DNA from: Parasphingopyxis algicola
Lineage (GTDB): Bacteria > Pseudomonadota > Alphaproteobacteria > Sphingomonadales > Sphingomonadaceae
Length of the DNA: 64,000 bases
Direction: 5' to 3'
Assembly: GCF_013378075.1 (NCBI RefSeq)
Contig: NZ_CP051131.1
Coordinates: 1,302,001 to 1,366,000, forward strand
Notes under the pieces: model-generated
The model's input: only the letters and a program-made list of their open reading frames with translations
Databases searched by the model: none
What the model was told of the DNA's origin: nothing
Shown here: piece by piece, positions 1 to 64,000 of the stretch
Layout of the letters: each line of letters opens with the position of its first letter
Numbering within the stretch: position 1 is the first letter of the stretch
Position numbers and translations under genes: made by a program

Positions 1-793
1 GCCCGACGTCATGCAGCATTTCACCGACGCCTTCGTCGATGCAGGTTTCGATCCCAAATGTTTCGTACCGAGCTATGGGCTGGCCGAAGCAACCCTCGCG
101 GTTACGCTCATGCCGGCCGGCGAAGGGATCATCGTAGATCTGGTCGAGGAGAGCGAACTCTCCGGCGTGCCCAAGGCCGACAATGACGAACCGCTCCGTT
201 ACCGGGCGATCGTCAATTGCGGCAAGGCGGTGCGCGATACGACCATCGAGATCCGCGACGAAGACGGTTCGATCCTGCCGGACAAGGCGATCGGCCAGGT
301 CTGGGTGCAGGGGCCGGCGATCATGGACGGCTATTTTCGCGATCCCGAAGCGACCGATGCCTGCATGAAGGATGGCTGGCTTGATACCGGCGACATGGGA
401 TATCTTTCGGACGGCTATCTCTACGTCGTCGGCCGCGCCAAGGACATGATCATCATCAACGGCAAGAATCACTGGCCGCAGGATATCGAATGGGCCGTCG
501 AACAGCTGCCGGGATTCAAGTCGGGCGACATCGCGGCTTTCGCGATCACGGCGCCTGGCGGCGAGGAAACGCCGGCGGTTCTCGTGCAGTGCCGCACATC
601 CGACATTAACGAACGGACAAGACTTCACGGCATGATCCGCGAGAAGGTGCGCGCGATCACCGGGATGAACTGCGTCATCGAACTCGTCCCGCCGCGGACC
701 TTGCCACGCACCAGCTCAGGCAAGCTCAGCCGGGCCAAGGCGCGCAATCTCTATCTTTCCGGCGCAATCCAGCCCTACGACATCGCGGCCTGA
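1..793 (+). CDS. Fatty-acyl-AMP ligase / acyl-CoA synthetase family, C-terminal part (5' end outside window)
   Basis: The reading frame is open at the window edge, so the N-terminal half is missing. The visible ~263 residues carry the second half of an ANL-superfamily adenylating enzyme: YGLAEATL (adenine-binding A5-like motif), GWLDTGDMGYL (A7), and VGRAKDMIIINGKNHWPQDI (A8 hinge), followed by a short C-terminal lid domain ending in SSGKLSRAKAR with the expected lysine. The YGLAEATL and NGKNHWPQDIE wording is that of fatty-acyl-AMP ligases (FadD32-like) that hand acyl-adenylates to carrier proteins, rather than of CoA ligases. The partner and product cannot be told because upstream genes are not visible. 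Confidence 0.85.
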   Translation, partial: PDVMQHFTDAFVDAGFDPKCFVPSYGLAEATLAVTLMPAGEGIIVDLVEESELSGVPKADNDEPLRYRAIVNCGKAVRDTTIEIRDEDGSILPDKAIGQVWVQGPAIMDGYFRDPEATDACMKDGWLDTGDMGYLSDGYLYVVGRAKDMIIINGKNHWPQDIEWAVEQLPGFKSGDIAAFAITAPGGEETPAVLVQCRTSDINERTRLHGMIREKVRAITGMNCVIELVPPRTLPRTSSGKLSRAKARNLYLSGAIQPYDIAA

Positions 794-892
794 CCAAGTC
801 CGTCGAGATACTAAGGGTAAAATCGGCGTTAACCGTGCTGTTCCGGGTTTCGGAAAGGCTTTTTCCGCTATCCCTCCGCGAAAGGGACAGCA

Positions 893-3226
893 ATGGTAGC
901 CATCGACACCAACCAGCTCGGTTGGCTGGAAATTCTCGGCCTTCGGGAACCGCAAGACGGTGAATGGAAGCTCGTGCGGGCGGCGCAGCTGCGCGAACTG
1001 AGCAGGAATTCGCTGCTTCCGGTCGTCGCGGTGCTGCTTGCGACGCTCTCATCGGCCTCGCTCTTCTGGAATAGCGTCCCCGGCGAGATTATGGCCCTCT
1101 GGCTGATCATCCTTTTCATCGGGCTTGTCTCGATCGCGTCGGCGCGCCGCGCCAACCTCAAGCGGACCGGCGGCGCGCGCCGATCCGATCTCATGATGGC
1201 GGTGGCGAATTGCACGATCCTCGGCCTGTTCTGGTCGATCCCGCCAATATTTTTCGCGCAATATGGCAATATGGAACAGATCATCACGATCGCCGCCTTC
1301 AGCCTCGCGCTGATGGGTGCGACGGCGCTGATGCTCAATGTCGTGCCGCTGGCCGGGATCATGCTCAATGGCATGATCGGGGTCAGCCTCAGCGTGATGC
1401 TGTTCAACCAAGGGCTGACATTGCTGGCTGCGCTGACCTTTTCCTACGGCCTGTGCCTGACCTTCACGATGCTCATCAACGGACGCTCGGTTATCGGCCG
1501 GTTGCGCACCGACATAGCGCTCGCCGAACAGCGCGAGGTCGTGAAGCTCATGCTGCGCCAGGAAAATTCGGCGGAGAGTGACTGGCTGTGGCAGGTCGAT
1601 GCGCGCAAATGCATCATCGAGCCCTCACAACGCTTCGCAGCGGCTGCCTCGATGGACACCGCCGCACTGGAGGGCATGCCGCTCCTCGACCTTCTCGCCG
1701 GACCCGAATGGCGGCAGGAAGCGCTGAGCGACGAGATCCGCGAACTGCTCAAGAAGATGCAGGCCGGCCGCACGTTCAGCGAATTCATGCTTCCGGTGCG
1801 GATCGACGACGAAGAGCGCTGGTGGAAAATCTCCGGTACACCGCGGCTGAGCGCCAATCGCCATGTCATCGGCTATCGCGGTGTGATCGCCGACGTCACG
1901 GATCGCGAGGCGATCGAGCGGCGCATCTACCATATGGCGCATTTCGACGCGCTGACCGGGCTGCCCAATCGCGCCTACACGAACGACCTGCTGCGCGACA
2001 GAATCGCCAACGCGGCCGCCAACAGCCAATATTGCGCCTTCCTCATGATCGACCTCGACCGGTTCAAGGCGATCAACGATACGTCCGGCCATCCAATCGG
2101 CGACAAGCTGCTCGAACAGGTTGCGGAGCGTCTCAACGGCCTGCTCCGGCTTGGTGACAAATGCGGGCGGCTGGGCGGCGACGAGTTCGCCATGGTCATC
2201 GCGAATTTCCGGTCTTCCGAAGATCTCGACAGGCGCGCACGCGAGATAATCGTTCGTTTGTCCGAAGGCTATACAGTCGAAGACCAGCTCTTGCATATCG
2301 GCGCAAGCGTAGGTTCGGCGGTCTACCCCAAGGATGGCGGCACGGCGGCCGCTCTGCTGCGCAAGGCCGATCTGGCCCTGTACCGGGCCAAGGGCAGCGG
2401 CCGCGGCACCCATTCGCCCTATGAACCGGCGTTGCTTCACAAGGCCGAAGAACGCCGCGCGATCGAAAGCGCACTGCGCGAGGCGATCGAAAAGGGCGAG
2501 TTACACCTCGTCTACCAGCCGGTGGTGACGCTGGCGTCGCGGGAGATTGCCGGGTTCGAGGCGTTGCTGCGCTGGACCAGCCCGACCCTAGGCGAGGTGC
2601 CGCCGGAAAAATTCATCCCGATCGCCGAAGAGACGCGCCTCATCGACCCGATCGGCGAATGGGTATTCCGCGAGGCCTGTTCCGAAGCCGCGACCTGGCC
2701 CGACCAATATCGACTGGCGGTCAACCTGTCCGCCGGCCAACTGCGCAACCCGCGGCTCAGCGAGGCGATCGTTTCGGCGCTATCCGACTCGGGCCTCGCC
2801 CCGACCCGTCTCGAGCTCGAAACGACGGAAGCCATTTTGAGCAGCGACAGCGAACAGGCGATTCAGACGTTCGAGCAATTGCGCGGTCTCGGCGTGACGA
2901 TGGCGCTAGACGATTTCGGCACCGGCTATTCGACACTGGGCTTTATCGGCCGGACCAGCTTCAATTCGATCAAGATCGACAGGCGCTTCATTCGGGATGC
3001 CGAAAGCGGCTCCAAATCGAGCATTGCGATCATTCGCGCCGTGATCGCCATGGCCGACAGCCTCGGCATCGCGACGATCGCGGAAGGTATCGAAAACGAC
3101 CAGCAATATGTGATCGCCGAGAAGCTCGGTGTGGCGCAGGTCCAGGGCTATTTCCTAGACCGCCCGATGGGCCGCGAGGACGTGTTGAACCGGATCGGCG
3201 CCGCGCCCGGGCGGGCGGTCGCCTGA
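893..3226 (+). CDS. Membrane-bound GGDEF-EAL cyclic-di-GMP turnover protein with PAS-like sensor region
   Basis: A 777-residue protein. Residues ~45-200 contain about six hydrophobic helices, a likely membrane sensor. Residues ~215-335 look like a PAS domain followed by a PAC-type stretch. The GGDEF domain has an intact LGGDEF active-site motif at ~426-431 and the EAL domain an intact FEALLRW motif at ~554-560, then DDFGTGYS and a terminal QGYFLDRP, so both diguanylate cyclase and phosphodiesterase activity are possible. An AAAGGGA Shine-Dalgarno-like stretch precedes the ATG. It stands alone between the ligase and tRNA-Trp. Which activity dominates cannot be read from sequence. Confidence 0.93.
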   Translation: MVAIDTNQLGWLEILGLREPQDGEWKLVRAAQLRELSRNSLLPVVAVLLATLSSASLFWNSVPGEIMALWLIILFIGLVSIASARRANLKRTGGARRSDLMMAVANCTILGLFWSIPPIFFAQYGNMEQIITIAAFSLALMGATALMLNVVPLAGIMLNGMIGVSLSVMLFNQGLTLLAALTFSYGLCLTFTMLINGRSVIGRLRTDIALAEQREVVKLMLRQENSAESDWLWQVDARKCIIEPSQRFAAAASMDTAALEGMPLLDLLAGPEWRQEALSDEIRELLKKMQAGRTFSEFMLPVRIDDEERWWKISGTPRLSANRHVIGYRGVIADVTDREAIERRIYHMAHFDALTGLPNRAYTNDLLRDRIANAAANSQYCAFLMIDLDRFKAINDTSGHPIGDKLLEQVAERLNGLLRLGDKCGRLGGDEFAMVIANFRSSEDLDRRAREIIVRLSEGYTVEDQLLHIGASVGSAVYPKDGGTAAALLRKADLALYRAKGSGRGTHSPYEPALLHKAEERRAIESALREAIEKGELHLVYQPVVTLASREIAGFEALLRWTSPTLGEVPPEKFIPIAEETRLIDPIGEWVFREACSEAATWPDQYRLAVNLSAGQLRNPRLSEAIVSALSDSGLAPTRLELETTEAILSSDSEQAIQTFEQLRGLGVTMALDDFGTGYSTLGFIGRTSFNSIKIDRRFIRDAESGSKSSIAIIRAVIAMADSLGIATIAEGIENDQQYVIAEKLGVAQVQGYFLDRPMGREDVLNRIGAAPGRAVA

Positions 3227-3310
3227 ACAGCCGAAGAAACGCGCGGAATCGGCGACAATATCCTTGCATCCCGGCCCCTGCCCCGTTAAACGCGCGCATC
3301 TCGGACTCGG

Positions 3311-3386
3311 AGGAGCGTAGCTCAGTTGGTAGAGCATCGGTCTCCAAAACCGAGGGCCGTGGGTTCGAGTCCCTCCGCTCCTGCCA
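3311..3386 (+). tRNA. tRNA-Trp (anticodon CCA)
   Basis: A 76-nt cloverleaf: acceptor arm AGGAGCG pairs with CGCTCCT, D-arm GCTCAGTTGGTAGAGC, anticodon stem TCGGT/ACCGA around loop CTCCAAA (anticodon CCA), T-arm GTGGGTTCGAGTCCC, discriminator G and encoded CCA. It sits directly before secE, a placement common in bacteria where tRNA-Trp precedes secE-nusG. Confidence 0.97.
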
Positions 3387-3531
3387 TCCGGTCTTCGATT
3401 GGTCCGGCAGGCACGCCTTGAAAGGGCGGCTTGCGGGTCCGAGATAGAGTTTAACACTCGCGCCGATGTCGGCTGACAGAGCCGATGGCGGCGTGTGTGC
3501 GTTTTGGTTTTGAATGAGGTAGTTGGGAACG

Positions 3532-3729
3532 ATGGCAAAGGTTAGCCCAGGCGAGTTCGTTCGGCAGGTCCGCGCCGAGACGTCCAAGGTCGTCTGGCCG
3601 ACGCGTCAGGAGACGATTCAGACGGGTGTCATGGTGATGATCATGACCTTCATCCTCGCCATGTTCTTCCTCGGCGTGGATTCGTTCTTCAACATGATCG
3701 TCCGTTTCCTCATCGGCCTCGTCAGCTAA
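3532..3729 (+). CDS. secE: Preprotein translocase subunit SecE
   Basis: A 65-residue protein with the short single-helix SecE form: a basic amphipathic N-terminus containing ETSKVVWPTRQET, the family signature, and one transmembrane helix at ~30-60. SecE clamps the SecY channel in the inner membrane. I chose the ATG at 3532 because a GAGGT Shine-Dalgarno sits about ten bases upstream; an in-frame TTG nine bases earlier is possible but less likely. It is followed at 26 bp by nusG, the usual bacterial pair. Confidence 0.95.
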   Translation: MAKVSPGEFVRQVRAETSKVVWPTRQETIQTGVMVMIMTFILAMFFLGVDSFFNMIVRFLIGLVS

Positions 3730-3755
3730 AAACAGCTTTCAGCTAAGGGTATTCC

Positions 3756-4292
3756 ATGTCGCGCTGGTACATCATTCACGCCTATTCGGGCTTCGAGAAC
3801 AAGGTGCGGGACGCCATCATGGCGGAAGCCACGCGCATGGGTCTCGAACAGCTGGTCGAGGAAGTCGAAGTGCCGACCGAGGAAGTGACCGAGGTCAAGC
3901 GCGGCAAGAAGGTACAGACCGAGCGGAAATTCTTCCCCGGCTATGTGCTGGCCAAGCTCAACATGACCGACGATGTCTACCACCTCGTCAAGAATACGCC
4001 GAAGGTGACCGGTTTCCTGGGATCGAGCGGCAAGCCGCAGCCGATCAGCGAGGCCGAAGCCGCGCGCATCCTCAACACGAAGGAGGAGGCCGCTGCGGCG
4101 CCGAAGCAGAAGATCAATGTCGATTACGAGATCGGCGACCAGATCAAGGTGCTCGACGGCCCGTTCGCCAGCTTCAACGGCGTGGTCGAAGAACTCGATT
4201 TCGACCGGGCCCGAGTCAAGGTCTCGGTTTCGATCTTCGGCCGCGCGACACCGGTCGAACTGGAATTCGAGCAGGTCGAACTGGTCAAATGA
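3756..4292 (+). CDS. nusG: Transcription termination/antitermination factor NusG
   Basis: 178 residues, normal length. The N-terminal NGN domain opens with WYIIHAYSGFENKV and contains FFPGYVLAKLNM; the C-terminal KOW domain has DGPFASFNGVVEELD and ends with the characteristic PVELEFEQVELV. NusG binds RNA polymerase, stimulates elongation and links transcription to Rho or the ribosome. It is the second gene of secE-nusG and is separated from the ribosomal protein genes by a palindromic repeat. Confidence 0.97.
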   Translation: MSRWYIIHAYSGFENKVRDAIMAEATRMGLEQLVEEVEVPTEEVTEVKRGKKVQTERKFFPGYVLAKLNMTDDVYHLVKNTPKVTGFLGSSGKPQPISEAEAARILNTKEEAAAAPKQKINVDYEIGDQIKVLDGPFASFNGVVEELDFDRARVKVSVSIFGRATPVELEFEQVELVK

Positions 4293-4300
4293 CGCGATAG

Positions 4301-4383
4301 CGTCATCCCGGACTTGATCCGGGATCCAGAGCCAAGAGCGATAACGCTTGCCGCCCTGGACTCCGGATCAAGTCCGGAGTGAC
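4301..4383. repeat. ~83-bp palindromic repeat element between nusG and rplK
   Basis: Two arms are near-perfect inverted copies: CGTCATCCCGGACTTGATCC... at 4301-4322 and ...GGATCAAGTCCGGAGTGACG at 4362-4383, with a ~40-bp centre. This wording (CGTCATCCCGGACTTGATCCGGGATCC) is familiar as a dispersed intergenic palindrome of alphaproteobacteria. In the transcript it would form a long hairpin between nusG and rplK and might lower read-through, but it has no T-tract. Confidence 0.8.
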
Positions 4384-4485
4384 GAAAAAGGAATTGTACG
4401 AGTTTCCGGATGGTCCGGAAAATGCGGGAGGCAGGGCCACTGCCGTTTGAACCGCTAAGCCAAGAGAAAAGGTGAGACTGAAACA

Positions 4486-4917
4486 ATGGCAAAGAAAATC
4501 GACGGCTATATCAGCCTGCAGGTCCCTGCGGGCACGGCCAATCCCTCCCCGCCCCTCGGGCCCGCATTGGGCCAGCGCGGCGTCAACATCATGGATTTCT
4601 GCAAGGCGTTCAACGCCGCGACGCAGGACATGGAAAAGGGCGCTCCGATCCCGACCAAGATCACGGTCTATGCGGATCGCAGCTTCACTTTCGTCACCAA
4701 GACGCCGCCGGCCAGCTATATGCTGAAAAAGGCGGCCAAGCTGAAAAAGGGCGCGAGCACCGTCGGCACCGAAATCGTCGGCCAGATCAAGCGCTCGCAA
4801 CTCGCCGAGATCGCCGAAGCGAAGATGGTCGATCTGAACGCGAACGACATCGAAGCCGCAACCCGCATCATCGAAGGCTCTGCCACGTCGATGGGCCTTG
4901 AAGTGGTGGAGGGCTAA
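4486..4917 (+). CDS. rplK: 50S ribosomal protein L11
   Basis: 143 residues, full length. The N-terminal half has the flexible [23 protein letters not shown] segment region where L11 contacts EF-G and the stringent factor RelA; the C-terminal RNA-binding domain has [10 protein letters not shown] and ends with ARSM-like [12 protein letters not shown]. It is three bases upstream of rplA and cotranscribed with it. Confidence 0.98.
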
Positions 4918-4920
4918 ATC

Positions 4921-5616
4921 ATGGCGAAGCTCACGAAAAAGCAGAAAGCACAGCTCGAAACCGTCGATCGCGAAAAGCTGTACGCGTCGGACGAAGCGCT
5001 GAAAATCGTCAAGGGCAACGCGACCTCGAAGTTCGACGAGACGATCGAAATCGCTTTGAACCTCGCGGTCGATCCGCGCCATGCCGACCAGATGGTCCGC
5101 GGCGTGGTCTCGCTGCCGTCGGGCACGGGCAAGGACGTCCGCGTCGCCGTGTTTGCCAAGGATGCGAAGGCCGAGGAAGCCAAGGAAGCCGGAGCCGATA
5201 CGGTCGGCGCCGAGGACCTGATGGAAGCCATGCAGGGCGGCGATATCAACTATGACCGGGTCATCGCGACGCCGGACATGATGGGTGTCGTCGGCCGTCT
5301 CGGCAAGGTGCTGGGCCCGAAAGGCCTGATGCCGAATCCGAAGCTCGGCACCGTGACCCCCGATGTCGCGAAAGCGGTCCAGGACGCCAAGGGCGGCCAG
5401 GTCGAGTTCCGCGCCGAAAAGGCCGGCATCGTCCATTCGACGATCGGCAAGGCGAGCTTCTCCGAAGCAGACCTCAAGAAGAATTACGACGCATTTGTCG
5501 GCGCCATCGTGAAGGCTCGTCCTTCGGGCGCCAAGGGCAAATATATCAAGAAGATCGCCGTCAGCTCGACCATGGGCGCCGGCGTGAAGGTTGATCCGGC
5601 GGAAGCTGGAGCGTAA
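4921..5616 (+). CDS. rplA: 50S ribosomal protein L1
   Basis: 231 residues, normal for L1, with the two-domain pattern and the conserved [17 protein letters not shown] loop plus the rRNA-binding C-terminal [12 protein letters not shown]1 binds 23S rRNA at the L1 stalk and in many bacteria represses its own rplKA mRNA. The start lies three bases after the rplK stop codon. Confidence 0.98.
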
Positions 5617-5901
5617 AGGGCTTCCCGGCTCTTCGGAGCCAGGATTCGGCCGAAAGCGATTTCGCGTTCGGTCAGACCGTCCGAGACAGCTGGTGAGGGC
5701 AATTGGGTCCTCTTAATTTCCAGCCAAGACGGGGAAAGTTTCTGACGGGCGCTTCCGTGCGATAGGAGCCCCGGTCTGCTGCGGCGCCAGCCGTTTCAGG
5801 CAACCGACCCCTCGGACATTTCGAACGGACCAACGGGCATGTGCCTGGCGGTTCATAATGGTCGGCGGATGCTCCGCCGACTTGAAGAAGGAGTGCGATA
5901 T
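5617..5901 (+). promoter_or_regulatory. rplJ leader (L10/L12-binding autoregulatory mRNA leader) with hairpin next to the ribosome binding site
   Basis: This 285-bp stretch holds no gene. It contains the AGCTGGTGAGGGCAA ... TTAATTTCCAGCCAAGAC segment (about 5690-5731) that resembles the L10-binding kink-turn region of ribosomal protein leaders, and, just before the start, a perfect 9-bp hairpin GTCGGCGGA-TGC-TCCGCCGAC at 5861-5881 followed by the AAGAAGGAG ribosome binding site. By analogy with E. coli, L10(L12)4 binding here would repress translation of rplJL. The folded structure was not computed. Confidence 0.6.
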
Positions 5902-6417
5902 ATGGATCGAGCTCAAAAGACCGAGGCGGTTGCCGAACTGAACCGCACCTTCACCGAGGCGGGCGTGATCGTCGTGACGCGCAACCTCGGCCTCAGCGTC
6001 GCTGAATCCAGCGATTTGAGGGCGAAGATGCGTGAAGCCGGTGCCAGCTTCAAAGTATCGAAAAACAGGCTTGCCAAGATTGCGATCAAGGACACGCCGT
6101 ACGACCCGCTCAGCGATCTGCTGAACGGACCGACGGCACTGGCTTGGTCGGACGATCCGGTAGCGGCCCCCAAAGTGGTGGCCGAATTCGCGAAAGCGAA
6201 CGACCGGCTCGAAATCGTCGGCGGGGCGATGGGCGAAACCGCCCTCGACCTTGACGGCGTGAAGGCGTTGGCTGCCCTGCCCTCGCTCGACGAACTGCGT
6301 GGCAAGATCGTGGGTCTGCTCAATGCGCCCGCGACCAAGGTCGCCCAGCTCGCCAATGCACCGGCATCCAAGCTGGCTCGCGTTTTCGGCGCCTATGGCG
6401 CGTCGGAAGCCGCCTGA
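5902..6417 (+). CDS. rplJ: 50S ribosomal protein L10
   Basis: 171 residues from the ATG at 5902, which has a good GAAGGAG site 5-6 bases upstream; an upstream in-frame start at 5839 would run through the leader hairpin and is rejected. Family features: [17 protein letters not shown] start, [12 protein letters not shown] in the rRNA-binding globular domain, and a C-terminal helix (~150-171) that docks L7/L12 dimers. Forms the stalk base of the 50S subunit. Confidence 0.97.
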
Positions 6418-6476
6418 TTTTCGAATAGCTCAAAACTGAACTGACGGGGCCGACGCGCCCCAATTGGAGACTTAAA

Positions 6477-6857
6477 ATGGCAGATCTTGATAAACTCGTG
6501 GACAGCCTTTCCGAGCTGACCGTTCTGGAAGCCGCTGAACTGGCGACCAAACTCGAAGAAAAATGGGGCGTTTCGGCTGCGGCTGCGGTTGCGGTTGCCG
6601 GCCCTGCCGGCGGCGCCGGTGGCGACGCTCCGGCGGCTGAAGAGAAGGACGAATTCGACGTCATTCTCACCGGCGACGGCGGCAAGAAGATCCAGGTGAT
6701 CAAGGAAGTTCGCGCCATCACCGGCCTCGGCCTCGGCGAAGCCAAGGCGCTCGTCGAAGGTGCGCCGAAAGCCGTCAAGGAAGGCGTCAACAAGGCGGAA
6801 GCCGAAGAAATCAAAGGCAAGATCGAAGAGGCCGGCGGTACCGTCGAACTCAAATAA
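6477..6857 (+). CDS. rplL: 50S ribosomal protein L7/L12
   Basis: 126 residues: N-terminal dimerisation domain (~1-32), an alanine/glycine-rich hinge at ~37-58, and the C-terminal factor-binding domain with [20 protein letters not shown] and the closing GGTVELK. It is the multicopy stalk protein that recruits elongation factors. Transcription ends just downstream at a hairpin terminator, so rpoB is not simply read through from here. Confidence 0.98.
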
Positions 6858-6884
6858 GCCTTTCGGATTTTCCGAACGCAAGAC

Positions 6885-6915
6885 GGGGCGGTGCAGCGAT
6901 GCGCCGCCCCTTTTT
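6885..6915 (+). terminator. Rho-independent terminator after rplL
   Basis: Perfect stem GGGGCGGTGC (6885-6894) / GCGCCGCCCC (6901-6910, allowing one G-T or mismatch next to the loop) with loop AGCGAT and a T5 tract at 6911-6915. It ends the rplJL transcript. Confidence 0.85.
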
Positions 6916-7004
6916 CGTGCGCGACGCCGCGCCATCTTGCCTTTTCCGAACCAAATCGTGAAACTGGCGATGTGGTTGAGCCTGTCCGCTTGGATCCGAC
7001 ATCG

Positions 7005-7811
7005 ATGGCCCCGGACCATTCGCTGGGTTATTATCGTGCATGGCACATCGCCCCTGCCGACACCCTTCCCTTCGACATGCTGTGGACCAGCCGCGCGCCC
7101 GAGCGGAAAACGGCCGCCCATCACTTTCTGCCCTTCGTGGAACCGAGCATCGTCGTCCGTCGAAAACGGCGCCGTGAAGCGGTGGAATATAACACGGCCA
7201 GTCTGTGTGTCAGCAGCGCGTTTCCCGACTCAGGCTGGTACGATCCGGAGCCCGAGGAAGAGCTTATCGGCTTGCGGTTGCGGCCGGAAACGAGTTCGGC
7301 TCAACTCGGCATTTCTCCCCGCGATTACCGCGACCTTGAACCTGTCGAGGTGCCGCGCCGTTTGCGTGATTTGCTGTCCGACGTGCTGCGTAGTGCCGAA
7401 CGGGGAAGGAGCGCGGACGTTGCCCGCGCGCTGCAGGACGGGTTGTTGCGGATCGCGGCGCCCAGCCGGACCGGCGCTGCCAGCACATCCGCCCACTTCA
7501 TCCGGGCGCGCAATGGCCGGATATCCTGTAAGGAGCTCGCCCAAATTACCGGGCTGAGCGAGCGGCAAATGCGGCGTGCCTTTGTCGATGAGTTCGGCAC
7601 GGCACCGAAGTCTTACGCCCGGCGGCTCCGGCTGACGACGGCGATCGTCCGGGCCGAAACGGGATCGGGCGGGGGTTGGGCGGACATCGCCCTGGCCTCG
7701 GGCTATAGTGATCAGTCCCACCTCATTCGAGACTGCCGGGCGCTTACCGGCTTGAGCCCCCGCGCGCTGATGAAAGAACGCCGGGCAATGTCCGCTTTGT
7801 TCAATAATTGA
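7005..7811 (+). CDS. AraC-family transcriptional regulator
   Basis: About 268 residues from the ATG at 7005. The last ~100 residues form a double helix-turn-helix of the AraC/XylS type: SCKELAQITGLSERQMRRAF (first helix pair) and WADIALASGYSDQSHLIRDCRALTGLSPR (second). The N-terminal ~150 residues are an uncharacterised sensor-like domain resembling DUF6597-type AraC regulators. Start choice is uncertain: the frame is open further upstream (GTG codons at 6972 and 6975) and no clear ribosome binding site is seen. It sits between rplL and the exported protein at 7855 on the same strand, which it may regulate. Confidence 0.85.
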   Translation: MAPDHSLGYYRAWHIAPADTLPFDMLWTSRAPERKTAAHHFLPFVEPSIVVRRKRRREAVEYNTASLCVSSAFPDSGWYDPEPEEELIGLRLRPETSSAQLGISPRDYRDLEPVEVPRRLRDLLSDVLRSAERGRSADVARALQDGLLRIAAPSRTGAASTSAHFIRARNGRISCKELAQITGLSERQMRRAFVDEFGTAPKSYARRLRLTTAIVRAETGSGGGWADIALASGYSDQSHLIRDCRALTGLSPRALMKERRAMSALFNN

Positions 7812-7854
7812 CGGCAGTGTTTGCGGCATAGCTCCACCCGAAGGAGTTATCGCC

Positions 7855-8997
7855 ATGCGTTTGTCATTGCCGGGCCTGTTCATCGCAGCCCATCTCATCG
7901 CGTCGCCCGGATCGGCGCAACCCCAAATCACCGAGGACATCATGATGTTCGAGGGCCGGCAGCTCAACATCGCCGCGCGCGCGGCACGGATCGAACAGGT
8001 CTATGGACGCGAAGCGCTCTACCTGGAAAATGGACGAGCCTGGTTCGCGGATACCGAATTCGCCAACGGAGTGATCGAATATGATATCGCGTTCGACGAC
8101 GCGCGCGGATTTGCCGGCCTGATGTTTCGCGCCGAAAATCCGCAGCGGCTCGAATATATCTATCTTCGTCCCGCCAATTCCGGCGACTTCGACGCGATTC
8201 AATATGCGCCGATCGAGAATGGAAACACGGCCTGGCAGATTTTCGCCGACGGCAATGCGCTGCAAGACGCCTCGTTCATTTTCGACGGCTGGAATCATGT
8301 GCGCATAGTTGTCGTGGGGGATCAGGCGGATGTGTTCGTCAACGGTGGGCGCGAGCCCGTCCTCCACGTCCCGGACCTCAAGACCGATATCGCTTCGGGC
8401 GGATTGGGCTTTCGCACCCATGGCCCCAATCCTGCGAGCCATATATCGAATATCGTGGCTCGCCCGCTCCGGCCCGGAGAGGCCACCGTCGGCACCCCCG
8501 CCGCGGAAACCGGACTGCCCGAAGGCGGGATTCCGCAATGGGCGGTGTCTTCGCCGTTCGACGAAACCGTCGTCGAGAGCGCGACGCGCCTGCCCGACCT
8601 TCCCGGCGAGCTCGACTGGACGCTGCTCGACGTTGAAACCAATGGAACGGCGAACATCTCGCGGCTTCACCCGAGAACGCCTGGCTCCGATACCGTTCTG
8701 GTGGCCGCGACAATCGTGTCGGATGCCGAGCGGACGGTTCTGATGCGCTTCGGCTATGCCGATCGCGCCCGCATCTTCCTGAACGGTCAGTTGCTGTTCA
8801 CGGGAAACTCCACCTTCAACAGCCGCTATTCCCGTTTCCTCGGTATCATCGGCCTGCATGACGGCGTTGGCTTGCACCTGGAGCCCGGTCGCAACGAGCT
8901 TGTCGTCGCCCTGTCGGAAACGTTCGGCGGTTGGGGCTGGACGGCGGCGATCGAAGACCGGAGCGGCCTTTCGATCGCCGCCGCAGATATCGAATAA
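7855..8997 (+). CDS. Exported LamG/DUF1080-like protein of unknown function
   Basis: 380 residues with a Sec signal peptide (MRLSLPGLFIAAHLIASPGSAQ, cleavage after the AQ). Residues ~40-205 have the beta-sandwich wording of a concanavalin/LamG or DUF1080 domain: WFADTEFANGVIEYDIAFDD, GFAGLMFRAEN, WNHVRIVV, VFVNG, GGLGFRTH. Residues ~230-380 form a second domain with RIFLNGQLLF and GRNELVVALSETFGGWGW, resembling the carbohydrate-binding jelly-roll of glycosidases. No catalytic residues are recognised. Likely periplasmic or cell-surface. A good AAGGAG site precedes the ATG. It lies 43 bp after the AraC gene. Confidence 0.75.
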   Translation: MRLSLPGLFIAAHLIASPGSAQPQITEDIMMFEGRQLNIAARAARIEQVYGREALYLENGRAWFADTEFANGVIEYDIAFDDARGFAGLMFRAENPQRLEYIYLRPANSGDFDAIQYAPIENGNTAWQIFADGNALQDASFIFDGWNHVRIVVVGDQADVFVNGGREPVLHVPDLKTDIASGGLGFRTHGPNPASHISNIVARPLRPGEATVGTPAAETGLPEGGIPQWAVSSPFDETVVESATRLPDLPGELDWTLLDVETNGTANISRLHPRTPGSDTVLVAATIVSDAERTVLMRFGYADRARIFLNGQLLFTGNSTFNSRYSRFLGIIGLHDGVGLHLEPGRNELVVALSETFGGWGWTAAIEDRSGLSIAAADIE

Positions 8998-9014
8998 AAA
9001 GGCGGAACAGCTAT

Positions 9015-9043
9015 TTGACACGCCCCTCCCCCGTTCCTATATC
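9015..9043 (+). promoter_or_regulatory. Predicted sigma-70 promoter of rpoBC
   Basis: A perfect -35 box TTGACA at 9015-9020 is followed after 17 bp by TATATC at 9038-9043, ideal spacing. It begins 17 bp after the stop of the preceding gene and about 185 bp before rpoB, so the transcript would have a leader of about 175 nt. Confidence 0.75.
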
Positions 9044-9132
9044 GCCTCCATCACCGCTGCCGTTCGAGCAATGATGCGAATTTGCGCGCCGCATCACAGG
9101 AATGGATCGGCTTCGGTTTCATAGACGCTGAA

Positions 9133-9179
9133 AGCTGCGGACTCCCCGGTTTCGAGGACAGGGAGTCTTGCGGCTTTTT
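9133..9179 (+). terminator. Terminator-like hairpin in the rpoB leader (candidate attenuator)
   Basis: Stem AGCTGCGGACTCCC (9133-9146) against GGGAGTCTTGCGGCT (9161-9175) with one bulge or mismatch, ending in TTTTT (9175-9179). It lies between the promoter at 9015-9043 and the rpoB start at 9228, so it must be read through for rpoBC expression. In E. coli an attenuator precedes rpoB in the same relative place; here the position downstream of a dedicated promoter suggests an attenuator rather than the end of the previous gene. Confidence 0.6.
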
Positions 9180-9227
9180 GTCGTCTCTGCGCTGCGAAAT
9201 TAGAGCAGAAACCGAGGCAAATACTCC

Positions 9228-13388
<4,161 letters not shown>

Positions 13389-13403
13389 ATCAGAATATCC
13401 AGT

Positions 13404-13428
13404 CCCCCGCTCGCTGACCGGGCGGGGG
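13404..13428. other. GC-rich hairpin between rpoB and rpoC
   Basis: CCCCCGCTCG (13404-13413) and CGGGCGGGGG (13419-13428) pair with one mismatch around a 5-base loop. No T-tract follows, so it is not a classical terminator. It may be an RNase processing site or a stability element between the two large subunit genes. Confidence 0.6.
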
Positions 13429-13444
13429 CAGACAAGGATCAGAC

Positions 13445-17638
<4,194 letters not shown>

Positions 17639-17665
17639 GCCCTGTCCGGTCCTGCCAAGGAAAAC

Positions 17666-17697
17666 AGCCCCGCCGGTGCGATCCGGCGGGGCTTTTT
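17666..17697 (+). terminator. Rho-independent terminator after rpoC
   Basis: Perfect 11-bp stem AGCCCCGCCGG (17666-17676) / CCGGCGGGGCT (17683-17693), loop TGCGAT, then TTTTT. Ends the rpoBC transcript. Confidence 0.93.
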
Positions 17698-17758
17698 CAC
17701 GTCGCGCCGGGCTCCCTCGCCCGGCATTGGCCTTTCGGACGCAAGCGATTATCCCGTC

Positions 17759-18943
17759 ATGATGAACGTCACCGATCTCCGCATCGCCCTGTTCAGCGGC
17801 AACTATAACTATGTCCGCGACGGCGCGAACCAGGCCCTCAACCGGCTGGTAGGCTATCTGCTGAGCCAGGGCGCCGCCGTGCGCGTCTATTCACCGACGG
17901 TCGAGGAACCCGATTTCGAGGCGACCGGCGATCTCGTCCATGTCCCCGCTCTCGCGCTTCCCGGCCGGGCCGAATATCGGGCGCCGTTGCGCCTGCCCGG
18001 CAATGTGCGGCGGGATATCGCCGATTTCGCACCCAATATTTTTCACATAGCGAGCCCCGAAATACTCGGCCATCGCGCGCTCAGCCTCGCACGGCGCTGG
18101 GAGATTCCCGCCGTCGCTTCGGTCCATACGCGCTTCGAAACCTATCCGCGCTACTACGGCCTGACCTTTCTCGAGCCACTCGTCGTCGCCCTGCTTCGGC
18201 GCTTCTACCGCCGCTGCGACGCGATCTTCGCGCCATCCGAATCCATGGCGCAGATCTTGCGCGAACAGCGGATGAGCTACGATGTAGGCATCTGGTCCCG
18301 CGGCATCGATCGTGAGATATTCCATCCCGAACATCGCGACCTCGCTTGGCGGCGAAGCCACGGGATAGAGGATGATGAGGTCGTGATCGGTTTCGTCGGG
18401 CGGCTCGTCATGGAGAAGGGCCTCGATGTCTATTCGGACGCGATCGACCAACTCGAACGGCGCGGCGTACGGCATCGAGTCCTCGTGATCGGCGAAGGGC
18501 CCGCGCGCGACTGGTTCGAGCGGAGGCTGCCGAACGGCGTGTTCGTGGGTTTCCAGAAAGGTGCCGATCTCGGCCGGGCCGTGGCCTCGCTCGACATGCT
18601 GTTCAATCCGAGCATTACCGAAACGTTCGGCAATGTGACGCTCGAAGCGATGGCGGCGGGCCTCCCGGTCGTCGCCGCGAAGGCAACCGGAAGCCAAAGC
18701 CTCGTTGACGACGGTGTCACGGGGCGGCTCGTCCGCCCCGGCGCGATCGAGGCCTTTGCCGATGCGCTGCAACTCTATTGCGAGGACGAGGAAGCCCGCA
18801 AAGCGGCGGGCGTCGCAGGATGCCGGGCGAGCGAGCGCTATGGTTGGGATCAGGTGAACCAGGCGCTCGTCGACGGCTATCTGCGTGTTCTACGGCAGCG
18901 CAGCGACGGCGTGACCGGTCCGCCGCGCAGCCCGGTGCCCTAG
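17759..18943 (+). CDS. GT4-type glycosyltransferase (MgtA/SqdX-like)
   Basis: 394 residues with a GT-B fold. The N-terminal acceptor domain begins RIALFSGNYNYVRDGANQAL; the C-terminal nucleotide-sugar domain has VGRLVMEKGLDVY, FVGFQKG and the family's E-x7-E motif in ETFGNVTLEAMAAGLPVV at ~287-305, followed by GVTGRLVRPG. The wording is closest to GDP-mannose-dependent mannosyltransferases and sulfoquinovosyl/diacylglycerol glycosyltransferases, so a role in glycolipid assembly on the inner membrane is likely; donor and acceptor are not determined. Two adjacent ATG codons (17759, 17762) can serve as start. Confidence 0.88.
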   Translation: MMNVTDLRIALFSGNYNYVRDGANQALNRLVGYLLSQGAAVRVYSPTVEEPDFEATGDLVHVPALALPGRAEYRAPLRLPGNVRRDIADFAPNIFHIASPEILGHRALSLARRWEIPAVASVHTRFETYPRYYGLTFLEPLVVALLRRFYRRCDAIFAPSESMAQILREQRMSYDVGIWSRGIDREIFHPEHRDLAWRRSHGIEDDEVVIGFVGRLVMEKGLDVYSDAIDQLERRGVRHRVLVIGEGPARDWFERRLPNGVFVGFQKGADLGRAVASLDMLFNPSITETFGNVTLEAMAAGLPVVAAKATGSQSLVDDGVTGRLVRPGAIEAFADALQLYCEDEEARKAAGVAGCRASERYGWDQVNQALVDGYLRVLRQRSDGVTGPPRSPVP

Positions 18944-18994
18944 GGTCGCGTTGGCTTTACCTGAGCGAAACCATCTGCCGCTATCCGTGTGGCA

Positions 18995-19201
18995 ATGGTT
19001 CCGTGGCTCAAATTCCTGATCAGTTTCGCCTTTCTCGGATTGGGGATAGCGGTTTTCCTGATCCGCCTCGACGCCGTCGGATTCGCGGCCTTTCTCCTCA
19101 TTTCGGGGATCGGCTCCATGATCTCGACCTGGGTATTCAAAAACCACGCGACGGCCGAGCAGATCCGCGAGGATCTGGACGCCCGCCTCGACAGTGATTG
19201 A
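18995..19201 (+). CDS. Small two-helix membrane protein of unknown function
   Basis: About 68 residues from the ATG at 18995 (a GTG six bases upstream is an alternative). It has two hydrophobic helices (~5-24 and ~30-50) separated by a short charged turn, then an acidic C-terminus EQIREDLDARLDSD. Codon use matches a real gene, and the frame ends just before the PadR gene on the other strand. No family recognised. Confidence 0.55.
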   Translation: MVPWLKFLISFAFLGLGIAVFLIRLDAVGFAAFLLISGIGSMISTWVFKNHATAEQIREDLDARLDSD

Positions 19202-19210
19202 ACGGTCCGG

Positions 19211-19807
19211 TCAAAGCCGCTCGATCCGCTGCGCCGCCTCGTCAAGAATATCGGTCACTTCGCGGACCAGCGCTTCGTCGATGCCTTTTTCCGATAGTCG
19301 GTGTCCGAGTACCGCGAACAGATTGCCCATTGCCCGCTTGACCGACGCGCTGTCGCCGCGCCGCGCGCTTTCACCGTGCCGCGAAAGACGCGCCATCAGC
19401 GCATCGACCTCTTCGGTCTTCTGTTCGAGTTCCGCCCGCCCCTCGTCGGTGATTGCAAAAGCCTTGCGGGCGCCATCGCTCTCCAGCGCCTCGATCAGGC
19501 TGCTATCCTCGAGCAGACTCAACGTCGGATAGATCACGCCGGCGCTCGGCACATATTGGCCGTCGGTCATGTCTTCGATGGCGCGGATCAGGTCATAACC
19601 GTGGCGCGGCTCCTGCTCGATCAGCTTGAGCAGGACGAGCCTGAGTTCGCCGGAGTCGAACATCCGGCGGCGGCGACGGCGGCGGCCGCGGGTACCCCAA
19701 TCGCCGAAATCGCTGTTCCAGCCGCCAAACTGCATGGCCAACAGCGCCTCGGGGAGGCCCATTCCACGCCGCGAGCCGCAACTGCGCCAATATCGATAGG
19801 TCATCAT
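19211..19807 (-). CDS. PadR-family transcriptional regulator
   Basis: About 198 residues from the ATG at 19807, which has an AGGAGATAT ribosome binding site directly upstream. A Gly/Arg-rich linker (GTRGRRRRRRR) at ~33-47 precedes a PadR winged helix: MFDSGELRLVLLKLIEQEPRHGYDL, then AGVIYPTLSLLED and KAFAITDEGRAEL. The C-terminal ~70 residues are helical, as in the dimerisation region of PadR proteins. A palindrome lies in its own promoter, so autorepression is likely. Its targets outside itself are unknown; the small membrane protein next door is a candidate. Confidence 0.9.
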   Translation of the reverse strand: MMTYRYWRSCGSRRGMGLPEALLAMQFGGWNSDFGDWGTRGRRRRRRRMFDSGELRLVLLKLIEQEPRHGYDLIRAIEDMTDGQYVPSAGVIYPTLSLLEDSSLIEALESDGARKAFAITDEGRAELEQKTEEVDALMARLSRHGESARRGDSASVKRAMGNLFAVLGHRLSEKGIDEALVREVTDILDEAAQRIERL

Positions 19808-19837
19808 ATATCTCCTGAACCTTGGACTCTTCGATCT

Positions 19838-19866
19838 ATCTAAAATATATCTTAGATATATTGTCA
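19838..19866 (-). promoter_or_regulatory. Promoter with overlapping PadR operator palindrome
   Basis: On the minus strand a TTGACA -35 box (19866-19861) is followed by TATCTAAGATATATTTTAGATA, a perfect inverted repeat TATCTAA-N8-TTAGATA at 19838-19859. AT-rich palindromes of this kind in front of padR genes are typical self-operators; binding here would cover the spacer and -10 region. Confidence 0.65.
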
Positions 19867-19922
19867 AGAGGCGAGTGTTCGGGATGGCTGGAACGGTCGG
19901 CGAATTGGGCTAGAACTCGGGC

Positions 19923-21233
19923 ATGGCAGATTTGTTCGCGAGCGACGAAGCGGCAGACGACACGGCGGCGGACGCTCCGCTTGCCGATTTGCTGCGCCCG
20001 AAAACGCTCGCCGATGTCGTGGGACAGGAGCATCTGACCGGCCCCGACGGCCCGATCGGGCGGATGGTCGCGGCCGGAAAACTGGCCTCGATCATCTTCT
20101 GGGGCCCGCCCGGAACCGGCAAGACGACGATCGCACGGCTTCTGGCGGATGCCGTGGGCCTGCGCTTCGTCGCCATATCGGCCGTCTTTTCCGGCGTGGC
20201 GGACCTGAAGAAAGCCTTTGCCGAAGCCCGGCAGATGGCGGGCGCGGGCAAGCGCACCCTGCTCTTCGTGGACGAGATCCACCGTTTCAACAGGGCCCAG
20301 CAGGACGGCTTCCTCCCCTATGTCGAGGACGGCACGGTGACGCTGGTCGGCGCGACGACCGAAAACCCGTCTTTCGAGCTGAATTCCGCGCTGCTGAGCC
20401 GCGCCCAAGTGTTGATCCTGAACCGTCTGGATGCAGACGCGCTGGCTACGCTGCTGGAGCGTGCCGAAACGCATGAGGGCCGGCCGCTGCCGCTGACGGA
20501 TGCCGCGCGCGAAGCGCTGATCGCGTCGGCCGACGGCGACGGCCGGTTCCTGCTCAACCAGGCCGAGACCCTGTTCTCCGTCGAACTGGCCGAGCCGCTC
20601 GATCCGGCGGATCTCGCCGACATGCTCCATCGGCGCGTGCCCGTCTACGACAAGGATCGGGAGGGCCATTACAATCTGATCTCGGCGCTGCACAAGGCGA
20701 TGCGCGGGTCCGATCCGCAAGCATCGCTCTATTATCTGGCGCGGATGCTGGTCGCGGGCGAGGAGCCGCTCTACGTTCTCCGGCGGATCACCCGCTTCGC
20801 CAGCGAGGATATCGGCCTGGCCGATCCGCAGGCGCTGATCCAGTGCCTCGCCGCCAAGGACGCCTACGAATTTCTCGGCAGCCCCGAAGGCGAACTCGCC
20901 ATCGTCCAGGCCTGTCTCTATTGCGCGACCGCGCCGAAATCGAACGCCGCCTACAAGGCGCAAAAGGCCGCGTGGAAATCCGCCAGGGAAACCGGCTCGC
21001 TGATGCCGCCGAAGAATATCCTCAATGCGCCGACGCGCCTGATGAAGGATGTCGGCTATGGCAAGGGCTATGCCTATGACCATGAGCGCGACGATGCCTT
21101 TTCGGGCGACGATTACTGGCCGGAAGAGATAGAACGGCAGGATTTCTACAAACCGTCGCCCCGGGGATTTGAAGCGAAAGTGGCGGAACGCCTTGCTTTT
21201 TGGGAGAAATTGCGCGCCAAACGCCAAGATTGA
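19923..21233 (+). CDS. rarA: Replication-associated recombination protein A
   Basis: 436 residues, an AAA+ clamp-loader-like ATPase. Walker A GPPGTGKTT at ~60-68, Walker B LLFVDEIHRF at ~113-122, sensor 1 GATTENPSFELN, arginine finger LLSRAQVL, and the MgsA/RarA C-terminal domain with DPQASLYYLARML and the closing tetramerisation region PEEIERQDFY. RarA acts at stalled replication forks with SSB and RecA. Preceded by the divergent padR gene; no operon partner is certain. Confidence 0.95.
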   Translation: MADLFASDEAADDTAADAPLADLLRPKTLADVVGQEHLTGPDGPIGRMVAAGKLASIIFWGPPGTGKTTIARLLADAVGLRFVAISAVFSGVADLKKAFAEARQMAGAGKRTLLFVDEIHRFNRAQQDGFLPYVEDGTVTLVGATTENPSFELNSALLSRAQVLILNRLDADALATLLERAETHEGRPLPLTDAAREALIASADGDGRFLLNQAETLFSVELAEPLDPADLADMLHRRVPVYDKDREGHYNLISALHKAMRGSDPQASLYYLARMLVAGEEPLYVLRRITRFASEDIGLADPQALIQCLAAKDAYEFLGSPEGELAIVQACLYCATAPKSNAAYKAQKAAWKSARETGSLMPPKNILNAPTRLMKDVGYGKGYAYDHERDDAFSGDDYWPEEIERQDFYKPSPRGFEAKVAERLAFWEKLRAKRQD

Positions 21234-21304
21234 TTAGGCAATGCCATTGAAAGGGCGTATCTTGCGCGCAGCAAATCTCGTTTTTGCGCAATAGGGGAAG
21301 TTTC

Positions 21305-22558
21305 ATGGAATTCGATCTCAATCGCGACATAGATTGGCCGATGATCTGGGAATGGGTGATCAAGATCGGTGCGGCTCTTCTGATCCTGCTGATCACGCAT
21401 TTCATCGCCAAGGCGGTCAAATGGGCCATCGCCCGCATGGTCGACAAGATACCGGCACTTCAGAAACACAGCGCGGCCGAACCCGGCGAAACCGTCGGCA
21501 GCCAGATCGGCACTCTCGCCTATTGGATCGTATGGCTCGTCGGCCTCGTGGTTGCGCTGCAGCCACTGCAGCTCAGCGGCGTGCTGGATCCCGTGCGCGA
21601 ACTGACGACGGACATATTCGGTTTCGTACCGAACCTGATCGGTGCGGGCCTCCTCCTCTTCCTCGGCGTCATCATCGCCAATGTGGTCCGGCGCATCGTC
21701 GAAACTGCGCTCAAGGCGATCAATGCCGATGAGTGGCTCGCGCGCGCGGGCGCCGGCGAAATTACCGGTGGCGACGATATCCCGACGCCGGCGGCCGAGG
21801 GGCGTACGACGCTGAGTACGGCGATCGGCATTATCGTATTCGTGCTGATCATCATTCCGTTCGCAACGGCCTCGCTTGAAGCCCTCCAGCTGAGTTCGAT
21901 CTCCGACCCGCTGGTGGCGATCCTGAATGATGTCGCCTTCTTCATTCCGCGGATCATCGCCGCTGCGCTCATTCTCGGCATCGCCTATTTCATCGGCCGC
22001 TGGGTCAAGGCCTGGCTCGAGCAGCTGCTGGAAGCGTTCGGCGTCGACAACGCGGCGTCGGGTTCGGGTCTCGTTCCGGCCAGCGTCAAGGCGAGCCGGG
22101 TCATCGGTACGATCGCCCTCACCGCAATCATGCTGGTATCGGCTGTCGCCGCGATCGAAGTGCTCGAGATCCGGTCCGTCCAGGCGATGGTCACCGAAGT
22201 GGTCGCGCTCGGCAGCCGGGTGATCTTCGGGCTCGTCATCATCGCGGTCGGCATTCTGCTCGCCCGTCTGCTGTCCAACCTGATGGCGACCTCGACCGGG
22301 GAAACGGCCGGCATGTTGCCGACGATCCTCAAATGGCTGATCATTGCGCTGTTTGCGGCCATGGGCCTCAAATTCATGCAGATCGCCGACGAGATCGTGG
22401 TCATCGCCTTTGCGGCCATTCTCGGTTCGGCAGCTGTCGCGGCGGCCATCGCCTTCGGGCTCGGCGGCCGGCCGACGGCGCACAAGCTGCTCGAACGCTG
22501 GACGGAAGGCAAAGCCAACCGGTCCAATCCGGGAGACAAGACGCCCCCGGGCATCTAA
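21305..22558 (+). CDS. Conserved-TM-helix (mechanosensitive-channel-like) membrane protein
   Basis: 417 residues from the ATG at 21305. About ten hydrophobic segments, including repeats of the 'conserved TM helix' type (PNLIGAGLLLFLGVIIANVVRRIV, then IPRIIAAALILGIAYFIGRWVK) found in small-conductance mechanosensitive-channel-related proteins of cyanobacteria and proteobacteria. The soluble beta domain of MscS is absent. The C-terminus has AFGLGGRPTAHKLLERW, close to the AFGLGGR motif of this family. A role in osmotic or ion homeostasis in the inner membrane is probable but unproved. Confidence 0.82.
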   Translation: MEFDLNRDIDWPMIWEWVIKIGAALLILLITHFIAKAVKWAIARMVDKIPALQKHSAAEPGETVGSQIGTLAYWIVWLVGLVVALQPLQLSGVLDPVRELTTDIFGFVPNLIGAGLLLFLGVIIANVVRRIVETALKAINADEWLARAGAGEITGGDDIPTPAAEGRTTLSTAIGIIVFVLIIIPFATASLEALQLSSISDPLVAILNDVAFFIPRIIAAALILGIAYFIGRWVKAWLEQLLEAFGVDNAASGSGLVPASVKASRVIGTIALTAIMLVSAVAAIEVLEIRSVQAMVTEVVALGSRVIFGLVIIAVGILLARLLSNLMATSTGETAGMLPTILKWLIIALFAAMGLKFMQIADEIVVIAFAAILGSAAVAAAIAFGLGGRPTAHKLLERWTEGKANRSNPGDKTPPGI

Positions 22559-22565
22559 TCTGTTC

Positions 22566-22645
22566 GGCACCGGCTCACTCCCCCTCCCGGCCTCCCACTA
22601 AGGCACACTCAATGGGAGGTCGGGAGAGGGGGGCGGGCCGGTGCC
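22566..22645. repeat. Long imperfect inverted repeat between two genes
   Basis: The left arm GGCACCGG...CCCCCTCCCGGCCTCCCA (22567-22597) pairs with TGGGAGGTCGGGAGAGGGGGG...CCGGTGCC (22614-22645); arms of about 30 nt flank a ~16-nt loop. It lies between two genes on the same strand. It could act as a transcript end or be a mobile palindromic (REP/MITE-like) element; no T-tract follows. Confidence 0.7.
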
Positions 22646-22678
22646 ATACCTGAGGCTAATCCGAAGGTCTGACAAACT

Positions 22679-23560
22679 ATGCGCCGCTTTGCCCAATTCG
22701 CCTGTTTCGACTGGTCGGGACAGGCGGTGGCAAGGCCCAGGGGCATAGCCCTGGCGGTTACAGGGGCGGACGCGCAAGCGCCCGCCCTTGTCGCGTCCGA
22801 CACCGGATGGTCCCGTGCCGATGCGCTGCGCTGGCTGGAGGCCCGCGCCGCCACGCAAGCCGATATGCTGATCGGCTTCGATTTCTCGGCCGCCCTCCCC
22901 TTTGCCGATCGCGGGACCTATTTCCCCGGTTCTTCAGACAGCCCCGCAGATGCCCTCGCGCTATGGGACAGGATAGACGCATTGTGCGCCGCCGAACCCC
23001 ATCTGTCCGCTTCAGCGCTGCTCGAGGACGCGGAGTTCGCCCGGCATTTCCGCTATCAGGCAGGGCGCGAAACGATCACGGGCAGCCGGTTCGAAGGACC
23101 GCTCGGAAGATTGCGCGTGACCGAGCGGCGCTGCCGCGAACAGAAACGCGGCAACGCCGTTTCCTGCTTCAACCTGGTCGGCGCGGCGCAGGTCGGCAAA
23201 TCCAGCCTCACCGGCATGCGCATTCTCAACCGCATCCGCAGCCGGATACCTGTCTGGCCTTTCGATCCCGTGCCCGCCGCTGGACCATTGCTCGTCGAAA
23301 TCTATACCGGCATTGCCGCCCGGGCGGCCGGCCTCACCGGCCCCACGAAACTGCGCGAGCCCGACCGTCTGGACGCGGCTTTGGCGGCGCTCGAAAGCGA
23401 TCCTCACACCCCGCTCGCCCGCTATGACGATCACAGCACCGACGCGATACTGACCAGCGCCTGGCTGAGACGGGCCGCGGACGATCCAGAGCTTTGGCAG
23501 CCGAAGGATCTCGACGACAGGCTGGCCTGCACGGAGGGATGGACCTTCGGCGTGGCCTAA
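22679..23560 (+). CDS. DUF429-like predicted nuclease-fold protein
   Basis: 293 residues. The opening FACFDWSGQAVARPRGIALAV and the later MLIGFDFSAALPF give the Asp-containing strands of an RNase H-like fold, and the C-terminal YDDHSTDAILTSAWLRRAA with TEGWTFGV matches DUF429-type proteins, where acidic residues on similar strands are presumed to bind metal. No biochemical function is established for the family. Upstream lies the inverted repeat at 22566-22645; no operon partner is clear. Confidence 0.65.
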   Translation: MRRFAQFACFDWSGQAVARPRGIALAVTGADAQAPALVASDTGWSRADALRWLEARAATQADMLIGFDFSAALPFADRGTYFPGSSDSPADALALWDRIDALCAAEPHLSASALLEDAEFARHFRYQAGRETITGSRFEGPLGRLRVTERRCREQKRGNAVSCFNLVGAAQVGKSSLTGMRILNRIRSRIPVWPFDPVPAAGPLLVEIYTGIAARAAGLTGPTKLREPDRLDAALAALESDPHTPLARYDDHSTDAILTSAWLRRAADDPELWQPKDLDDRLACTEGWTFGVA

Positions 23561-23685
23561 ATACGCCTTTCGCGTCGCAGCGCGTTTCGAAAATTACGGG
23601 CCGGCCATGTAACCGTTGCCCCGAGTGCGACGAATGATGGGACGGCATTGCGCACAATGCCAGGTACCATTTGGAGGATGCACTG

Positions 23686-24006
23686 ATGAAAGCCCTATCC
23701 CCTACCCCGCTGAGCATTGCGCTCTCGGCCCTTGCTGTCACCGCCTGTGGCGGCGGCCAGACCGAGCAGACGGCAACCGAAGGCGAAGTAACCGAAGTGG
23801 CCGCAACCGATGCCGAGCAGGAACGATGCTATGGCGTTTCGCTTGCCGGCGAAAACGATTGCGCCGCGGGCCCCGGCACCAGCTGCGCCGGCACGTCGAC
23901 CGTCGACTATCAGGGCAATGCCTGGACCTATGTCCCGGCCGGCACCTGCGCCGACATCGAGACGCCCGCCGGGCACAACGGGTCGTTGGAACCGATCGAG
24001 GCCTGA
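23686..24006 (+). CDS. Bufferin-type RiPP precursor (DUF2282, BufA1-like) with lipoprotein signal
   Basis: 106 residues from the ATG at 23686, with GGAGG 8-9 bases upstream. N-terminal signal peptide ends in [12 protein letters not shown], which fits a lipobox (VTA-C). The core has four cysteines in the DUF2282 pattern: [23 protein letters not shown] and WTYVPAGTC. In characterised bufferins such cysteines are modified by the adjacent DUF692 enzyme to copper-binding heterocycles and the peptide protects cells from copper. First gene of a four-gene operon: the DUF692 gene starts 6 bp after its stop. The lipobox is unusual, since bufferin signal peptides are normally described as ordinary Sec signals. 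Confidence 0.9.
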
Positions 24007-24012
24007 GGCCCG

Positions 24013-24849
24013 ATGAACGCCAGCGCCGGGATCAGTTTCAAGCCGCAGCATTTCGATGCCGCGCTGTCCACTGCGGCGGATGGCCTATGGTTCGAGGTTC
24101 ACGCCGAGAACTATATGATCGAAAGCGGACCGCGCCGCGCCATGCTGGAACAGCTGCGTGCGGCGTGGCCGCTATCGATTCACGGCGTCGGCCTTTCGCT
24201 GGCCGGCGATGCCCCGCCGGATGCCGAGCATCTAACCAAATTGCGCGATCTCGTCACCGCGTTCGAGCCGTTTCTCGTGTCCGAACATCTGGCCTGGTCG
24301 CGGTTCGGCGATACCTGCTTTCCAGACCTGCTGCCCTTCCCGCGCAGCGCCGAAGCGCTCGACCGGATCACCGCCAATATCAACATCGTACAGGATGCGC
24401 TCGGACGCGCGATCCTGATCGAAAATCCGTCGCTCTACATGGCGCTCGACGGCCACGAGATGGAAGAGACCGAGTTTCTCAACACATTGGCCTATCGCAC
24501 GGGCTGCGGCCTGCTCGTCGATGTCAACAACGTCCATGTCAGCGCCAACAATATGGACTTCGATCCGCGCGCCTATCTCGCGACTATCGATCATGCCGCG
24601 ATTGGCGAGATCCACCTCGCCGGTCACGGCGTCGATCCGGCGCTGGGCGACGCACTGCTGATCGACAGTCACGACGCGCCCGTAGCCGAAGCAGTCTGGG
24701 AGCTGTACCGCGATTTGATCGCCGAAATCGGCCCGCGCCCGACGCTGATCGAGCGCGACGGCAATGTTCCGGAGTTCGAAGCGCTGATCGCCGAACGCGA
24801 CCGGGCTGCGGCAATTCTCGCGCACCAGCGCGAACCCGTCCATGCCTAG
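24013..24849 (+). CDS. DUF692 multinuclear iron RiPP-modifying enzyme (BufB/MbnB-like)
   Basis: 278 residues, TIM-barrel of the DUF692 family. Metal-ligand motifs of MbnB relatives are present in order: WFEVHAENYM, SIHGVGLSLAG, VSEHLAWSRF, LIENPSLYM, LLVDVNNVHVSANN, GEIHLAGHG, LIDSHDAPV and LIERDGNVPEF. Family members use two or three irons and O2 to convert cysteines of a precursor peptide into oxazolone/thioamide or thiooxazole groups. The substrate here is almost surely the DUF2282 peptide immediately upstream. Its last 8 bases overlap the next gene. Confidence 0.94.
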   Translation: MNASAGISFKPQHFDAALSTAADGLWFEVHAENYMIESGPRRAMLEQLRAAWPLSIHGVGLSLAGDAPPDAEHLTKLRDLVTAFEPFLVSEHLAWSRFGDTCFPDLLPFPRSAEALDRITANINIVQDALGRAILIENPSLYMALDGHEMEETEFLNTLAYRTGCGLLVDVNNVHVSANNMDFDPRAYLATIDHAAIGEIHLAGHGVDPALGDALLIDSHDAPVAEAVWELYRDLIAEIGPRPTLIERDGNVPEFEALIAERDRAAAILAHQREPVHA

Positions 24850-25597
24850 CCTCGCCGAATTCCAGGCCGGTTTCACCCACGACCTGGTCCGCGACCAGCC
24901 ACCCCAGTCCGGCCCGTTCGCCAGACCCGCTTTCGCTGTTTATCGCAACACTTGGCGCAAGGCGCTGCGCGAGGCGCTGCGCGCCAATTATCCGGTCGTG
25001 GCCGCGTTGATCGGCGAGGAAGTCTTTCACCGGCTGGCATCCGAATATATCCGCAAAGCCGCGGCGCGATCGCCGATACTGGCCGATTATGGTGCCGGTC
25101 TCGACGAGACGATCGCGGCCAGCCAGCTCCACGGGATGCTTCCCTATCTCGCCGACATGGCCCGCCTCGAACGGCTGGTGACCCAGGCCCGCAATGCGGC
25201 CGCCGCCGAGCCGATCGGGCCGGACTTCTTCGCGACGCTTGCCCCCGACCGGGCGGAGCGCGTCTGGCTCAATCCCGTTCCGTCGGCGCATCTTGCGCGG
25301 TTCCCGACCCCGGTCGTCACGATTTGGCGCGCGCATCAGGGCCCGGATCAACCCAAATCGCTGTCGCCGGACTGGCGGAACGAGCAGGCGCTGATCGTTC
25401 AGCGCGGAACGGCCGTCGCCATCGACCCGCTCGATCGAGCGAGTTTCGATTTCGCTGCGATGCTCGTGGCCGGCAACCCGTTGGGAGTCGCCGCTACCGA
25501 TACGATCGCCCGTCATCCGGACGCCGACATCGCCGCCATTTTGACGCGCGTTGCACGAAGCGGCGCCTTCACCATCAACCGAGAGGACAATCCATGA
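24842..25597 (+). CDS. DUF2063-containing RiPP recognition partner (BufC/MbnC-like)
   Basis: 251 residues. The N-terminal ~90 residues match the DUF2063 putative DNA-binding/partner domain: [49 protein letters not shown]. The C-terminal half has the MbnC-like tail with VRLNPVPS-type and VWRAHQ-type segments ([21 protein letters not shown]). It forms a complex with the DUF692 enzyme and recruits the leader of the precursor. Start overlaps the previous stop (ATGCCTAG) and its own stop overlaps the next start (ATGA), so translation is coupled. Confidence 0.92.
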
Positions 25598-26055
25598 CCG
25601 CCGAGACCGCTGCCGCCACTTCTTCCTCCCTCCTCGCTCCGTTCCGCTGGCTTGCCGCGATGGGCGAGAGACTACCCGACGGGCTGATGCCGCTGCTCCA
25701 GAGGCTCGCGATTTCCGGGGTGTTCTGGCTGTCGGCGCGCACCAAGGTGGAGGGTCTCTCGATCAAGGACAGCACCTTCCTGCTGTTCGAACACGAATAT
25801 GCGCTGCCGATCGTTCCGTCCGATTTTGCCGCCGTCGTCGCGACGATCGCCGAACATCTGTTCCCGATCTTGCTCGTACTCGGCCTGTTCACCCGGCTGT
25901 CCGCGACGGCGCTCCTCATCATGACCCTGGTGATCCAGTTCCTCGTCTATCCAGGCGCCTGGGCGCTTCACCTCACCTGGATCGCGATCCTCGTGCCTTT
26001 GATCGCGCGGGGCGGCGGCGCGCTTTCGCTGGACCGGCTGCTCAAAATACCCTGA
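25594..26055 (+). CDS. DoxX-family membrane protein of bufferin operon (BufD-like)
   Basis: 153 residues with four predicted transmembrane helices (~33-50, 75-98, 100-122, 126-145) and the DoxX wording [15 protein letters not shown] and [19 protein letters not shown]. DoxX proteins regularly end bufferin operons; their role (redox, export or membrane anchoring) is not settled. Its ATG overlaps the stop of the DUF2063 gene by four bases. Confidence 0.92.
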
Positions 26056-26126
26056 GCGAGAGCCCCCGTGAGACGGGGCTGGACCTCTGCGGTCTTTGCG
26101 GGCATGGGGACGCCTGCACATGGCGC

Positions 26127-26202
26127 GCCGGATTAGCTCAGCTGGTAGAGCAACCGCCTTGTAAGCGGTAGGTCGTCCGTTCGAGTCGGACATCCGGCAC
26201 CA
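26127..26202 (+). tRNA. tRNA-Thr (anticodon TGT)
   Basis: 76 nt: acceptor GCCGGAT/ATCCGGC, D-arm GCTCAGCTGGTAGAGC, anticodon stem ACCGC/GCGGT with loop CTTGTAA (anticodon TGT), T-arm GTCCGTTCGAGTCGGAC, discriminator A and encoded CCA. An AT-richer accessory region with broken Rhs genes and an insertion sequence begins right after it. Confidence 0.97.
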
Positions 26203-26478
26203 CGCATAAATCATTGTTTTTGCACGCTTTTTTATGCCCATAGACTGAAAAAGTCCCGCGATTTCGGGGGTTTTGGCCGTAAGCCACTGATTCCCAAGGA
26301 CAAGAGACGCTTTTGGCACCGGCTTCATGCAGAGACTCGCGCCTGTGTCTCTGATGCCCCAAAAAGTGTCCTAGCAAAAGTTGCTGTGGGATTTCGAAAG
26401 CTGCCGATATTCTAGGGAGGATTGGGATCGCGGGTTTAGGCGAATCCGAACAGTGTCCGCTGCTCGGACCATTCGAGC
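26203..26478. other. Non-coding junction between tRNA-Thr and Rhs remnant
   Basis: About 276 bp with no convincing gene. It contains a weak hairpin CCCG-CGATTT-CGGG followed by GGTTTT at ~26255-26274 that may end the tRNA transcript. An open frame on the minus strand crosses the tRNA and is an artefact. I found no copy of the tRNA 3' end further downstream that would mark an attachment-site repeat. Confidence 0.5.
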
Positions 26479-27643
26479 GGCACATCCGATGCGCTCTACA
26501 ATCTGCGCTATGATGGTCTCGGCCGGCTCTACCGGACCTGGGGCAATGGCCCAGAAAGCGTAATGGGCGAGCACCTATTACACCTATGACGGCGATGCGC
26601 TGATCGCCGAATACAGCCATGGGGGCGCGCTGCTGAGGCGCTATGTCCACGGGCCGGGCGTGGACGATCCGCTGCTCTGGTATGAGGGCTCCAGCACGGC
26701 CGCCTCGAACCGTCGCTTCCTCCATGCCGACGAGCGCGGCTCGATCATCGGGATCAGCGACAATGCGGGCACGGTTCTCGAACGCAACACCTATGACGAC
26801 TGGGGCATCCCGTCGCCGGGCAATATCGGCCGGTTCGGCTATACCGGCCAGATGCGTCTGAATGCGATCGGGCTCAACTATTACAAGGCCCGCATGTACT
26901 CGCCGAGCCTCGGCCGGTTCATGCAGACCGATCCCATCGGATATGACGACGGCATGAATATGTATGCCTATGTCGGGAACGATCCGTTGAACGCGACGGA
27001 TCCGACGGGGGCGTATGAATGTACGGCTAATAGGGATCAATGCAATGCAGTGGCATCATCCGTAAGACGGATAAGGCGGATAGGAAACTCGATGCGCCAC
27101 GAAGGTTCAAGGATAAGAACCAGAGTGGGAAATCAACTGGTAGCTACTGCCGATCATCTAGGCAGTGCGGGTGATGGCAACGGCGTCACGATTGGCAACT
27201 TTGACTTGGATAATGGGGCTGGTGAGGATGCCTCATCTGCCACGGGCTCAGCCACCAGCGCTACAAACATCAATGTTGATTTCGGTCAGATTTCCGGGCC
27301 AAGCGCAGATATGTTATCATCTCACAATTCGCATTTGAGTCGGGGACAGGTGGAGGAGTATAATTTGACGGCCACACTCGTGCACGAAGGTACCCATGCG
27401 CGACAATTTGCAGCTGGATTGTCGTTTGGTAGCGCGCCGGACGTCACGCGAAGAGAATTGACGGCTTATTACTATGAAAGCGTTGTGGTGCGCCAGCTTG
27501 GTTTCACTACCGGTCTTTGGCGGCCAGGGATGACCGGACAAGCAATTAACAGGGGGATAAGGCGTGGCGCGCTCAATTCTTGCGCAATGACTCAGGCAAT
27601 AAGAGGAAGAAACCCTCTTCCCGGAAATTGTCGATGGCAGTAG
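26479..27643 (+). pseudogene. Rhs 3' fragment with C-terminal HEGTH metallopeptidase-like toxin tip
   Basis: The 5' part of the rhs gene is missing. YD-repeat sequence (LYNLRYDGLGRLYRTWGNG) starts at about 26490 in one frame, ends at a TGA at 26585-26587, and continues in another frame after the TAA at 26561 as [20 protein letters not shown]. The Rhs core then reads [20 protein letters not shown] and ends [10 protein letters not shown] at ~27010. The ~210-residue tip beyond is AT-richer; it contains [11 protein letters not shown] (27377-27409, an HExxH zinc-ligand motif) and ~20 residues later [10 protein letters not shown], a plausible third ligand, as in gluzincin-type toxins. No signal or start is visible, so it may be silent unless recombined onto an intact Rhs gene. 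Confidence 0.75.
26492..26680 (+). repeat. Rhs core direct repeat, copy 1
   Basis: 189 bp from CGCTCTACAATCTGCG to GTGGACGATCCG..CTCTGG, matching 29745-29933 base for base except for scattered substitutions and with identical length. Copies this close allow recombination that would swap the sequences downstream of the core. Confidence 0.85.
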
Positions 27644-28143
27644 CTCGTGTTTCGGTTTTCCTTATCACTTGCTTGGCCTTGTATGGTTGCGAGCAGGATA
27701 ATGGCGAAGTGAATCTCGCGTGCTGGTTGGAAGGGCAGGAAAACCAGTCAAATGACGATGTATACCACATTCACGGATCAATTATCGCAATTCCGGGCTT
27801 TTCTGTTCTGTTAGTGTCGGACGAATGTCCGGAAGAGAGGCTTGGGTTGAGCGCCAACACGGCCCGAGGCGCCGAAATTATTAGAGAGTTGAGGCCAAAT
27901 TGCCTAGATGAACCTTGTGACCAAGCGCTCTACGGATATCGTGGAGAATTCGAGGGCCGGTTTGTGACACATTCGCCGAATGAAGACTCAGCTTGCCATT
28001 TCAGCTCTGCGTTCGAAATGTCTAGAATCATCCATATTCAACCGGTACCAGAAAACGAAATTACTCAAGTTTTTGAAAGATCTGTCGAAGCTTCGCGAAG
28101 CGCCCGCCCGCAAGAAGAAAGTGATGATCTCTGCGTTTTCTGA
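27634..28143 (+). CDS. Putative lipoprotein, candidate immunity/inhibitor for the Rhs metallopeptidase tip
   Basis: 169 residues from the ATG at 27634, which overlaps the last 10 bases of the toxin-tip frame. The N-terminus [19 protein letters not shown] is a lipoprotein signal with lipobox LYG-C. The mature part has six further cysteines (ACW, DEC, NCL, PCD, ACH, LCVF), hinting at disulfides in the periplasm. No known family recognised. Position directly behind a polymorphic-toxin tip, overlapping start, export signal and matching low GC make an immunity role the best inference; it is not demonstrated. An independent small lipoprotein is the alternative. Confidence 0.6.
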
Positions 28144-28258
28144 ATAGAGGGATTACGGTGATGGTGTGGACGGCGCTCTGTTGAGGGTTTGATTCGGGTA
28201 TTCCGGTCCTCCACGGCATGTGTTGTCGTTGAACAACCTGCCAATGGAGCACCGTCCG

Positions 28259-29302
28259 ATGCCGAAATTACCATCCGATTTGTCGTCTGTCACTGTTGTT
28301 GGTCTCGATCTGGCCAAGCATGTTTTCCAGGTTCATTGTGTTGATACGGAAGAGCGGATTGTTGTGGCGCGCTCGCTTCGCCGTTCGCAGTTATTGCCAT
28401 TTTTTGCCTCGTTGCCGCCGTGCCGGGTTGGCCTTGAGGCGTGCGGGTCCGCGCATCACTGGGGCCGGGCGCTGATGGCGCTGGGTCATGATGTGAAGAT
28501 GATGCCGCCAGCCTATGTAAAGCCATACGTCAAACGCCAGAAGAACGATGCGGCTGACGCAGCGGCGATCTGCGAGGCGGTCACCCGGCCCTCGATGCGG
28601 TTCGTGGCTGTGCGCAGTATCGAGAACCAGGCCGCGCTGATGGTGCACAAGGTGCGCGAGATGCTGGTCAGTCAGCGCACCCAGCTCCTGAACATACTGC
28701 GCGGTCATCTCGCGGAGGCTGGCGTGATCGCGGCCCAAGGGGCGTGTCACGGGCGGGCACTGGCGGCGCTGATCGAAGCTGATCATGAAGATGTGCCCGC
28801 CAGTGTTGCCGAAGCGCTGATGCCCGTGGTCGAACAGTTGCACCATCTCGACGCGGCCATCGCCGCATCCGACAGGGAGATCGCGGCAGCCGCCAAAGCC
28901 TGCCCGCAGGCAAGGCTGCTGATGTCGATACCGGGCATCGGGCCGCTCAGCGCCTCGGCACTTGTTGCTACCATCGCAGAGGGCGGTATCGACCAGTTCT
29001 CCGGCCCAAGGGAGTTTGCGGCGTTCCTCGGACTGGTGCCACGGCAACACTCGTCGGGCGGCAAGGAACGTCTCGGGCGCATTACCAAAATGGGCAATGG
29101 CTATATCAGGAAACTGCTTGTCGTGGGCGCGCATGCGGTTCTCCACCATGCAGCGAGGCACAGTGACCCGTTACGCAAATGGGCCAAGGCATTGCTGGCC
29201 TCCAAGCCGTTCAAGCTGGTCGCCGTCGCGCTTGCCAACAAGCTCGCCCGAATAGCCTACGCCATTCTCGCGAGCCAGAAGCCTTACACCGCCGCTGCGT
29301 GA
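28259..29302 (+). CDS. IS110-family (IS1111 group) transposase/recombinase
   Basis: 347 residues from the ATG at 28259 (28244 also possible). The N-terminal DEDD RuvC-like domain has VVGLDLAKHVFQVH and later KNDAADAAAICEA; the C-terminal Transposase_20 domain has LMSIPGIGPLSASALVATI, FSGPREFAAFLGLVPRQHSSGGKERLGRITKMGNGYIRKLL region and the Ser-containing SSGGK motif that holds the nucleophile. The frame is intact, so the element may be active. These recombinases are guided by an RNA made from the element. Confidence 0.95.
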   Translation: MPKLPSDLSSVTVVGLDLAKHVFQVHCVDTEERIVVARSLRRSQLLPFFASLPPCRVGLEACGSAHHWGRALMALGHDVKMMPPAYVKPYVKRQKNDAADAAAICEAVTRPSMRFVAVRSIENQAALMVHKVREMLVSQRTQLLNILRGHLAEAGVIAAQGACHGRALAALIEADHEDVPASVAEALMPVVEQLHHLDAAIAASDREIAAAAKACPQARLLMSIPGIGPLSASALVATIAEGGIDQFSGPREFAAFLGLVPRQHSSGGKERLGRITKMGNGYIRKLLVVGAHAVLHHAARHSDPLRKWAKALLASKPFKLVAVALANKLARIAYAILASQKPYTAAA

Positions 29303-29539
29303 AATCGCACGGCCAACTATCTCGGGTGACTTGGAGATGATGCTATAACCGGACAAAAGCTGGCAAAGCCCGGTGCTCTGTCTGCGCCAAAGAGCGCGAT
29401 ACGGTGATAGGGGCAAACCAGCACACGCGGACAACCATCAGGGCCAGCGGACATTCCGATTAGGAAACCCCGCACCAACAGGCCGAAGACATGACCGCAC
29501 CCGAACTATCGCATCTCAACAAATACCCTTGATCGCGGG
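29303..29539 (+). ncRNA. Candidate bridge RNA region of the IS1111-type element
   Basis: 237 bp of non-coding DNA between the transposase stop and the right subterminal repeat. It holds at least one simple hairpin, GCTCT-N12-AGAGC at 29374-29395. In IS1111-group elements the bridge RNA is encoded at this 3' end, so the location is right, but the binding loops were not modelled and no target match was tested. Confidence 0.45.
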
Positions 29540-29590
29540 GCGCCGTCCAGACATGACAGTTTGCTAAACTCCTAAATAGTTCCGCCCCAA

Positions 29591-30146
29591 CCGCTGCCCC
29601 GCTTTAGCCTCCTCAACCAATATACCAGCGCCGTCGGGGTTAGCTTCAGCTATGATGCCAGTGGCAACCTGACGCGTTCGGGAACCGACACCTATGCCTA
29701 TGATCCGGCGAACCGGATGACGAGCGCGACCGTGGGCGGCGGAACGCTCTACAATCTGCGCTATGACGGGCTGGGCCGGCTCTACCGCACCTGGGGCAAT
29801 GGCCCAGAAAGCGTAATGGGCGAGCACCTATTATACCTATGACGGCGATGCGCTGATCGCCGAGTACAGCCATGGGGGCGCGCTGTTGAGGCGCTATATC
29901 CATGGGTCGGGGGTGGACGACCCGATCCTCTGGGACCGGCTCTTCGGCACCTATCAGCGCGAGGAGGAAACCCCGGTCTACGGCCTGACCGAACAATTGG
30001 GCACATCCAATCCGCTAGCGATCAACTTTCGCGAATTGCGCATGATCGCGAAAGACGTCTGGCGGGCGAAGAGCTGGCGGGAGCGGATCGGCTATGCGTT
30101 CGGCCGGCCCGGCTGGAAGCCCGAACGGACATCGGACCTGTCGTGA
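29591..30146 (+). pseudogene. Second Rhs fragment, out of frame and fused to a sterol-desaturase C-terminus
   Basis: From about 29600 the frame reads LNQYTSAVGVSFSYDASGNL, TDTYAYDPANRMTSA and LYNLRYDGLGRLYRTWGNG, genuine YD repeats, then stops at TGA. The next frame resumes [20 protein letters not shown] and GSGVDDPILW, and then passes straight into DRLFGTYQREEETPVYGL, AKDVWRAKSWRERI and FGRPGWKPE. That tail is the C-terminal part of fatty-acid-hydroxylase/sterol-desaturase proteins, not Rhs. The junction falls at the LWD tripeptide that both families share. Both parents are incomplete, so this is a recombination relic. Confidence 0.75.
29745..29933 (+). repeat. Rhs core direct repeat, copy 2
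   Basis: Pairs with 26492-26680, same length, high identity, including the same disrupted reading frame around GCGTAATGGGCGAGCACC. Confidence 0.85.
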
Positions 30147-31064
30147 GCAACGGCTTGCAATAAGGTTTGCAGACGCCATGGATGGCCGCCCCTATCAGGC
30201 GTCGACGCGGAAGATGTATGGATCGACGAATTGATGTATCGCGGAACCGGAGAGTGTCTGACGAAAGCCATTTGGAAACGCCGCCGATACTATCGACGAG
30301 GCGCTGTCGGTCTAAGACAACTCTAACCAGGAGAGTCATCTCGTCGATCGCCAGACGCACAAGAACTGCCGCTCGGCCACGCTGGACGACCGGCAAAACC
30401 TTGTGACGTGATATGGCGCCGACCAGGCTCCACTGCGAAAAGTTCAAACCCGTTGCCGTTGGACTGACAGCACCCAACAACCCCATCCCGATAATGGCAT
30501 ATATATGAAAGCCGTGCCCCGTTAGCTCCAGTTATGTTCGCACAATCTGAGATCATCAGGACGAAGGGACAAGGCTAGAGTCATGAGCTCAGTGTTCAAA
30601 GCAGTGGAACGCGGACAACCGAGCGCAAACCTCCGTTATAGAGTGCAGTCGCCAATGGAGGTTCGGGAATACATTATGGTCCGCCAATCATGTCATAAAC
30701 TGAAACTCCGCTTGTCATGAACTGCCCCCTGGAAAGTGGTCCGGATTTTTCGGGAGGGACAATGCAGGGCCCTTCGCGGCTTGGGCTGGCGATACGCCAT
30801 TTGCAGGAAAGACCGGTGTATCCGAGCGCCGTGAAAGCCGGGCTCGTGCAATTCGGGATCCCTGTTTTCGGCGACGACCGCGAACCTTCCGTGCAAATTC
30901 CGGCGAAAAAGGGAGATCTGGCGGGAGACCGGTTCGCTTCAGACTGAGTCGCGCACCATGCAGCTCCGCGCCCCCTCGCCTTCCCGCCGACTTTTGTTCC
31001 GTGCCTTTTAGGCCGTCTCTTTTTCTGCTATCCGATTGGTTAGCGAAATATCGGGAGGAATTGG
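30147..31064. other. Intergenic debris at the right side of the island
   Basis: About 920 bp with several short open frames but none with family resemblance, good start site and consistent codon use. A stretch at ~30717-30762 (ATGAACTGCCCCCTGGAAAG...) is reminiscent of an insertion-sequence end but no transposase is near. The last ~45 bp carry the promoter region of the sulfatase gene. Confidence 0.5.
31034..31044 (+). promoter_or_regulatory. TGGTTAG motif copy 1 (before sulfatase at 31065)
   Basis: GATTGGTTAGC, 20 bp before the start codon. Matches motifs at 35312-35322, 40822-40830 (minus strand) and 44327-44337, all in front of genes of the glycan locus. Confidence 0.45.
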
Positions 31065-32759
31065 ATGGTGCATTGGCAGTATATTCGCACGGTCCTTGTC
31101 GGGATCACATTATTCGGCATCTTCCTGTGGCAGGCGCCCCCTCTCGCTGCGCAGTCGCCGGAACGATCGTCTGCCAACCCCAATATCGTGTTGATCGTCT
31201 TCGAGGACATGGGGCCACGGATCGGGGCGTTCGGCGATCCGGTCGCGACGACGCCCGTCCTCGACGAATTCGCGAGCGAAGCCATCCGCTTTCCCAATAC
31301 CTTCACAACCTCGGGCGTGTGCGCGCCGAGCCGGTCTTCATTGATCACCGGCGTTCACCAGCAGACGCTCGGCACCCAGCACATGCGGACGCACGGCGTC
31401 ATGGGTCTGCGCGGCGGCGGGCCAATCGAATATTATGCGGTACCTCCGCCGGCGGTACGCGCCTTTCCCGAACTGTTGCGCGGGCTCGGCTATTACACGA
31501 CAAATAACGGCAAGACCGATTACCAGTTCGGCGAACCGTTCACGGTCTGGGATGCCAATGCGCCCGAGGCCGACTGGCGGGGCCGCGCGGACGGCCAGCC
31601 CTTCTTCGCGATGTTCAACATCCTGCTGACGCATGAAAGCTATATCTGGCCCGAAGATCGCGAGAGCGACAACCAGCTTCTCAATCTCGTCACGCAGCGC
31701 AATCGGCGCGACCTTGCCGACAAGGAGCATCTCACCGACCCGGCGGCGGTCGAGGTGCCGCCCTATCTTCCGGATACGGTCGTCGTCCGTGCCGATATTG
31801 CGCGCCATTACGACAACATCGCCTTTGCCGAGCGCCAGCTTGCCGAAATCCTCGAGCGGCTCGAGGCCGACGGGCTGCTCGACGAAACCATCGTGATCGT
31901 CACTACCGATCATGGCGACGGGCTGCCCCGGATGAAACGCAGCGTCTATGACAGCGGTATCCGCGTCCCGATGATGATCCGGTTCCCCGACCTCAGGGGT
32001 GCGGGGACCGTTGACGAACGCCTCGTCAGTTTTGTCGATCTCGCTCCCACGATCCTGCGCTGGGCCGGCACCGAATCGGCCGAGTGGCATCAGGGACAGG
32101 ATATTTTTCATTCCCTGGTTCGCAGCTTCATCTTCGCCGCCGCCGACCGCCACGACGCGAGCCCGGGCCGTTCGAAAGCGGCGCGCGACGACCGCTTCCA
32201 CTATATCCGCAACTATCGGCCCGATCTTGCCGTGTTGCGGCCATTGACGTTTCGCGACGCCTTGCCGACGATGCAGGAGATCTGGCGGTTGCAGGCGGCC
32301 GGCGAGCTGACGCCGGAGCAGCGGCGACTTGTCGACGCACCGCGGGACCGCGAGGAACTGTACGATGTCCTCGCCGATCCGCACCAAGTGACCAATCTCG
32401 CGGCCGATCCCGATCATGCAAACACGCTCGCGCGGATGCGCGGGGCGATGAACGGCTGGATCGCCCGGGTCGGCGACTGGAGCGCGGTTCCCGAAACAGA
32501 GATGATCGAGACGATGTGGCCGGGCGGCGAGCAGCCGGTGACCGCGGCGCCCGAACTGGTCCTGCGGGATGGCCGGGCGATCCTGCTCAGCGACACCTAT
32601 GGCGCATCGATCGCCTATGGTTTCGGCGAGGAGGAGCCCGCAAGCTGGCGTATCTATACCGGCCCTATAACGGTGCCAGCGGAAACCCCGCTATGGGCCA
32701 AGGCGATCCGTTACGGTTTCGCCGAAAGCGAAGCCGTCCGTTTCGATATCGGCGGCTGA
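31065..32759 (+). CDS. Sulfatase (S1 family, exported)
   Basis: 564 residues. Signal peptide with hydrophobic core at ~9-24 and cleavage after PLAAQ. The S1 sulfatase core starts NIVLIVFEDMGPRIGAFGD (first metal-binding acids) and has the formylglycine signature CAPSRSSLITG with Cys86 as the residue converted by a formylglycine-generating enzyme; TTDHGDGLPRMKRSVYDSG supplies the later metal and sulfate ligands. Substrate subfamily (N-sulfoglucosamine sulfohydrolase-like, S1_8-like wording) cannot be fixed. A GGGAGG ribosome binding site precedes the ATG. First gene of the glycan locus; it converges with the hydrolase gene six bases away. Confidence 0.93.
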   Translation: MVHWQYIRTVLVGITLFGIFLWQAPPLAAQSPERSSANPNIVLIVFEDMGPRIGAFGDPVATTPVLDEFASEAIRFPNTFTTSGVCAPSRSSLITGVHQQTLGTQHMRTHGVMGLRGGGPIEYYAVPPPAVRAFPELLRGLGYYTTNNGKTDYQFGEPFTVWDANAPEADWRGRADGQPFFAMFNILLTHESYIWPEDRESDNQLLNLVTQRNRRDLADKEHLTDPAAVEVPPYLPDTVVVRADIARHYDNIAFAERQLAEILERLEADGLLDETIVIVTTDHGDGLPRMKRSVYDSGIRVPMMIRFPDLRGAGTVDERLVSFVDLAPTILRWAGTESAEWHQGQDIFHSLVRSFIFAAADRHDASPGRSKAARDDRFHYIRNYRPDLAVLRPLTFRDALPTMQEIWRLQAAGELTPEQRRLVDAPRDREELYDVLADPHQVTNLAADPDHANTLARMRGAMNGWIARVGDWSAVPETEMIETMWPGGEQPVTAAPELVLRDGRAILLSDTYGASIAYGFGEEEPASWRIYTGPITVPAETPLWAKAIRYGFAESEAVRFDIGG

Positions 32760-32765
32760 TCGCGG

Positions 32766-33638
32766 CTAGCCGTTTTTCAGAAATTCCGCCGCCTCGCCGA
32801 GCGCCGCGCGTCCGGGGGTCAGCAGTGTGTGGAACAGCTGGAAGACGTGCACCATCTCCGGATATTCGCGATAGGCGACGGCGACGCCGGCGCCCTCGGC
32901 CTTAGCGGCGAACTCGCGCGCCTCACCGACCAGAGAATCATGCTCGGCTGTCTGGACCAGCAACGGAGGCAGGCCGGCAAGATCGCCGAACAGCGGCGAC
33001 GGGCCCGGATCGCGGGCATCGCTATCGCCGAGATAGTGCCGGCCGTCCTCGGCCAGTCGCTGCTGATCGATGATCGGATCGTGCTTGGAGACCTCGGCGA
33101 AGCTCGCATTGGTGCAGGAAAGATCGACCCACGGACAAAGCAGCGCCAGCCGCTCCGGCTGAGCCCCGCCCGTGGCCTTGACGGTCAGGGCGAGCGACAG
33201 TGCCAGTCCACCGCCGGCACTGTCGCCGGCCAGCACCAACGGCGTATCTCCGGCGAGCGCGCCATGGACCGCCCGCGCATCGTCGAGCGCGGCCGGATAG
33301 GGATGTTCGGGCGCCAACCGGTAATCGACCGAGACCAGTTTGAGACCGGTGCGCAGCGCCAGCTCGCCGGCGAAGTTGCGATGGGTACGCACCGAGCCGC
33401 TGACATAGCCGCCGCCATGGAAATAGAGGATGAGCGGGCCGTCAGCGGCGGCGCCTTCGGCGCGCGCTTCGAGCACCGGCACGCCGGCGATCCGGGTTTC
33501 CTCATAGGCGACGCCGGCGGGCGCCGGAAAGGCGCGCGCCATTTCCTCCATGCCCTCGCGCCGCTGTTCGAGAGTCGGCGGCGCCTCAGGCATACCGGCG
33601 GCGATCATCGTCTTCAGTTGTTCGATTTCGGCGTTCAT
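32766..33638 (-). CDS. Alpha/beta hydrolase, hormone-sensitive-lipase family esterase
   Basis: 290 residues from the ATG at 33638. HSL-family oxyanion motif ILYFHGGGYVSGS, nucleophile elbow LVLAGDSAGGGLALS, and catalytic Asp/His region QTAEHDSLVGEA and PEMVHVFQLF. Starts four bases after the stop of the upstream sulfatase (translational coupling), so it is cotranscribed with it. No signal peptide, so it is probably cytoplasmic and would remove acyl groups (for example acetyl) from imported sugars or glycosides. Confidence 0.92.
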   Translation of the reverse strand: MNAEIEQLKTMIAAGMPEAPPTLEQRREGMEEMARAFPAPAGVAYEETRIAGVPVLEARAEGAAADGPLILYFHGGGYVSGSVRTHRNFAGELALRTGLKLVSVDYRLAPEHPYPAALDDARAVHGALAGDTPLVLAGDSAGGGLALSLALTVKATGGAQPERLALLCPWVDLSCTNASFAEVSKHDPIIDQQRLAEDGRHYLGDSDARDPGPSPLFGDLAGLPPLLVQTAEHDSLVGEAREFAAKAEGAGVAVAYREYPEMVHVFQLFHTLLTPGRAALGEAAEFLKNG

Positions 33639-33642
33639 CGGA

Positions 33643-35289
33643 TTACTCCCCCTCCGTCTCTTCCCTATCATCCGCGCCGGGGGAAAGGATCCGCCCGACG
33701 GCCGGCGTGATCGCCTGCAATTGCCGTTCCTTTTCGGGCCCGTCGGGCAGGATATGCTCATAGCGATCCGGCGCGTCGGGCGTGCGTCGCCAGTGCGGCG
33801 GGAAATTCACCGACGAGGCCGCATCCGGTGACCAGAAGACCGCGCCCTGGTTGAACCGGGCCGTGAAAGGTATCGCCGGACGCGCCTCGCCGCGCGAGAG
33901 CGTCTGATGCAGCCGCGCGCGCATCGCGCGGACGAGTTCGGCATGATCGGGATCGCCGATCAGGTTGACGAGTTCGTCCGGATCATTGTGAAGGTCGAAC
34001 AGCTCCTCGGTGTCCCACACGCCGTGATACTGGATATATTTGTAGCGGTCGGTCCGCAGCGCGAAGGTCGAGGGCGTTTGCGGATAGTTGAACTCCCAGA
34101 AATATTCGTAGACCAGCGCCGGCTGTTCGTCCCCCGCATCGCCCGTCGCCGCTGCGAGCAGACTCCGGCCGTCATAATGATCGGGCACGGCGAGGCCCGC
34201 GAGATCGAGGATCGTCGGCGCGACATCAATGTTGCGCGCAATCGCGTCGACCGTGCGCCCCGCTCCGAATCGCGCCGGTGCATGGACGATCATCGGCACC
34301 CGGATCGAGGCTTCATAGGCGGCGCGCTTGTCGATCAGCCCCTGCTCGCCGAACATGAAGCCATTGTCGCTGGTGAAGATGACCACCGTATCGCGGCCAT
34401 TGGGATTGGCCTCGATCCAGGCGAGAATCCTCGCGAGGCTGTCGTCCACCGCCGAGAGCGAAGCGTAGTAATCGCGCTGGAAAGCGATCAGCGGGCTATG
34501 GCTGTAATACGTAAAATCGACGCCGGACCAACTGTTGCGCTGGTTGGACAGCCACATCGGCACGGGCCCCGAGCGCGCGTCCGTCGACCAGCTCGGCGGC
34601 CGCGCGAAATCGGTGTCCGCATATTGGCCGCGATGGCGCTCGGCCGGCGTAAAGGGCAGATGCGCCGCCTTGTGCGATAGATAGAGGAAGAAGGGCGTTT
34701 CGTCTCTACCGCCGAGCCAGTCGAGCGCATAATCGGTCAGCTCGTCGGTGATATAGCCGCGCTGCGGCACTTCCTCGCCATCGACGTTGAGCAGGCTTGG
34801 GCTGCCGAAAGCGTCGACGGGCCCGTAATTGCCCTGGCCCTCGAAACTCACCCAACGATCGAAGCCCGGCTTTGGCGAGGCGTCCGCATGGCCCATATGC
34901 CATTTGCCGATAAAGGCCGTATCATAGCCGGCCTCGTCGAGTTGAACCGAAAAGGGGCGGAAGTTTTGGGGCGTGGCGCTGTTATTATCGACCACCCCAT
35001 GATTGCGCATCGCCATGCCCGTGATGAGCGAGGCGCGGCTCGGCGAGCAGAGCGAGGTGGTGACGAAGGCGTTGCGGAAATGCAGCCCCTCGCGCAGCAG
35101 CCGGTCCATCGCCGGTGTCTCGAGGCCCGGCGTCAATGCGCCGATCGCGTCGAAACGCTGATCGTCGGTGAGGATCAGAATCATGTTGGGGCGTTCGTCG
35201 CTATGCGCCCAGGCCGCGGATGCGGGCAGAAGTAGCAGCAGTGTCGCAATCGAGCGCAGCATATCGCGAACGGCGGGCAATCCTCTCAT
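33643..35289 (-). CDS. Sulfatase (S1 family, exported)
   Basis: 548 residues from the ATG at 35289, preceded by GGGGGATG. Signal peptide ends ASAAWA. The core begins NMILILTDDQRFDAIGA with the metal-binding DDQ, followed by the signature CSPSRASLITG (formylglycine Cys) and IGKWHMGH; VIFTSDNGFMFGEQGLIDKR is the C-terminal metal/sulfate site. The wording is that of the N-acetylglucosamine-6-/choline-type and S1_11-like sulfatases. First gene of an operon with the HSL esterase. Its start region is shared with the divergent dioxygenase gene. Confidence 0.93.
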   Translation of the reverse strand: MRGLPAVRDMLRSIATLLLLLPASAAWAHSDERPNMILILTDDQRFDAIGALTPGLETPAMDRLLREGLHFRNAFVTTSLCSPSRASLITGMAMRNHGVVDNNSATPQNFRPFSVQLDEAGYDTAFIGKWHMGHADASPKPGFDRWVSFEGQGNYGPVDAFGSPSLLNVDGEEVPQRGYITDELTDYALDWLGGRDETPFFLYLSHKAAHLPFTPAERHRGQYADTDFARPPSWSTDARSGPVPMWLSNQRNSWSGVDFTYYSHSPLIAFQRDYYASLSAVDDSLARILAWIEANPNGRDTVVIFTSDNGFMFGEQGLIDKRAAYEASIRVPMIVHAPARFGAGRTVDAIARNIDVAPTILDLAGLAVPDHYDGRSLLAAATGDAGDEQPALVYEYFWEFNYPQTPSTFALRTDRYKYIQYHGVWDTEELFDLHNDPDELVNLIGDPDHAELVRAMRARLHQTLSRGEARPAIPFTARFNQGAVFWSPDAASSVNFPPHWRRTPDAPDRYEHILPDGPEKERQLQAITPAVGRILSPGADDREETEGE

Positions 35290-35311
35290 CACATCCCCCT
35301 TTTCATTCTCC

Positions 35312-35322
35312 AAGTGGTTAGC
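35312..35322 (+). promoter_or_regulatory. TGGTTAG motif copy 2 (divergent sulfatase / dioxygenase promoter)
   Basis: AAGTGGTTAGC lies in the 67-bp gap between two divergent genes, so one site could act on both. Confidence 0.45.
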
Positions 35323-35356
35323 CTATTCTATGGCGAGTCGGCAATGGGAGCAGCCA

Positions 35357-36241
35357 ATGGACAAGGAAGAGTTACGCGCAGCCTATCGCCGCGATGGCTA
35401 TGTCGCGATCGAGAGTCTCTTCAGAGCGGATGAGATCGAGCGGCTGTGCACCGAAGCGACGGCGATCGTCGAGGGTGAGCGCGGCGAGATCATGGGCATC
35501 GACCTGCTCGAAGGAGACGGGCCGACGATCGCCAAGGTGCTGGCCATCCATTTCCCGCACAAGGCCTCGCCGGTCATGCTCGATGTCGTAAAGGATGCGC
35601 GGGTCGCCGACATATTGACGGCGCTGATCGGGCCGGACGTCAAATGCATGCAATCGATGCTGTTCGCGAAGAATGCCGGCAAACCGGGCCAGGCCTGGCA
35701 CCAGGACGAGCATTATATTGCGACGCGCGACCGGTCGCTCTGCGGTGTATGGATCGCGCTCGACGACGCGACGATCGAGAACGGATGCCTCTGGATGCAT
35801 CCCGGGAGCCACAAGCACGGCATTTTGTGGCCGACGAAACCGCATGGCGATCCGCGCTTCGACAGTTCCGAGGAAGCTTACGATTTCCCCTATGATCGCG
35901 AGGGCGGCGTGGCGGTGGAAGTCCCTGCGGGCAGCGTCGTCTTTTTCGACGGTTATGTGCTGCACCGGTCACTCGAGAACAAACGGACCGAGGGGTTCCG
36001 GCGTGCGATCGTCAACCACTACATGAACGCGCGGTCCTATCTTCCTTGGACGTTCGGATTGCCGCCCGCCCCGCATGTCGATGTGCGCGATTTCGTGCTC
36101 GTCGCCGGCGAGGATCCCTATGCATGGAAAGGCAAGGAGGAGATCACCTTCCCCTTTGTCCGGCCGGAAGACCCGGCCCAGGCCGGGCTGCTTTTTCAGC
36201 AGCTGATCGCCGTGGCCGAGGAGCGCAAGGCGCAGGCATGA
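35357..36241 (+). CDS. Phytanoyl-CoA dioxygenase (PhyH)-family Fe(II)/2-oxoglutarate oxygenase
   Basis: 294 residues. Begins with the family's RRDGYVAIESLFRADEIERL; the iron-binding triad is visible as WHQDEHYI (His-x-Asp) at ~114-121 and VLHRS (distal His) at ~202, and the 2-oxoglutarate-binding Arg in GFRRAIVNHYM. In bacterial sugar loci such oxygenases may hydroxylate or O-demethylate sugar or glycoside substrates; the substrate here is unknown. Its TGA overlaps the next ATG (ATGA), tying it to the dehydrogenase. Confidence 0.9.
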   Translation: MDKEELRAAYRRDGYVAIESLFRADEIERLCTEATAIVEGERGEIMGIDLLEGDGPTIAKVLAIHFPHKASPVMLDVVKDARVADILTALIGPDVKCMQSMLFAKNAGKPGQAWHQDEHYIATRDRSLCGVWIALDDATIENGCLWMHPGSHKHGILWPTKPHGDPRFDSSEEAYDFPYDREGGVAVEVPAGSVVFFDGYVLHRSLENKRTEGFRRAIVNHYMNARSYLPWTFGLPPAPHVDVRDFVLVAGEDPYAWKGKEEITFPFVRPEDPAQAGLLFQQLIAVAEERKAQA

Positions 36242-37209
36242 TCCGGATCGGCATTTTGGGCGCGGCGCGGGTCGCCGAATATGCTCTGATCGCACCGGCC
36301 GCGGAACGGTCCGACGTCGCGATCGCCGCAGTCGCCAGCCGCGATGCGGACAAAGCGCGATCCTATGCCGACAAACATGGAATCGCAGACGCCCTGGCCT
36401 ATTATGAGGCTATGCTCGCTCGGCCCGATATCGATTTGGTCTACAACGCGCTGCCGCCGTCGCGCCACGCCGACCTGTCGATCGCGGCGCTGGAAGCAGG
36501 CAAGCATGTGCTGTGCGAGAAGCCGTTCGCGATGAACGCGGACGAAGCACGTGCGATGGTGAAAGCGGCCGAATCAAGCGGCAGGCACCTGATCGAGGCA
36601 TTCCACTATCGCTTCCATCCGGCATTCGACCGGTTTCTCGCTATTTTGGAAAGCGACGCGATCGGCGATCTGGTGTCCGTCGACGGGATCTTCACTGTGC
36701 CGATTCCGGCCAGTCCCGGGGAGTTGCGCCACGATCCGATGCTCGGCGGCGGCGCGCTGATGGACCTGGGCTGCTATCCCGCCCATTGGCTTCGGACCGT
36801 GGTCGGCGAAGAACCGGACGTTGCGACGGTCGATGCCGTTCTCAGCGAAACGGGCGTCGATCTCTCGCTGACCGCCGATCTCGAATTTCCCGCGAGCGTC
36901 ACCGGTTCGCTCGCATGCTCGATGGCCATGGATTGCAGCTTTGCCGCACGTCTTTCGGTCGAGGGCACGGCCGGCCGGATCGATTTCACCAATCCGCTTG
37001 CGCCGCATATGGGGCATGATATCCGGATCGAAGCCGGCGGCCGGGAACGGATCGAGCGCGTCGACGGTCAATCGACCTATTGGCATCAGCTCGATCACGT
37101 CGTCGCGGTCGTGTCGGGCAGCACCGATCCGCGGACGGGCGGCACCGATGCCGTGTCGAACATGGCGCTGATCGACGCGCTCTACGATGCGGCGGGTGTG
37201 GCGCGCTGA
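36238..37209 (+). CDS. Gfo/Idh/MocA-family oxidoreductase
   Basis: 323 residues. N-terminal Rossmann fold IRIGILGAARVAEYALIAPA, the family's catalytic motif CEKPFAMNADEA (EKP), and GGALMDLGCYPAHWLR. The wording resembles NADP-dependent D-xylose 1-dehydrogenase and dihydrodiol dehydrogenase relatives. Coupled to the PhyH gene, so the pair may oxidise the same sugar in sequence. Converges with xylA, one base between the stops. Confidence 0.92.
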   Translation: MIRIGILGAARVAEYALIAPAAERSDVAIAAVASRDADKARSYADKHGIADALAYYEAMLARPDIDLVYNALPPSRHADLSIAALEAGKHVLCEKPFAMNADEARAMVKAAESSGRHLIEAFHYRFHPAFDRFLAILESDAIGDLVSVDGIFTVPIPASPGELRHDPMLGGGALMDLGCYPAHWLRTVVGEEPDVATVDAVLSETGVDLSLTADLEFPASVTGSLACSMAMDCSFAARLSVEGTAGRIDFTNPLAPHMGHDIRIEAGGRERIERVDGQSTYWHQLDHVVAVVSGSTDPRTGGTDAVSNMALIDALYDAAGVAR

Positions 37210-37210
37210 C

Positions 37211-38527
37211 TCAGCCGACCTGCCGGTTGACGAGATTTTCGAGATATTCCTGCCGCCCGGAAACGGGGCGCGGATCGTGATTGGCGGCCAGCGCTTCTTC
37301 GGCGAGATCGGCAAGGCTGAGATCGCCCGACAATATCGCCCGCCCCTTGTCCTCGCTCCAACCGGCGTAACGCTGCTCGCGAAAGGCGGCGAGCTGCCTG
37401 TCTTCGATGACCTTCTCCGCGATCAGCAGGGCCCGGGCCAGCGTATCCATGCCGCCGATATGCGCATGGAACATGTCCTCGGCGTCGATCGACTGACGGC
37501 GCAGCTTGGTGTCGAAGTTGAAGCCGCCGCTGGTGAAACCGCCCTGCTCCATGATGATTGTCATCGCCGTGGCCAAGTCCGCGGCGTTGTTCGGATATTG
37601 ATCGGTGTCCCAGCCATTTTGCGGGTCGCCGCGATTGATGTCGATCGAGCCGAAAACGTCGTTCGCATAGGCGCTCGCGACCTCATGCTCGAAACTGTGC
37701 CCGGCGAGCGTCGCGTGATTGACTTCGATATTGACCGCATATTCCTGTTCGAGGCCGTAGCGGCGCAGGAAGCCGGCAACGGTCGAGACATCATAGTCGT
37801 ACTGGTGCTTGGTCGGCTCCTGCGGTTTGGGTTCGATCAGGAGCAGACCCTTGAAGCCGATTCTGTGCTTGTGCTCGGCGACCAGCGCCAGAAAACGGCC
37901 GAACTGGTCCAGTTCGCGCCGCATATCGGTGTTGAGCAAGCTGTCATAGCCTTCACGCCCGCCCCAGAGCACATAGTTTTCGCCGCCGAGCCGGTGCGTC
38001 GTTTCGAGGGCGAATTTCACCTGCGCGGCGGCATAAGCGAAGATATCCGGATCGGGATTGGTCGCCGCCCCCGCCATGAAGCGGCGATGGCCGAACAGAT
38101 TGGCCGTGCCCCATAAGAGGCCGAGACCCGTGTCTTCCATCTTGCCGGCGATGATCGCTTCGGCATCGGCGAGCTTGCGTTCATGGTCGCGCAGCGATTC
38201 CGGCGTCTCCATCACATCGAGATCGTGAAAGCAGAAATAGGGCGCACCGAGCCTGGTGATGAAATCGAAGGCGGCATCGAGGCGCAACCGGTTGCTGTCG
38301 GCATCCCAGCGTCCGGTCAGCCAGGGGCGTTCGAATGCCGGGTCGCCGAAGATATCGTGCCCGCCCCAAGCGAAATTGTGCCAGAGGCAGACGGCCATGC
38401 GGAGTTGCTCCCGCATCGGTTTGCCGAGCACCTGGCGCTCGGCATCGTAGACGCGAAAGGCGAGCGGATTATCGCTGTCCGGCCCTTCAAAGGAAATGGA
38501 CGGGATGTCGGCGAAATAGTCGGTCAT
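37211..38527 (-). CDS. xylA: Xylose isomerase
   Basis: 438 residues, class II length. Active-site and metal-binding stretches are all present: [11 protein letters not shown] (catalytic His), [48 protein letters not shown], and [17 protein letters not shown]. Converts D-xylose to D-xylulose in the cytoplasm. Its start overlaps the xylB stop (ATGA); it is the last gene of the epimerase-xylB-xylA operon. Confidence 0.97.
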
Positions 38528-39942
38528 AAGCGTGCTTCCTTGAGCGCGGGATAGAGACGGGACCAGGCCGCAAAGCGGTCCGATAGATCTGTCTTGGGTT
38601 CGAATACGTTCCCGCGAGCGGGCTTGGTGAGAATCGCGTCGCACGGCGCACCGGCCGCCAATGCCCCGAGCCGTGCCGCGCCGAGAGCAGCTCCGGCATG
38701 GCCGCCATCGACCTGCGCGACCGGACGGCGAAGCGCATCGGCGATCATCTGCGCCCAGAGGTCCGACCGGCTGCCACCGCCAACGAGATGGACGACAGTC
38801 TCCCCCGCTTCGTCCAGCGCGCTTTGGCACTCGGCCAACGCGAACGCGACGCCTTCCAGCGTTGCGCGCAGGAGATCGGCCGGGTCGGTATCTGCGGTAA
38901 TGCCGATGAACGCGCCCGTTGCCTCGGCGTCGTTATGCGGCGTGCGTTCACCGGACAGATGCGGCAGGAAATAGGGGCCAGCCTTGGCTTTCCCCGCAGC
39001 GCCCAGCGCATCGCCGGCATTGGCGAACCCGCCGAAACGCGCGGCCCAATCCAGCGTGGCCGCGGCCGACAGGATGACCCCCATGCGGTGCCACCGCTCC
39101 GGCAGGGCATGACAATAGCAGTGAACGGCGGCATCCGGGTTCGGGCGCGGCATTTCGTCGGCCACGAAAAATACGCCCGACGTGCCGAGCGATACAAAAG
39201 CGTCGCCGGGATCGAAAGCGCCTAGGCCGATCGCGCTGGCGGCATTGTCTCCTGCTCCGGCCGCGACCGGCACGGCGTCCATATCCCAGCGGTTGGCAAC
39301 CGCCGCGCGCAACGTGCCGGTCGGCTCGCAGCCCTCATACAGGGTCGGCATATGGTCTTCGGAAAGGCCCGTCGCGTCGAGCATCGCATCCGACCATCTT
39401 CGCTCCGCGATATCGAGCCAGCTCGTGCCGGCCGCATCGCCCATGTCGCTGGCCTTGTCGCCGGTCATCCGGAGGCGAACGAAATCCTTCGGCAGCAAGA
39501 CAGTTTGCGTCGCGGCGAAAACCTCCGGCTCATGCTCGGCAATCCAGAGCAATTTGGGCGCGGTAAAGCCCGGCATCACGAGATTGGCGGTGATTGCGGT
39601 GGCGCCCGGAATGCGGCGCATCAGCTCTTCGCACTGGACAAAACTGCGTCCGTCGTTCCACAGAATGGCGGGCCGCAAGACTTCGTCGTCTGCACCGAGC
39701 ACCGTCGCGCCGTGCATTTGGCCGCTTATCCCGATTCCGCGCACCTCTTTGCGAAGCGTTTGGGGCAGGCCCAACACCGCGCTCTCGGTCGCGGTCCACC
39801 AGTCATCGGGATTCTGTTCCGACCAGAGCGGCTGGGGCCGGGATACCGCGAGTGATGCTTCGGCCTGCGCGGCAATCGCGCCGTCGCGGTCGAGCAGCAG
39901 CGCCTTTACCGACGAAGTTCCGATATCGATGCCCAGCCACAT
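38524..39942 (-). CDS. xylB: Xylulokinase
   Basis: 472 residues, FGGY kinase. [15 protein letters not shown] at the N-terminus (phosphate 1), [11 protein letters not shown] and [11 protein letters not shown] (substrate pocket), [21 protein letters not shown] and [17 protein letters not shown]. Phosphorylates D-xylulose to enter the pentose-phosphate pathway. Start overlaps the epimerase stop by one base (TGATG) and its stop overlaps the xylA start by four, so the three genes form one tightly coupled operon. Confidence 0.96.
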
Positions 39943-40799
39943 CACCGGATCTCCATGCGTACAGCGCCGCTCAGCGTTTCGCCGGGCGCAAGGATTGCCA
40001 TCGGCGCGCCTGTCCCGTTGAGCGCATCTGGCGCATGGCTGACCGGCTCCAGGCAGAGGAAATCCGCATCTGCGGGCCGGTAATAATGGAGATGGTCGAG
40101 GGGGCTGTGCGCACTCAGTCCGAGCCTGCGATCCGGCCATGTGATCGTGGCCCGCCCGTTCCAGCCGGTCAGGCAATTGTCTGGCGCGCTGGGCAAGCCA
40201 GCCGGGTATCGGGCCTTGTCCGTCGGAATTCCGCTTTGGTCCGTCAGCCAGACAGAATCGGCCGCGATGTCGACACGGCCGCCATCGGCATCCGCGAAAT
40301 AGGGATGGAGACCGATGCCGGCCGGCATGGCGCGCTCGCTGCGATTGGTCGTTTCGATCGCGATTTCGAGAGCATCGGCTGCAAGGCGGAACGTCTGCCT
40401 TACGCTGAAAGCCCAGGGCCAATCGCCGGCGGGTTCGGCAAGCCCGATCGTGAGATGGTCCGCGCCTTGGGCTTCGAGCGTCCAGCGGCGCTGCCAGGCG
40501 ATACCGTGAATGGCGTGCGGATGATCGCCGAAGTTGAGCGGCAGCTGATAGCGCTGCATCTCGAAATTGAACCGCCCCTCGACAATCCGGTTGCAATAGG
40601 GCGCAAGCGGAAAGCAGCCGGATCGCAGCGGTTTTTCTCTATCGTTGCGTATATCCGCCGGCAGCGGGCGGAATATGTCGCGGCCGGATATCGCCCAGCG
40701 CGCGACGATGCCGCCGTCGAAATCGACCAGAAGCCGGGCATCGCCGGCGGCCAGCGACGGGGACGTCGGGTCGTCGGTCATGGGCGCTGCTTCGCCCAT
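39942..40799 (-). CDS. Aldose 1-epimerase (mutarotase)-family protein
   Basis: 285 residues from the ATG at 40799; an ATG at 40781 is equally plausible. Galactose-mutarotase fold with PLRSGCFPLAPYCNRI, HAIHGIAWQRRW (first catalytic His), GIGLHPYFAD (second His) and FLCLEPVSHAP (catalytic Glu). It would interconvert sugar anomers before isomerisation. First gene of the xyl operon, divergent from the symporter. Confidence 0.92.
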   Translation of the reverse strand: MGEAAPMTDDPTSPSLAAGDARLLVDFDGGIVARWAISGRDIFRPLPADIRNDREKPLRSGCFPLAPYCNRIVEGRFNFEMQRYQLPLNFGDHPHAIHGIAWQRRWTLEAQGADHLTIGLAEPAGDWPWAFSVRQTFRLAADALEIAIETTNRSERAMPAGIGLHPYFADADGGRVDIAADSVWLTDQSGIPTDKARYPAGLPSAPDNCLTGWNGRATITWPDRRLGLSAHSPLDHLHYYRPADADFLCLEPVSHAPDALNGTGAPMAILAPGETLSGAVRMEIR

Positions 40800-40821
40800 A
40801 TAATCTTCGCACTTGGCAATT

Positions 40822-40830
40822 CACTAACCA
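40822..40830 (-). promoter_or_regulatory. TGGTTAG motif copy 3 (xyl operon / symporter divergent promoter)
   Basis: TGGTTAGTG on the minus strand, 23 bp before the epimerase start and within the 55-bp gap to the divergent symporter gene. Confidence 0.45.
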
Positions 40831-40854
40831 TCGGGTTAATGTAACAAGCAGTCT

Positions 40855-42240
40855 TTGGAGAGAAATGCAATCGAGCAGCCCCAAACACCCGATTTGCCGC
40901 GCTGGCGTCGGATAAGCTACGGCTTCGGCGATTTCGGTTTCAATCTCTATTGGTCCAGCGCCAGCCTCTTCCTCCTCTACTTCTATACCGACGTACTCGG
41001 GCTGCCCAACCAGACGGCGGGTTTCATCTTCCTGATCGCCATGGTCTGGGACGGGATCACCGATCCGGTCATGGGCTATATCGCCGAACGCACCCGCACG
41101 CGCTGGGGGAGCTATCGGCCCTATATCCTGCTAGGCGCCGTGCCGCTCGCGGTCACGCTCGTTCTGATGTTCTCCGATCCGGGCACCGAAGGCATGGCGC
41201 TCGCCCTCTATGCCGGCGCAACCCATGTGCTGTTCCGCACGATCTACACGATCCTCTCCATCCCCTTCAGCTCGCTATCGGCGCGGATGACGCGCAGCAG
41301 CAGCGTCCGCAACGAGCTCGCCGCCTACCGGATGATCGCCGCCACGCTCGGCGGACTGTTCGTCGCCTTCTTCACGCTCCGCCTCGTCGCCTATTTCGGG
41401 GAAGGAGACGCCGCGACGGGCTTCTACTGGACGGCAATGCTCTACGCCGCGCTCTCGCTGCCCGTTTTTCTGTTCGTTTTCCTGACGACGCGCGAACCGG
41501 AGCAACCCGTCCATTCCGAAACGCGCCCGGCCTCTCTGATCTCTGCGCTCGCCGCGCTCAAGGCCAACAGGCCGTTCCTGCTCGTCTTCGGCGCAACGAT
41601 GCTGGGCATGGCCGGCAGCGTGCTGACCAGCAAGACTCTGATTTATTATTTCAAATATACGCTCGGCGACGAACTGGCGTCGGGCACGGCCCTGGCTGTG
41701 ATGACCGGCGGCATGGCCCTGTTCGTGCCGATATGGGCGGTGATAACGGCCAAGACCTCGAAACGCTTCGTCTGGTCGACGGGAACTGCGATCTCGGTGG
41801 TGGCGTCGCTGGCACTCTACTTCAACCCAGTGGAGACGGTGCCAGTCGTTACGATCCTGTTCGCCGTGATGGCGCTGGGATCGGCCGCCGGTTATCTGTC
41901 CTTCTGGTCGACGCTGCCCGATACCGTGGAATTCGGCCAATGGCGCACCGGGGTCCGCAGCGAATCGCTGGTCTTCGGGCTGATGTCCTTCGCCCAGAAA
42001 GTGAGTTTCGGACTGGCCGCCGCGCTGCTCGGCGTCCTGCTCGATCTGGTCGGCTATCGCGCCAATGTCGAACAGAGCGCCGAGACGATGGATGGCATCA
42101 AGGCGATCATGACGCTGCTGCCCGCGCTGTTCGGCATCTGTGCCTTCCTCCTCATCCGTGCCTATCCGATCGACGCCCGGCTGCACGGACGGATCGGGCG
42201 GGTACTCGAGCGGCGCGATCGCCGCGCGTCGAACGCATGA
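40855..42240 (+). CDS. GPH-family sugar:cation symporter
   Basis: 461 residues, about 12 transmembrane helices. The GPH signature GFGDFGFNLYWSSASLFLLYFYTDVLGL opens the protein, with WDGITDPVMGYIAERTRTRWG as loop 2-3 and PDTVEFGQWRTGVRSESLVFGLMSF later, the pattern of XynB/melibiose-type carriers of pentosides and hexuronides. The frame as given starts at a TTG at 40855. A GGAGAG site would suit the ATG at 40865 better, but that ATG is one base out of frame and soon stops; either TTG is the real start or there is a one-base error or mutation near the 5' end. Confidence 0.88.
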   Translation: MERNAIEQPQTPDLPRWRRISYGFGDFGFNLYWSSASLFLLYFYTDVLGLPNQTAGFIFLIAMVWDGITDPVMGYIAERTRTRWGSYRPYILLGAVPLAVTLVLMFSDPGTEGMALALYAGATHVLFRTIYTILSIPFSSLSARMTRSSSVRNELAAYRMIAATLGGLFVAFFTLRLVAYFGEGDAATGFYWTAMLYAALSLPVFLFVFLTTREPEQPVHSETRPASLISALAALKANRPFLLVFGATMLGMAGSVLTSKTLIYYFKYTLGDELASGTALAVMTGGMALFVPIWAVITAKTSKRFVWSTGTAISVVASLALYFNPVETVPVVTILFAVMALGSAAGYLSFWSTLPDTVEFGQWRTGVRSESLVFGLMSFAQKVSFGLAAALLGVLLDLVGYRANVEQSAETMDGIKAIMTLLPALFGICAFLLIRAYPIDARLHGRIGRVLERRDRRASNA

Positions 42241-42310
42241 AGGGCCCGGTTACCCGATTGGACAATTTGCCGGGATGCCGCCTAAGGACCGTCGCGAGGA
42301 GGACGGCCCC

Positions 42311-42967
42311 ATGAACGAGGCAGCGAAGATCGATCGCAACCTGAACCAGCGCGAGAAGCAGCGAATCCGGACGCGCGCGAAGATACTGGACGTCGCCCTG
42401 ACAACCTTCGCGGCCAAGGGCTTCGAGGGCGCGACGCTGCGCGATATCGCGGCCGAGGCGGACGTCAATCACGCGCTGATCAAATATCACTTCAACAGCA
42501 AGGACAATCTCTGGAAAGAGGCCGTCCGCTTTCTCTTCGAGCGGATGGAAGAAGAGCTTGCGGTCGACGCGAAAGAAGAGGCCAGGCTCAGCGAGCTGGA
42601 ACGGCTCAAGAACGCGATCCGGCGCTATGTACGCTATTGCGCCCGCCACCCCGAACATGCGCGGATCATGGTTCAGGAATCGATCCGCGACGGCAAGCGG
42701 CTCGACTGGGCGGTCGAGAAGTTCATCGGGCCGCAACATGCCGATGCACGGCCCGCTTTTCTTCGGCACAAGCGCAAGGGGCTCTGGCCCGAAGTTCAGG
42801 ATATCTCGATCACCTATATCTTGGTTGCCGCCAGCCAGATGATTTTCGTGCTCGCGCCCGAAATTCGGCGGCTTTACGGCGTCGACACGCTCTCCGACGA
42901 GGTTGTCGACGCCCATGCCGAGGCGATCATCGAACTGTTTTTCAATCACAAGGTCGAAGACAACTGA
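42311..42967 (+). CDS. TetR-family transcriptional regulator
   Basis: 218 residues from the ATG at 42311 (GAGGAGGAC upstream). N-terminal TetR helix-turn-helix: RAKILDVALTTFAAKGFEGATLRDIAAEADVNHALIKYHFNSKDNLW. The C-terminal ligand domain is of the TetR_C type with RYCARHPEHARIMVQES. Located between the symporter and a sulfatase in one direction, it is the likely local regulator of the glycan locus. Ligand unknown. Confidence 0.93.
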   Translation: MNEAAKIDRNLNQREKQRIRTRAKILDVALTTFAAKGFEGATLRDIAAEADVNHALIKYHFNSKDNLWKEAVRFLFERMEEELAVDAKEEARLSELERLKNAIRRYVRYCARHPEHARIMVQESIRDGKRLDWAVEKFIGPQHADARPAFLRHKRKGLWPEVQDISITYILVAASQMIFVLAPEIRRLYGVDTLSDEVVDAHAEAIIELFFNHKVEDN

Positions 42968-42981
42968 CGAAAGGGACGCAT

Positions 42982-44313
42982 ATGAGGCTCTTGCTGATAC
43001 TGTTCTGCCTGGCGGCGGCCACGCCCGCGGCAGCATCCACCGGAGCCCAGCGTCCCAACATCATCGTCATCCTCACCGACGATCTCGGCTATGGCGATCT
43101 CGGCTCCTACGGCGCGGAGCTGATTGCGACGCCGGCGCTCGACCGGATGGCCGCCGAAGGCGTCCGGCTGACGAGTTTCTACGCCGCGGCCAATGTCTGC
43201 ACGCCCTCACGCGCAAGCCTGCTGACCGGCCGCTATGCGATCCGGTCGGGCCTCGCCGAGCAGGTGATCCAGCCATGGAGCGATCACGGGCTGCCGGGCG
43301 ACGAGATCACGATTGCCGAGATGCTCGGCGCCGATGGCTATCGCACGGCGCTGATCGGCAAATGGCATCTCGGACACCAGCCCGAGCACCATCCGTTGCG
43401 CCATGGTTTCGACACGTTTTTCGGCATTCCCTACAGCAACGACATGAATCCGCTGGCGTTGTACGAAGGCGAAACGGCGGTCGAACAGCCGGTCGAACAG
43501 GCGACGATGACGCAGCGCTTCACCGATCGCGCGATCGCGATCGTCGAGGCCGAGGACGACCGTCCCTTCTTCATCTATCTCGCCCATCCGATGCCGCATA
43601 TTCCGCTGCACGCGACCGAACAGTTTCGGGGCCGCTCGCAGGCCGGGCTGTATGGCGACGTCGTCGAGGAACTGGACTGGAACACGGGCAGACTGCTCGA
43701 AGCGTTGCGGCAATCGGGGCAAGCGGACAACACATTGGTGATCTTCACCAGCGACAACGGCCCGTGGTTCGAAGGATCGTCGGGCATGCATCGCGGCCGC
43801 AAGGGCGGCAGCTGGGATGCCGGATATCGCGTGCCCTTCATCGCCTGGTGGCCGGGGCGGCTGCCGGCCGGGGCGGTTTCCGACGCCCCGGCGATGCTGA
43901 TCGATCTGCTGCCGACTTTTGCCGCACTGACGGGATCCGCCATGCCCGACGACCGGCCGATCGACGGCCGCGACATCTGGCCGGCTCTCGCTGACGGTGC
44001 CCCGTCTCCGCACGAGGCGCTCTATTTCTTCAACAATGCCTATCTGACAGCGGTCCGGGCCGGCGACTGGCGGCTCGTCGTGCAGGACTATTACCGCACA
44101 TTCGATCTGCCGTTCGATCAGTTCGGGTGGTTCCTCCTCTTCGATCTGAGCCGCGATCCCGCCGAACGCTACAGCCTGGCTGCCACTTTCCCGTCCGTCC
44201 TCGCGGAAATGCGGACCCATCTCGAGGCGGCACGCGAACGATTCGAAGTGCCGGAGCGCCCGCCCTTCCGGCTGCCCGTACCCGTTGGCGAGGATGACGA
44301 TCCCCAATCTTGA
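42982..44313 (+). CDS. Arylsulfatase A-like sulfatase (S1 family, exported)
   Basis: 443 residues. Signal peptide ends ATPAAAS. Core: NIIVILTDDLGYGDLGSYG (metal-binding DD), signature CTPSRASLLTGRYAIRSGL (formylglycine Cys), IGKWHLGH, PHIPLHA, and VIFTSDNGPW. This is the classical arylsulfatase A/GalNAc-6-sulfatase type. It begins 14 bp after tetR with AAAGGGA upstream and is probably cotranscribed with it. Confidence 0.94.
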   Translation: MRLLLILFCLAAATPAAASTGAQRPNIIVILTDDLGYGDLGSYGAELIATPALDRMAAEGVRLTSFYAAANVCTPSRASLLTGRYAIRSGLAEQVIQPWSDHGLPGDEITIAEMLGADGYRTALIGKWHLGHQPEHHPLRHGFDTFFGIPYSNDMNPLALYEGETAVEQPVEQATMTQRFTDRAIAIVEAEDDRPFFIYLAHPMPHIPLHATEQFRGRSQAGLYGDVVEELDWNTGRLLEALRQSGQADNTLVIFTSDNGPWFEGSSGMHRGRKGGSWDAGYRVPFIAWWPGRLPAGAVSDAPAMLIDLLPTFAALTGSAMPDDRPIDGRDIWPALADGAPSPHEALYFFNNAYLTAVRAGDWRLVVQDYYRTFDLPFDQFGWFLLFDLSRDPAERYSLAATFPSVLAEMRTHLEAARERFEVPERPPFRLPVPVGEDDDPQS

Positions 44314-44326
44314 CGGTTGACTTTCC

Positions 44327-44337
44327 AATTGGTGAGC
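44327..44337 (+). promoter_or_regulatory. TGGTGAG motif copy 4 (TonB receptor promoter)
   Basis: AATTGGTGAGC, one base different from the TGGTTAG core of the other three sites, in the gap before the TonB-dependent receptor. Confidence 0.4.
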
Positions 44338-44343
44338 GAGTAG

Positions 44344-44367
44344 TTCGTTATCCGACCGGATAACGAA
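44344..44367. promoter_or_regulatory. 24-bp perfect palindrome upstream of TonB receptor (candidate operator)
   Basis: TTCGTTATCCG-AC-CGGATAACGAA, a perfect inverted repeat with 11-bp arms, 48 bp before the receptor start. Length and symmetry suit a dimeric repressor of the LacI or TetR type. It could also form an mRNA hairpin if transcription starts upstream. Confidence 0.65.
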
Positions 44368-44414
44368 TGGCGAAAAGCCGGCACGGTCGGACCAATGGGA
44401 GAGGAACGGGGATC

Positions 44415-46799
44415 ATGACAGGCAAACGGATTCTATCTGGTGTCGCACCGGGCGCCATCATCGCAACGCTTTTGAGCGCGCCGGCGGCGGCTCAGGAAAC
44501 GGCTCAAGGCGCGGCTGCCACCGGCAGCCAGCCGATAATCGTAACCGCGCAGCGGCGCGAGCAGCAGCTTCAGGACGTGCCGATTTCGGTGTCCGCCTAT
44601 TCGGGCGACGATCTGCTCGACCGGCAGGTCGGCGATCTGACCAATCTGACCCAGATCGCGCCATCGGTGACCTTCACCCAGAGCACCAACGCGCTCAACA
44701 GTTCGGTGCAGATTCGCGGCGTCGGCACGTCGGTCTTCAGCTCGGCGGTCGAACCCAGCGTCTCCTTCGTGGTCGACGGCGTGGTGCTGTCGCGCCAGGG
44801 CCAGGCTTTTACCGATCTTATCGATATCGAACGGATCGAAGTGCTGCGCGGCCCGCAAAGCACGTTGTTCGGCAAGAACGCGTCGGCCGGCGTCGTCAAT
44901 GTGGTGACCCAGCGGCCGAGCCGCGACTTCGAGTTCCAGGCCGATTTCACTATCGCCGAGATGGACGAATATCGGGCCCGCGGCAGCGTTTCTGGCCCGA
45001 TCAGCGATACGATCGGCGCCCGGCTGACCGGGTTCTACACCGATGTCGGCGGCCATATCGAAAACCAGTTCGACGATCGCGAGTTCAACGGATCGGAACG
45101 CTGGGGCCTGCGCGGCAAGCTCGAATTCGATATCACGCCGACGATCAACCTGCTGCTGATCGGCGACTATCGCGAGAGCGACGATGAATGCTGCATGTGG
45201 CAGGCGCGCCAGTTCACCAATCCGGCATTTTTCGCGGCCAATCCCGATATCGTTCCGAGCCCGACCAACCGCGAGACCAATGTCAACGCGCCGGTCTTCA
45301 ACCGGACCGAGAGCTGGGGCGTGTCGGCCGAGGCCAATATCGATATCGGCGAACATGTACTCACATCCGTCACCGCCTATCGGGAATGGGATTTCCGCAA
45401 TGCGATCGATGTCGACGGCACACCGTCGATCGGAATCCCCGGTATCCTGGGTTTCGACATCAATAACGGCGAGACGAATATCGAGCAGTTCACGCAGGAA
45501 GTGCGCCTGACATCGCCAAGCGGCGGCCTGTTCGAATATATTGTCGGGGCGTTCTATTTCGATCTGAACCTCGATCGCCTGTTCACGCGCAAACTGTGTC
45601 TGGCGGGGCTGTCGCCGGAGGCCTGTCCGCAGATATCGATACCTCCGGCGCCTGGCTTCCCGCCGATCCTGCCGCTGTCGCAATCGGGCTTCTTCAATGG
45701 CGACGTCCAGAACCGGAACTATGCCGGTTTTGCCGATGTGACGGTGAACATCGCCGACAATTTCCGGGTTATCGGCGGTATCCGCATTTTGCGGGAGGAA
45801 TTGGACGTCGGCCTGGTCCGACCGGTCCAGCCGCTATTTGCCGGAGACGGCGTGTTGAACGGCGAGATCGCACCCGCCAACATCTTCGTCGACGAGGATG
45901 GCGACGGCAATCTCGACCCGATCGTTCAGGACGGACGGATCCGCGACACCGCAGTGACCGGCCGAGCCGTCGTCCAATATGATTTCTCGCCGGACGCCAA
46001 CATCTATGCAAGCTATTCGCGCGGCTATAAGGGGCCCACGGCCGATGTCGCCTTCGACCCGGATTTCGTGCCCGGCGACCGCAGCATCTTCCCGACCGTC
46101 GCTCCGGAAACGTCCAACGCCTACGAAATCGGCTTCCGGTCCCAGGCGCTCAACGGGGCCTTCACGTTCAACGTCTCCGCCTTTCTGGCCGATTATGACG
46201 ATTTCCAATCGCAATCCTTCGATGCCGTGGCGACGACGTTCGTGCTCAGCAATGTCGGCCAGGTGCGCACGAAGGGCGTCGAGATCGAGTTTGCCGCGCA
46301 GCCCAGCGACAGCTTCTCGCTCAGTGGCGGTATTTCCTACACCGATGCTGCGGTTCGTTCCTTCCCCAACGGCCAATGCTTCACCCCCGCCGCTCTCGAC
46401 CCCGATTGCGTGAACGGCGTCAAGGATCTGGCCGGCGCCCGGTTGCCCAATTCGCCGACCTGGCGCGCCATTCTCAACGCCCGGTACGATCAGCCGCTCA
46501 GCGACAGCCTCGGCGGCTTCATCCAGGCGGGAATGCGCTGGCAGAGCGATACGCAGTTCTCGATCACGCAAAACCCCAATACGATTCAGGACGGTTATGC
46601 GATCGTCGATGCCAGTGTCGGGCTGACCGCCGATGACGGCCGCTACACGGTGACGCTGTTCGTCCGCAATTTGTTCGACACCAACTATACGAACTTCATC
46701 TTCCAGGATCCGGTGCTGACCGGCGAGGTGAACCTCAATCAATATGCGCCACGGGATGCGGACCGCTATTTCGGCGGTTCGGTTCGCGTGCGTTTTTGA
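44415..46799 (+). CDS. TonB-dependent outer-membrane receptor
   Basis: 794 residues from the ATG at 44415. Signal peptide ends SAPAAAQ. TonB-box-like IIVTAQRREQQLQDVPISVS, plug domain with VQIRGVGTSVFSSAVEPSV, IEVLRGPQSTLFGKNASAGVVN, then a 22-strand barrel closing with the terminal aromatic FGGSVRVRF. The QDVPISVSAYSG type is widespread in sphingomonads for carbohydrates and aromatic or terpenoid compounds. Followed five bases later by the SGNH hydrolase gene; likely imports the sulfated substrate of this locus. Confidence 0.95.
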   Translation: MTGKRILSGVAPGAIIATLLSAPAAAQETAQGAAATGSQPIIVTAQRREQQLQDVPISVSAYSGDDLLDRQVGDLTNLTQIAPSVTFTQSTNALNSSVQIRGVGTSVFSSAVEPSVSFVVDGVVLSRQGQAFTDLIDIERIEVLRGPQSTLFGKNASAGVVNVVTQRPSRDFEFQADFTIAEMDEYRARGSVSGPISDTIGARLTGFYTDVGGHIENQFDDREFNGSERWGLRGKLEFDITPTINLLLIGDYRESDDECCMWQARQFTNPAFFAANPDIVPSPTNRETNVNAPVFNRTESWGVSAEANIDIGEHVLTSVTAYREWDFRNAIDVDGTPSIGIPGILGFDINNGETNIEQFTQEVRLTSPSGGLFEYIVGAFYFDLNLDRLFTRKLCLAGLSPEACPQISIPPAPGFPPILPLSQSGFFNGDVQNRNYAGFADVTVNIADNFRVIGGIRILREELDVGLVRPVQPLFAGDGVLNGEIAPANIFVDEDGDGNLDPIVQDGRIRDTAVTGRAVVQYDFSPDANIYASYSRGYKGPTADVAFDPDFVPGDRSIFPTVAPETSNAYEIGFRSQALNGAFTFNVSAFLADYDDFQSQSFDAVATTFVLSNVGQVRTKGVEIEFAAQPSDSFSLSGGISYTDAAVRSFPNGQCFTPAALDPDCVNGVKDLAGARLPNSPTWRAILNARYDQPLSDSLGGFIQAGMRWQSDTQFSITQNPNTIQDGYAIVDASVGLTADDGRYTVTLFVRNLFDTNYTNFIFQDPVLTGEVNLNQYAPRDADRYFGGSVRVRF

Positions 46800-46804
46800 T
46801 CGCG

Positions 46805-47557
46805 ATGCTCCGCCCGACGCCCCGGCGCGGAGCAATCCGGCCCGCGCGGTTGTTGCGGATTCCGGCGGCGCTGTTTCTGGGCTTGGCCGGTGCGACGCCT
46901 CTAGCGGCTACCGCCCCCGACGATCCGCCTCCGGCACCGGAAACCGATGCCGACTGTATCCCGGCGGCGGCGCTGGCGACATATGTGCAGCGCCGATGGG
47001 AACGCCGTGTCGATCAATGGCGGAGCTTGCCGCGGCAAAACGCAAACATCGTCTTCCTCGGTTCCAGCATCATCGAAGAAGGGCCTTGGTCCGAGCTGTT
47101 TCCGGAGAGCGCGGTCGTCAACCGCGGCATCGGCGCCGACACGACCACCGGCGTTCTCGACCGGCTCGACGAAGTGGTCGCACTGCGTCCGGACAAGATA
47201 TTGCTCTATATCGGCGGCAACGATTTCAGCGTGCTGAACGATAGCGAAGGCGCGGCCACGGCCCGGTTCGACCAGATCATTCGCCGATTGAACGATGCCC
47301 TGCCGGCAACCGAGATTTTCGTCGCGACGCTGTTCGCGCGGGAGGCGCGGTTCGCCGAGTCGATCGAACGCTATAACCGCCACCTGGTGGCGCGCGCAGC
47401 CGAGGGCGGTTTCACCCTGATTGACGGGCATCCGCTGTTCGCCCGGGAGGACGGGAGCATGGACAGCCGCTATTCCAACGACGAAATCCATCTGAACGGC
47501 GATGCCTATCGGCGGTGGGCGGCACTCCTCAGGCCTTTTCTCGTGTCGGGCCGGTAA
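46805..47557 (+). CDS. SGNH/GDSL-type esterase (exported)
   Basis: 250 residues. An N-terminal hydrophobic stretch (RIPAALFLGLAGATPLAATA) acts as signal. Block I IVFLGSSIIEEGPW (Ser nucleophile), block III YIGGNDFSV, block V NDEIHLNGDAYRRW (Asp-x-x-His). Probably a carbohydrate esterase removing acetyl or other acyl groups in the periplasm. It starts six bases after the receptor stop and precedes the GH3 gene by 23 bp, so the three form an operon. Confidence 0.92.
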   Translation: MLRPTPRRGAIRPARLLRIPAALFLGLAGATPLAATAPDDPPPAPETDADCIPAAALATYVQRRWERRVDQWRSLPRQNANIVFLGSSIIEEGPWSELFPESAVVNRGIGADTTTGVLDRLDEVVALRPDKILLYIGGNDFSVLNDSEGAATARFDQIIRRLNDALPATEIFVATLFAREARFAESIERYNRHLVARAAEGGFTLIDGHPLFAREDGSMDSRYSNDEIHLNGDAYRRWAALLRPFLVSGR

Positions 47558-47580
47558 TTTGCAGCTTCGGAGAGAGAATT

Positions 47581-49689
47581 GTGACTGACTACGCGCCCCG
47601 CAAGGGAATGACCGGTGCCGAAATCGCCGAGACGGTGGACGCGATACTCGCCGAGGCGACGCTCGAGGAGAAGGTCGGGATGATGTCCGGCCGGGGATTC
47701 CTGAAACAGATTGCCGAGGATGAGGGCGTCTGGGGCGCCCGGCCCTATCGCGCGGGCGGCGGGATCGAGCGGCTCGGCGTACCGTGTCTCTGGTTCACCG
47801 ACGGGCCGCGCGGCGTGGCGCGCGGACAATCCACCGCCTTTCCCTGTTCGATGGCGCGCGGCGCGAGCTTCGATGTCGATCTCGAACGCCGGATCGGCGA
47901 GGCGATGGGCATCGAAATCCGCGCCCAGGATTGCAATCTCTCAGGCGCCGTCTGCATCAACCTGTTGCGGCATCCGGCCTGGGGCCGCGCGCAGGAAACC
48001 TATGGCGAGGACCCGCATCATCTCGGCGAGATGGGAGCGGCGCTCACGACCGGTATCCAGACCCATAATGTGATCGCGACGGTCAAGCATTTCGCGCTCA
48101 ATTCGATCGAGAATACGCGGTTCCAGATCGACGTGACGATCGGCGAACGGCCCTTGCGCGAAGTCTATCTGCCGCATTTCAGGCGCGTGCTCGATGCGGG
48201 CTGCGCGAGCGTGATGAGCGCCTATAACAAGCTGAACGGCGAATATTGCGGGCAACACCGCATCCTGCTGACGGACATATTGCGCGGCGATTGGCGGTTC
48301 GAGGGCTTCGTCCATTCCGACTGGCTGCTCGGCGTCTACAAACCCTATGGCGCGAGCGCCGGACTCGATATCGAAAACCCGGAGCCGCTGATATATGGCG
48401 AAAAGCTCGTCGCGGCCGTCGCGGCCGGTCATGTCGAGCCCGAAGTGATCGACCGCGCCTGCCGGCGCATCCTGACGACGCTCTATCGGTTCGCCGCCGC
48501 CGAGGATCCGCTTGAGGATTATCCGGAGACACTTGTCGCCAGCGACGGCCATCGCATGCTCGCCCGCGAGGCTGCCGAGAAGAGCGCCGTGCTGCTCAAG
48601 AATGACGACCTGCTGCCGCTCGCCAAGGACAAGATCGGCAAGCTTGCCGTACTCGGCAGACTGGCTTCGACGGAAAATACCGGCGATCACGGTTCGAGCC
48701 GGGTGCGCGCGCCCTATGTCGTGACGCCGCTTCAGGGTTTGCGGGACTATCTCGGCGAGGTCACCATCGTGACCGGCGTCGAGAGCGATCTGGACGCTGC
48801 ACGAAAGACGGCGGGCGACGCCGACGCCGTCGTCGTCGTCGTTGGCTACACGGCGGACGACGAGGGCGAGTTCATTCCCGGCGATCTCGTCCCGCCGGGC
48901 ATGTCCGATCAACTCGCCCAGGCCGCCGAAGCCGTCGGGCGCGATCGCCCCAATCAGCCGCGCGGCGGCGACCGCGCCAATCTCGATCTTCCGGACGATC
49001 AGATCGCGCTGATCGAAGCGGCGGCGGAGAGCGGGAAGCCGGTGATCGTCGTGATCGTCGCGGGATCGGCGGTGATGGTCGAGCGATGGCAGGGCGGCGC
49101 AGCCGCGATCCTGCAGACTTTCTATGCAGGCATGGAAGGCGGCCACGCGCTGGCTCGCTTGCTGTTCGGCGATGTATCGCCATCCGGCAAGCTGCCCTTT
49201 ACCGTTGCACGCGACGTGGCCGACTATCCGTTTTTCGACCGCACCGCGACGACGATCACCTACGATCTGTGGCACGGCTACACCAAGTTCGAACGCGACG
49301 GGATCGCACCCCGCTACCCGTTCGGCCACGGCTTGAGTTATGCGGATTTCGGCTATCGCGGCTTGCGGTTGCGCGAAACGGACGATGCGATCATGGCGCA
49401 GGTCAGCGTCGCCAATAGCGGCGCATGCACCGCAGAGGAGATCGTACAGCTCTATGTCGGAACCCCGGGCGCGGTCGTCGACCGGCCGGCGAAGCAGCTC
49501 ATGGCGTTTGACCGGGTGGCCTTGGAACCGGGCGAGACGCGGACGATCGCGCTGGCCGTGGACAAGGCGCAATTGCGCTACTGGGACGAAGACCGGCAGT
49601 GCTGGCGACACGAGAGCGGCCGATATCGGATCGGCGTCGGCGGATCGTCCGACGATGACGCACTCCTGACGACGGAGTTGGAGCTGTAA
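47581..49689 (+). CDS. Glycoside hydrolase family 3 (beta-glucosidase/beta-xylosidase type)
   Basis: 702 residues from the GTG at 47581 with GGAGAGA upstream. N-terminal (alpha/beta)8 domain: LEEKVGMMSG, WFTDGPRGVARG, VKHFALNSIENTR and the nucleophile motif FVHSDWL (Asp). The alpha/beta sandwich domain has AVLLKNDDLLPLA, and a C-terminal fibronectin-III-like domain has YPFGHGLSYADFGY and QLYVGTP. No signal peptide is visible, so it probably acts in the cytoplasm on imported glycosides. With xylA/xylB nearby, xylosidase activity is a reasonable guess but family GH3 has many specificities. Confidence 0.94.
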   Translation: MTDYAPRKGMTGAEIAETVDAILAEATLEEKVGMMSGRGFLKQIAEDEGVWGARPYRAGGGIERLGVPCLWFTDGPRGVARGQSTAFPCSMARGASFDVDLERRIGEAMGIEIRAQDCNLSGAVCINLLRHPAWGRAQETYGEDPHHLGEMGAALTTGIQTHNVIATVKHFALNSIENTRFQIDVTIGERPLREVYLPHFRRVLDAGCASVMSAYNKLNGEYCGQHRILLTDILRGDWRFEGFVHSDWLLGVYKPYGASAGLDIENPEPLIYGEKLVAAVAAGHVEPEVIDRACRRILTTLYRFAAAEDPLEDYPETLVASDGHRMLAREAAEKSAVLLKNDDLLPLAKDKIGKLAVLGRLASTENTGDHGSSRVRAPYVVTPLQGLRDYLGEVTIVTGVESDLDAARKTAGDADAVVVVVGYTADDEGEFIPGDLVPPGMSDQLAQAAEAVGRDRPNQPRGGDRANLDLPDDQIALIEAAAESGKPVIVVIVAGSAVMVERWQGGAAAILQTFYAGMEGGHALARLLFGDVSPSGKLPFTVARDVADYPFFDRTATTITYDLWHGYTKFERDGIAPRYPFGHGLSYADFGYRGLRLRETDDAIMAQVSVANSGACTAEEIVQLYVGTPGAVVDRPAKQLMAFDRVALEPGETRTIALAVDKAQLRYWDEDRQCWRHESGRYRIGVGGSSDDDALLTTELEL

Positions 49690-49777
49690 CCGCATCGCGG
49701 AAAAGTCCCCGAAAGACCGCCTGCGCTTGTGCCACCCGCCGAAAACGGCATGGTGGGAGCTGGATCGATGGAGAAGG

Positions 49778-50641
49778 ATGGAATCGGTCATGACAGCGCG
49801 ATTCGCCGCCATAGCGGCCATCTTCACGGTGCTCGCCGCTTGCGCGGACGACCCGTCCGAGAATGTGGCCGATGCCGCCTGCGGCCTGACCGACGGCCAA
49901 CAGGGAGCTTTCTTGGAGGTCGCCGCCGGATCCTTCGAAAAAGGCCGCGACGCACTCTATCCTGAAGAAGGCATACCGACGCGGCTCGCGGTCGACGGGT
50001 TTGCCATCCAGGCCCATGAAGTCACCAACGACCAGTTTGCCGCCTTTGTCGAAGCAACCGGCTATGTGACCGATGCGGAGCCCGCCGGGTCCGCGCTGTT
50101 CGACGGCAATGGCTGGCGGCTGGCCGACGATGCGACCTGGCGCACACCCGGAGGCGCGGGATCGACGATCGAAGGGCGCGGCAACCACCCCGTCGTCCAT
50201 GTCAGCCATGCCGATGCCCGCGCCTATGCGGCATGGGCCGGCGGGCGCCTGCCGAGCGAAGTCGAGTGGGAATATGCGGCCGCACAGGGGCTGCGGGATC
50301 CCGCCGACCCGTTTTCCGGCGCCCTGGACGATGAGGGGCAGCCGATCGCCAATGTCTGGCAGGGCATGTTCCCCTACCAGAATCTCGGTACCGACGGTTT
50401 TCTGACGACAGCCGCCGTGGGTTGCTTTCCCGAGAGCGAGGCGGGGCTGTACGACATGATCGGCAATGTCTGGGAGTGGACCGACACGCCTTTCGGACCG
50501 GGGCGCCATACCATCAAGGGCGGCTCGCATCTGTGTGCGGAAAATTACTGCCGCCGCTATCGCCCCGCTTCGCGGCAACCGCAGGAAAGCGATTTCTCCG
50601 CCAGCCATATCGGTTTCCGGATCGTCCGCGATCTCGAATAG
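49778..50641 (+). CDS. Formylglycine-generating enzyme (FGE)-type sulfatase activator with lipoprotein signal
   Basis: 287 residues from the ATG at 49778 (49790 also possible). FGE-sulfatase domain from ~45 on: GSFEKG, IQAHEVTNDQFAAFVEATGY, NHPVVHVSHADARAYAAWAG, RLPSEVEWEYAA, NVWEWTDTPF and the catalytic pair in KGGSHLCAENYCRRYRPASR, which preserves both cysteines (C-x4-C) of aerobic FGE. The N-terminus AAIAAIFTVLAACADD is a lipoprotein signal with lipobox LAA-C. It therefore appears periplasmic and would oxidise the Cys of CxPSR in the exported sulfatases of this locus. Confidence 0.92.
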   Translation: MESVMTARFAAIAAIFTVLAACADDPSENVADAACGLTDGQQGAFLEVAAGSFEKGRDALYPEEGIPTRLAVDGFAIQAHEVTNDQFAAFVEATGYVTDAEPAGSALFDGNGWRLADDATWRTPGGAGSTIEGRGNHPVVHVSHADARAYAAWAGGRLPSEVEWEYAAAQGLRDPADPFSGALDDEGQPIANVWQGMFPYQNLGTDGFLTTAAVGCFPESEAGLYDMIGNVWEWTDTPFGPGRHTIKGGSHLCAENYCRRYRPASRQPQESDFSASHIGFRIVRDLE

Positions 50642-50760
50642 ATTGCCCGACCACGAATCGGCATAACGATCCCGCCCGTCCTCCGGAGACGTGACAAAGC
50701 GGCCAAAAAGTTCCAAATCGGGTCGCGAGCGGACATCAATAGAGCAAGCATCCCAAATTC

Positions 50761-51324
50761 ATGAGCAAATCCCAAGAGACTCAAACTCTTAGCGAGCATG
50801 AGGGCGCTCTGTTAGATGTGGTGCGCCGCAACCAGCCGGTCACCGGCTATCAAATCGCGCAGATTTACGGGAAGAATCCGGTCGCCGCCTTCAACAAGAG
50901 CAAGGGCCAGATCTATCCGATGATCCGCCGGTTCAACAAGGCGGGCCTGATCGAGGGGAGCTTCGTCGAGGGCGACGGCCGCGGCACCGAAATCTGGAGC
51001 TGCACCGAGAAGGGGCTGGAAGCGCTGCGCATATGGTCGCAGCAAATCCTGGACTCCCATCTCCTGCTCGACGATCCGCTGCGGACGCGGATGATGGCGT
51101 TCGACCTGCTGACCGAAGAGGAGCGCTTCGCCTGGATCGTCGAAGCCAAGGCGAAGATCGCGGAAAAACTCGAACAGGTCGAAGCCTTCAACAACCAGGT
51201 CGACGTCCCCTTCCAGCGGTTCGTCCACGACAATGCGATCAGTTCGCTCAGGATGCGGATGGACTGGCTCGACCGGCTCCTGTTCGCCCATACCCGATCC
51301 GGCACCGCTAACGAGCCGGACTAG
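50761..51324 (+). CDS. PadR-like winged-helix regulator
   Basis: 187 residues. PadR winged helix at ~12-85 (EHEGALLDVVRRNQPVTGYQIA, KGQIYPMIRRFNKAGLIEG, CTEKGLEALRIW) and a C-terminal four-helix-type region of the Vir/PadR C-terminal kind. Its stop overlaps the stop of a convergent relative by four bases. Located between the glycan locus and a TonB receptor gene; target unknown. Confidence 0.88.
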   Translation: MSKSQETQTLSEHEGALLDVVRRNQPVTGYQIAQIYGKNPVAAFNKSKGQIYPMIRRFNKAGLIEGSFVEGDGRGTEIWSCTEKGLEALRIWSQQILDSHLLLDDPLRTRMMAFDLLTEEERFAWIVEAKAKIAEKLEQVEAFNNQVDVPFQRFVHDNAISSLRMRMDWLDRLLFAHTRSGTANEPD

Positions 51325-51887
51325 CGTTCGATCCCCCTGCGTCTCCGCGTCCGATCGGCAACGAGATCGAATTTGACGCTGCGCAGCCATTCGATCCTGG
51401 CTTCGAGTATGCGGCGGGCCAGATCGGCGGAATAGGCTTGGGGTTTGGGAACTCTGCCGCCTTGCCGGAGGCGAATATCCTCGAGTCTGGCGTATGCTGC
51501 CGCCTCCGCGTGCGCGATCCAGCCGATACGCTCCTCGAAACAGAGCAAGTCGAAAGCCAGTATCTTCATACGGACCGAATCGGCCGAGAGCAGGTCGGCC
51601 TCGCCCATGTTCCGCGCCCAGTCATGGATTGCGCGAACTCCACGCCGGGTACAGGCCAGCTGGGATTGCGTGCCGAGGGTCCCCTTCTCCTCGACGAGCC
51701 GGTGCCGCAGAAGACTGTCTACGACGTCCTGAAGTGCCGGCGCGAACGCCGTTGCGAACCCGGCCGCCGTACGATCGACCGCCGCCGCGATGTCGCGCAC
51801 GGGGACCGGTTGGTGCTGCCATATGGCGACGAGCACAAGCCCCTCATTCTGGTGTAATTTTGGCGCTGAGATCGGTTCGATCGTCAT
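51321..51887 (-). CDS. Second PadR-like regulator, convergent paralogue
   Basis: 188 residues with the same layout as the preceding gene: an N-terminal winged helix (LHQNEGLVLVAIWQHQPVPVRDIA, DSLLRHRLVEEKG, CTRRGVRAIHDWA) and a helical C-terminus with VRMKILAFDLLCFEERIGWI, which matches TRMMAFDLLTEEERFAWI of the neighbour. Divergence in the DNA-reading helix suggests a different operator or loss of binding. It reads toward its paralogue and away from the receptor gene. Confidence 0.8.
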   Translation of the reverse strand: MTIEPISAPKLHQNEGLVLVAIWQHQPVPVRDIAAAVDRTAAGFATAFAPALQDVVDSLLRHRLVEEKGTLGTQSQLACTRRGVRAIHDWARNMGEADLLSADSVRMKILAFDLLCFEERIGWIAHAEAAAYARLEDIRLRQGGRVPKPQAYSADLARRILEARIEWLRSVKFDLVADRTRRRRGIER

Positions 51888-51930
51888 CGTGCGGATCGGA
51901 TCCTCTGGCTATTTGCTGCGCGTACAGGGC

Positions 51931-51972
51931 AAAAAAAATGGCGGGGGTGAGACTTCCAAAATCACCCCCGCC
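51931..51972 (-). terminator. Rho-independent terminator of TonB receptor gene
   Basis: On the minus strand the perfect 11-bp stem GGCGGGGGTGA / TCACCCCCGCC (51972-51940) with an 11-nt loop is followed by A and T8 (51938-51931). It ends the transcript of the receptor at 52006-54888. Confidence 0.93.
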
Positions 51973-52005
51973 ACCGACTAGAACGTGACCAAACGTTCTA
52001 ACTTG

Positions 52006-54888
52006 TCAGAAGCGCAGGCGCCCGGTCACCGAGTAGCGACGCCCCTGCGGGTCATAGGTACCCGGATAGGTATTGCCCGAGTTGATCGAAGACGGGCCGA
52101 TATCCTGCGAAATGTTCGGCGGATCGCGATCCAGAAGGTTGAATATCGACAGAGTGACGTCGAAATTCTCGCTCACATTGGAACGGATCGACAGATCGAA
52201 ATAGCTCGCATCGTCGATCGCGCGGAATCGCTCCAGAATGCCCGGCGTCGGATCGATCGGTTCGAAGATCACGTTGTCGATCCAGCGGTAGAGCAGCGAG
52301 ATATCGACAAGATCGTCGATGCTGACCGTGGTCCGCAAATTGATCGTCCATTCCGGTTGGATCGGCAGGCAGTTGCCGCTGAAAAAGCCGGTACATTCGC
52401 GATTGATAGCCGTCGGACTCGCCTGGAACAGCTGCTCGTCGGTCCAGTTGCCATTGAGGTCGAAATTCAGCGAACCGAAGCTTACCGGATGGGTATAGGT
52501 AATTCTGAAATCCACGCCGCTCGTCTCGAGCGTGCCCTGGTTGGTAAGACCGAGGAACAAGCCGGGCGTATCCGGACCGCCGCTCAGTCCGCCATTCAAC
52601 GGATTGCGGAAAATCTGGTTGCAAGCGGACGGATCGGTTCCATTGCCGTCATTGTTCGGACCGAAACAGGGTACGAGAATGTCGCCCGGATTCGGGGTCG
52701 TGATCGCATCGCTCACCTTGATGTTGTAATAGTCGATCGAGACAATCAGGCCCGGAACTTGCGGTGGGGTGGCGACGAGACCGATCGTGAAGGAGTCAGC
52801 CGTCTCGACATCGAGGTTCGGGTTACCGCCACTGGTGGCATTGGCCTGCGCGGCGTTCGGAGCCGGGATACGCCCGATCGTATTGGAAGGCGCGCCCTGA
52901 GCAATGCAGATCGCCGTCAAGGTCGCATTGCCGACCGGATTGCCAAGTTGGCATGGATCAGTAGTCAGCCCGGTCAGACCGATCGACTGCGGGAGGAAAA
53001 GCTCGCCGATATTGGGCGAGCGTACCGAACGCTGGAAGATGCCGCGGAAACGGAACCCTTCGAACGGCTCCCAACTGCCGCCCGCTTTCCAGGTGACGCT
53101 GGTGCCGGTGTTGGAGTAATCCGACACACGGATACCGCCTTCGACCTGGAGACTGTAGAAGCCAGGCACATCTTCGAGGATCGGAACGATCAGCTCGGCA
53201 AAGCCTTCGATCACGTCATAGGTGCCGGCGAACGAAGGAGCCGGTGCGCCATTGCCGAGAATTTCACCTTGGGTCGAGTTCGGCACGTCGGCGGTGCGGG
53301 TCGCGTTGTATTCTCTATATTCGACGCCCACAGCAAAACCGATCGGCGTTTCTGTAAAGAAGCCGGTTTCGCCGAAGGTACCGTTGAGCGACCCGGTTGC
53401 CGTGGCCAGAGTTACCGAATCTCCCAATAGCGTCGCAACGTCCGAGAATGCGACGTAGCGCGGGTCGATATTGGTACCGACCCCGCCGCCGAACAGGTTC
53501 AACGGGAAGCAACCATTAGACGGGTCTTCGCAGGTCGTCGGGCTGGTCGCCAGCAGGGCCTGTTCGACGCGCGAGCGCAGACCGTTGCCGCGCAGCGCCG
53601 TCGCCAGATCGACCTCACCATAGCTCGCCCCGACATCATAGCTGATCGTATCGCTGATATCACCACGAACGCCCGCCCAGAGTTGGAACTGGTTCGAAGT
53701 GCGCGAGGAACGGCGCGGCCCCTGTTCGACCAGACGGCGATTGACCGTTACCGGCACCGCGACGAAATTCGGATCGCTGGAGTCGGTTGCGGTACGCGCT
53801 GCCGTGCAGGTTGCCGGATCGACTGGTACGGTCGCGTTGGCGCAAATTTGCTGGGCGAGCGTGTCATTGAGGAACGGGTTGTTCAACGGAATCGCGAGAC
53901 TGATTCCAAAGAGACCTGCCGGCGCCAGCTCAGCACGGACGTTGCTCTTCGTGAACATCGCACGCGAATATACTTCGATACCAGGCGTTACCTCGTAGCG
54001 AGCCGAGGCATAGGCATTGTAACGCGTCAGTGGGGTCTGGAAGAAGTTGAACGGTGCATAGTTGAACGAATTGAACGTCGGAACCAGTGTCTCGGTGTTC
54101 GGATCGAGCTGCAACCCATCGATTCTCGTCGGAACCGTCGTGCCGGAACCGCCGATAAGGCCCGTTGTGGCACCAAGTGCGCCCTGCGAGATCAAGCGGT
54201 TGGCCTGCAGGATGCTGTCAACCTCCTGATAGCCGATGCTCAAAACCGCGTTACCGCGACCGTCATCGAAGTTGGCACCGAGAGTGAGGTCGCCACGAAT
54301 GCGTTCGCCATCGCCACGCTCTGTGATGCCGAAAGTCGCTGCCGCTTCCAGGCCCTCGAAGTCGCGGCGCGTCACAAAGTTCGCGACACCCGCAATAGCG
54401 TCGGCTCCGTAAACCGAAGCCGCGCCGCCGGTCACAATCTCGACACGCTCAACAAGCGCAACGGGTATGATGTTAAGGTCGGTTTGGCTGAACGGAGTAG
54501 AGGGCACGAGGCGCGTGCCATCGAGCAGGACTAGATTTCGTACCGTACCCAAGCCACGCAGATTCAGCGTGGCGATACCCGTCGCGCCATTGTTCGTCGT
54601 GCTGCTCGTGCCCGGAATAACACCCGGCAGTTCGGAGAGCAGGTCTTCGGCGTTGGTCGCCTGGCGATAATCGATCTCGTCCTGGCCGACGACCTGGATC
54701 GGGCTCGACTGTTCGAGGTTAGGGTTCGTAATGCGCGAACCGGTGACGACGATAGCCGGCTGACTGTTGGCGCCGGCGGCCGCCAGCTCGTCGCTGCTCT
54801 GCGCAAGGGCGGGCGTTGTCACCACGCCGAATGCCGCGCTTCCCATAAACAAACTGCGAAGAGCCTGCTTACGCGCCGAATTTGCCAT
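52006..54888 (-). CDS. Large TonB-dependent receptor (peptide-type, sphingomonad class)
   Basis: 960 residues from the ATG at 54888. Signal peptide ends TTPALAQ; TonB-box region AIVVTGSRITNPNLEQSSP; plug with EDLLSELPGVIPG, LNLRGLGTVRNLVLLDGTR, VERVEIVTGGAASVYGADAI and VANFVTRRDFEGLE; a long barrel with many loops and closing YSVTGRLRF. The Oar/peptide-type receptors of this class often sit beside peptidases, and here two M20 proteins lie close by. Regulated probably by the divergent TetR gene. Codon use is typical of the host. Confidence 0.95.
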   Translation of the reverse strand: MANSARKQALRSLFMGSAAFGVVTTPALAQSSDELAAAGANSQPAIVVTGSRITNPNLEQSSPIQVVGQDEIDYRQATNAEDLLSELPGVIPGTSSTTNNGATGIATLNLRGLGTVRNLVLLDGTRLVPSTPFSQTDLNIIPVALVERVEIVTGGAASVYGADAIAGVANFVTRRDFEGLEAAATFGITERGDGERIRGDLTLGANFDDGRGNAVLSIGYQEVDSILQANRLISQGALGATTGLIGGSGTTVPTRIDGLQLDPNTETLVPTFNSFNYAPFNFFQTPLTRYNAYASARYEVTPGIEVYSRAMFTKSNVRAELAPAGLFGISLAIPLNNPFLNDTLAQQICANATVPVDPATCTAARTATDSSDPNFVAVPVTVNRRLVEQGPRRSSRTSNQFQLWAGVRGDISDTISYDVGASYGEVDLATALRGNGLRSRVEQALLATSPTTCEDPSNGCFPLNLFGGGVGTNIDPRYVAFSDVATLLGDSVTLATATGSLNGTFGETGFFTETPIGFAVGVEYREYNATRTADVPNSTQGEILGNGAPAPSFAGTYDVIEGFAELIVPILEDVPGFYSLQVEGGIRVSDYSNTGTSVTWKAGGSWEPFEGFRFRGIFQRSVRSPNIGELFLPQSIGLTGLTTDPCQLGNPVGNATLTAICIAQGAPSNTIGRIPAPNAAQANATSGGNPNLDVETADSFTIGLVATPPQVPGLIVSIDYYNIKVSDAITTPNPGDILVPCFGPNNDGNGTDPSACNQIFRNPLNGGLSGGPDTPGLFLGLTNQGTLETSGVDFRITYTHPVSFGSLNFDLNGNWTDEQLFQASPTAINRECTGFFSGNCLPIQPEWTINLRTTVSIDDLVDISLLYRWIDNVIFEPIDPTPGILERFRAIDDASYFDLSIRSNVSENFDVTLSIFNLLDRDPPNISQDIGPSSINSGNTYPGTYDPQGRRYSVTGRLRF

Positions 54889-55263
54889 CGTGTCTTCCTT
54901 ATAAGTCATTGAAAATAAACCTTCCCCAGTGGAGGGCCGCAGCAGGCGACTCAAACGGTCTGTCGGATGTGGCCGTTTGTGCCTGTGTCATTGCCCCTCG
55001 GTTGTTGCTCAGCGCCGACCAAACGCGATGGGCGCCTCAGGAAGCAGGCTTATGCAATCGACATTTGCACCACTCAACCGAAATATAGTTCGAGTCGAAC
55101 TTTAATATGTCGCTGTGGCAAAGGAACCACACATACTCCTGTATGTACTGCATTGATTTTTATTGATTATTGGAAAACTTTCCAAGTTCGCCGAGAATCC
55201 GGGTGGATTTTGTAGTTCGTGACATACTATATAGTTCGAAACGCACCTTAACGGAGAGGTTGC
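54889..55263. promoter_or_regulatory. Divergent control region with candidate TetR operators
   Basis: 375 bp without a gene. It is AT-rich for this genome and holds a perfect palindrome AGTTCGA-G-TCGAACT at 55087-55101 and two direct half-sites TAGTTCG at about 55216 and 55234, the second in TAGTTCGAA. Their repetition between a TetR gene and the receptor suggests binding sites for the TetR protein. Confidence 0.55.
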
Positions 55264-55920
55264 ATGGCTGCACGAGCAAGACCTTCAAATGGTTCGGTGA
55301 TTGACTGGCGAAAGCGGCGGCAGGAGATTGCCGACAGGGCGCTTCCCCTCTTCCTCGCAAGGCCGTGGGCAAATGTAACCGTGGAGGATATCGCGGCGGA
55401 AACCGGCCTGTCGTTCTGGCAGATTTATTACTCGTTCGACGGACAGGAGGATGTGTACCGGACCTCTGTGACGCGGCTGTTCGACCGTTTGGCGAAAAGG
55501 GTCGCCGACCGGCCGGAGCCTGGCAAAACCGTTCTGGAAACGGTCAGGAAACATGTCGATTTCACGGCCGGTATCCTGCGGGACCGGAGCTATCGGCAGA
55601 TCCTCTATCTGCGGATCAGGGACGAACCGATGGAACCGTGGCTGAGTATCCAATATCGCAAGAAGATTGCTGTTCCGCTCATCAGGAACGTGAAATCAGC
55701 GGTATCCGAGGCTGGCAATCGGCAGGGGCTCTCCATCGCAGTCGACGATGAATGCTGCCGACAGATGCTGGCTTCGCTGGAGGCCCGGATTGCCTTTCCA
55801 TCCCTGCTGCATAGCGAGGAAATCGACACTCAATCGAGCGACCGGGCGGTCGATTCATCGGCCAGAACATTGTGGGCAGCGACGTATAATCTCGACGAAC
55901 CCATGCCGTTGTCCGCATGA
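55264..55920 (+). CDS. TetR-family transcriptional regulator
   Basis: 218 residues. N-terminal helix-turn-helix: IADRALPLFLARPWANVTVEDIAAETGLSFWQIYYSFDGQEDVY, a less typical recognition helix (LSFWQIYYSF). C-terminal region of unknown ligand specificity. Divergent from the TonB receptor and upstream of two M20 genes on the same strand. Start is the first ATG after GGAGAGG at 55253-55259. Confidence 0.9.
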   Translation: MAARARPSNGSVIDWRKRRQEIADRALPLFLARPWANVTVEDIAAETGLSFWQIYYSFDGQEDVYRTSVTRLFDRLAKRVADRPEPGKTVLETVRKHVDFTAGILRDRSYRQILYLRIRDEPMEPWLSIQYRKKIAVPLIRNVKSAVSEAGNRQGLSIAVDDECCRQMLASLEARIAFPSLLHSEEIDTQSSDRAVDSSARTLWAATYNLDEPMPLSA

Positions 55921-56073
55921 ACCATGACGAGGCAATAACGGAATTTTCCTTCTTGGCTGGCTATTTGTCCGTACAACACATAAGCTTGGGGATGGCCCGA
56001 TAACCGGAATACCGCGGGCACACTGGCGGAGGCATATCGCCGCGCTGCGGAAACGCAGTAACGAAAATAAAAC

Positions 56074-57552
56074 GTGGAAATAGACATGACCAAGCCTATT
56101 CCCGCCCTACGGGGCTCTGCCTATCGCTATTTTGACGAAGAAGCACTTCCATCGCTTAGCGACTATGTGAAAATCGAAAACATCTCTCCGGCGTTCGACC
56201 CGCGGGGCGAAACGGTTTCGGAAACGCATGTGGCCGTGCGCCATCTCCGGCAATGGGCCCGCACCCATACACCGCCCGGCACCAAGATCAGCAAACTGTC
56301 CCGCGTCGAGAACGCGCCGATGCTCGTCATCGACATCCCGGGCACGGCGGACGGCGATGTCCTGCTTTTCGGACATCTCGACAAATTCCCGGCGGCGCCG
56401 GACTGGGACGAAGGCCTGGGTTCATACAAACCCGTGATACGGGATCAGAAACTGTATGGCCGGGCAACATCCGATGGCGGTTTTGCACCCTATTCCTATC
56501 TGTCGGCGATCGGGGCGCTCGCCGAACTGGATATCCCCTATCCGCGCTGCCTGATCGCGGTGGAAACGAGCTCCAAGAGCCACGGGATCCATCTGGCGCG
56601 ATACTTCGTTGACCTGCGCGCATTGTGCGAAAAACCGGATCTCATCATATCGCTCGATGCCGGTTGCGGCGATTATGAGCGACTCTGGTACACCACCGGA
56701 TATCGCGGGCTGATCGAGGGCCATCTTTCGGTGAAGATGCTCGAGAAAATCGCCCATTCCAGCAATTCCGGCCTCGCGCCGTCAGCTCTCGGCATCGCCT
56801 TTGAACTGCTAGGCAGGGTGTGCGATTTATCGAGCGGCCATATGAAGCTCGACAGCTTGGCAGCCAGACGACCCCTGCACATGACGACCGGCGGAGCGGA
56901 AACCGATGCCGTCGCCGGGCGGTTCTTTCTCGATCGCGCCGAGATCGGGCGACACGTCCCGGGAATCACCGACGATCCGGAGGCCGCCGCCATGCTCCCG
57001 GTATGGAATGCCTCGCTGAACATCGCCGGTATTCAGGGACTGTCATCATCCGATCTTACCGGCGGGGTCCTGCCGGCCGAGGTGATCCTCAAGATCGCGG
57101 TGCGCACGCCGCCGGACTGCGACTGCCCGGCGGCGATATCGGAGCTGGAAGAGGCGCTGGTCGAACGGCCGCCATATAACGCCGCCGTCGATTTTTCGCC
57201 GTCCAACATGTTGCCGGGTTGGCACCCGGGCGAGCTCCCGGCATGGCTGAAGAGAAGCGTCAATACAGCATCGGCCGAGTTTTTCGGCAAAGAGGCAACC
57301 GGCTGGGCGATCGGCGGCGCCTATCCGGAGATCGAGATAATCGCGCAGGAGTTCGAAGACGCACCCATCCTGATGACGGGCGTGATGGGCCCGGACGCCA
57401 ATTTCCATGTCGCCGATGAATCGCTGGACCTTCCCGCAGCGCGGAGCATGACGGCATCGATCGCCCGGATCCTCGCCGACCTGGTGATGCCCGGACCGCC
57501 GTCGGGAATTGGTGTAGAATCGCTTGAAACGGTCGCAGAGAATCCGATCTGA
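56074..57552 (+). CDS. M20-family metallopeptidase-like protein, copy 1
   Basis: 492 residues from a GTG at 56074; an ATG at 56086 is equally possible. M20 landmarks: LLFGHLDKFPA (first metal His and Asp), YGRATSDGGFAPY (bridging Asp), CEKPDLIISLDAGCGD (later metal Asp) and the final metal region ANFHVADESLDLPAARSM. The usual catalytic Glu-Glu pair is not clearly intact: the equivalent place reads LIAVETSSKSHGIH. About 70% similar to copy 2. Likely cytoplasmic dipeptidase or amidohydrolase for products imported by the nearby receptor, but activity needs testing. Confidence 0.82.
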   Translation: MEIDMTKPIPALRGSAYRYFDEEALPSLSDYVKIENISPAFDPRGETVSETHVAVRHLRQWARTHTPPGTKISKLSRVENAPMLVIDIPGTADGDVLLFGHLDKFPAAPDWDEGLGSYKPVIRDQKLYGRATSDGGFAPYSYLSAIGALAELDIPYPRCLIAVETSSKSHGIHLARYFVDLRALCEKPDLIISLDAGCGDYERLWYTTGYRGLIEGHLSVKMLEKIAHSSNSGLAPSALGIAFELLGRVCDLSSGHMKLDSLAARRPLHMTTGGAETDAVAGRFFLDRAEIGRHVPGITDDPEAAAMLPVWNASLNIAGIQGLSSSDLTGGVLPAEVILKIAVRTPPDCDCPAAISELEEALVERPPYNAAVDFSPSNMLPGWHPGELPAWLKRSVNTASAEFFGKEATGWAIGGAYPEIEIIAQEFEDAPILMTGVMGPDANFHVADESLDLPAARSMTASIARILADLVMPGPPSGIGVESLETVAENPI

Positions 57553-57672
57553 ACGCCGATCGCTGGCTATTTTATATGGCAGGCCATAAGGATTCCGGCG
57601 GCTCGAAAACACAATGACAGGAGCCGTTTCGGCGGAAAGATCCCGCAACGCCTTGCCGACGATGCGACGAAA

Positions 57673-59109
57673 ATGACGAACGTGGAAATGGACATGACCG
57701 ACCCTGTTCCCGACCTCTACACCTCCGTTTGCCGGATTTTCGACGAACAGGCGCTGCCCTCGCTCAGCGAATTCGTCAAAATCGAAAATCTGTCGCCGGC
57801 GTTCGATACCGAGGCAGATTCGGTCGCCGAGGCGCATAACGCCCTGCAGCATTTTTCGGACTGGGCCAGCGACCACGCTCCCAAGGGCACGCAAATCAGC
57901 AAGCTGGTTCGCGTCCAGAACGCGCCCATGCTGATCGTCGACATCCCCGGAACGGTTGACGGAACGATCCTGTGTTTCGGGCACCTCGACAAATATCCCG
58001 CCGGCGATGGCTGGAACGAGGGGTTCTCCGCCTACACACCCGTCCTGCGCGACCGGAAACTCTATGGCAGAGGCACGGTCGATGGCGGCTTCGCGCCCTA
58101 TTGTTACGTCTCCGCGGCCATGGCGCTCGCGGAGTTGGGAGTGCCGCGTCCACGATGCCTGATCGCCGTGGAGATGAGCTATGAAAGCCACGGCATTCAC
58201 CTGGCCCGGTATTTCCCGGACCTGCGCTCGCTATGCGACAAACCCGATCTCATCATATCGCTGGATGCGATTTGCGCCGACTATGAAAGGCTTTGGTATT
58301 CGACAGGGTATCGCGGCGTGATCGAAGGCCATCTCACAGTGGAGATGCTGGACAAGCCGGCGCATTCGGGCGCTGTGGGCATGGCGCCATCGGCGCTGGG
58401 GATCGCGTTCGACTTGCTCGGCCGTATCGCCGATCTGCCGAGCGGACTGATAACGCTCGAAAGCCTCAAGCCCAGGAACCGTACCGAACATGTCACGACG
58501 GAAGGCCGCGAAACCGACGCCATAGCCGGCCGCTATTTCCTCGCGGCGGCGGGAGTCACGCGGGACGTGCCGGGGATCACGGACAGCCCGGAGAATGCAG
58601 CCGTGCTGCCCGTTTGGAACGCCTCTCTCGCGGTGGCCGGAATTGAGGGACTGTCCGCGCCCGGCCTGACAGGCGGTGTTCTGCCGTCGGCCGTAACGCT
58701 CAAAATCGGGGTGAGAACCCCGCCCGGAGTCGATTGCGCGGCGGCGGCCACGGACCTCGAACAGGCGCTCGTCGGGAGCCCGCCCTATAATGCGACGGTC
58801 GATTTCTCGCCGACCAACATGCTGCCGGGTTGGTATCCCGATCCGCTGCCCGAATGGCTGACCGCGAGTGCCCGCGCGGCGTCCACCGAATTTTTCGGCA
58901 ACCCCGCCGTCGGATGGTTTATCGGCGGCGCCTATCCGGAGATCGAAATCATCGCGCAGGAGTTTGCCGACACGCCGATGCTCGTGAGCGGCATCATGGG
59001 GCCGGACGCCAACTTTCACGTCGCCAATGAAGCGCTCGATCTGCCCGCTGCGCGGAAGATGACCGCATCCATCGCGCAAATCCTCGCCGATCTTCCGGCG
59101 CGGGACTGA
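57673..59109 (+). CDS. M20-family metallopeptidase-like protein, copy 2
   Basis: 478 residues. Same domain order as copy 1: LCFGHLDKYPAGDGW, YGRGTVDGGFAPYCY, CDKPDLIISLDAICAD, the dimerisation-domain start EGHLTVEMLDKPAHSGAVG and ANFHVANEALDLPAARKM. At the catalytic Glu pair it reads LIAVEMSYESHGIH, keeping one Glu and replacing the second. Starts ambiguous: ATG at 57673 or in-frame GTG/ATG up to 57694, mirroring copy 1's GTGGAAAT start. A tandem duplication with divergence explains the pair. Confidence 0.85.
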   Translation: MTNVEMDMTDPVPDLYTSVCRIFDEQALPSLSEFVKIENLSPAFDTEADSVAEAHNALQHFSDWASDHAPKGTQISKLVRVQNAPMLIVDIPGTVDGTILCFGHLDKYPAGDGWNEGFSAYTPVLRDRKLYGRGTVDGGFAPYCYVSAAMALAELGVPRPRCLIAVEMSYESHGIHLARYFPDLRSLCDKPDLIISLDAICADYERLWYSTGYRGVIEGHLTVEMLDKPAHSGAVGMAPSALGIAFDLLGRIADLPSGLITLESLKPRNRTEHVTTEGRETDAIAGRYFLAAAGVTRDVPGITDSPENAAVLPVWNASLAVAGIEGLSAPGLTGGVLPSAVTLKIGVRTPPGVDCAAAATDLEQALVGSPPYNATVDFSPTNMLPGWYPDPLPEWLTASARAASTEFFGNPAVGWFIGGAYPEIEIIAQEFADTPMLVSGIMGPDANFHVANEALDLPAARKMTASIAQILADLPARD

Positions 59110-59145
59110 CAGCCGAGGCGCGACCGACCGACCGGAAACGAGAGG

Positions 59146-61674
59146 CTATAACTGCCGCAAGGCGCGTGCGGGGCGCACGGACATGAGCGGCAGTGCGCTG
59201 ATCAAGCCGATCCCCAATGTCAGCAACGTGCCTGCCGCCAACGTGCCCAGAACCACGAACCAGTCGGGCGTCCAGGTGAACTCGAAAATCTGCACGATGA
59301 CGCTCCATCCCGCGAGCAGGCCCAGCGCCAAGGCGACGAAGGCGAGCACGGCTGCGAGCAGCGCATATTCGATGGCCTGTGTCAGCAAAATCTGGCCGCG
59401 CGTCGCGCCGAGCGTGCGCATGATAACGCTGTCATAGCTGCGCGCCTGGTTCGATGCCGCGATGGCGCCGATCAGGACGGCGATACCCGCGATGATCGAC
59501 ACGGTAGCCGCCGCGATGATCGCCGCCGCCATCTGCCCCAGAAGCGCCGTGACCTGTCCGATGACCTCGCGGACTTCGATGATCGACACCGAGGGAAAGG
59601 CGGAAAGGATGTCGCGCGACAGGACCGCTTCGTCCCCGCCGTCGAGCGATATGGTCGAGGCCAGCGTATGCGGAGCGTCGCGCAGCGTGCTCGGCGACAT
59701 GACCATGATATAGTTGAAGCCCATCGTATCCCAGTTCACCTCGCGCAGCGAGGCGATCTCGGTCTCGATCTCGCGGCCCAGAACGCTGACGACCATCGTA
59801 TCGCCGAGCCCCACATCCATCACCCGTGCGGCCTCCTCGTCGAGCGAGACCAGCGGCGGGCCGTCATAATCGGCCGGCCACCATTCGCCGTCGGTCAGCT
59901 CGCTCCCCTCGGGAAGGACATCGCTATAGGTCACGCCGCGTTCGCCGCGGAGGAACCAGGCGCCATCGGGCAGTCCATCGAGATCGGCAACCCGTTGCCC
60001 GCCATATTCGACGATCGTCCCCCGCAGTGTCGGCACCAGATTGATCTGGGTATCGCCGTCCTGATCGCCGACAATGCGGCGGAACTGGCCTTCCTCGGCG
60101 ACCGGTATGTCGAGTACGAACAGGTCCGGCGCGCGTTCGGGCACGGTGTTGCGGATTTCGGATGTCAGGCTGGTCTGGATCGCTGCCAGGGTGACGAACA
60201 GCGTCAGCGCCAGGCCGAGCGCGATGACGATGGCCGGCGCCTGCGAACCGGGCCGGTGCAGATTGGTCACGGCCAGGCGCAATATCGGACTGCGCGGGCG
60301 CGGCAATCGCTTGGCCAGGAAGCGCACACCCCAGCCGAGCGCATAAAGAAAGAGCAGAGCGCCGCCCGTCGCGCCGAGCACCACGGCGGAAAACATCGTT
60401 TCACGCGCGCTCAGCAAGGCGATCGCGACAATCGCCCCCGCCGCGAGCGCAACGCGGAGGAGCGTCTTTGCGTCCACCGCCGCATGGCGTTCGACAAGGC
60501 TGCGGAAAAGCGCCGCGGCGGGCTCCGTCCGCGCCCGCGCGAGAGGCGGCAGCACGAACATGGTCGCGATGAGCAGTCCATAGGCCGCGGCGATGGCCAG
60601 CGGCGCGGGATGCAAGGATATGCCAGGCGCGACTGGCAACAGGTCGCCAAGCGCCGTGACGATCAGCGGTGTCGCGAGCGCGCCCACGGCCAGCCCGCAT
60701 ATGATGGCAAACAGCGAAACGATTCCGATCTGCACCGCATAGATGCGCGCGATATCGGCCGAGGTCGCTCCGAGGATCTTGAGCGTCGCGATGCCCGCGC
60801 GCTTGCGCCCGAGATAGGATGCCACGCCGTTGCCGACGCCGATCCCGGCGATGATTAGCGCGGTCAGCCCGATCAGCGACAGGAACTGCCCCATCCGTTC
60901 GAAAAAGCGGAACGCACCGGGCGACGCGCGGTCGCGATCCTTGAATTCCCATCCGGCCGACGGGAAGCGGTCCTGGAGATCATCGACCGCCGCTGCCGGA
61001 TCGGCACCGGGCGCTAGCCGGATACGGTATTTGCTTTCATAGAGGCTGCCCGGCTGGATCAGGCCGGTACGTCTGAGGCCCTCGATGGACGTGATGGCGA
61101 CCGGGCCAAGCGTGAACCCCTCGCCGACACGGTCCGGCTCGTCGGCGATCACGTCGCGGATCGTGAAGGTTGCGGTCCCGTAGCGCAGCGATTCCCCCGG
61201 TTCGATCTGCAGACGGTCGGAAAGCGATTGGCCGATCACGATCTCGCTAGCCGCTAGCGGTTCGTCCAGAAGGCCGCCCTCGAGCACGAACTCGCCATAG
61301 AGCGGATAGGCATTGTCGACGCCCTTGAGTTCGCTCAACACGGCCTGCGGTCCGTCCGCCGACGGATCGGTATCGGTCAGCTGCGCCATCGCGCGCATCC
61401 GGATGGTCTCGCTCAGCTCTCCCGCCTCGCGCATCGCCGCCAGTTCGTCGCTTTCCGCCTCCCGCTGGGTCATCGCGATCTCGACATCGCCACCGAGCAT
61501 CGTCTGACCTCGGGCCGAAAGCTCCCCGGTGATCGACGCCGTCAGGCTGCCGATCGCCGCGAGCGTCGCGACGCCGAGAAACAGGCAGATGAAGAGCAAT
61601 CGAAGGCCCCGAAAGCCGCCGCTCAGGTCCCGCCAGGCGATCTTCGCGCTTGCTACCCAGCCGAGCGGTTTCAT
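59146..61674 (-). CDS. FtsX-type ABC permease, YbbP-like
   Basis: 842 residues. About ten transmembrane helices in the YbbP/LolE-like arrangement: N-terminal helix (LLFICLFLGVATLAAIGSLT), large periplasmic loop (~45-245), two FtsX blocks (LIGLTALIIAGIGVGNGVA and ATVSIIAGIAVLIGAIAA with NQARSYDSVIMRTLGATRGQIL). With the ATPase gene (stop and start overlap ATGA) it forms a transporter of the YbbAP type, thought to lift hydrophobic molecules out of the inner membrane for the TesA esterase. Confidence 0.93.
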   Translation of the reverse strand: MKPLGWVASAKIAWRDLSGGFRGLRLLFICLFLGVATLAAIGSLTASITGELSARGQTMLGGDVEIAMTQREAESDELAAMREAGELSETIRMRAMAQLTDTDPSADGPQAVLSELKGVDNAYPLYGEFVLEGGLLDEPLAASEIVIGQSLSDRLQIEPGESLRYGTATFTIRDVIADEPDRVGEGFTLGPVAITSIEGLRRTGLIQPGSLYESKYRIRLAPGADPAAAVDDLQDRFPSAGWEFKDRDRASPGAFRFFERMGQFLSLIGLTALIIAGIGVGNGVASYLGRKRAGIATLKILGATSADIARIYAVQIGIVSLFAIICGLAVGALATPLIVTALGDLLPVAPGISLHPAPLAIAAAYGLLIATMFVLPPLARARTEPAAALFRSLVERHAAVDAKTLLRVALAAGAIVAIALLSARETMFSAVVLGATGGALLFLYALGWGVRFLAKRLPRPRSPILRLAVTNLHRPGSQAPAIVIALGLALTLFVTLAAIQTSLTSEIRNTVPERAPDLFVLDIPVAEEGQFRRIVGDQDGDTQINLVPTLRGTIVEYGGQRVADLDGLPDGAWFLRGERGVTYSDVLPEGSELTDGEWWPADYDGPPLVSLDEEAARVMDVGLGDTMVVSVLGREIETEIASLREVNWDTMGFNYIMVMSPSTLRDAPHTLASTISLDGGDEAVLSRDILSAFPSVSIIEVREVIGQVTALLGQMAAAIIAAATVSIIAGIAVLIGAIAASNQARSYDSVIMRTLGATRGQILLTQAIEYALLAAVLAFVALALGLLAGWSVIVQIFEFTWTPDWFVVLGTLAAGTLLTLGIGLISALPLMSVRPARALRQL

Positions 61675-62372
61675 GGCCGGCTGTCCGAAACGATCCGGCC
61701 GTCCTTCATCTCGACGATCCGGTCGCAGCGCTGCGCCAGGCTGACGTCATGGGTAATGATCACCAGGGTAGAGTCCGCTGCCGCCTTGCGTTCGAACAGC
61801 ACGTCGATGATCGAGCCCCCGGTCGCCGCATCGAGATTGCCCGTCGGCTCGTCGGCGAAGACGATGCTCGGGCCGGGTGCGAGCGCGCGGGCGATCGCGA
61901 CGCGCTGCTGCTCGCCGCCGGAAAGCTGGGTCGGATAATGGCCGAGCCGATGCCCGATCCCGACCGCCGTCAGTTCCGCCGTCGCGACGTCGAAGGGATC
62001 GTCGATTCCGGCCAGTTCGAGCGGCACCGCGACATTTTCGAGCGCCGTCATCGTCGGCAGCAGGTGGAAGGATTGCAGCACAATGCCGATCCGGCCGCGC
62101 CGGGCGCGTGCAAGTCCGTCTTCGTCCAGCGCAGTGAAATCGACACCGGCAACCTCCACCGTCCCACCGCTGGCCCGTTCGAGGCCGGACAGGATAGCCA
62201 TCAAAGAGGATTTGCCCGAGCCCGACGGCCCGAGAATGGCCAGGCTTTCGCCCGACCCGATTTCGAGATCGATACCGCGCAGGATATCGACCGGCGCGGC
62301 CTGGGTGCCGAGCGACAGGGTGACATCGCTGGCACGGATTGCGATAGCGGTATCGCTGTCGGTTTCTGACAT
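61671..62372 (-). CDS. ABC transporter ATPase, YbbA-like
   Basis: 233 residues. Walker A LAILGPSGSGKSSLMA, Q-loop, signature LSGGEQQRVAIARAL and Walker B SIVFADEPTGNLDAATG, plus H-loop LVIITHDVSLAQRC. This is the LolD/MacB/YbbA class. Partner of the permease at 59146. Its ATG shares the CATG box with a divergent in-frame ATG of the esterase gene, leaving no separate promoter space. Confidence 0.95.
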   Translation of the reverse strand: MSETDSDTAIAIRASDVTLSLGTQAAPVDILRGIDLEIGSGESLAILGPSGSGKSSLMAILSGLERASGGTVEVAGVDFTALDEDGLARARRGRIGIVLQSFHLLPTMTALENVAVPLELAGIDDPFDVATAELTAVGIGHRLGHYPTQLSGGEQQRVAIARALAPGPSIVFADEPTGNLDAATGGSIIDVLFERKAAADSTLVIITHDVSLAQRCDRIVEMKDGRIVSDSRP

Positions 62373-62388
62373 GTGGAAAGGACAATCC

Positions 62389-63099
62389 TTGACCGTGAGA
62401 CTCTCCCTCTATGCCGCATTGCTGCTTGTTGTCCAACCGCTTGCCGGGTGCGCGAATGACGGTGGCAGTACGGACTCGGCCGTTGATCGAAATGTCGAAG
62501 ATGAAGCGGACACGGCGACGGCGAGCCAGGCCGACTACGACCATCTGATCGTCGCGTTCGGCGACAGCCTCTACGCCGGATATGGCCTCAACCAGGACGA
62601 AGGCTTTGCACCGGAGCTGGAGAACGCGCTCCGCGACAGCGGCCTGTCGGTGCGCGTCGTGAATGCCGGCGTGTCAGGCGACACGACGGCGGCGGGCCGG
62701 CAGCGCCTGGCCTTCACGCTCGACGGTCTCGATGCCAAGCCGGACCTCGTCATCGTCGGTCTCGGCGGCAACGACATGCTGCGCGGGATTAGCCCGGACC
62801 AGACCCGCGCCAATCTCGCCGCGATCCTCGAAGATCTCGACAGTCGGGACATCGGCGCGATGCTGACCGGCATGGTGGCGGCGCCCAATCTGGGCCAGGA
62901 TTATGGGAGCGAATTCAATCCGATCTACCCCGATCTTGCCGAACAGTTCGATGTCCCGCTCTACCCCTTCTTCCTTGACGGGGTCATCCAGCAGCCCGGC
63001 CTGATGCTGCCCGACGGCATCCATCCCAATGCGAACGGTATCGATGCGATCGTCGCGCGCGTGGAGCCGCTGGTGGGGTCGGAAATCGCGCGCCGGTAA
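62389..63099 (+). CDS. TesA/arylesterase-type SGNH lipoprotein
   Basis: 236 residues from the TTG at 62389, chosen for the AAGGA site six bases upstream; ATG 62371 and GTG 62395 are alternatives. Lipoprotein signal TVRLSLYAALLLVVQPLAGC with lipobox LAG-C. SGNH blocks: IVAFGDSLYAGYG (Ser), VVNAGVSGDTTAAG (Gly), IVGLGGNDMLRG (Asn) and LPDGIHPNANGID (Asp-x-x-His). This is the multifunctional lysophospholipase/arylesterase type that neighbours ybbAP genes in many proteobacteria. Divergent from the ABC genes. Confidence 0.92.
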   Translation: MTVRLSLYAALLLVVQPLAGCANDGGSTDSAVDRNVEDEADTATASQADYDHLIVAFGDSLYAGYGLNQDEGFAPELENALRDSGLSVRVVNAGVSGDTTAAGRQRLAFTLDGLDAKPDLVIVGLGGNDMLRGISPDQTRANLAAILEDLDSRDIGAMLTGMVAAPNLGQDYGSEFNPIYPDLAEQFDVPLYPFFLDGVIQQPGLMLPDGIHPNANGIDAIVARVEPLVGSEIARR

Positions 63100-63383
63100 C
63101 CGGGAAGAATCCGCCTGCGCCGCATCCTCGGTCGCTCTTCTTCGGTTCTTCAAATGCTGCTTGGTTAAACGACATCTGGTTCTGCAGCGTCACGCCAACC
63201 AGAAACGGCGGACCCGTCCGGCAAGATGTAAAGGTAAGGCTCGCACCGTTGAAGACCCGCCGGTCCGCCCGGCCGGAAAACGGATTATCGGCAACGCGTG
63301 CAAACGGCCATGCACATACGCATGGCCGCGGTCGGTCGGCGAAAAGCAGGCCTTGGCTGACAGCTCAGGCTGCCGCTGACAGC
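63100..63383. other. Intergenic region with hairpin and tandem repeat
   Basis: No convincing gene. It contains a perfect hairpin GGCCATGC-N6-GCATGGCC at 63306-63327 and the 5' part of a 19-bp tandem repeat. Both neighbouring genes converge here. Confidence 0.5.
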
Positions 63384-63402
63384 TCAGGCTGCCGCTGACA
63401 GC
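63356..63402. repeat. 19-bp tandem repeat, 2.5 copies
   Basis: GCTGACAGCTCAGGCTGCC occurs twice in full, then GCTGACAGC. One copy covers the stop codon of the acyl-CoA dehydrogenase gene, so repeat number changes could alter its last residues. Confidence 0.85.
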
Positions 63403-64000
63403 GAAACATGCCGTTTCATGTGGTGGTCGACATTTCCGAATTCGGAATCGAAGATGGTCAGCCGCTTGAAATAATGGCCGATTGCGAGCTCGTCGGTCAT
63501 CCCCATGCCGCCATGGATCTGGACCGCCTCCTGCCCGATATGATGGGCCGCCTGGCCGACCCGTACCTTGGCGCTCGCGACGGCGCGTTTGCGCTCCTGC
63601 TCCTCATCGTCGAGCCTGAGCGTCGCGAGATACGTCATGGAGACCGATTGCTCATACTCCATGAACATGTCGACCATGCGATGCTGCAGCACCTGGAAGC
63701 TGCCGATTGCGGCGCCGAACTGCTTGCGCTGGCGCGAATATTCGACCGTCATGTCATGCGCGACCTTCATCGCGCCGCAGGCTTCGGCGCATTGCGCCGC
63801 GATCGCTTCGTCAACGACGCGTTCAATCAAAGGCAGGGCTGTGCCCTCCTCTCCGATCAAGGAATCGGCCGGCACCGCGACATTCTCGAAATAGACTTCC
63901 GATGCCCGCCGGCCGTCGACGGTCGGATAGTCGCGCGTCGTCACGCCATCGGCATCCTTGGGCACGTTGAAGACGGAAATACCCTCCCGGTCGCGCCGGT
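63384..64000 (-). CDS. Acyl-CoA dehydrogenase family protein, C-terminal part (5' end outside window)
   Basis: About 205 C-terminal residues, open to the window edge. Middle-domain strand VYFENVAVPADSLIGEEG followed by the helical C-terminal domain: SRQRKQFGAAIGSFQVLQHRMVDMFM, VGQAAHHIGQEAVQIHGGMGMTDELAIGHYFKRL, the FAD-binding IHGGMGMT pattern and closing MKRHV. These segments identify an acyl-CoA dehydrogenase of the steroid or fatty-acid degradation type. Substrate unknown. Converges with the TesA gene. Confidence 0.9.
   Translation of the reverse strand, partial: RRDREGISVFNVPKDADGVTTRDYPTVDGRRASEVYFENVAVPADSLIGEEGTALPLIERVVDEAIAAQCAEACGAMKVAHDMTVEYSRQRKQFGAAIGSFQVLQHRMVDMFMEYEQSVSMTYLATLRLDDEEQERKRAVASAKVRVGQAAHHIGQEAVQIHGGMGMTDELAIGHYFKRLTIFDSEFGNVDHHMKRHVSLSAAA

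Follow-up and report, generated by a model that had tools for sequence, protein, structure and literature searches.

A candidate sigma-F-controlled operon for a predicted lipoprotein-type Buf1 bufferin in Parasphingopyxis algicola

In bufferins, two central Cys residues are modified and the two outer ones form a disulfide, as described in the main text of PMC12452194 (2025). That text reports predicted lipoprotein signals for ~16% of the Buf2 bufferins and gives no corresponding figure for the Buf1 group. According to the main text of a 2025 preprint (PMC12636315), SPII signals occur in a subset of the bufferins and of the oxazolins, and mass spectrometry showed tri-acylation of NedA, a copper-type EGKCG peptide modified by an MNIO. 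As for regulation, GTAACC-N16-CGAA is the sigma-F motif of the Caulobacter DUF2282 operons, both promoters of which were mapped by 5' RACE (PMC3511200).

The window, i.e. the whole 64,000-nt stretch of P. algicola DNA analysed here (C1:1302001-1366000 of the genome labelled G000), contains a four-gene bufferin operon on the forward strand (window positions 23686-26055). Its first gene, bufA (23686..24006), codes for a 106-residue DUF2282 (Buf1) precursor with a lipobox (PF10048, 87.3 bits, 6.5e-25; alignment A1), and a GGAGG Shine-Dalgarno sequence can be read in front of it (23673..23677). After a gap of 6 bp comes bufB (24013..24849), coding for an MNIO (DUF692) enzyme that matches PF05114 (319 bits) and passes the 310-bit cut-off of NCBIfam NF050167 (MNIO_BufB) at 351 bits. 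It overlaps by 8 bp with bufC (24842..25597), whose product is the DUF2063 partner protein (PF09836, 67.9 bits), and bufC in turn overlaps as ATGA with a gene for a DoxX membrane protein (25594..26055; PF07681, 58.1 bits) that matches NCBIfam HvfX weakly, below cut-off. The coordinates and families thus agree with the bufferin set with coupled starts put forward in the preliminary description, the starts being 6 bp apart or overlapping, and a BufB-type MNIO adjoining a DUF2063 partner is as expected of a Buf1 cluster. Because bufA is the sole DUF2282 match in the genome and lies directly 5' of bufBC, its lipobox-bearing product would be the evident substrate of BufBC.

A tRNA-Thr gene (26127-26202) lies downstream of the operon. 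Two genomes of the same genus, G075 and G143, contain neither DUF2282 nor MNIO genes. In G143, a mechanosensitive-channel gene, the gene next to it (window 22679-23560) and tRNA-Thr form an uninterrupted row: 25 bases separate the second gene from the tRNA, at the place where the window carries the operon. The operon was either gained in the window genome or lost in G143. On the 3' side of the tRNA gene, the window contains what look by eye like a fragment of an RHS-like gene and a transposase of the IS110-like type (26660-29302), and G143 has a different gene after the tRNA.

The first 20 residues of the bufA precursor (23686..23745) are predicted to form a lipoprotein-type signal peptide, based on the lipobox rule and on conservation in relatives. 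The preliminary description had remarked on the sequence VTA-C21-GGG at the end of this signal, ahead of the four core Cys residues. The lipobox is real by a PROSITE-type rule, our own sequence patterns of this type being the basis on which precursors were classified throughout, and the forms that carry it cluster on a tree of the cores (see below). The precursor also has Lys at position 2 in the n-region, a hydrophobic stretch and a Cys within residues 15-35. Cys21 (codon 23746..23748; alignment A1) would be both the lipid-attachment site and the N-terminal residue of the mature peptide, with Gly at +2. Positions -3 and -2 of the lipobox are occupied by Val and Thr, acceptable residues but not the most frequent ones; VTA occurs in 1 of 36 lipobox forms. 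Profile matches identified lgt (PF01790, 3.6e-80) and lspA (PF01252, 1.3e-37) in the genome. Among the 36 lipobox forms, the residue at +2 is Ser in 21, Gly in 12 and Glu, Thr or Asp in one each. In Escherichia coli the +2 residue determines lipoprotein sorting, and by that rule nearly all lipobox-bearing Buf1 proteins (hereafter lipo-Buf1) would go to the outer membrane.

Residues 22-47 (23749..23826) make up an acidic linker that comparisons of length and charge, together with pLDDT values, predict to be a disordered tether. It leads to the four-Cys bufferin core (23827..23949), in which Cys48, Cys59, Cys67 and Cys88 are invariant in A1. The AlphaFold2 model of the precursor, with a mean pLDDT of 60, is too weak to support a fold search: most values are <50 across residues 20-39, and part of the core reaches ~90. 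The linker between lipid-site Cys and core, mostly acidic, spans 17-48 residues (median 30) in the lipo forms, versus 3-11 in the ordinary Buf1 proteins of the family (Mann-Whitney p 3e-18, related sequences being treated as independent). The net charge of the core likewise differs, with medians of -6 and +6, respectively (p 1e-17, with the same treatment). Both traits lie outside the definition of the lipo forms.

We sampled whole genomes for DUF2282 proteins at three taxonomic levels, namely the family of the window genome, its order and its phylum. Of the 224 precursors sampled first, 40 contain a Cys N-terminal to the core; the pattern assigns 36 of them to the lipobox forms, and inspection by eye adds another, L026. 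The lipid-site Cys is aligned in 27/27 lipo-Buf1 rows of A1, which were selected for the lipobox. The preliminary description had proposed to check how many DUF2282 proteins share this Cys: in the same GTDB family, the lipobox form accounts for 36 of 122 proteins and occurs in 31 of the 84 DUF2282-bearing genomes and 14 of 36 genera. The protein of locus L066, with an LWG-C lipobox missed by the pattern, was counted by eye only and is outside the 31. By the same rule, the form was found in 0/99 genomes sampled outside the family elsewhere in the phylum. Named records add lipobox DUF2282 proteins in Erythrobacter, including E. ani and E. crassostrea, and one with a short linker in an alphaproteobacterial MAG (L246). 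Given this distribution across relatives and the linker, we reject the idea that the lipobox is a chance Cys.

The gene layouts are diverse. Lipo and ordinary Buf1 genes are adjacent in 8 genomes and two lipo genes in 5; a lipo gene stands alone 5' of BufB in the window genome, G083, G283 and G267, and 14 genomes have a lipo gene with no neighbouring MNIO gene. Where lipo-Buf1 is encoded far from the MNIO gene, modification would take place in trans or be absent. All 20 genomes with four-Cys lipo-Buf1 that were checked harbour an MNIO gene, distant from the lipo gene in 18 of them and adjacent in G267 and G283. Conversely, the DUF2282 lipoproteins of G052 and G129 (loci L065 and L066) are devoid of both central Cys residues and retain the lipobox (by rule in G052, by eye in G129), and no MNIO was found in these two genomes. 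This loss of central Cys and MNIO probably represents one event in one genus. A common divergent layout was observed in the loci of family f1 (e.g. L002-L006), where ordinary Buf1 faces a Buf2-type precursor on the other strand and a BufB-like gene lies opposite Buf1.

An ordinary soluble bufferin would result if signal peptidase I cut the bufA precursor at VTA-C or close to it; the mature N-terminus would then carry a free Cys or no Cys, and the lipobox resemblance would be accidental. Both ALA-V (residues 15-17) and VTA-C (18-20) are possible signal peptidase I sites in principle, and none of the DUF2282 precursors sampled from whole genomes outside the family passes the same lipobox rule. 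Nevertheless, the Cys recurs at the same place in 14 genera, together with a linker absent from the ordinary forms, and we regard a soluble peptide as quite unlikely. It is highly improbable that Cys21 instead binds metal as a fifth ligand or is modified as a third target of MNIO. MNIO enzymes do act on Cys residues and Cys-rich precursors are usual in the family, according to the main text of PMC12452194, but Cys21 is located at the end of a hydrophobic segment, and the G052 and G129 proteins keep the lipobox although the central Cys residues and the MNIO are gone.

The peptide might also be lipidated and escape BufBC altogether, as a plain metal-binding Cys lipoprotein. The many relatives whose lipo-Buf1 genes are distant from MNIO genes are in line with this idea. 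In the window, however, bufA, the only DUF2282 gene of the genome, lies directly 5' of bufBC, and across genomes the presence of MNIO tracks that of the central Cys residues, which makes an unmodified lipoprotein unlikely. Membrane anchoring of the bufA peptide is thus well supported by the sequence comparisons. The tethering proposed in the preliminary description stands as the best reading, given conservation in 14 genera, the long acidic linker and a residue other than Asp at +2; lipidation and the membrane concerned are the parts of it that we infer.

On the tree of the cores, which is built on few columns and leaves many forks open, the window core falls within a 12-row clade composed entirely of lipobox forms (SH-aLRT 92), and the lipobox label changes 6 times versus a mean of 33 after shuffling. 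The BufB tree places the window BufB in a supported set of five (98), three of which are found beside ordinary Buf1 genes and one of which is unlabelled. The window operon therefore combines an anchored-type precursor with a BufB from a different lineage. We rejected the idea of a BufB lineage confined to lipo forms, since the window BufB groups with BufBs of ordinary precursors and other lipo operons have another lineage. In the g43 genomes, where lipo-Buf1 is an orphan, the MNIO falls in a Buf2-like clade of the BufB tree.

An exact match to the sigma-F type promoter GTAACC-N16-CGAA is present on the forward strand at 23609..23634, starting 77 nt before the bufA ATG. It is the only 0-mismatch site in the window. 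Within the family, the 250 nt upstream contain an exact motif in 21/41 genes for lipo-Buf1 and in 51/87 for ordinary Buf1, versus 1 match in 640 simple single-base shuffles with spacings of 15-17 allowed. The genome harbours sigF-nrsF at ~1772914-1774078, with an exact copy of the motif upstream at 1772615. Genome-wide, there are 16 exact matches versus 6 for the reversed control, so some of them must be due to chance. Motif and sigF-nrsF together place the bufferin operon in the predicted sigma-F regulon. Neither the promoter nor the clade-wide distribution figured in the preliminary description.

Other exact matches were inspected. One lies 59 nt upstream of a gene coding for a 108-residue Cys-rich peptide with a signal-like start, GCCAA repeats and no Pfam match (L314:4202-4528, forward strand; G000:C1 1821201-1821527). 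Relatives with the motif nearby occur in G075 and G055, and weaker matches in G090, G022 and G097. This is possibly a sigma-F-controlled metal-binding peptide; it is unlikely to be an MNIO substrate in general, as G075 and G055 have the peptide and no MNIO. Further exact motifs are found 5' of a divergent gene pair that by eye comprises a methyltransferase and a flavin disulfide reductase (G000:C1:3011676-3012008), and 5' of a gene judged by eye to be glutathione-reductase-like (G000:C1 1449738). The genome also contains a second MNIO gene (L315:4686-6227, reverse strand; G000:C1 186685-188226), whose 513-residue product has a long C-terminal part without Pfam match. Upstream of this gene and overlapping it, an ORF (L315:6128-6442, reverse strand) includes a stretch with Cys, LGCLACCSGWDIRW, as a candidate precursor for this enzyme.

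We consider it likely that the operon is controlled by sigma-F and that its sole DUF2282 substrate is a membrane-anchored lipoprotein acting as a fixed copper buffer. From what is known of the family, BufB and BufC would convert the central Cys59 and Cys67 to thiooxazoles before export, and Cys48 and Cys88 would form a disulfide. The bufA peptide would be exported by Sec, after which Lgt would add a diacylglycerol to Cys21 and LspA would cleave before it. The resulting lipopeptide would probably then be transferred to the outer membrane and sit on its inner face, since Gly rather than Asp occupies +2. There, the 26-residue acidic linker would keep the putative copper-binding core off the membrane, providing a buffer that is fixed rather than diffusible.

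The relatives suggest a broader scheme, for which we see about even chances: a two-compartment copper buffer in Erythrobacter/Sphingomonad-type bacteria, in which one Buf1 is soluble and basic and the other, acidic and on a long tether, is anchored to lipid. The two would be encoded by neighbouring genes or at least within one genome, with sigma-F promoters in front of many of both kinds. The window genome would keep only the anchored form, whose BufB belongs to another lineage. What began as one unusual signal peptide would thereby become a testable, clade-wide design in which the same modified copper-binding core exists in soluble and membrane-fixed forms. The clade permits a clean test of why cells anchor a metal-buffering RiPP, and of whether, in the DUF2282 class, modification can keep ahead of entry into the lipoprotein pathway.

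The closest described systems, as presented in the main texts cited, share several features with this locus. The Buf1 bufferins (DUF2282; Caulobacter CC3254-3257 and CC2907-2905) have the same four-Cys core, BufB, BufC, DoxX and GTAACC-N16-CGAA motif (PMC12452194, PMC3511200). In most of the Buf1 precursors sampled, the Sec signal is an ordinary one and the spacer is short, at 3-11 residues within the family, in contrast with the lipobox and acidic 26-residue linker found here. Buf2 bufferins with lipoprotein signals share the MNIO-DUF2063-DoxX cluster and a predicted membrane anchor, but their cores harbour 6 or 12 Cys residues rather than four (PMC12452194). The DAG-RiPPs DybA and NedA are MNIO-modified precursors on the lipoprotein pathway, as predicted for the window peptide, with chryseobasin-like and EGKCG oxazolin cores instead of DUF2282 (PMC12636315). 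With Buf2 lipoproteins predicted in PMC12452194, and SPII bufferins predicted and tri-acylated NedA demonstrated in PMC12636315, an anchored copper-type MNIO peptide is already known, and the novelty that the preliminary description saw in a copper-binding RiPP fixed to a membrane is not supported. The published main texts do not describe a four-Cys lipo-Buf1 subfamily of Erythrobacter-type bacteria, although their supplements may list DUF2282 lipoproteins. What looks new, judging from the sequences compared here, is a clade of putatively lipidated Buf1 bufferins that often share their genome with soluble Buf1.
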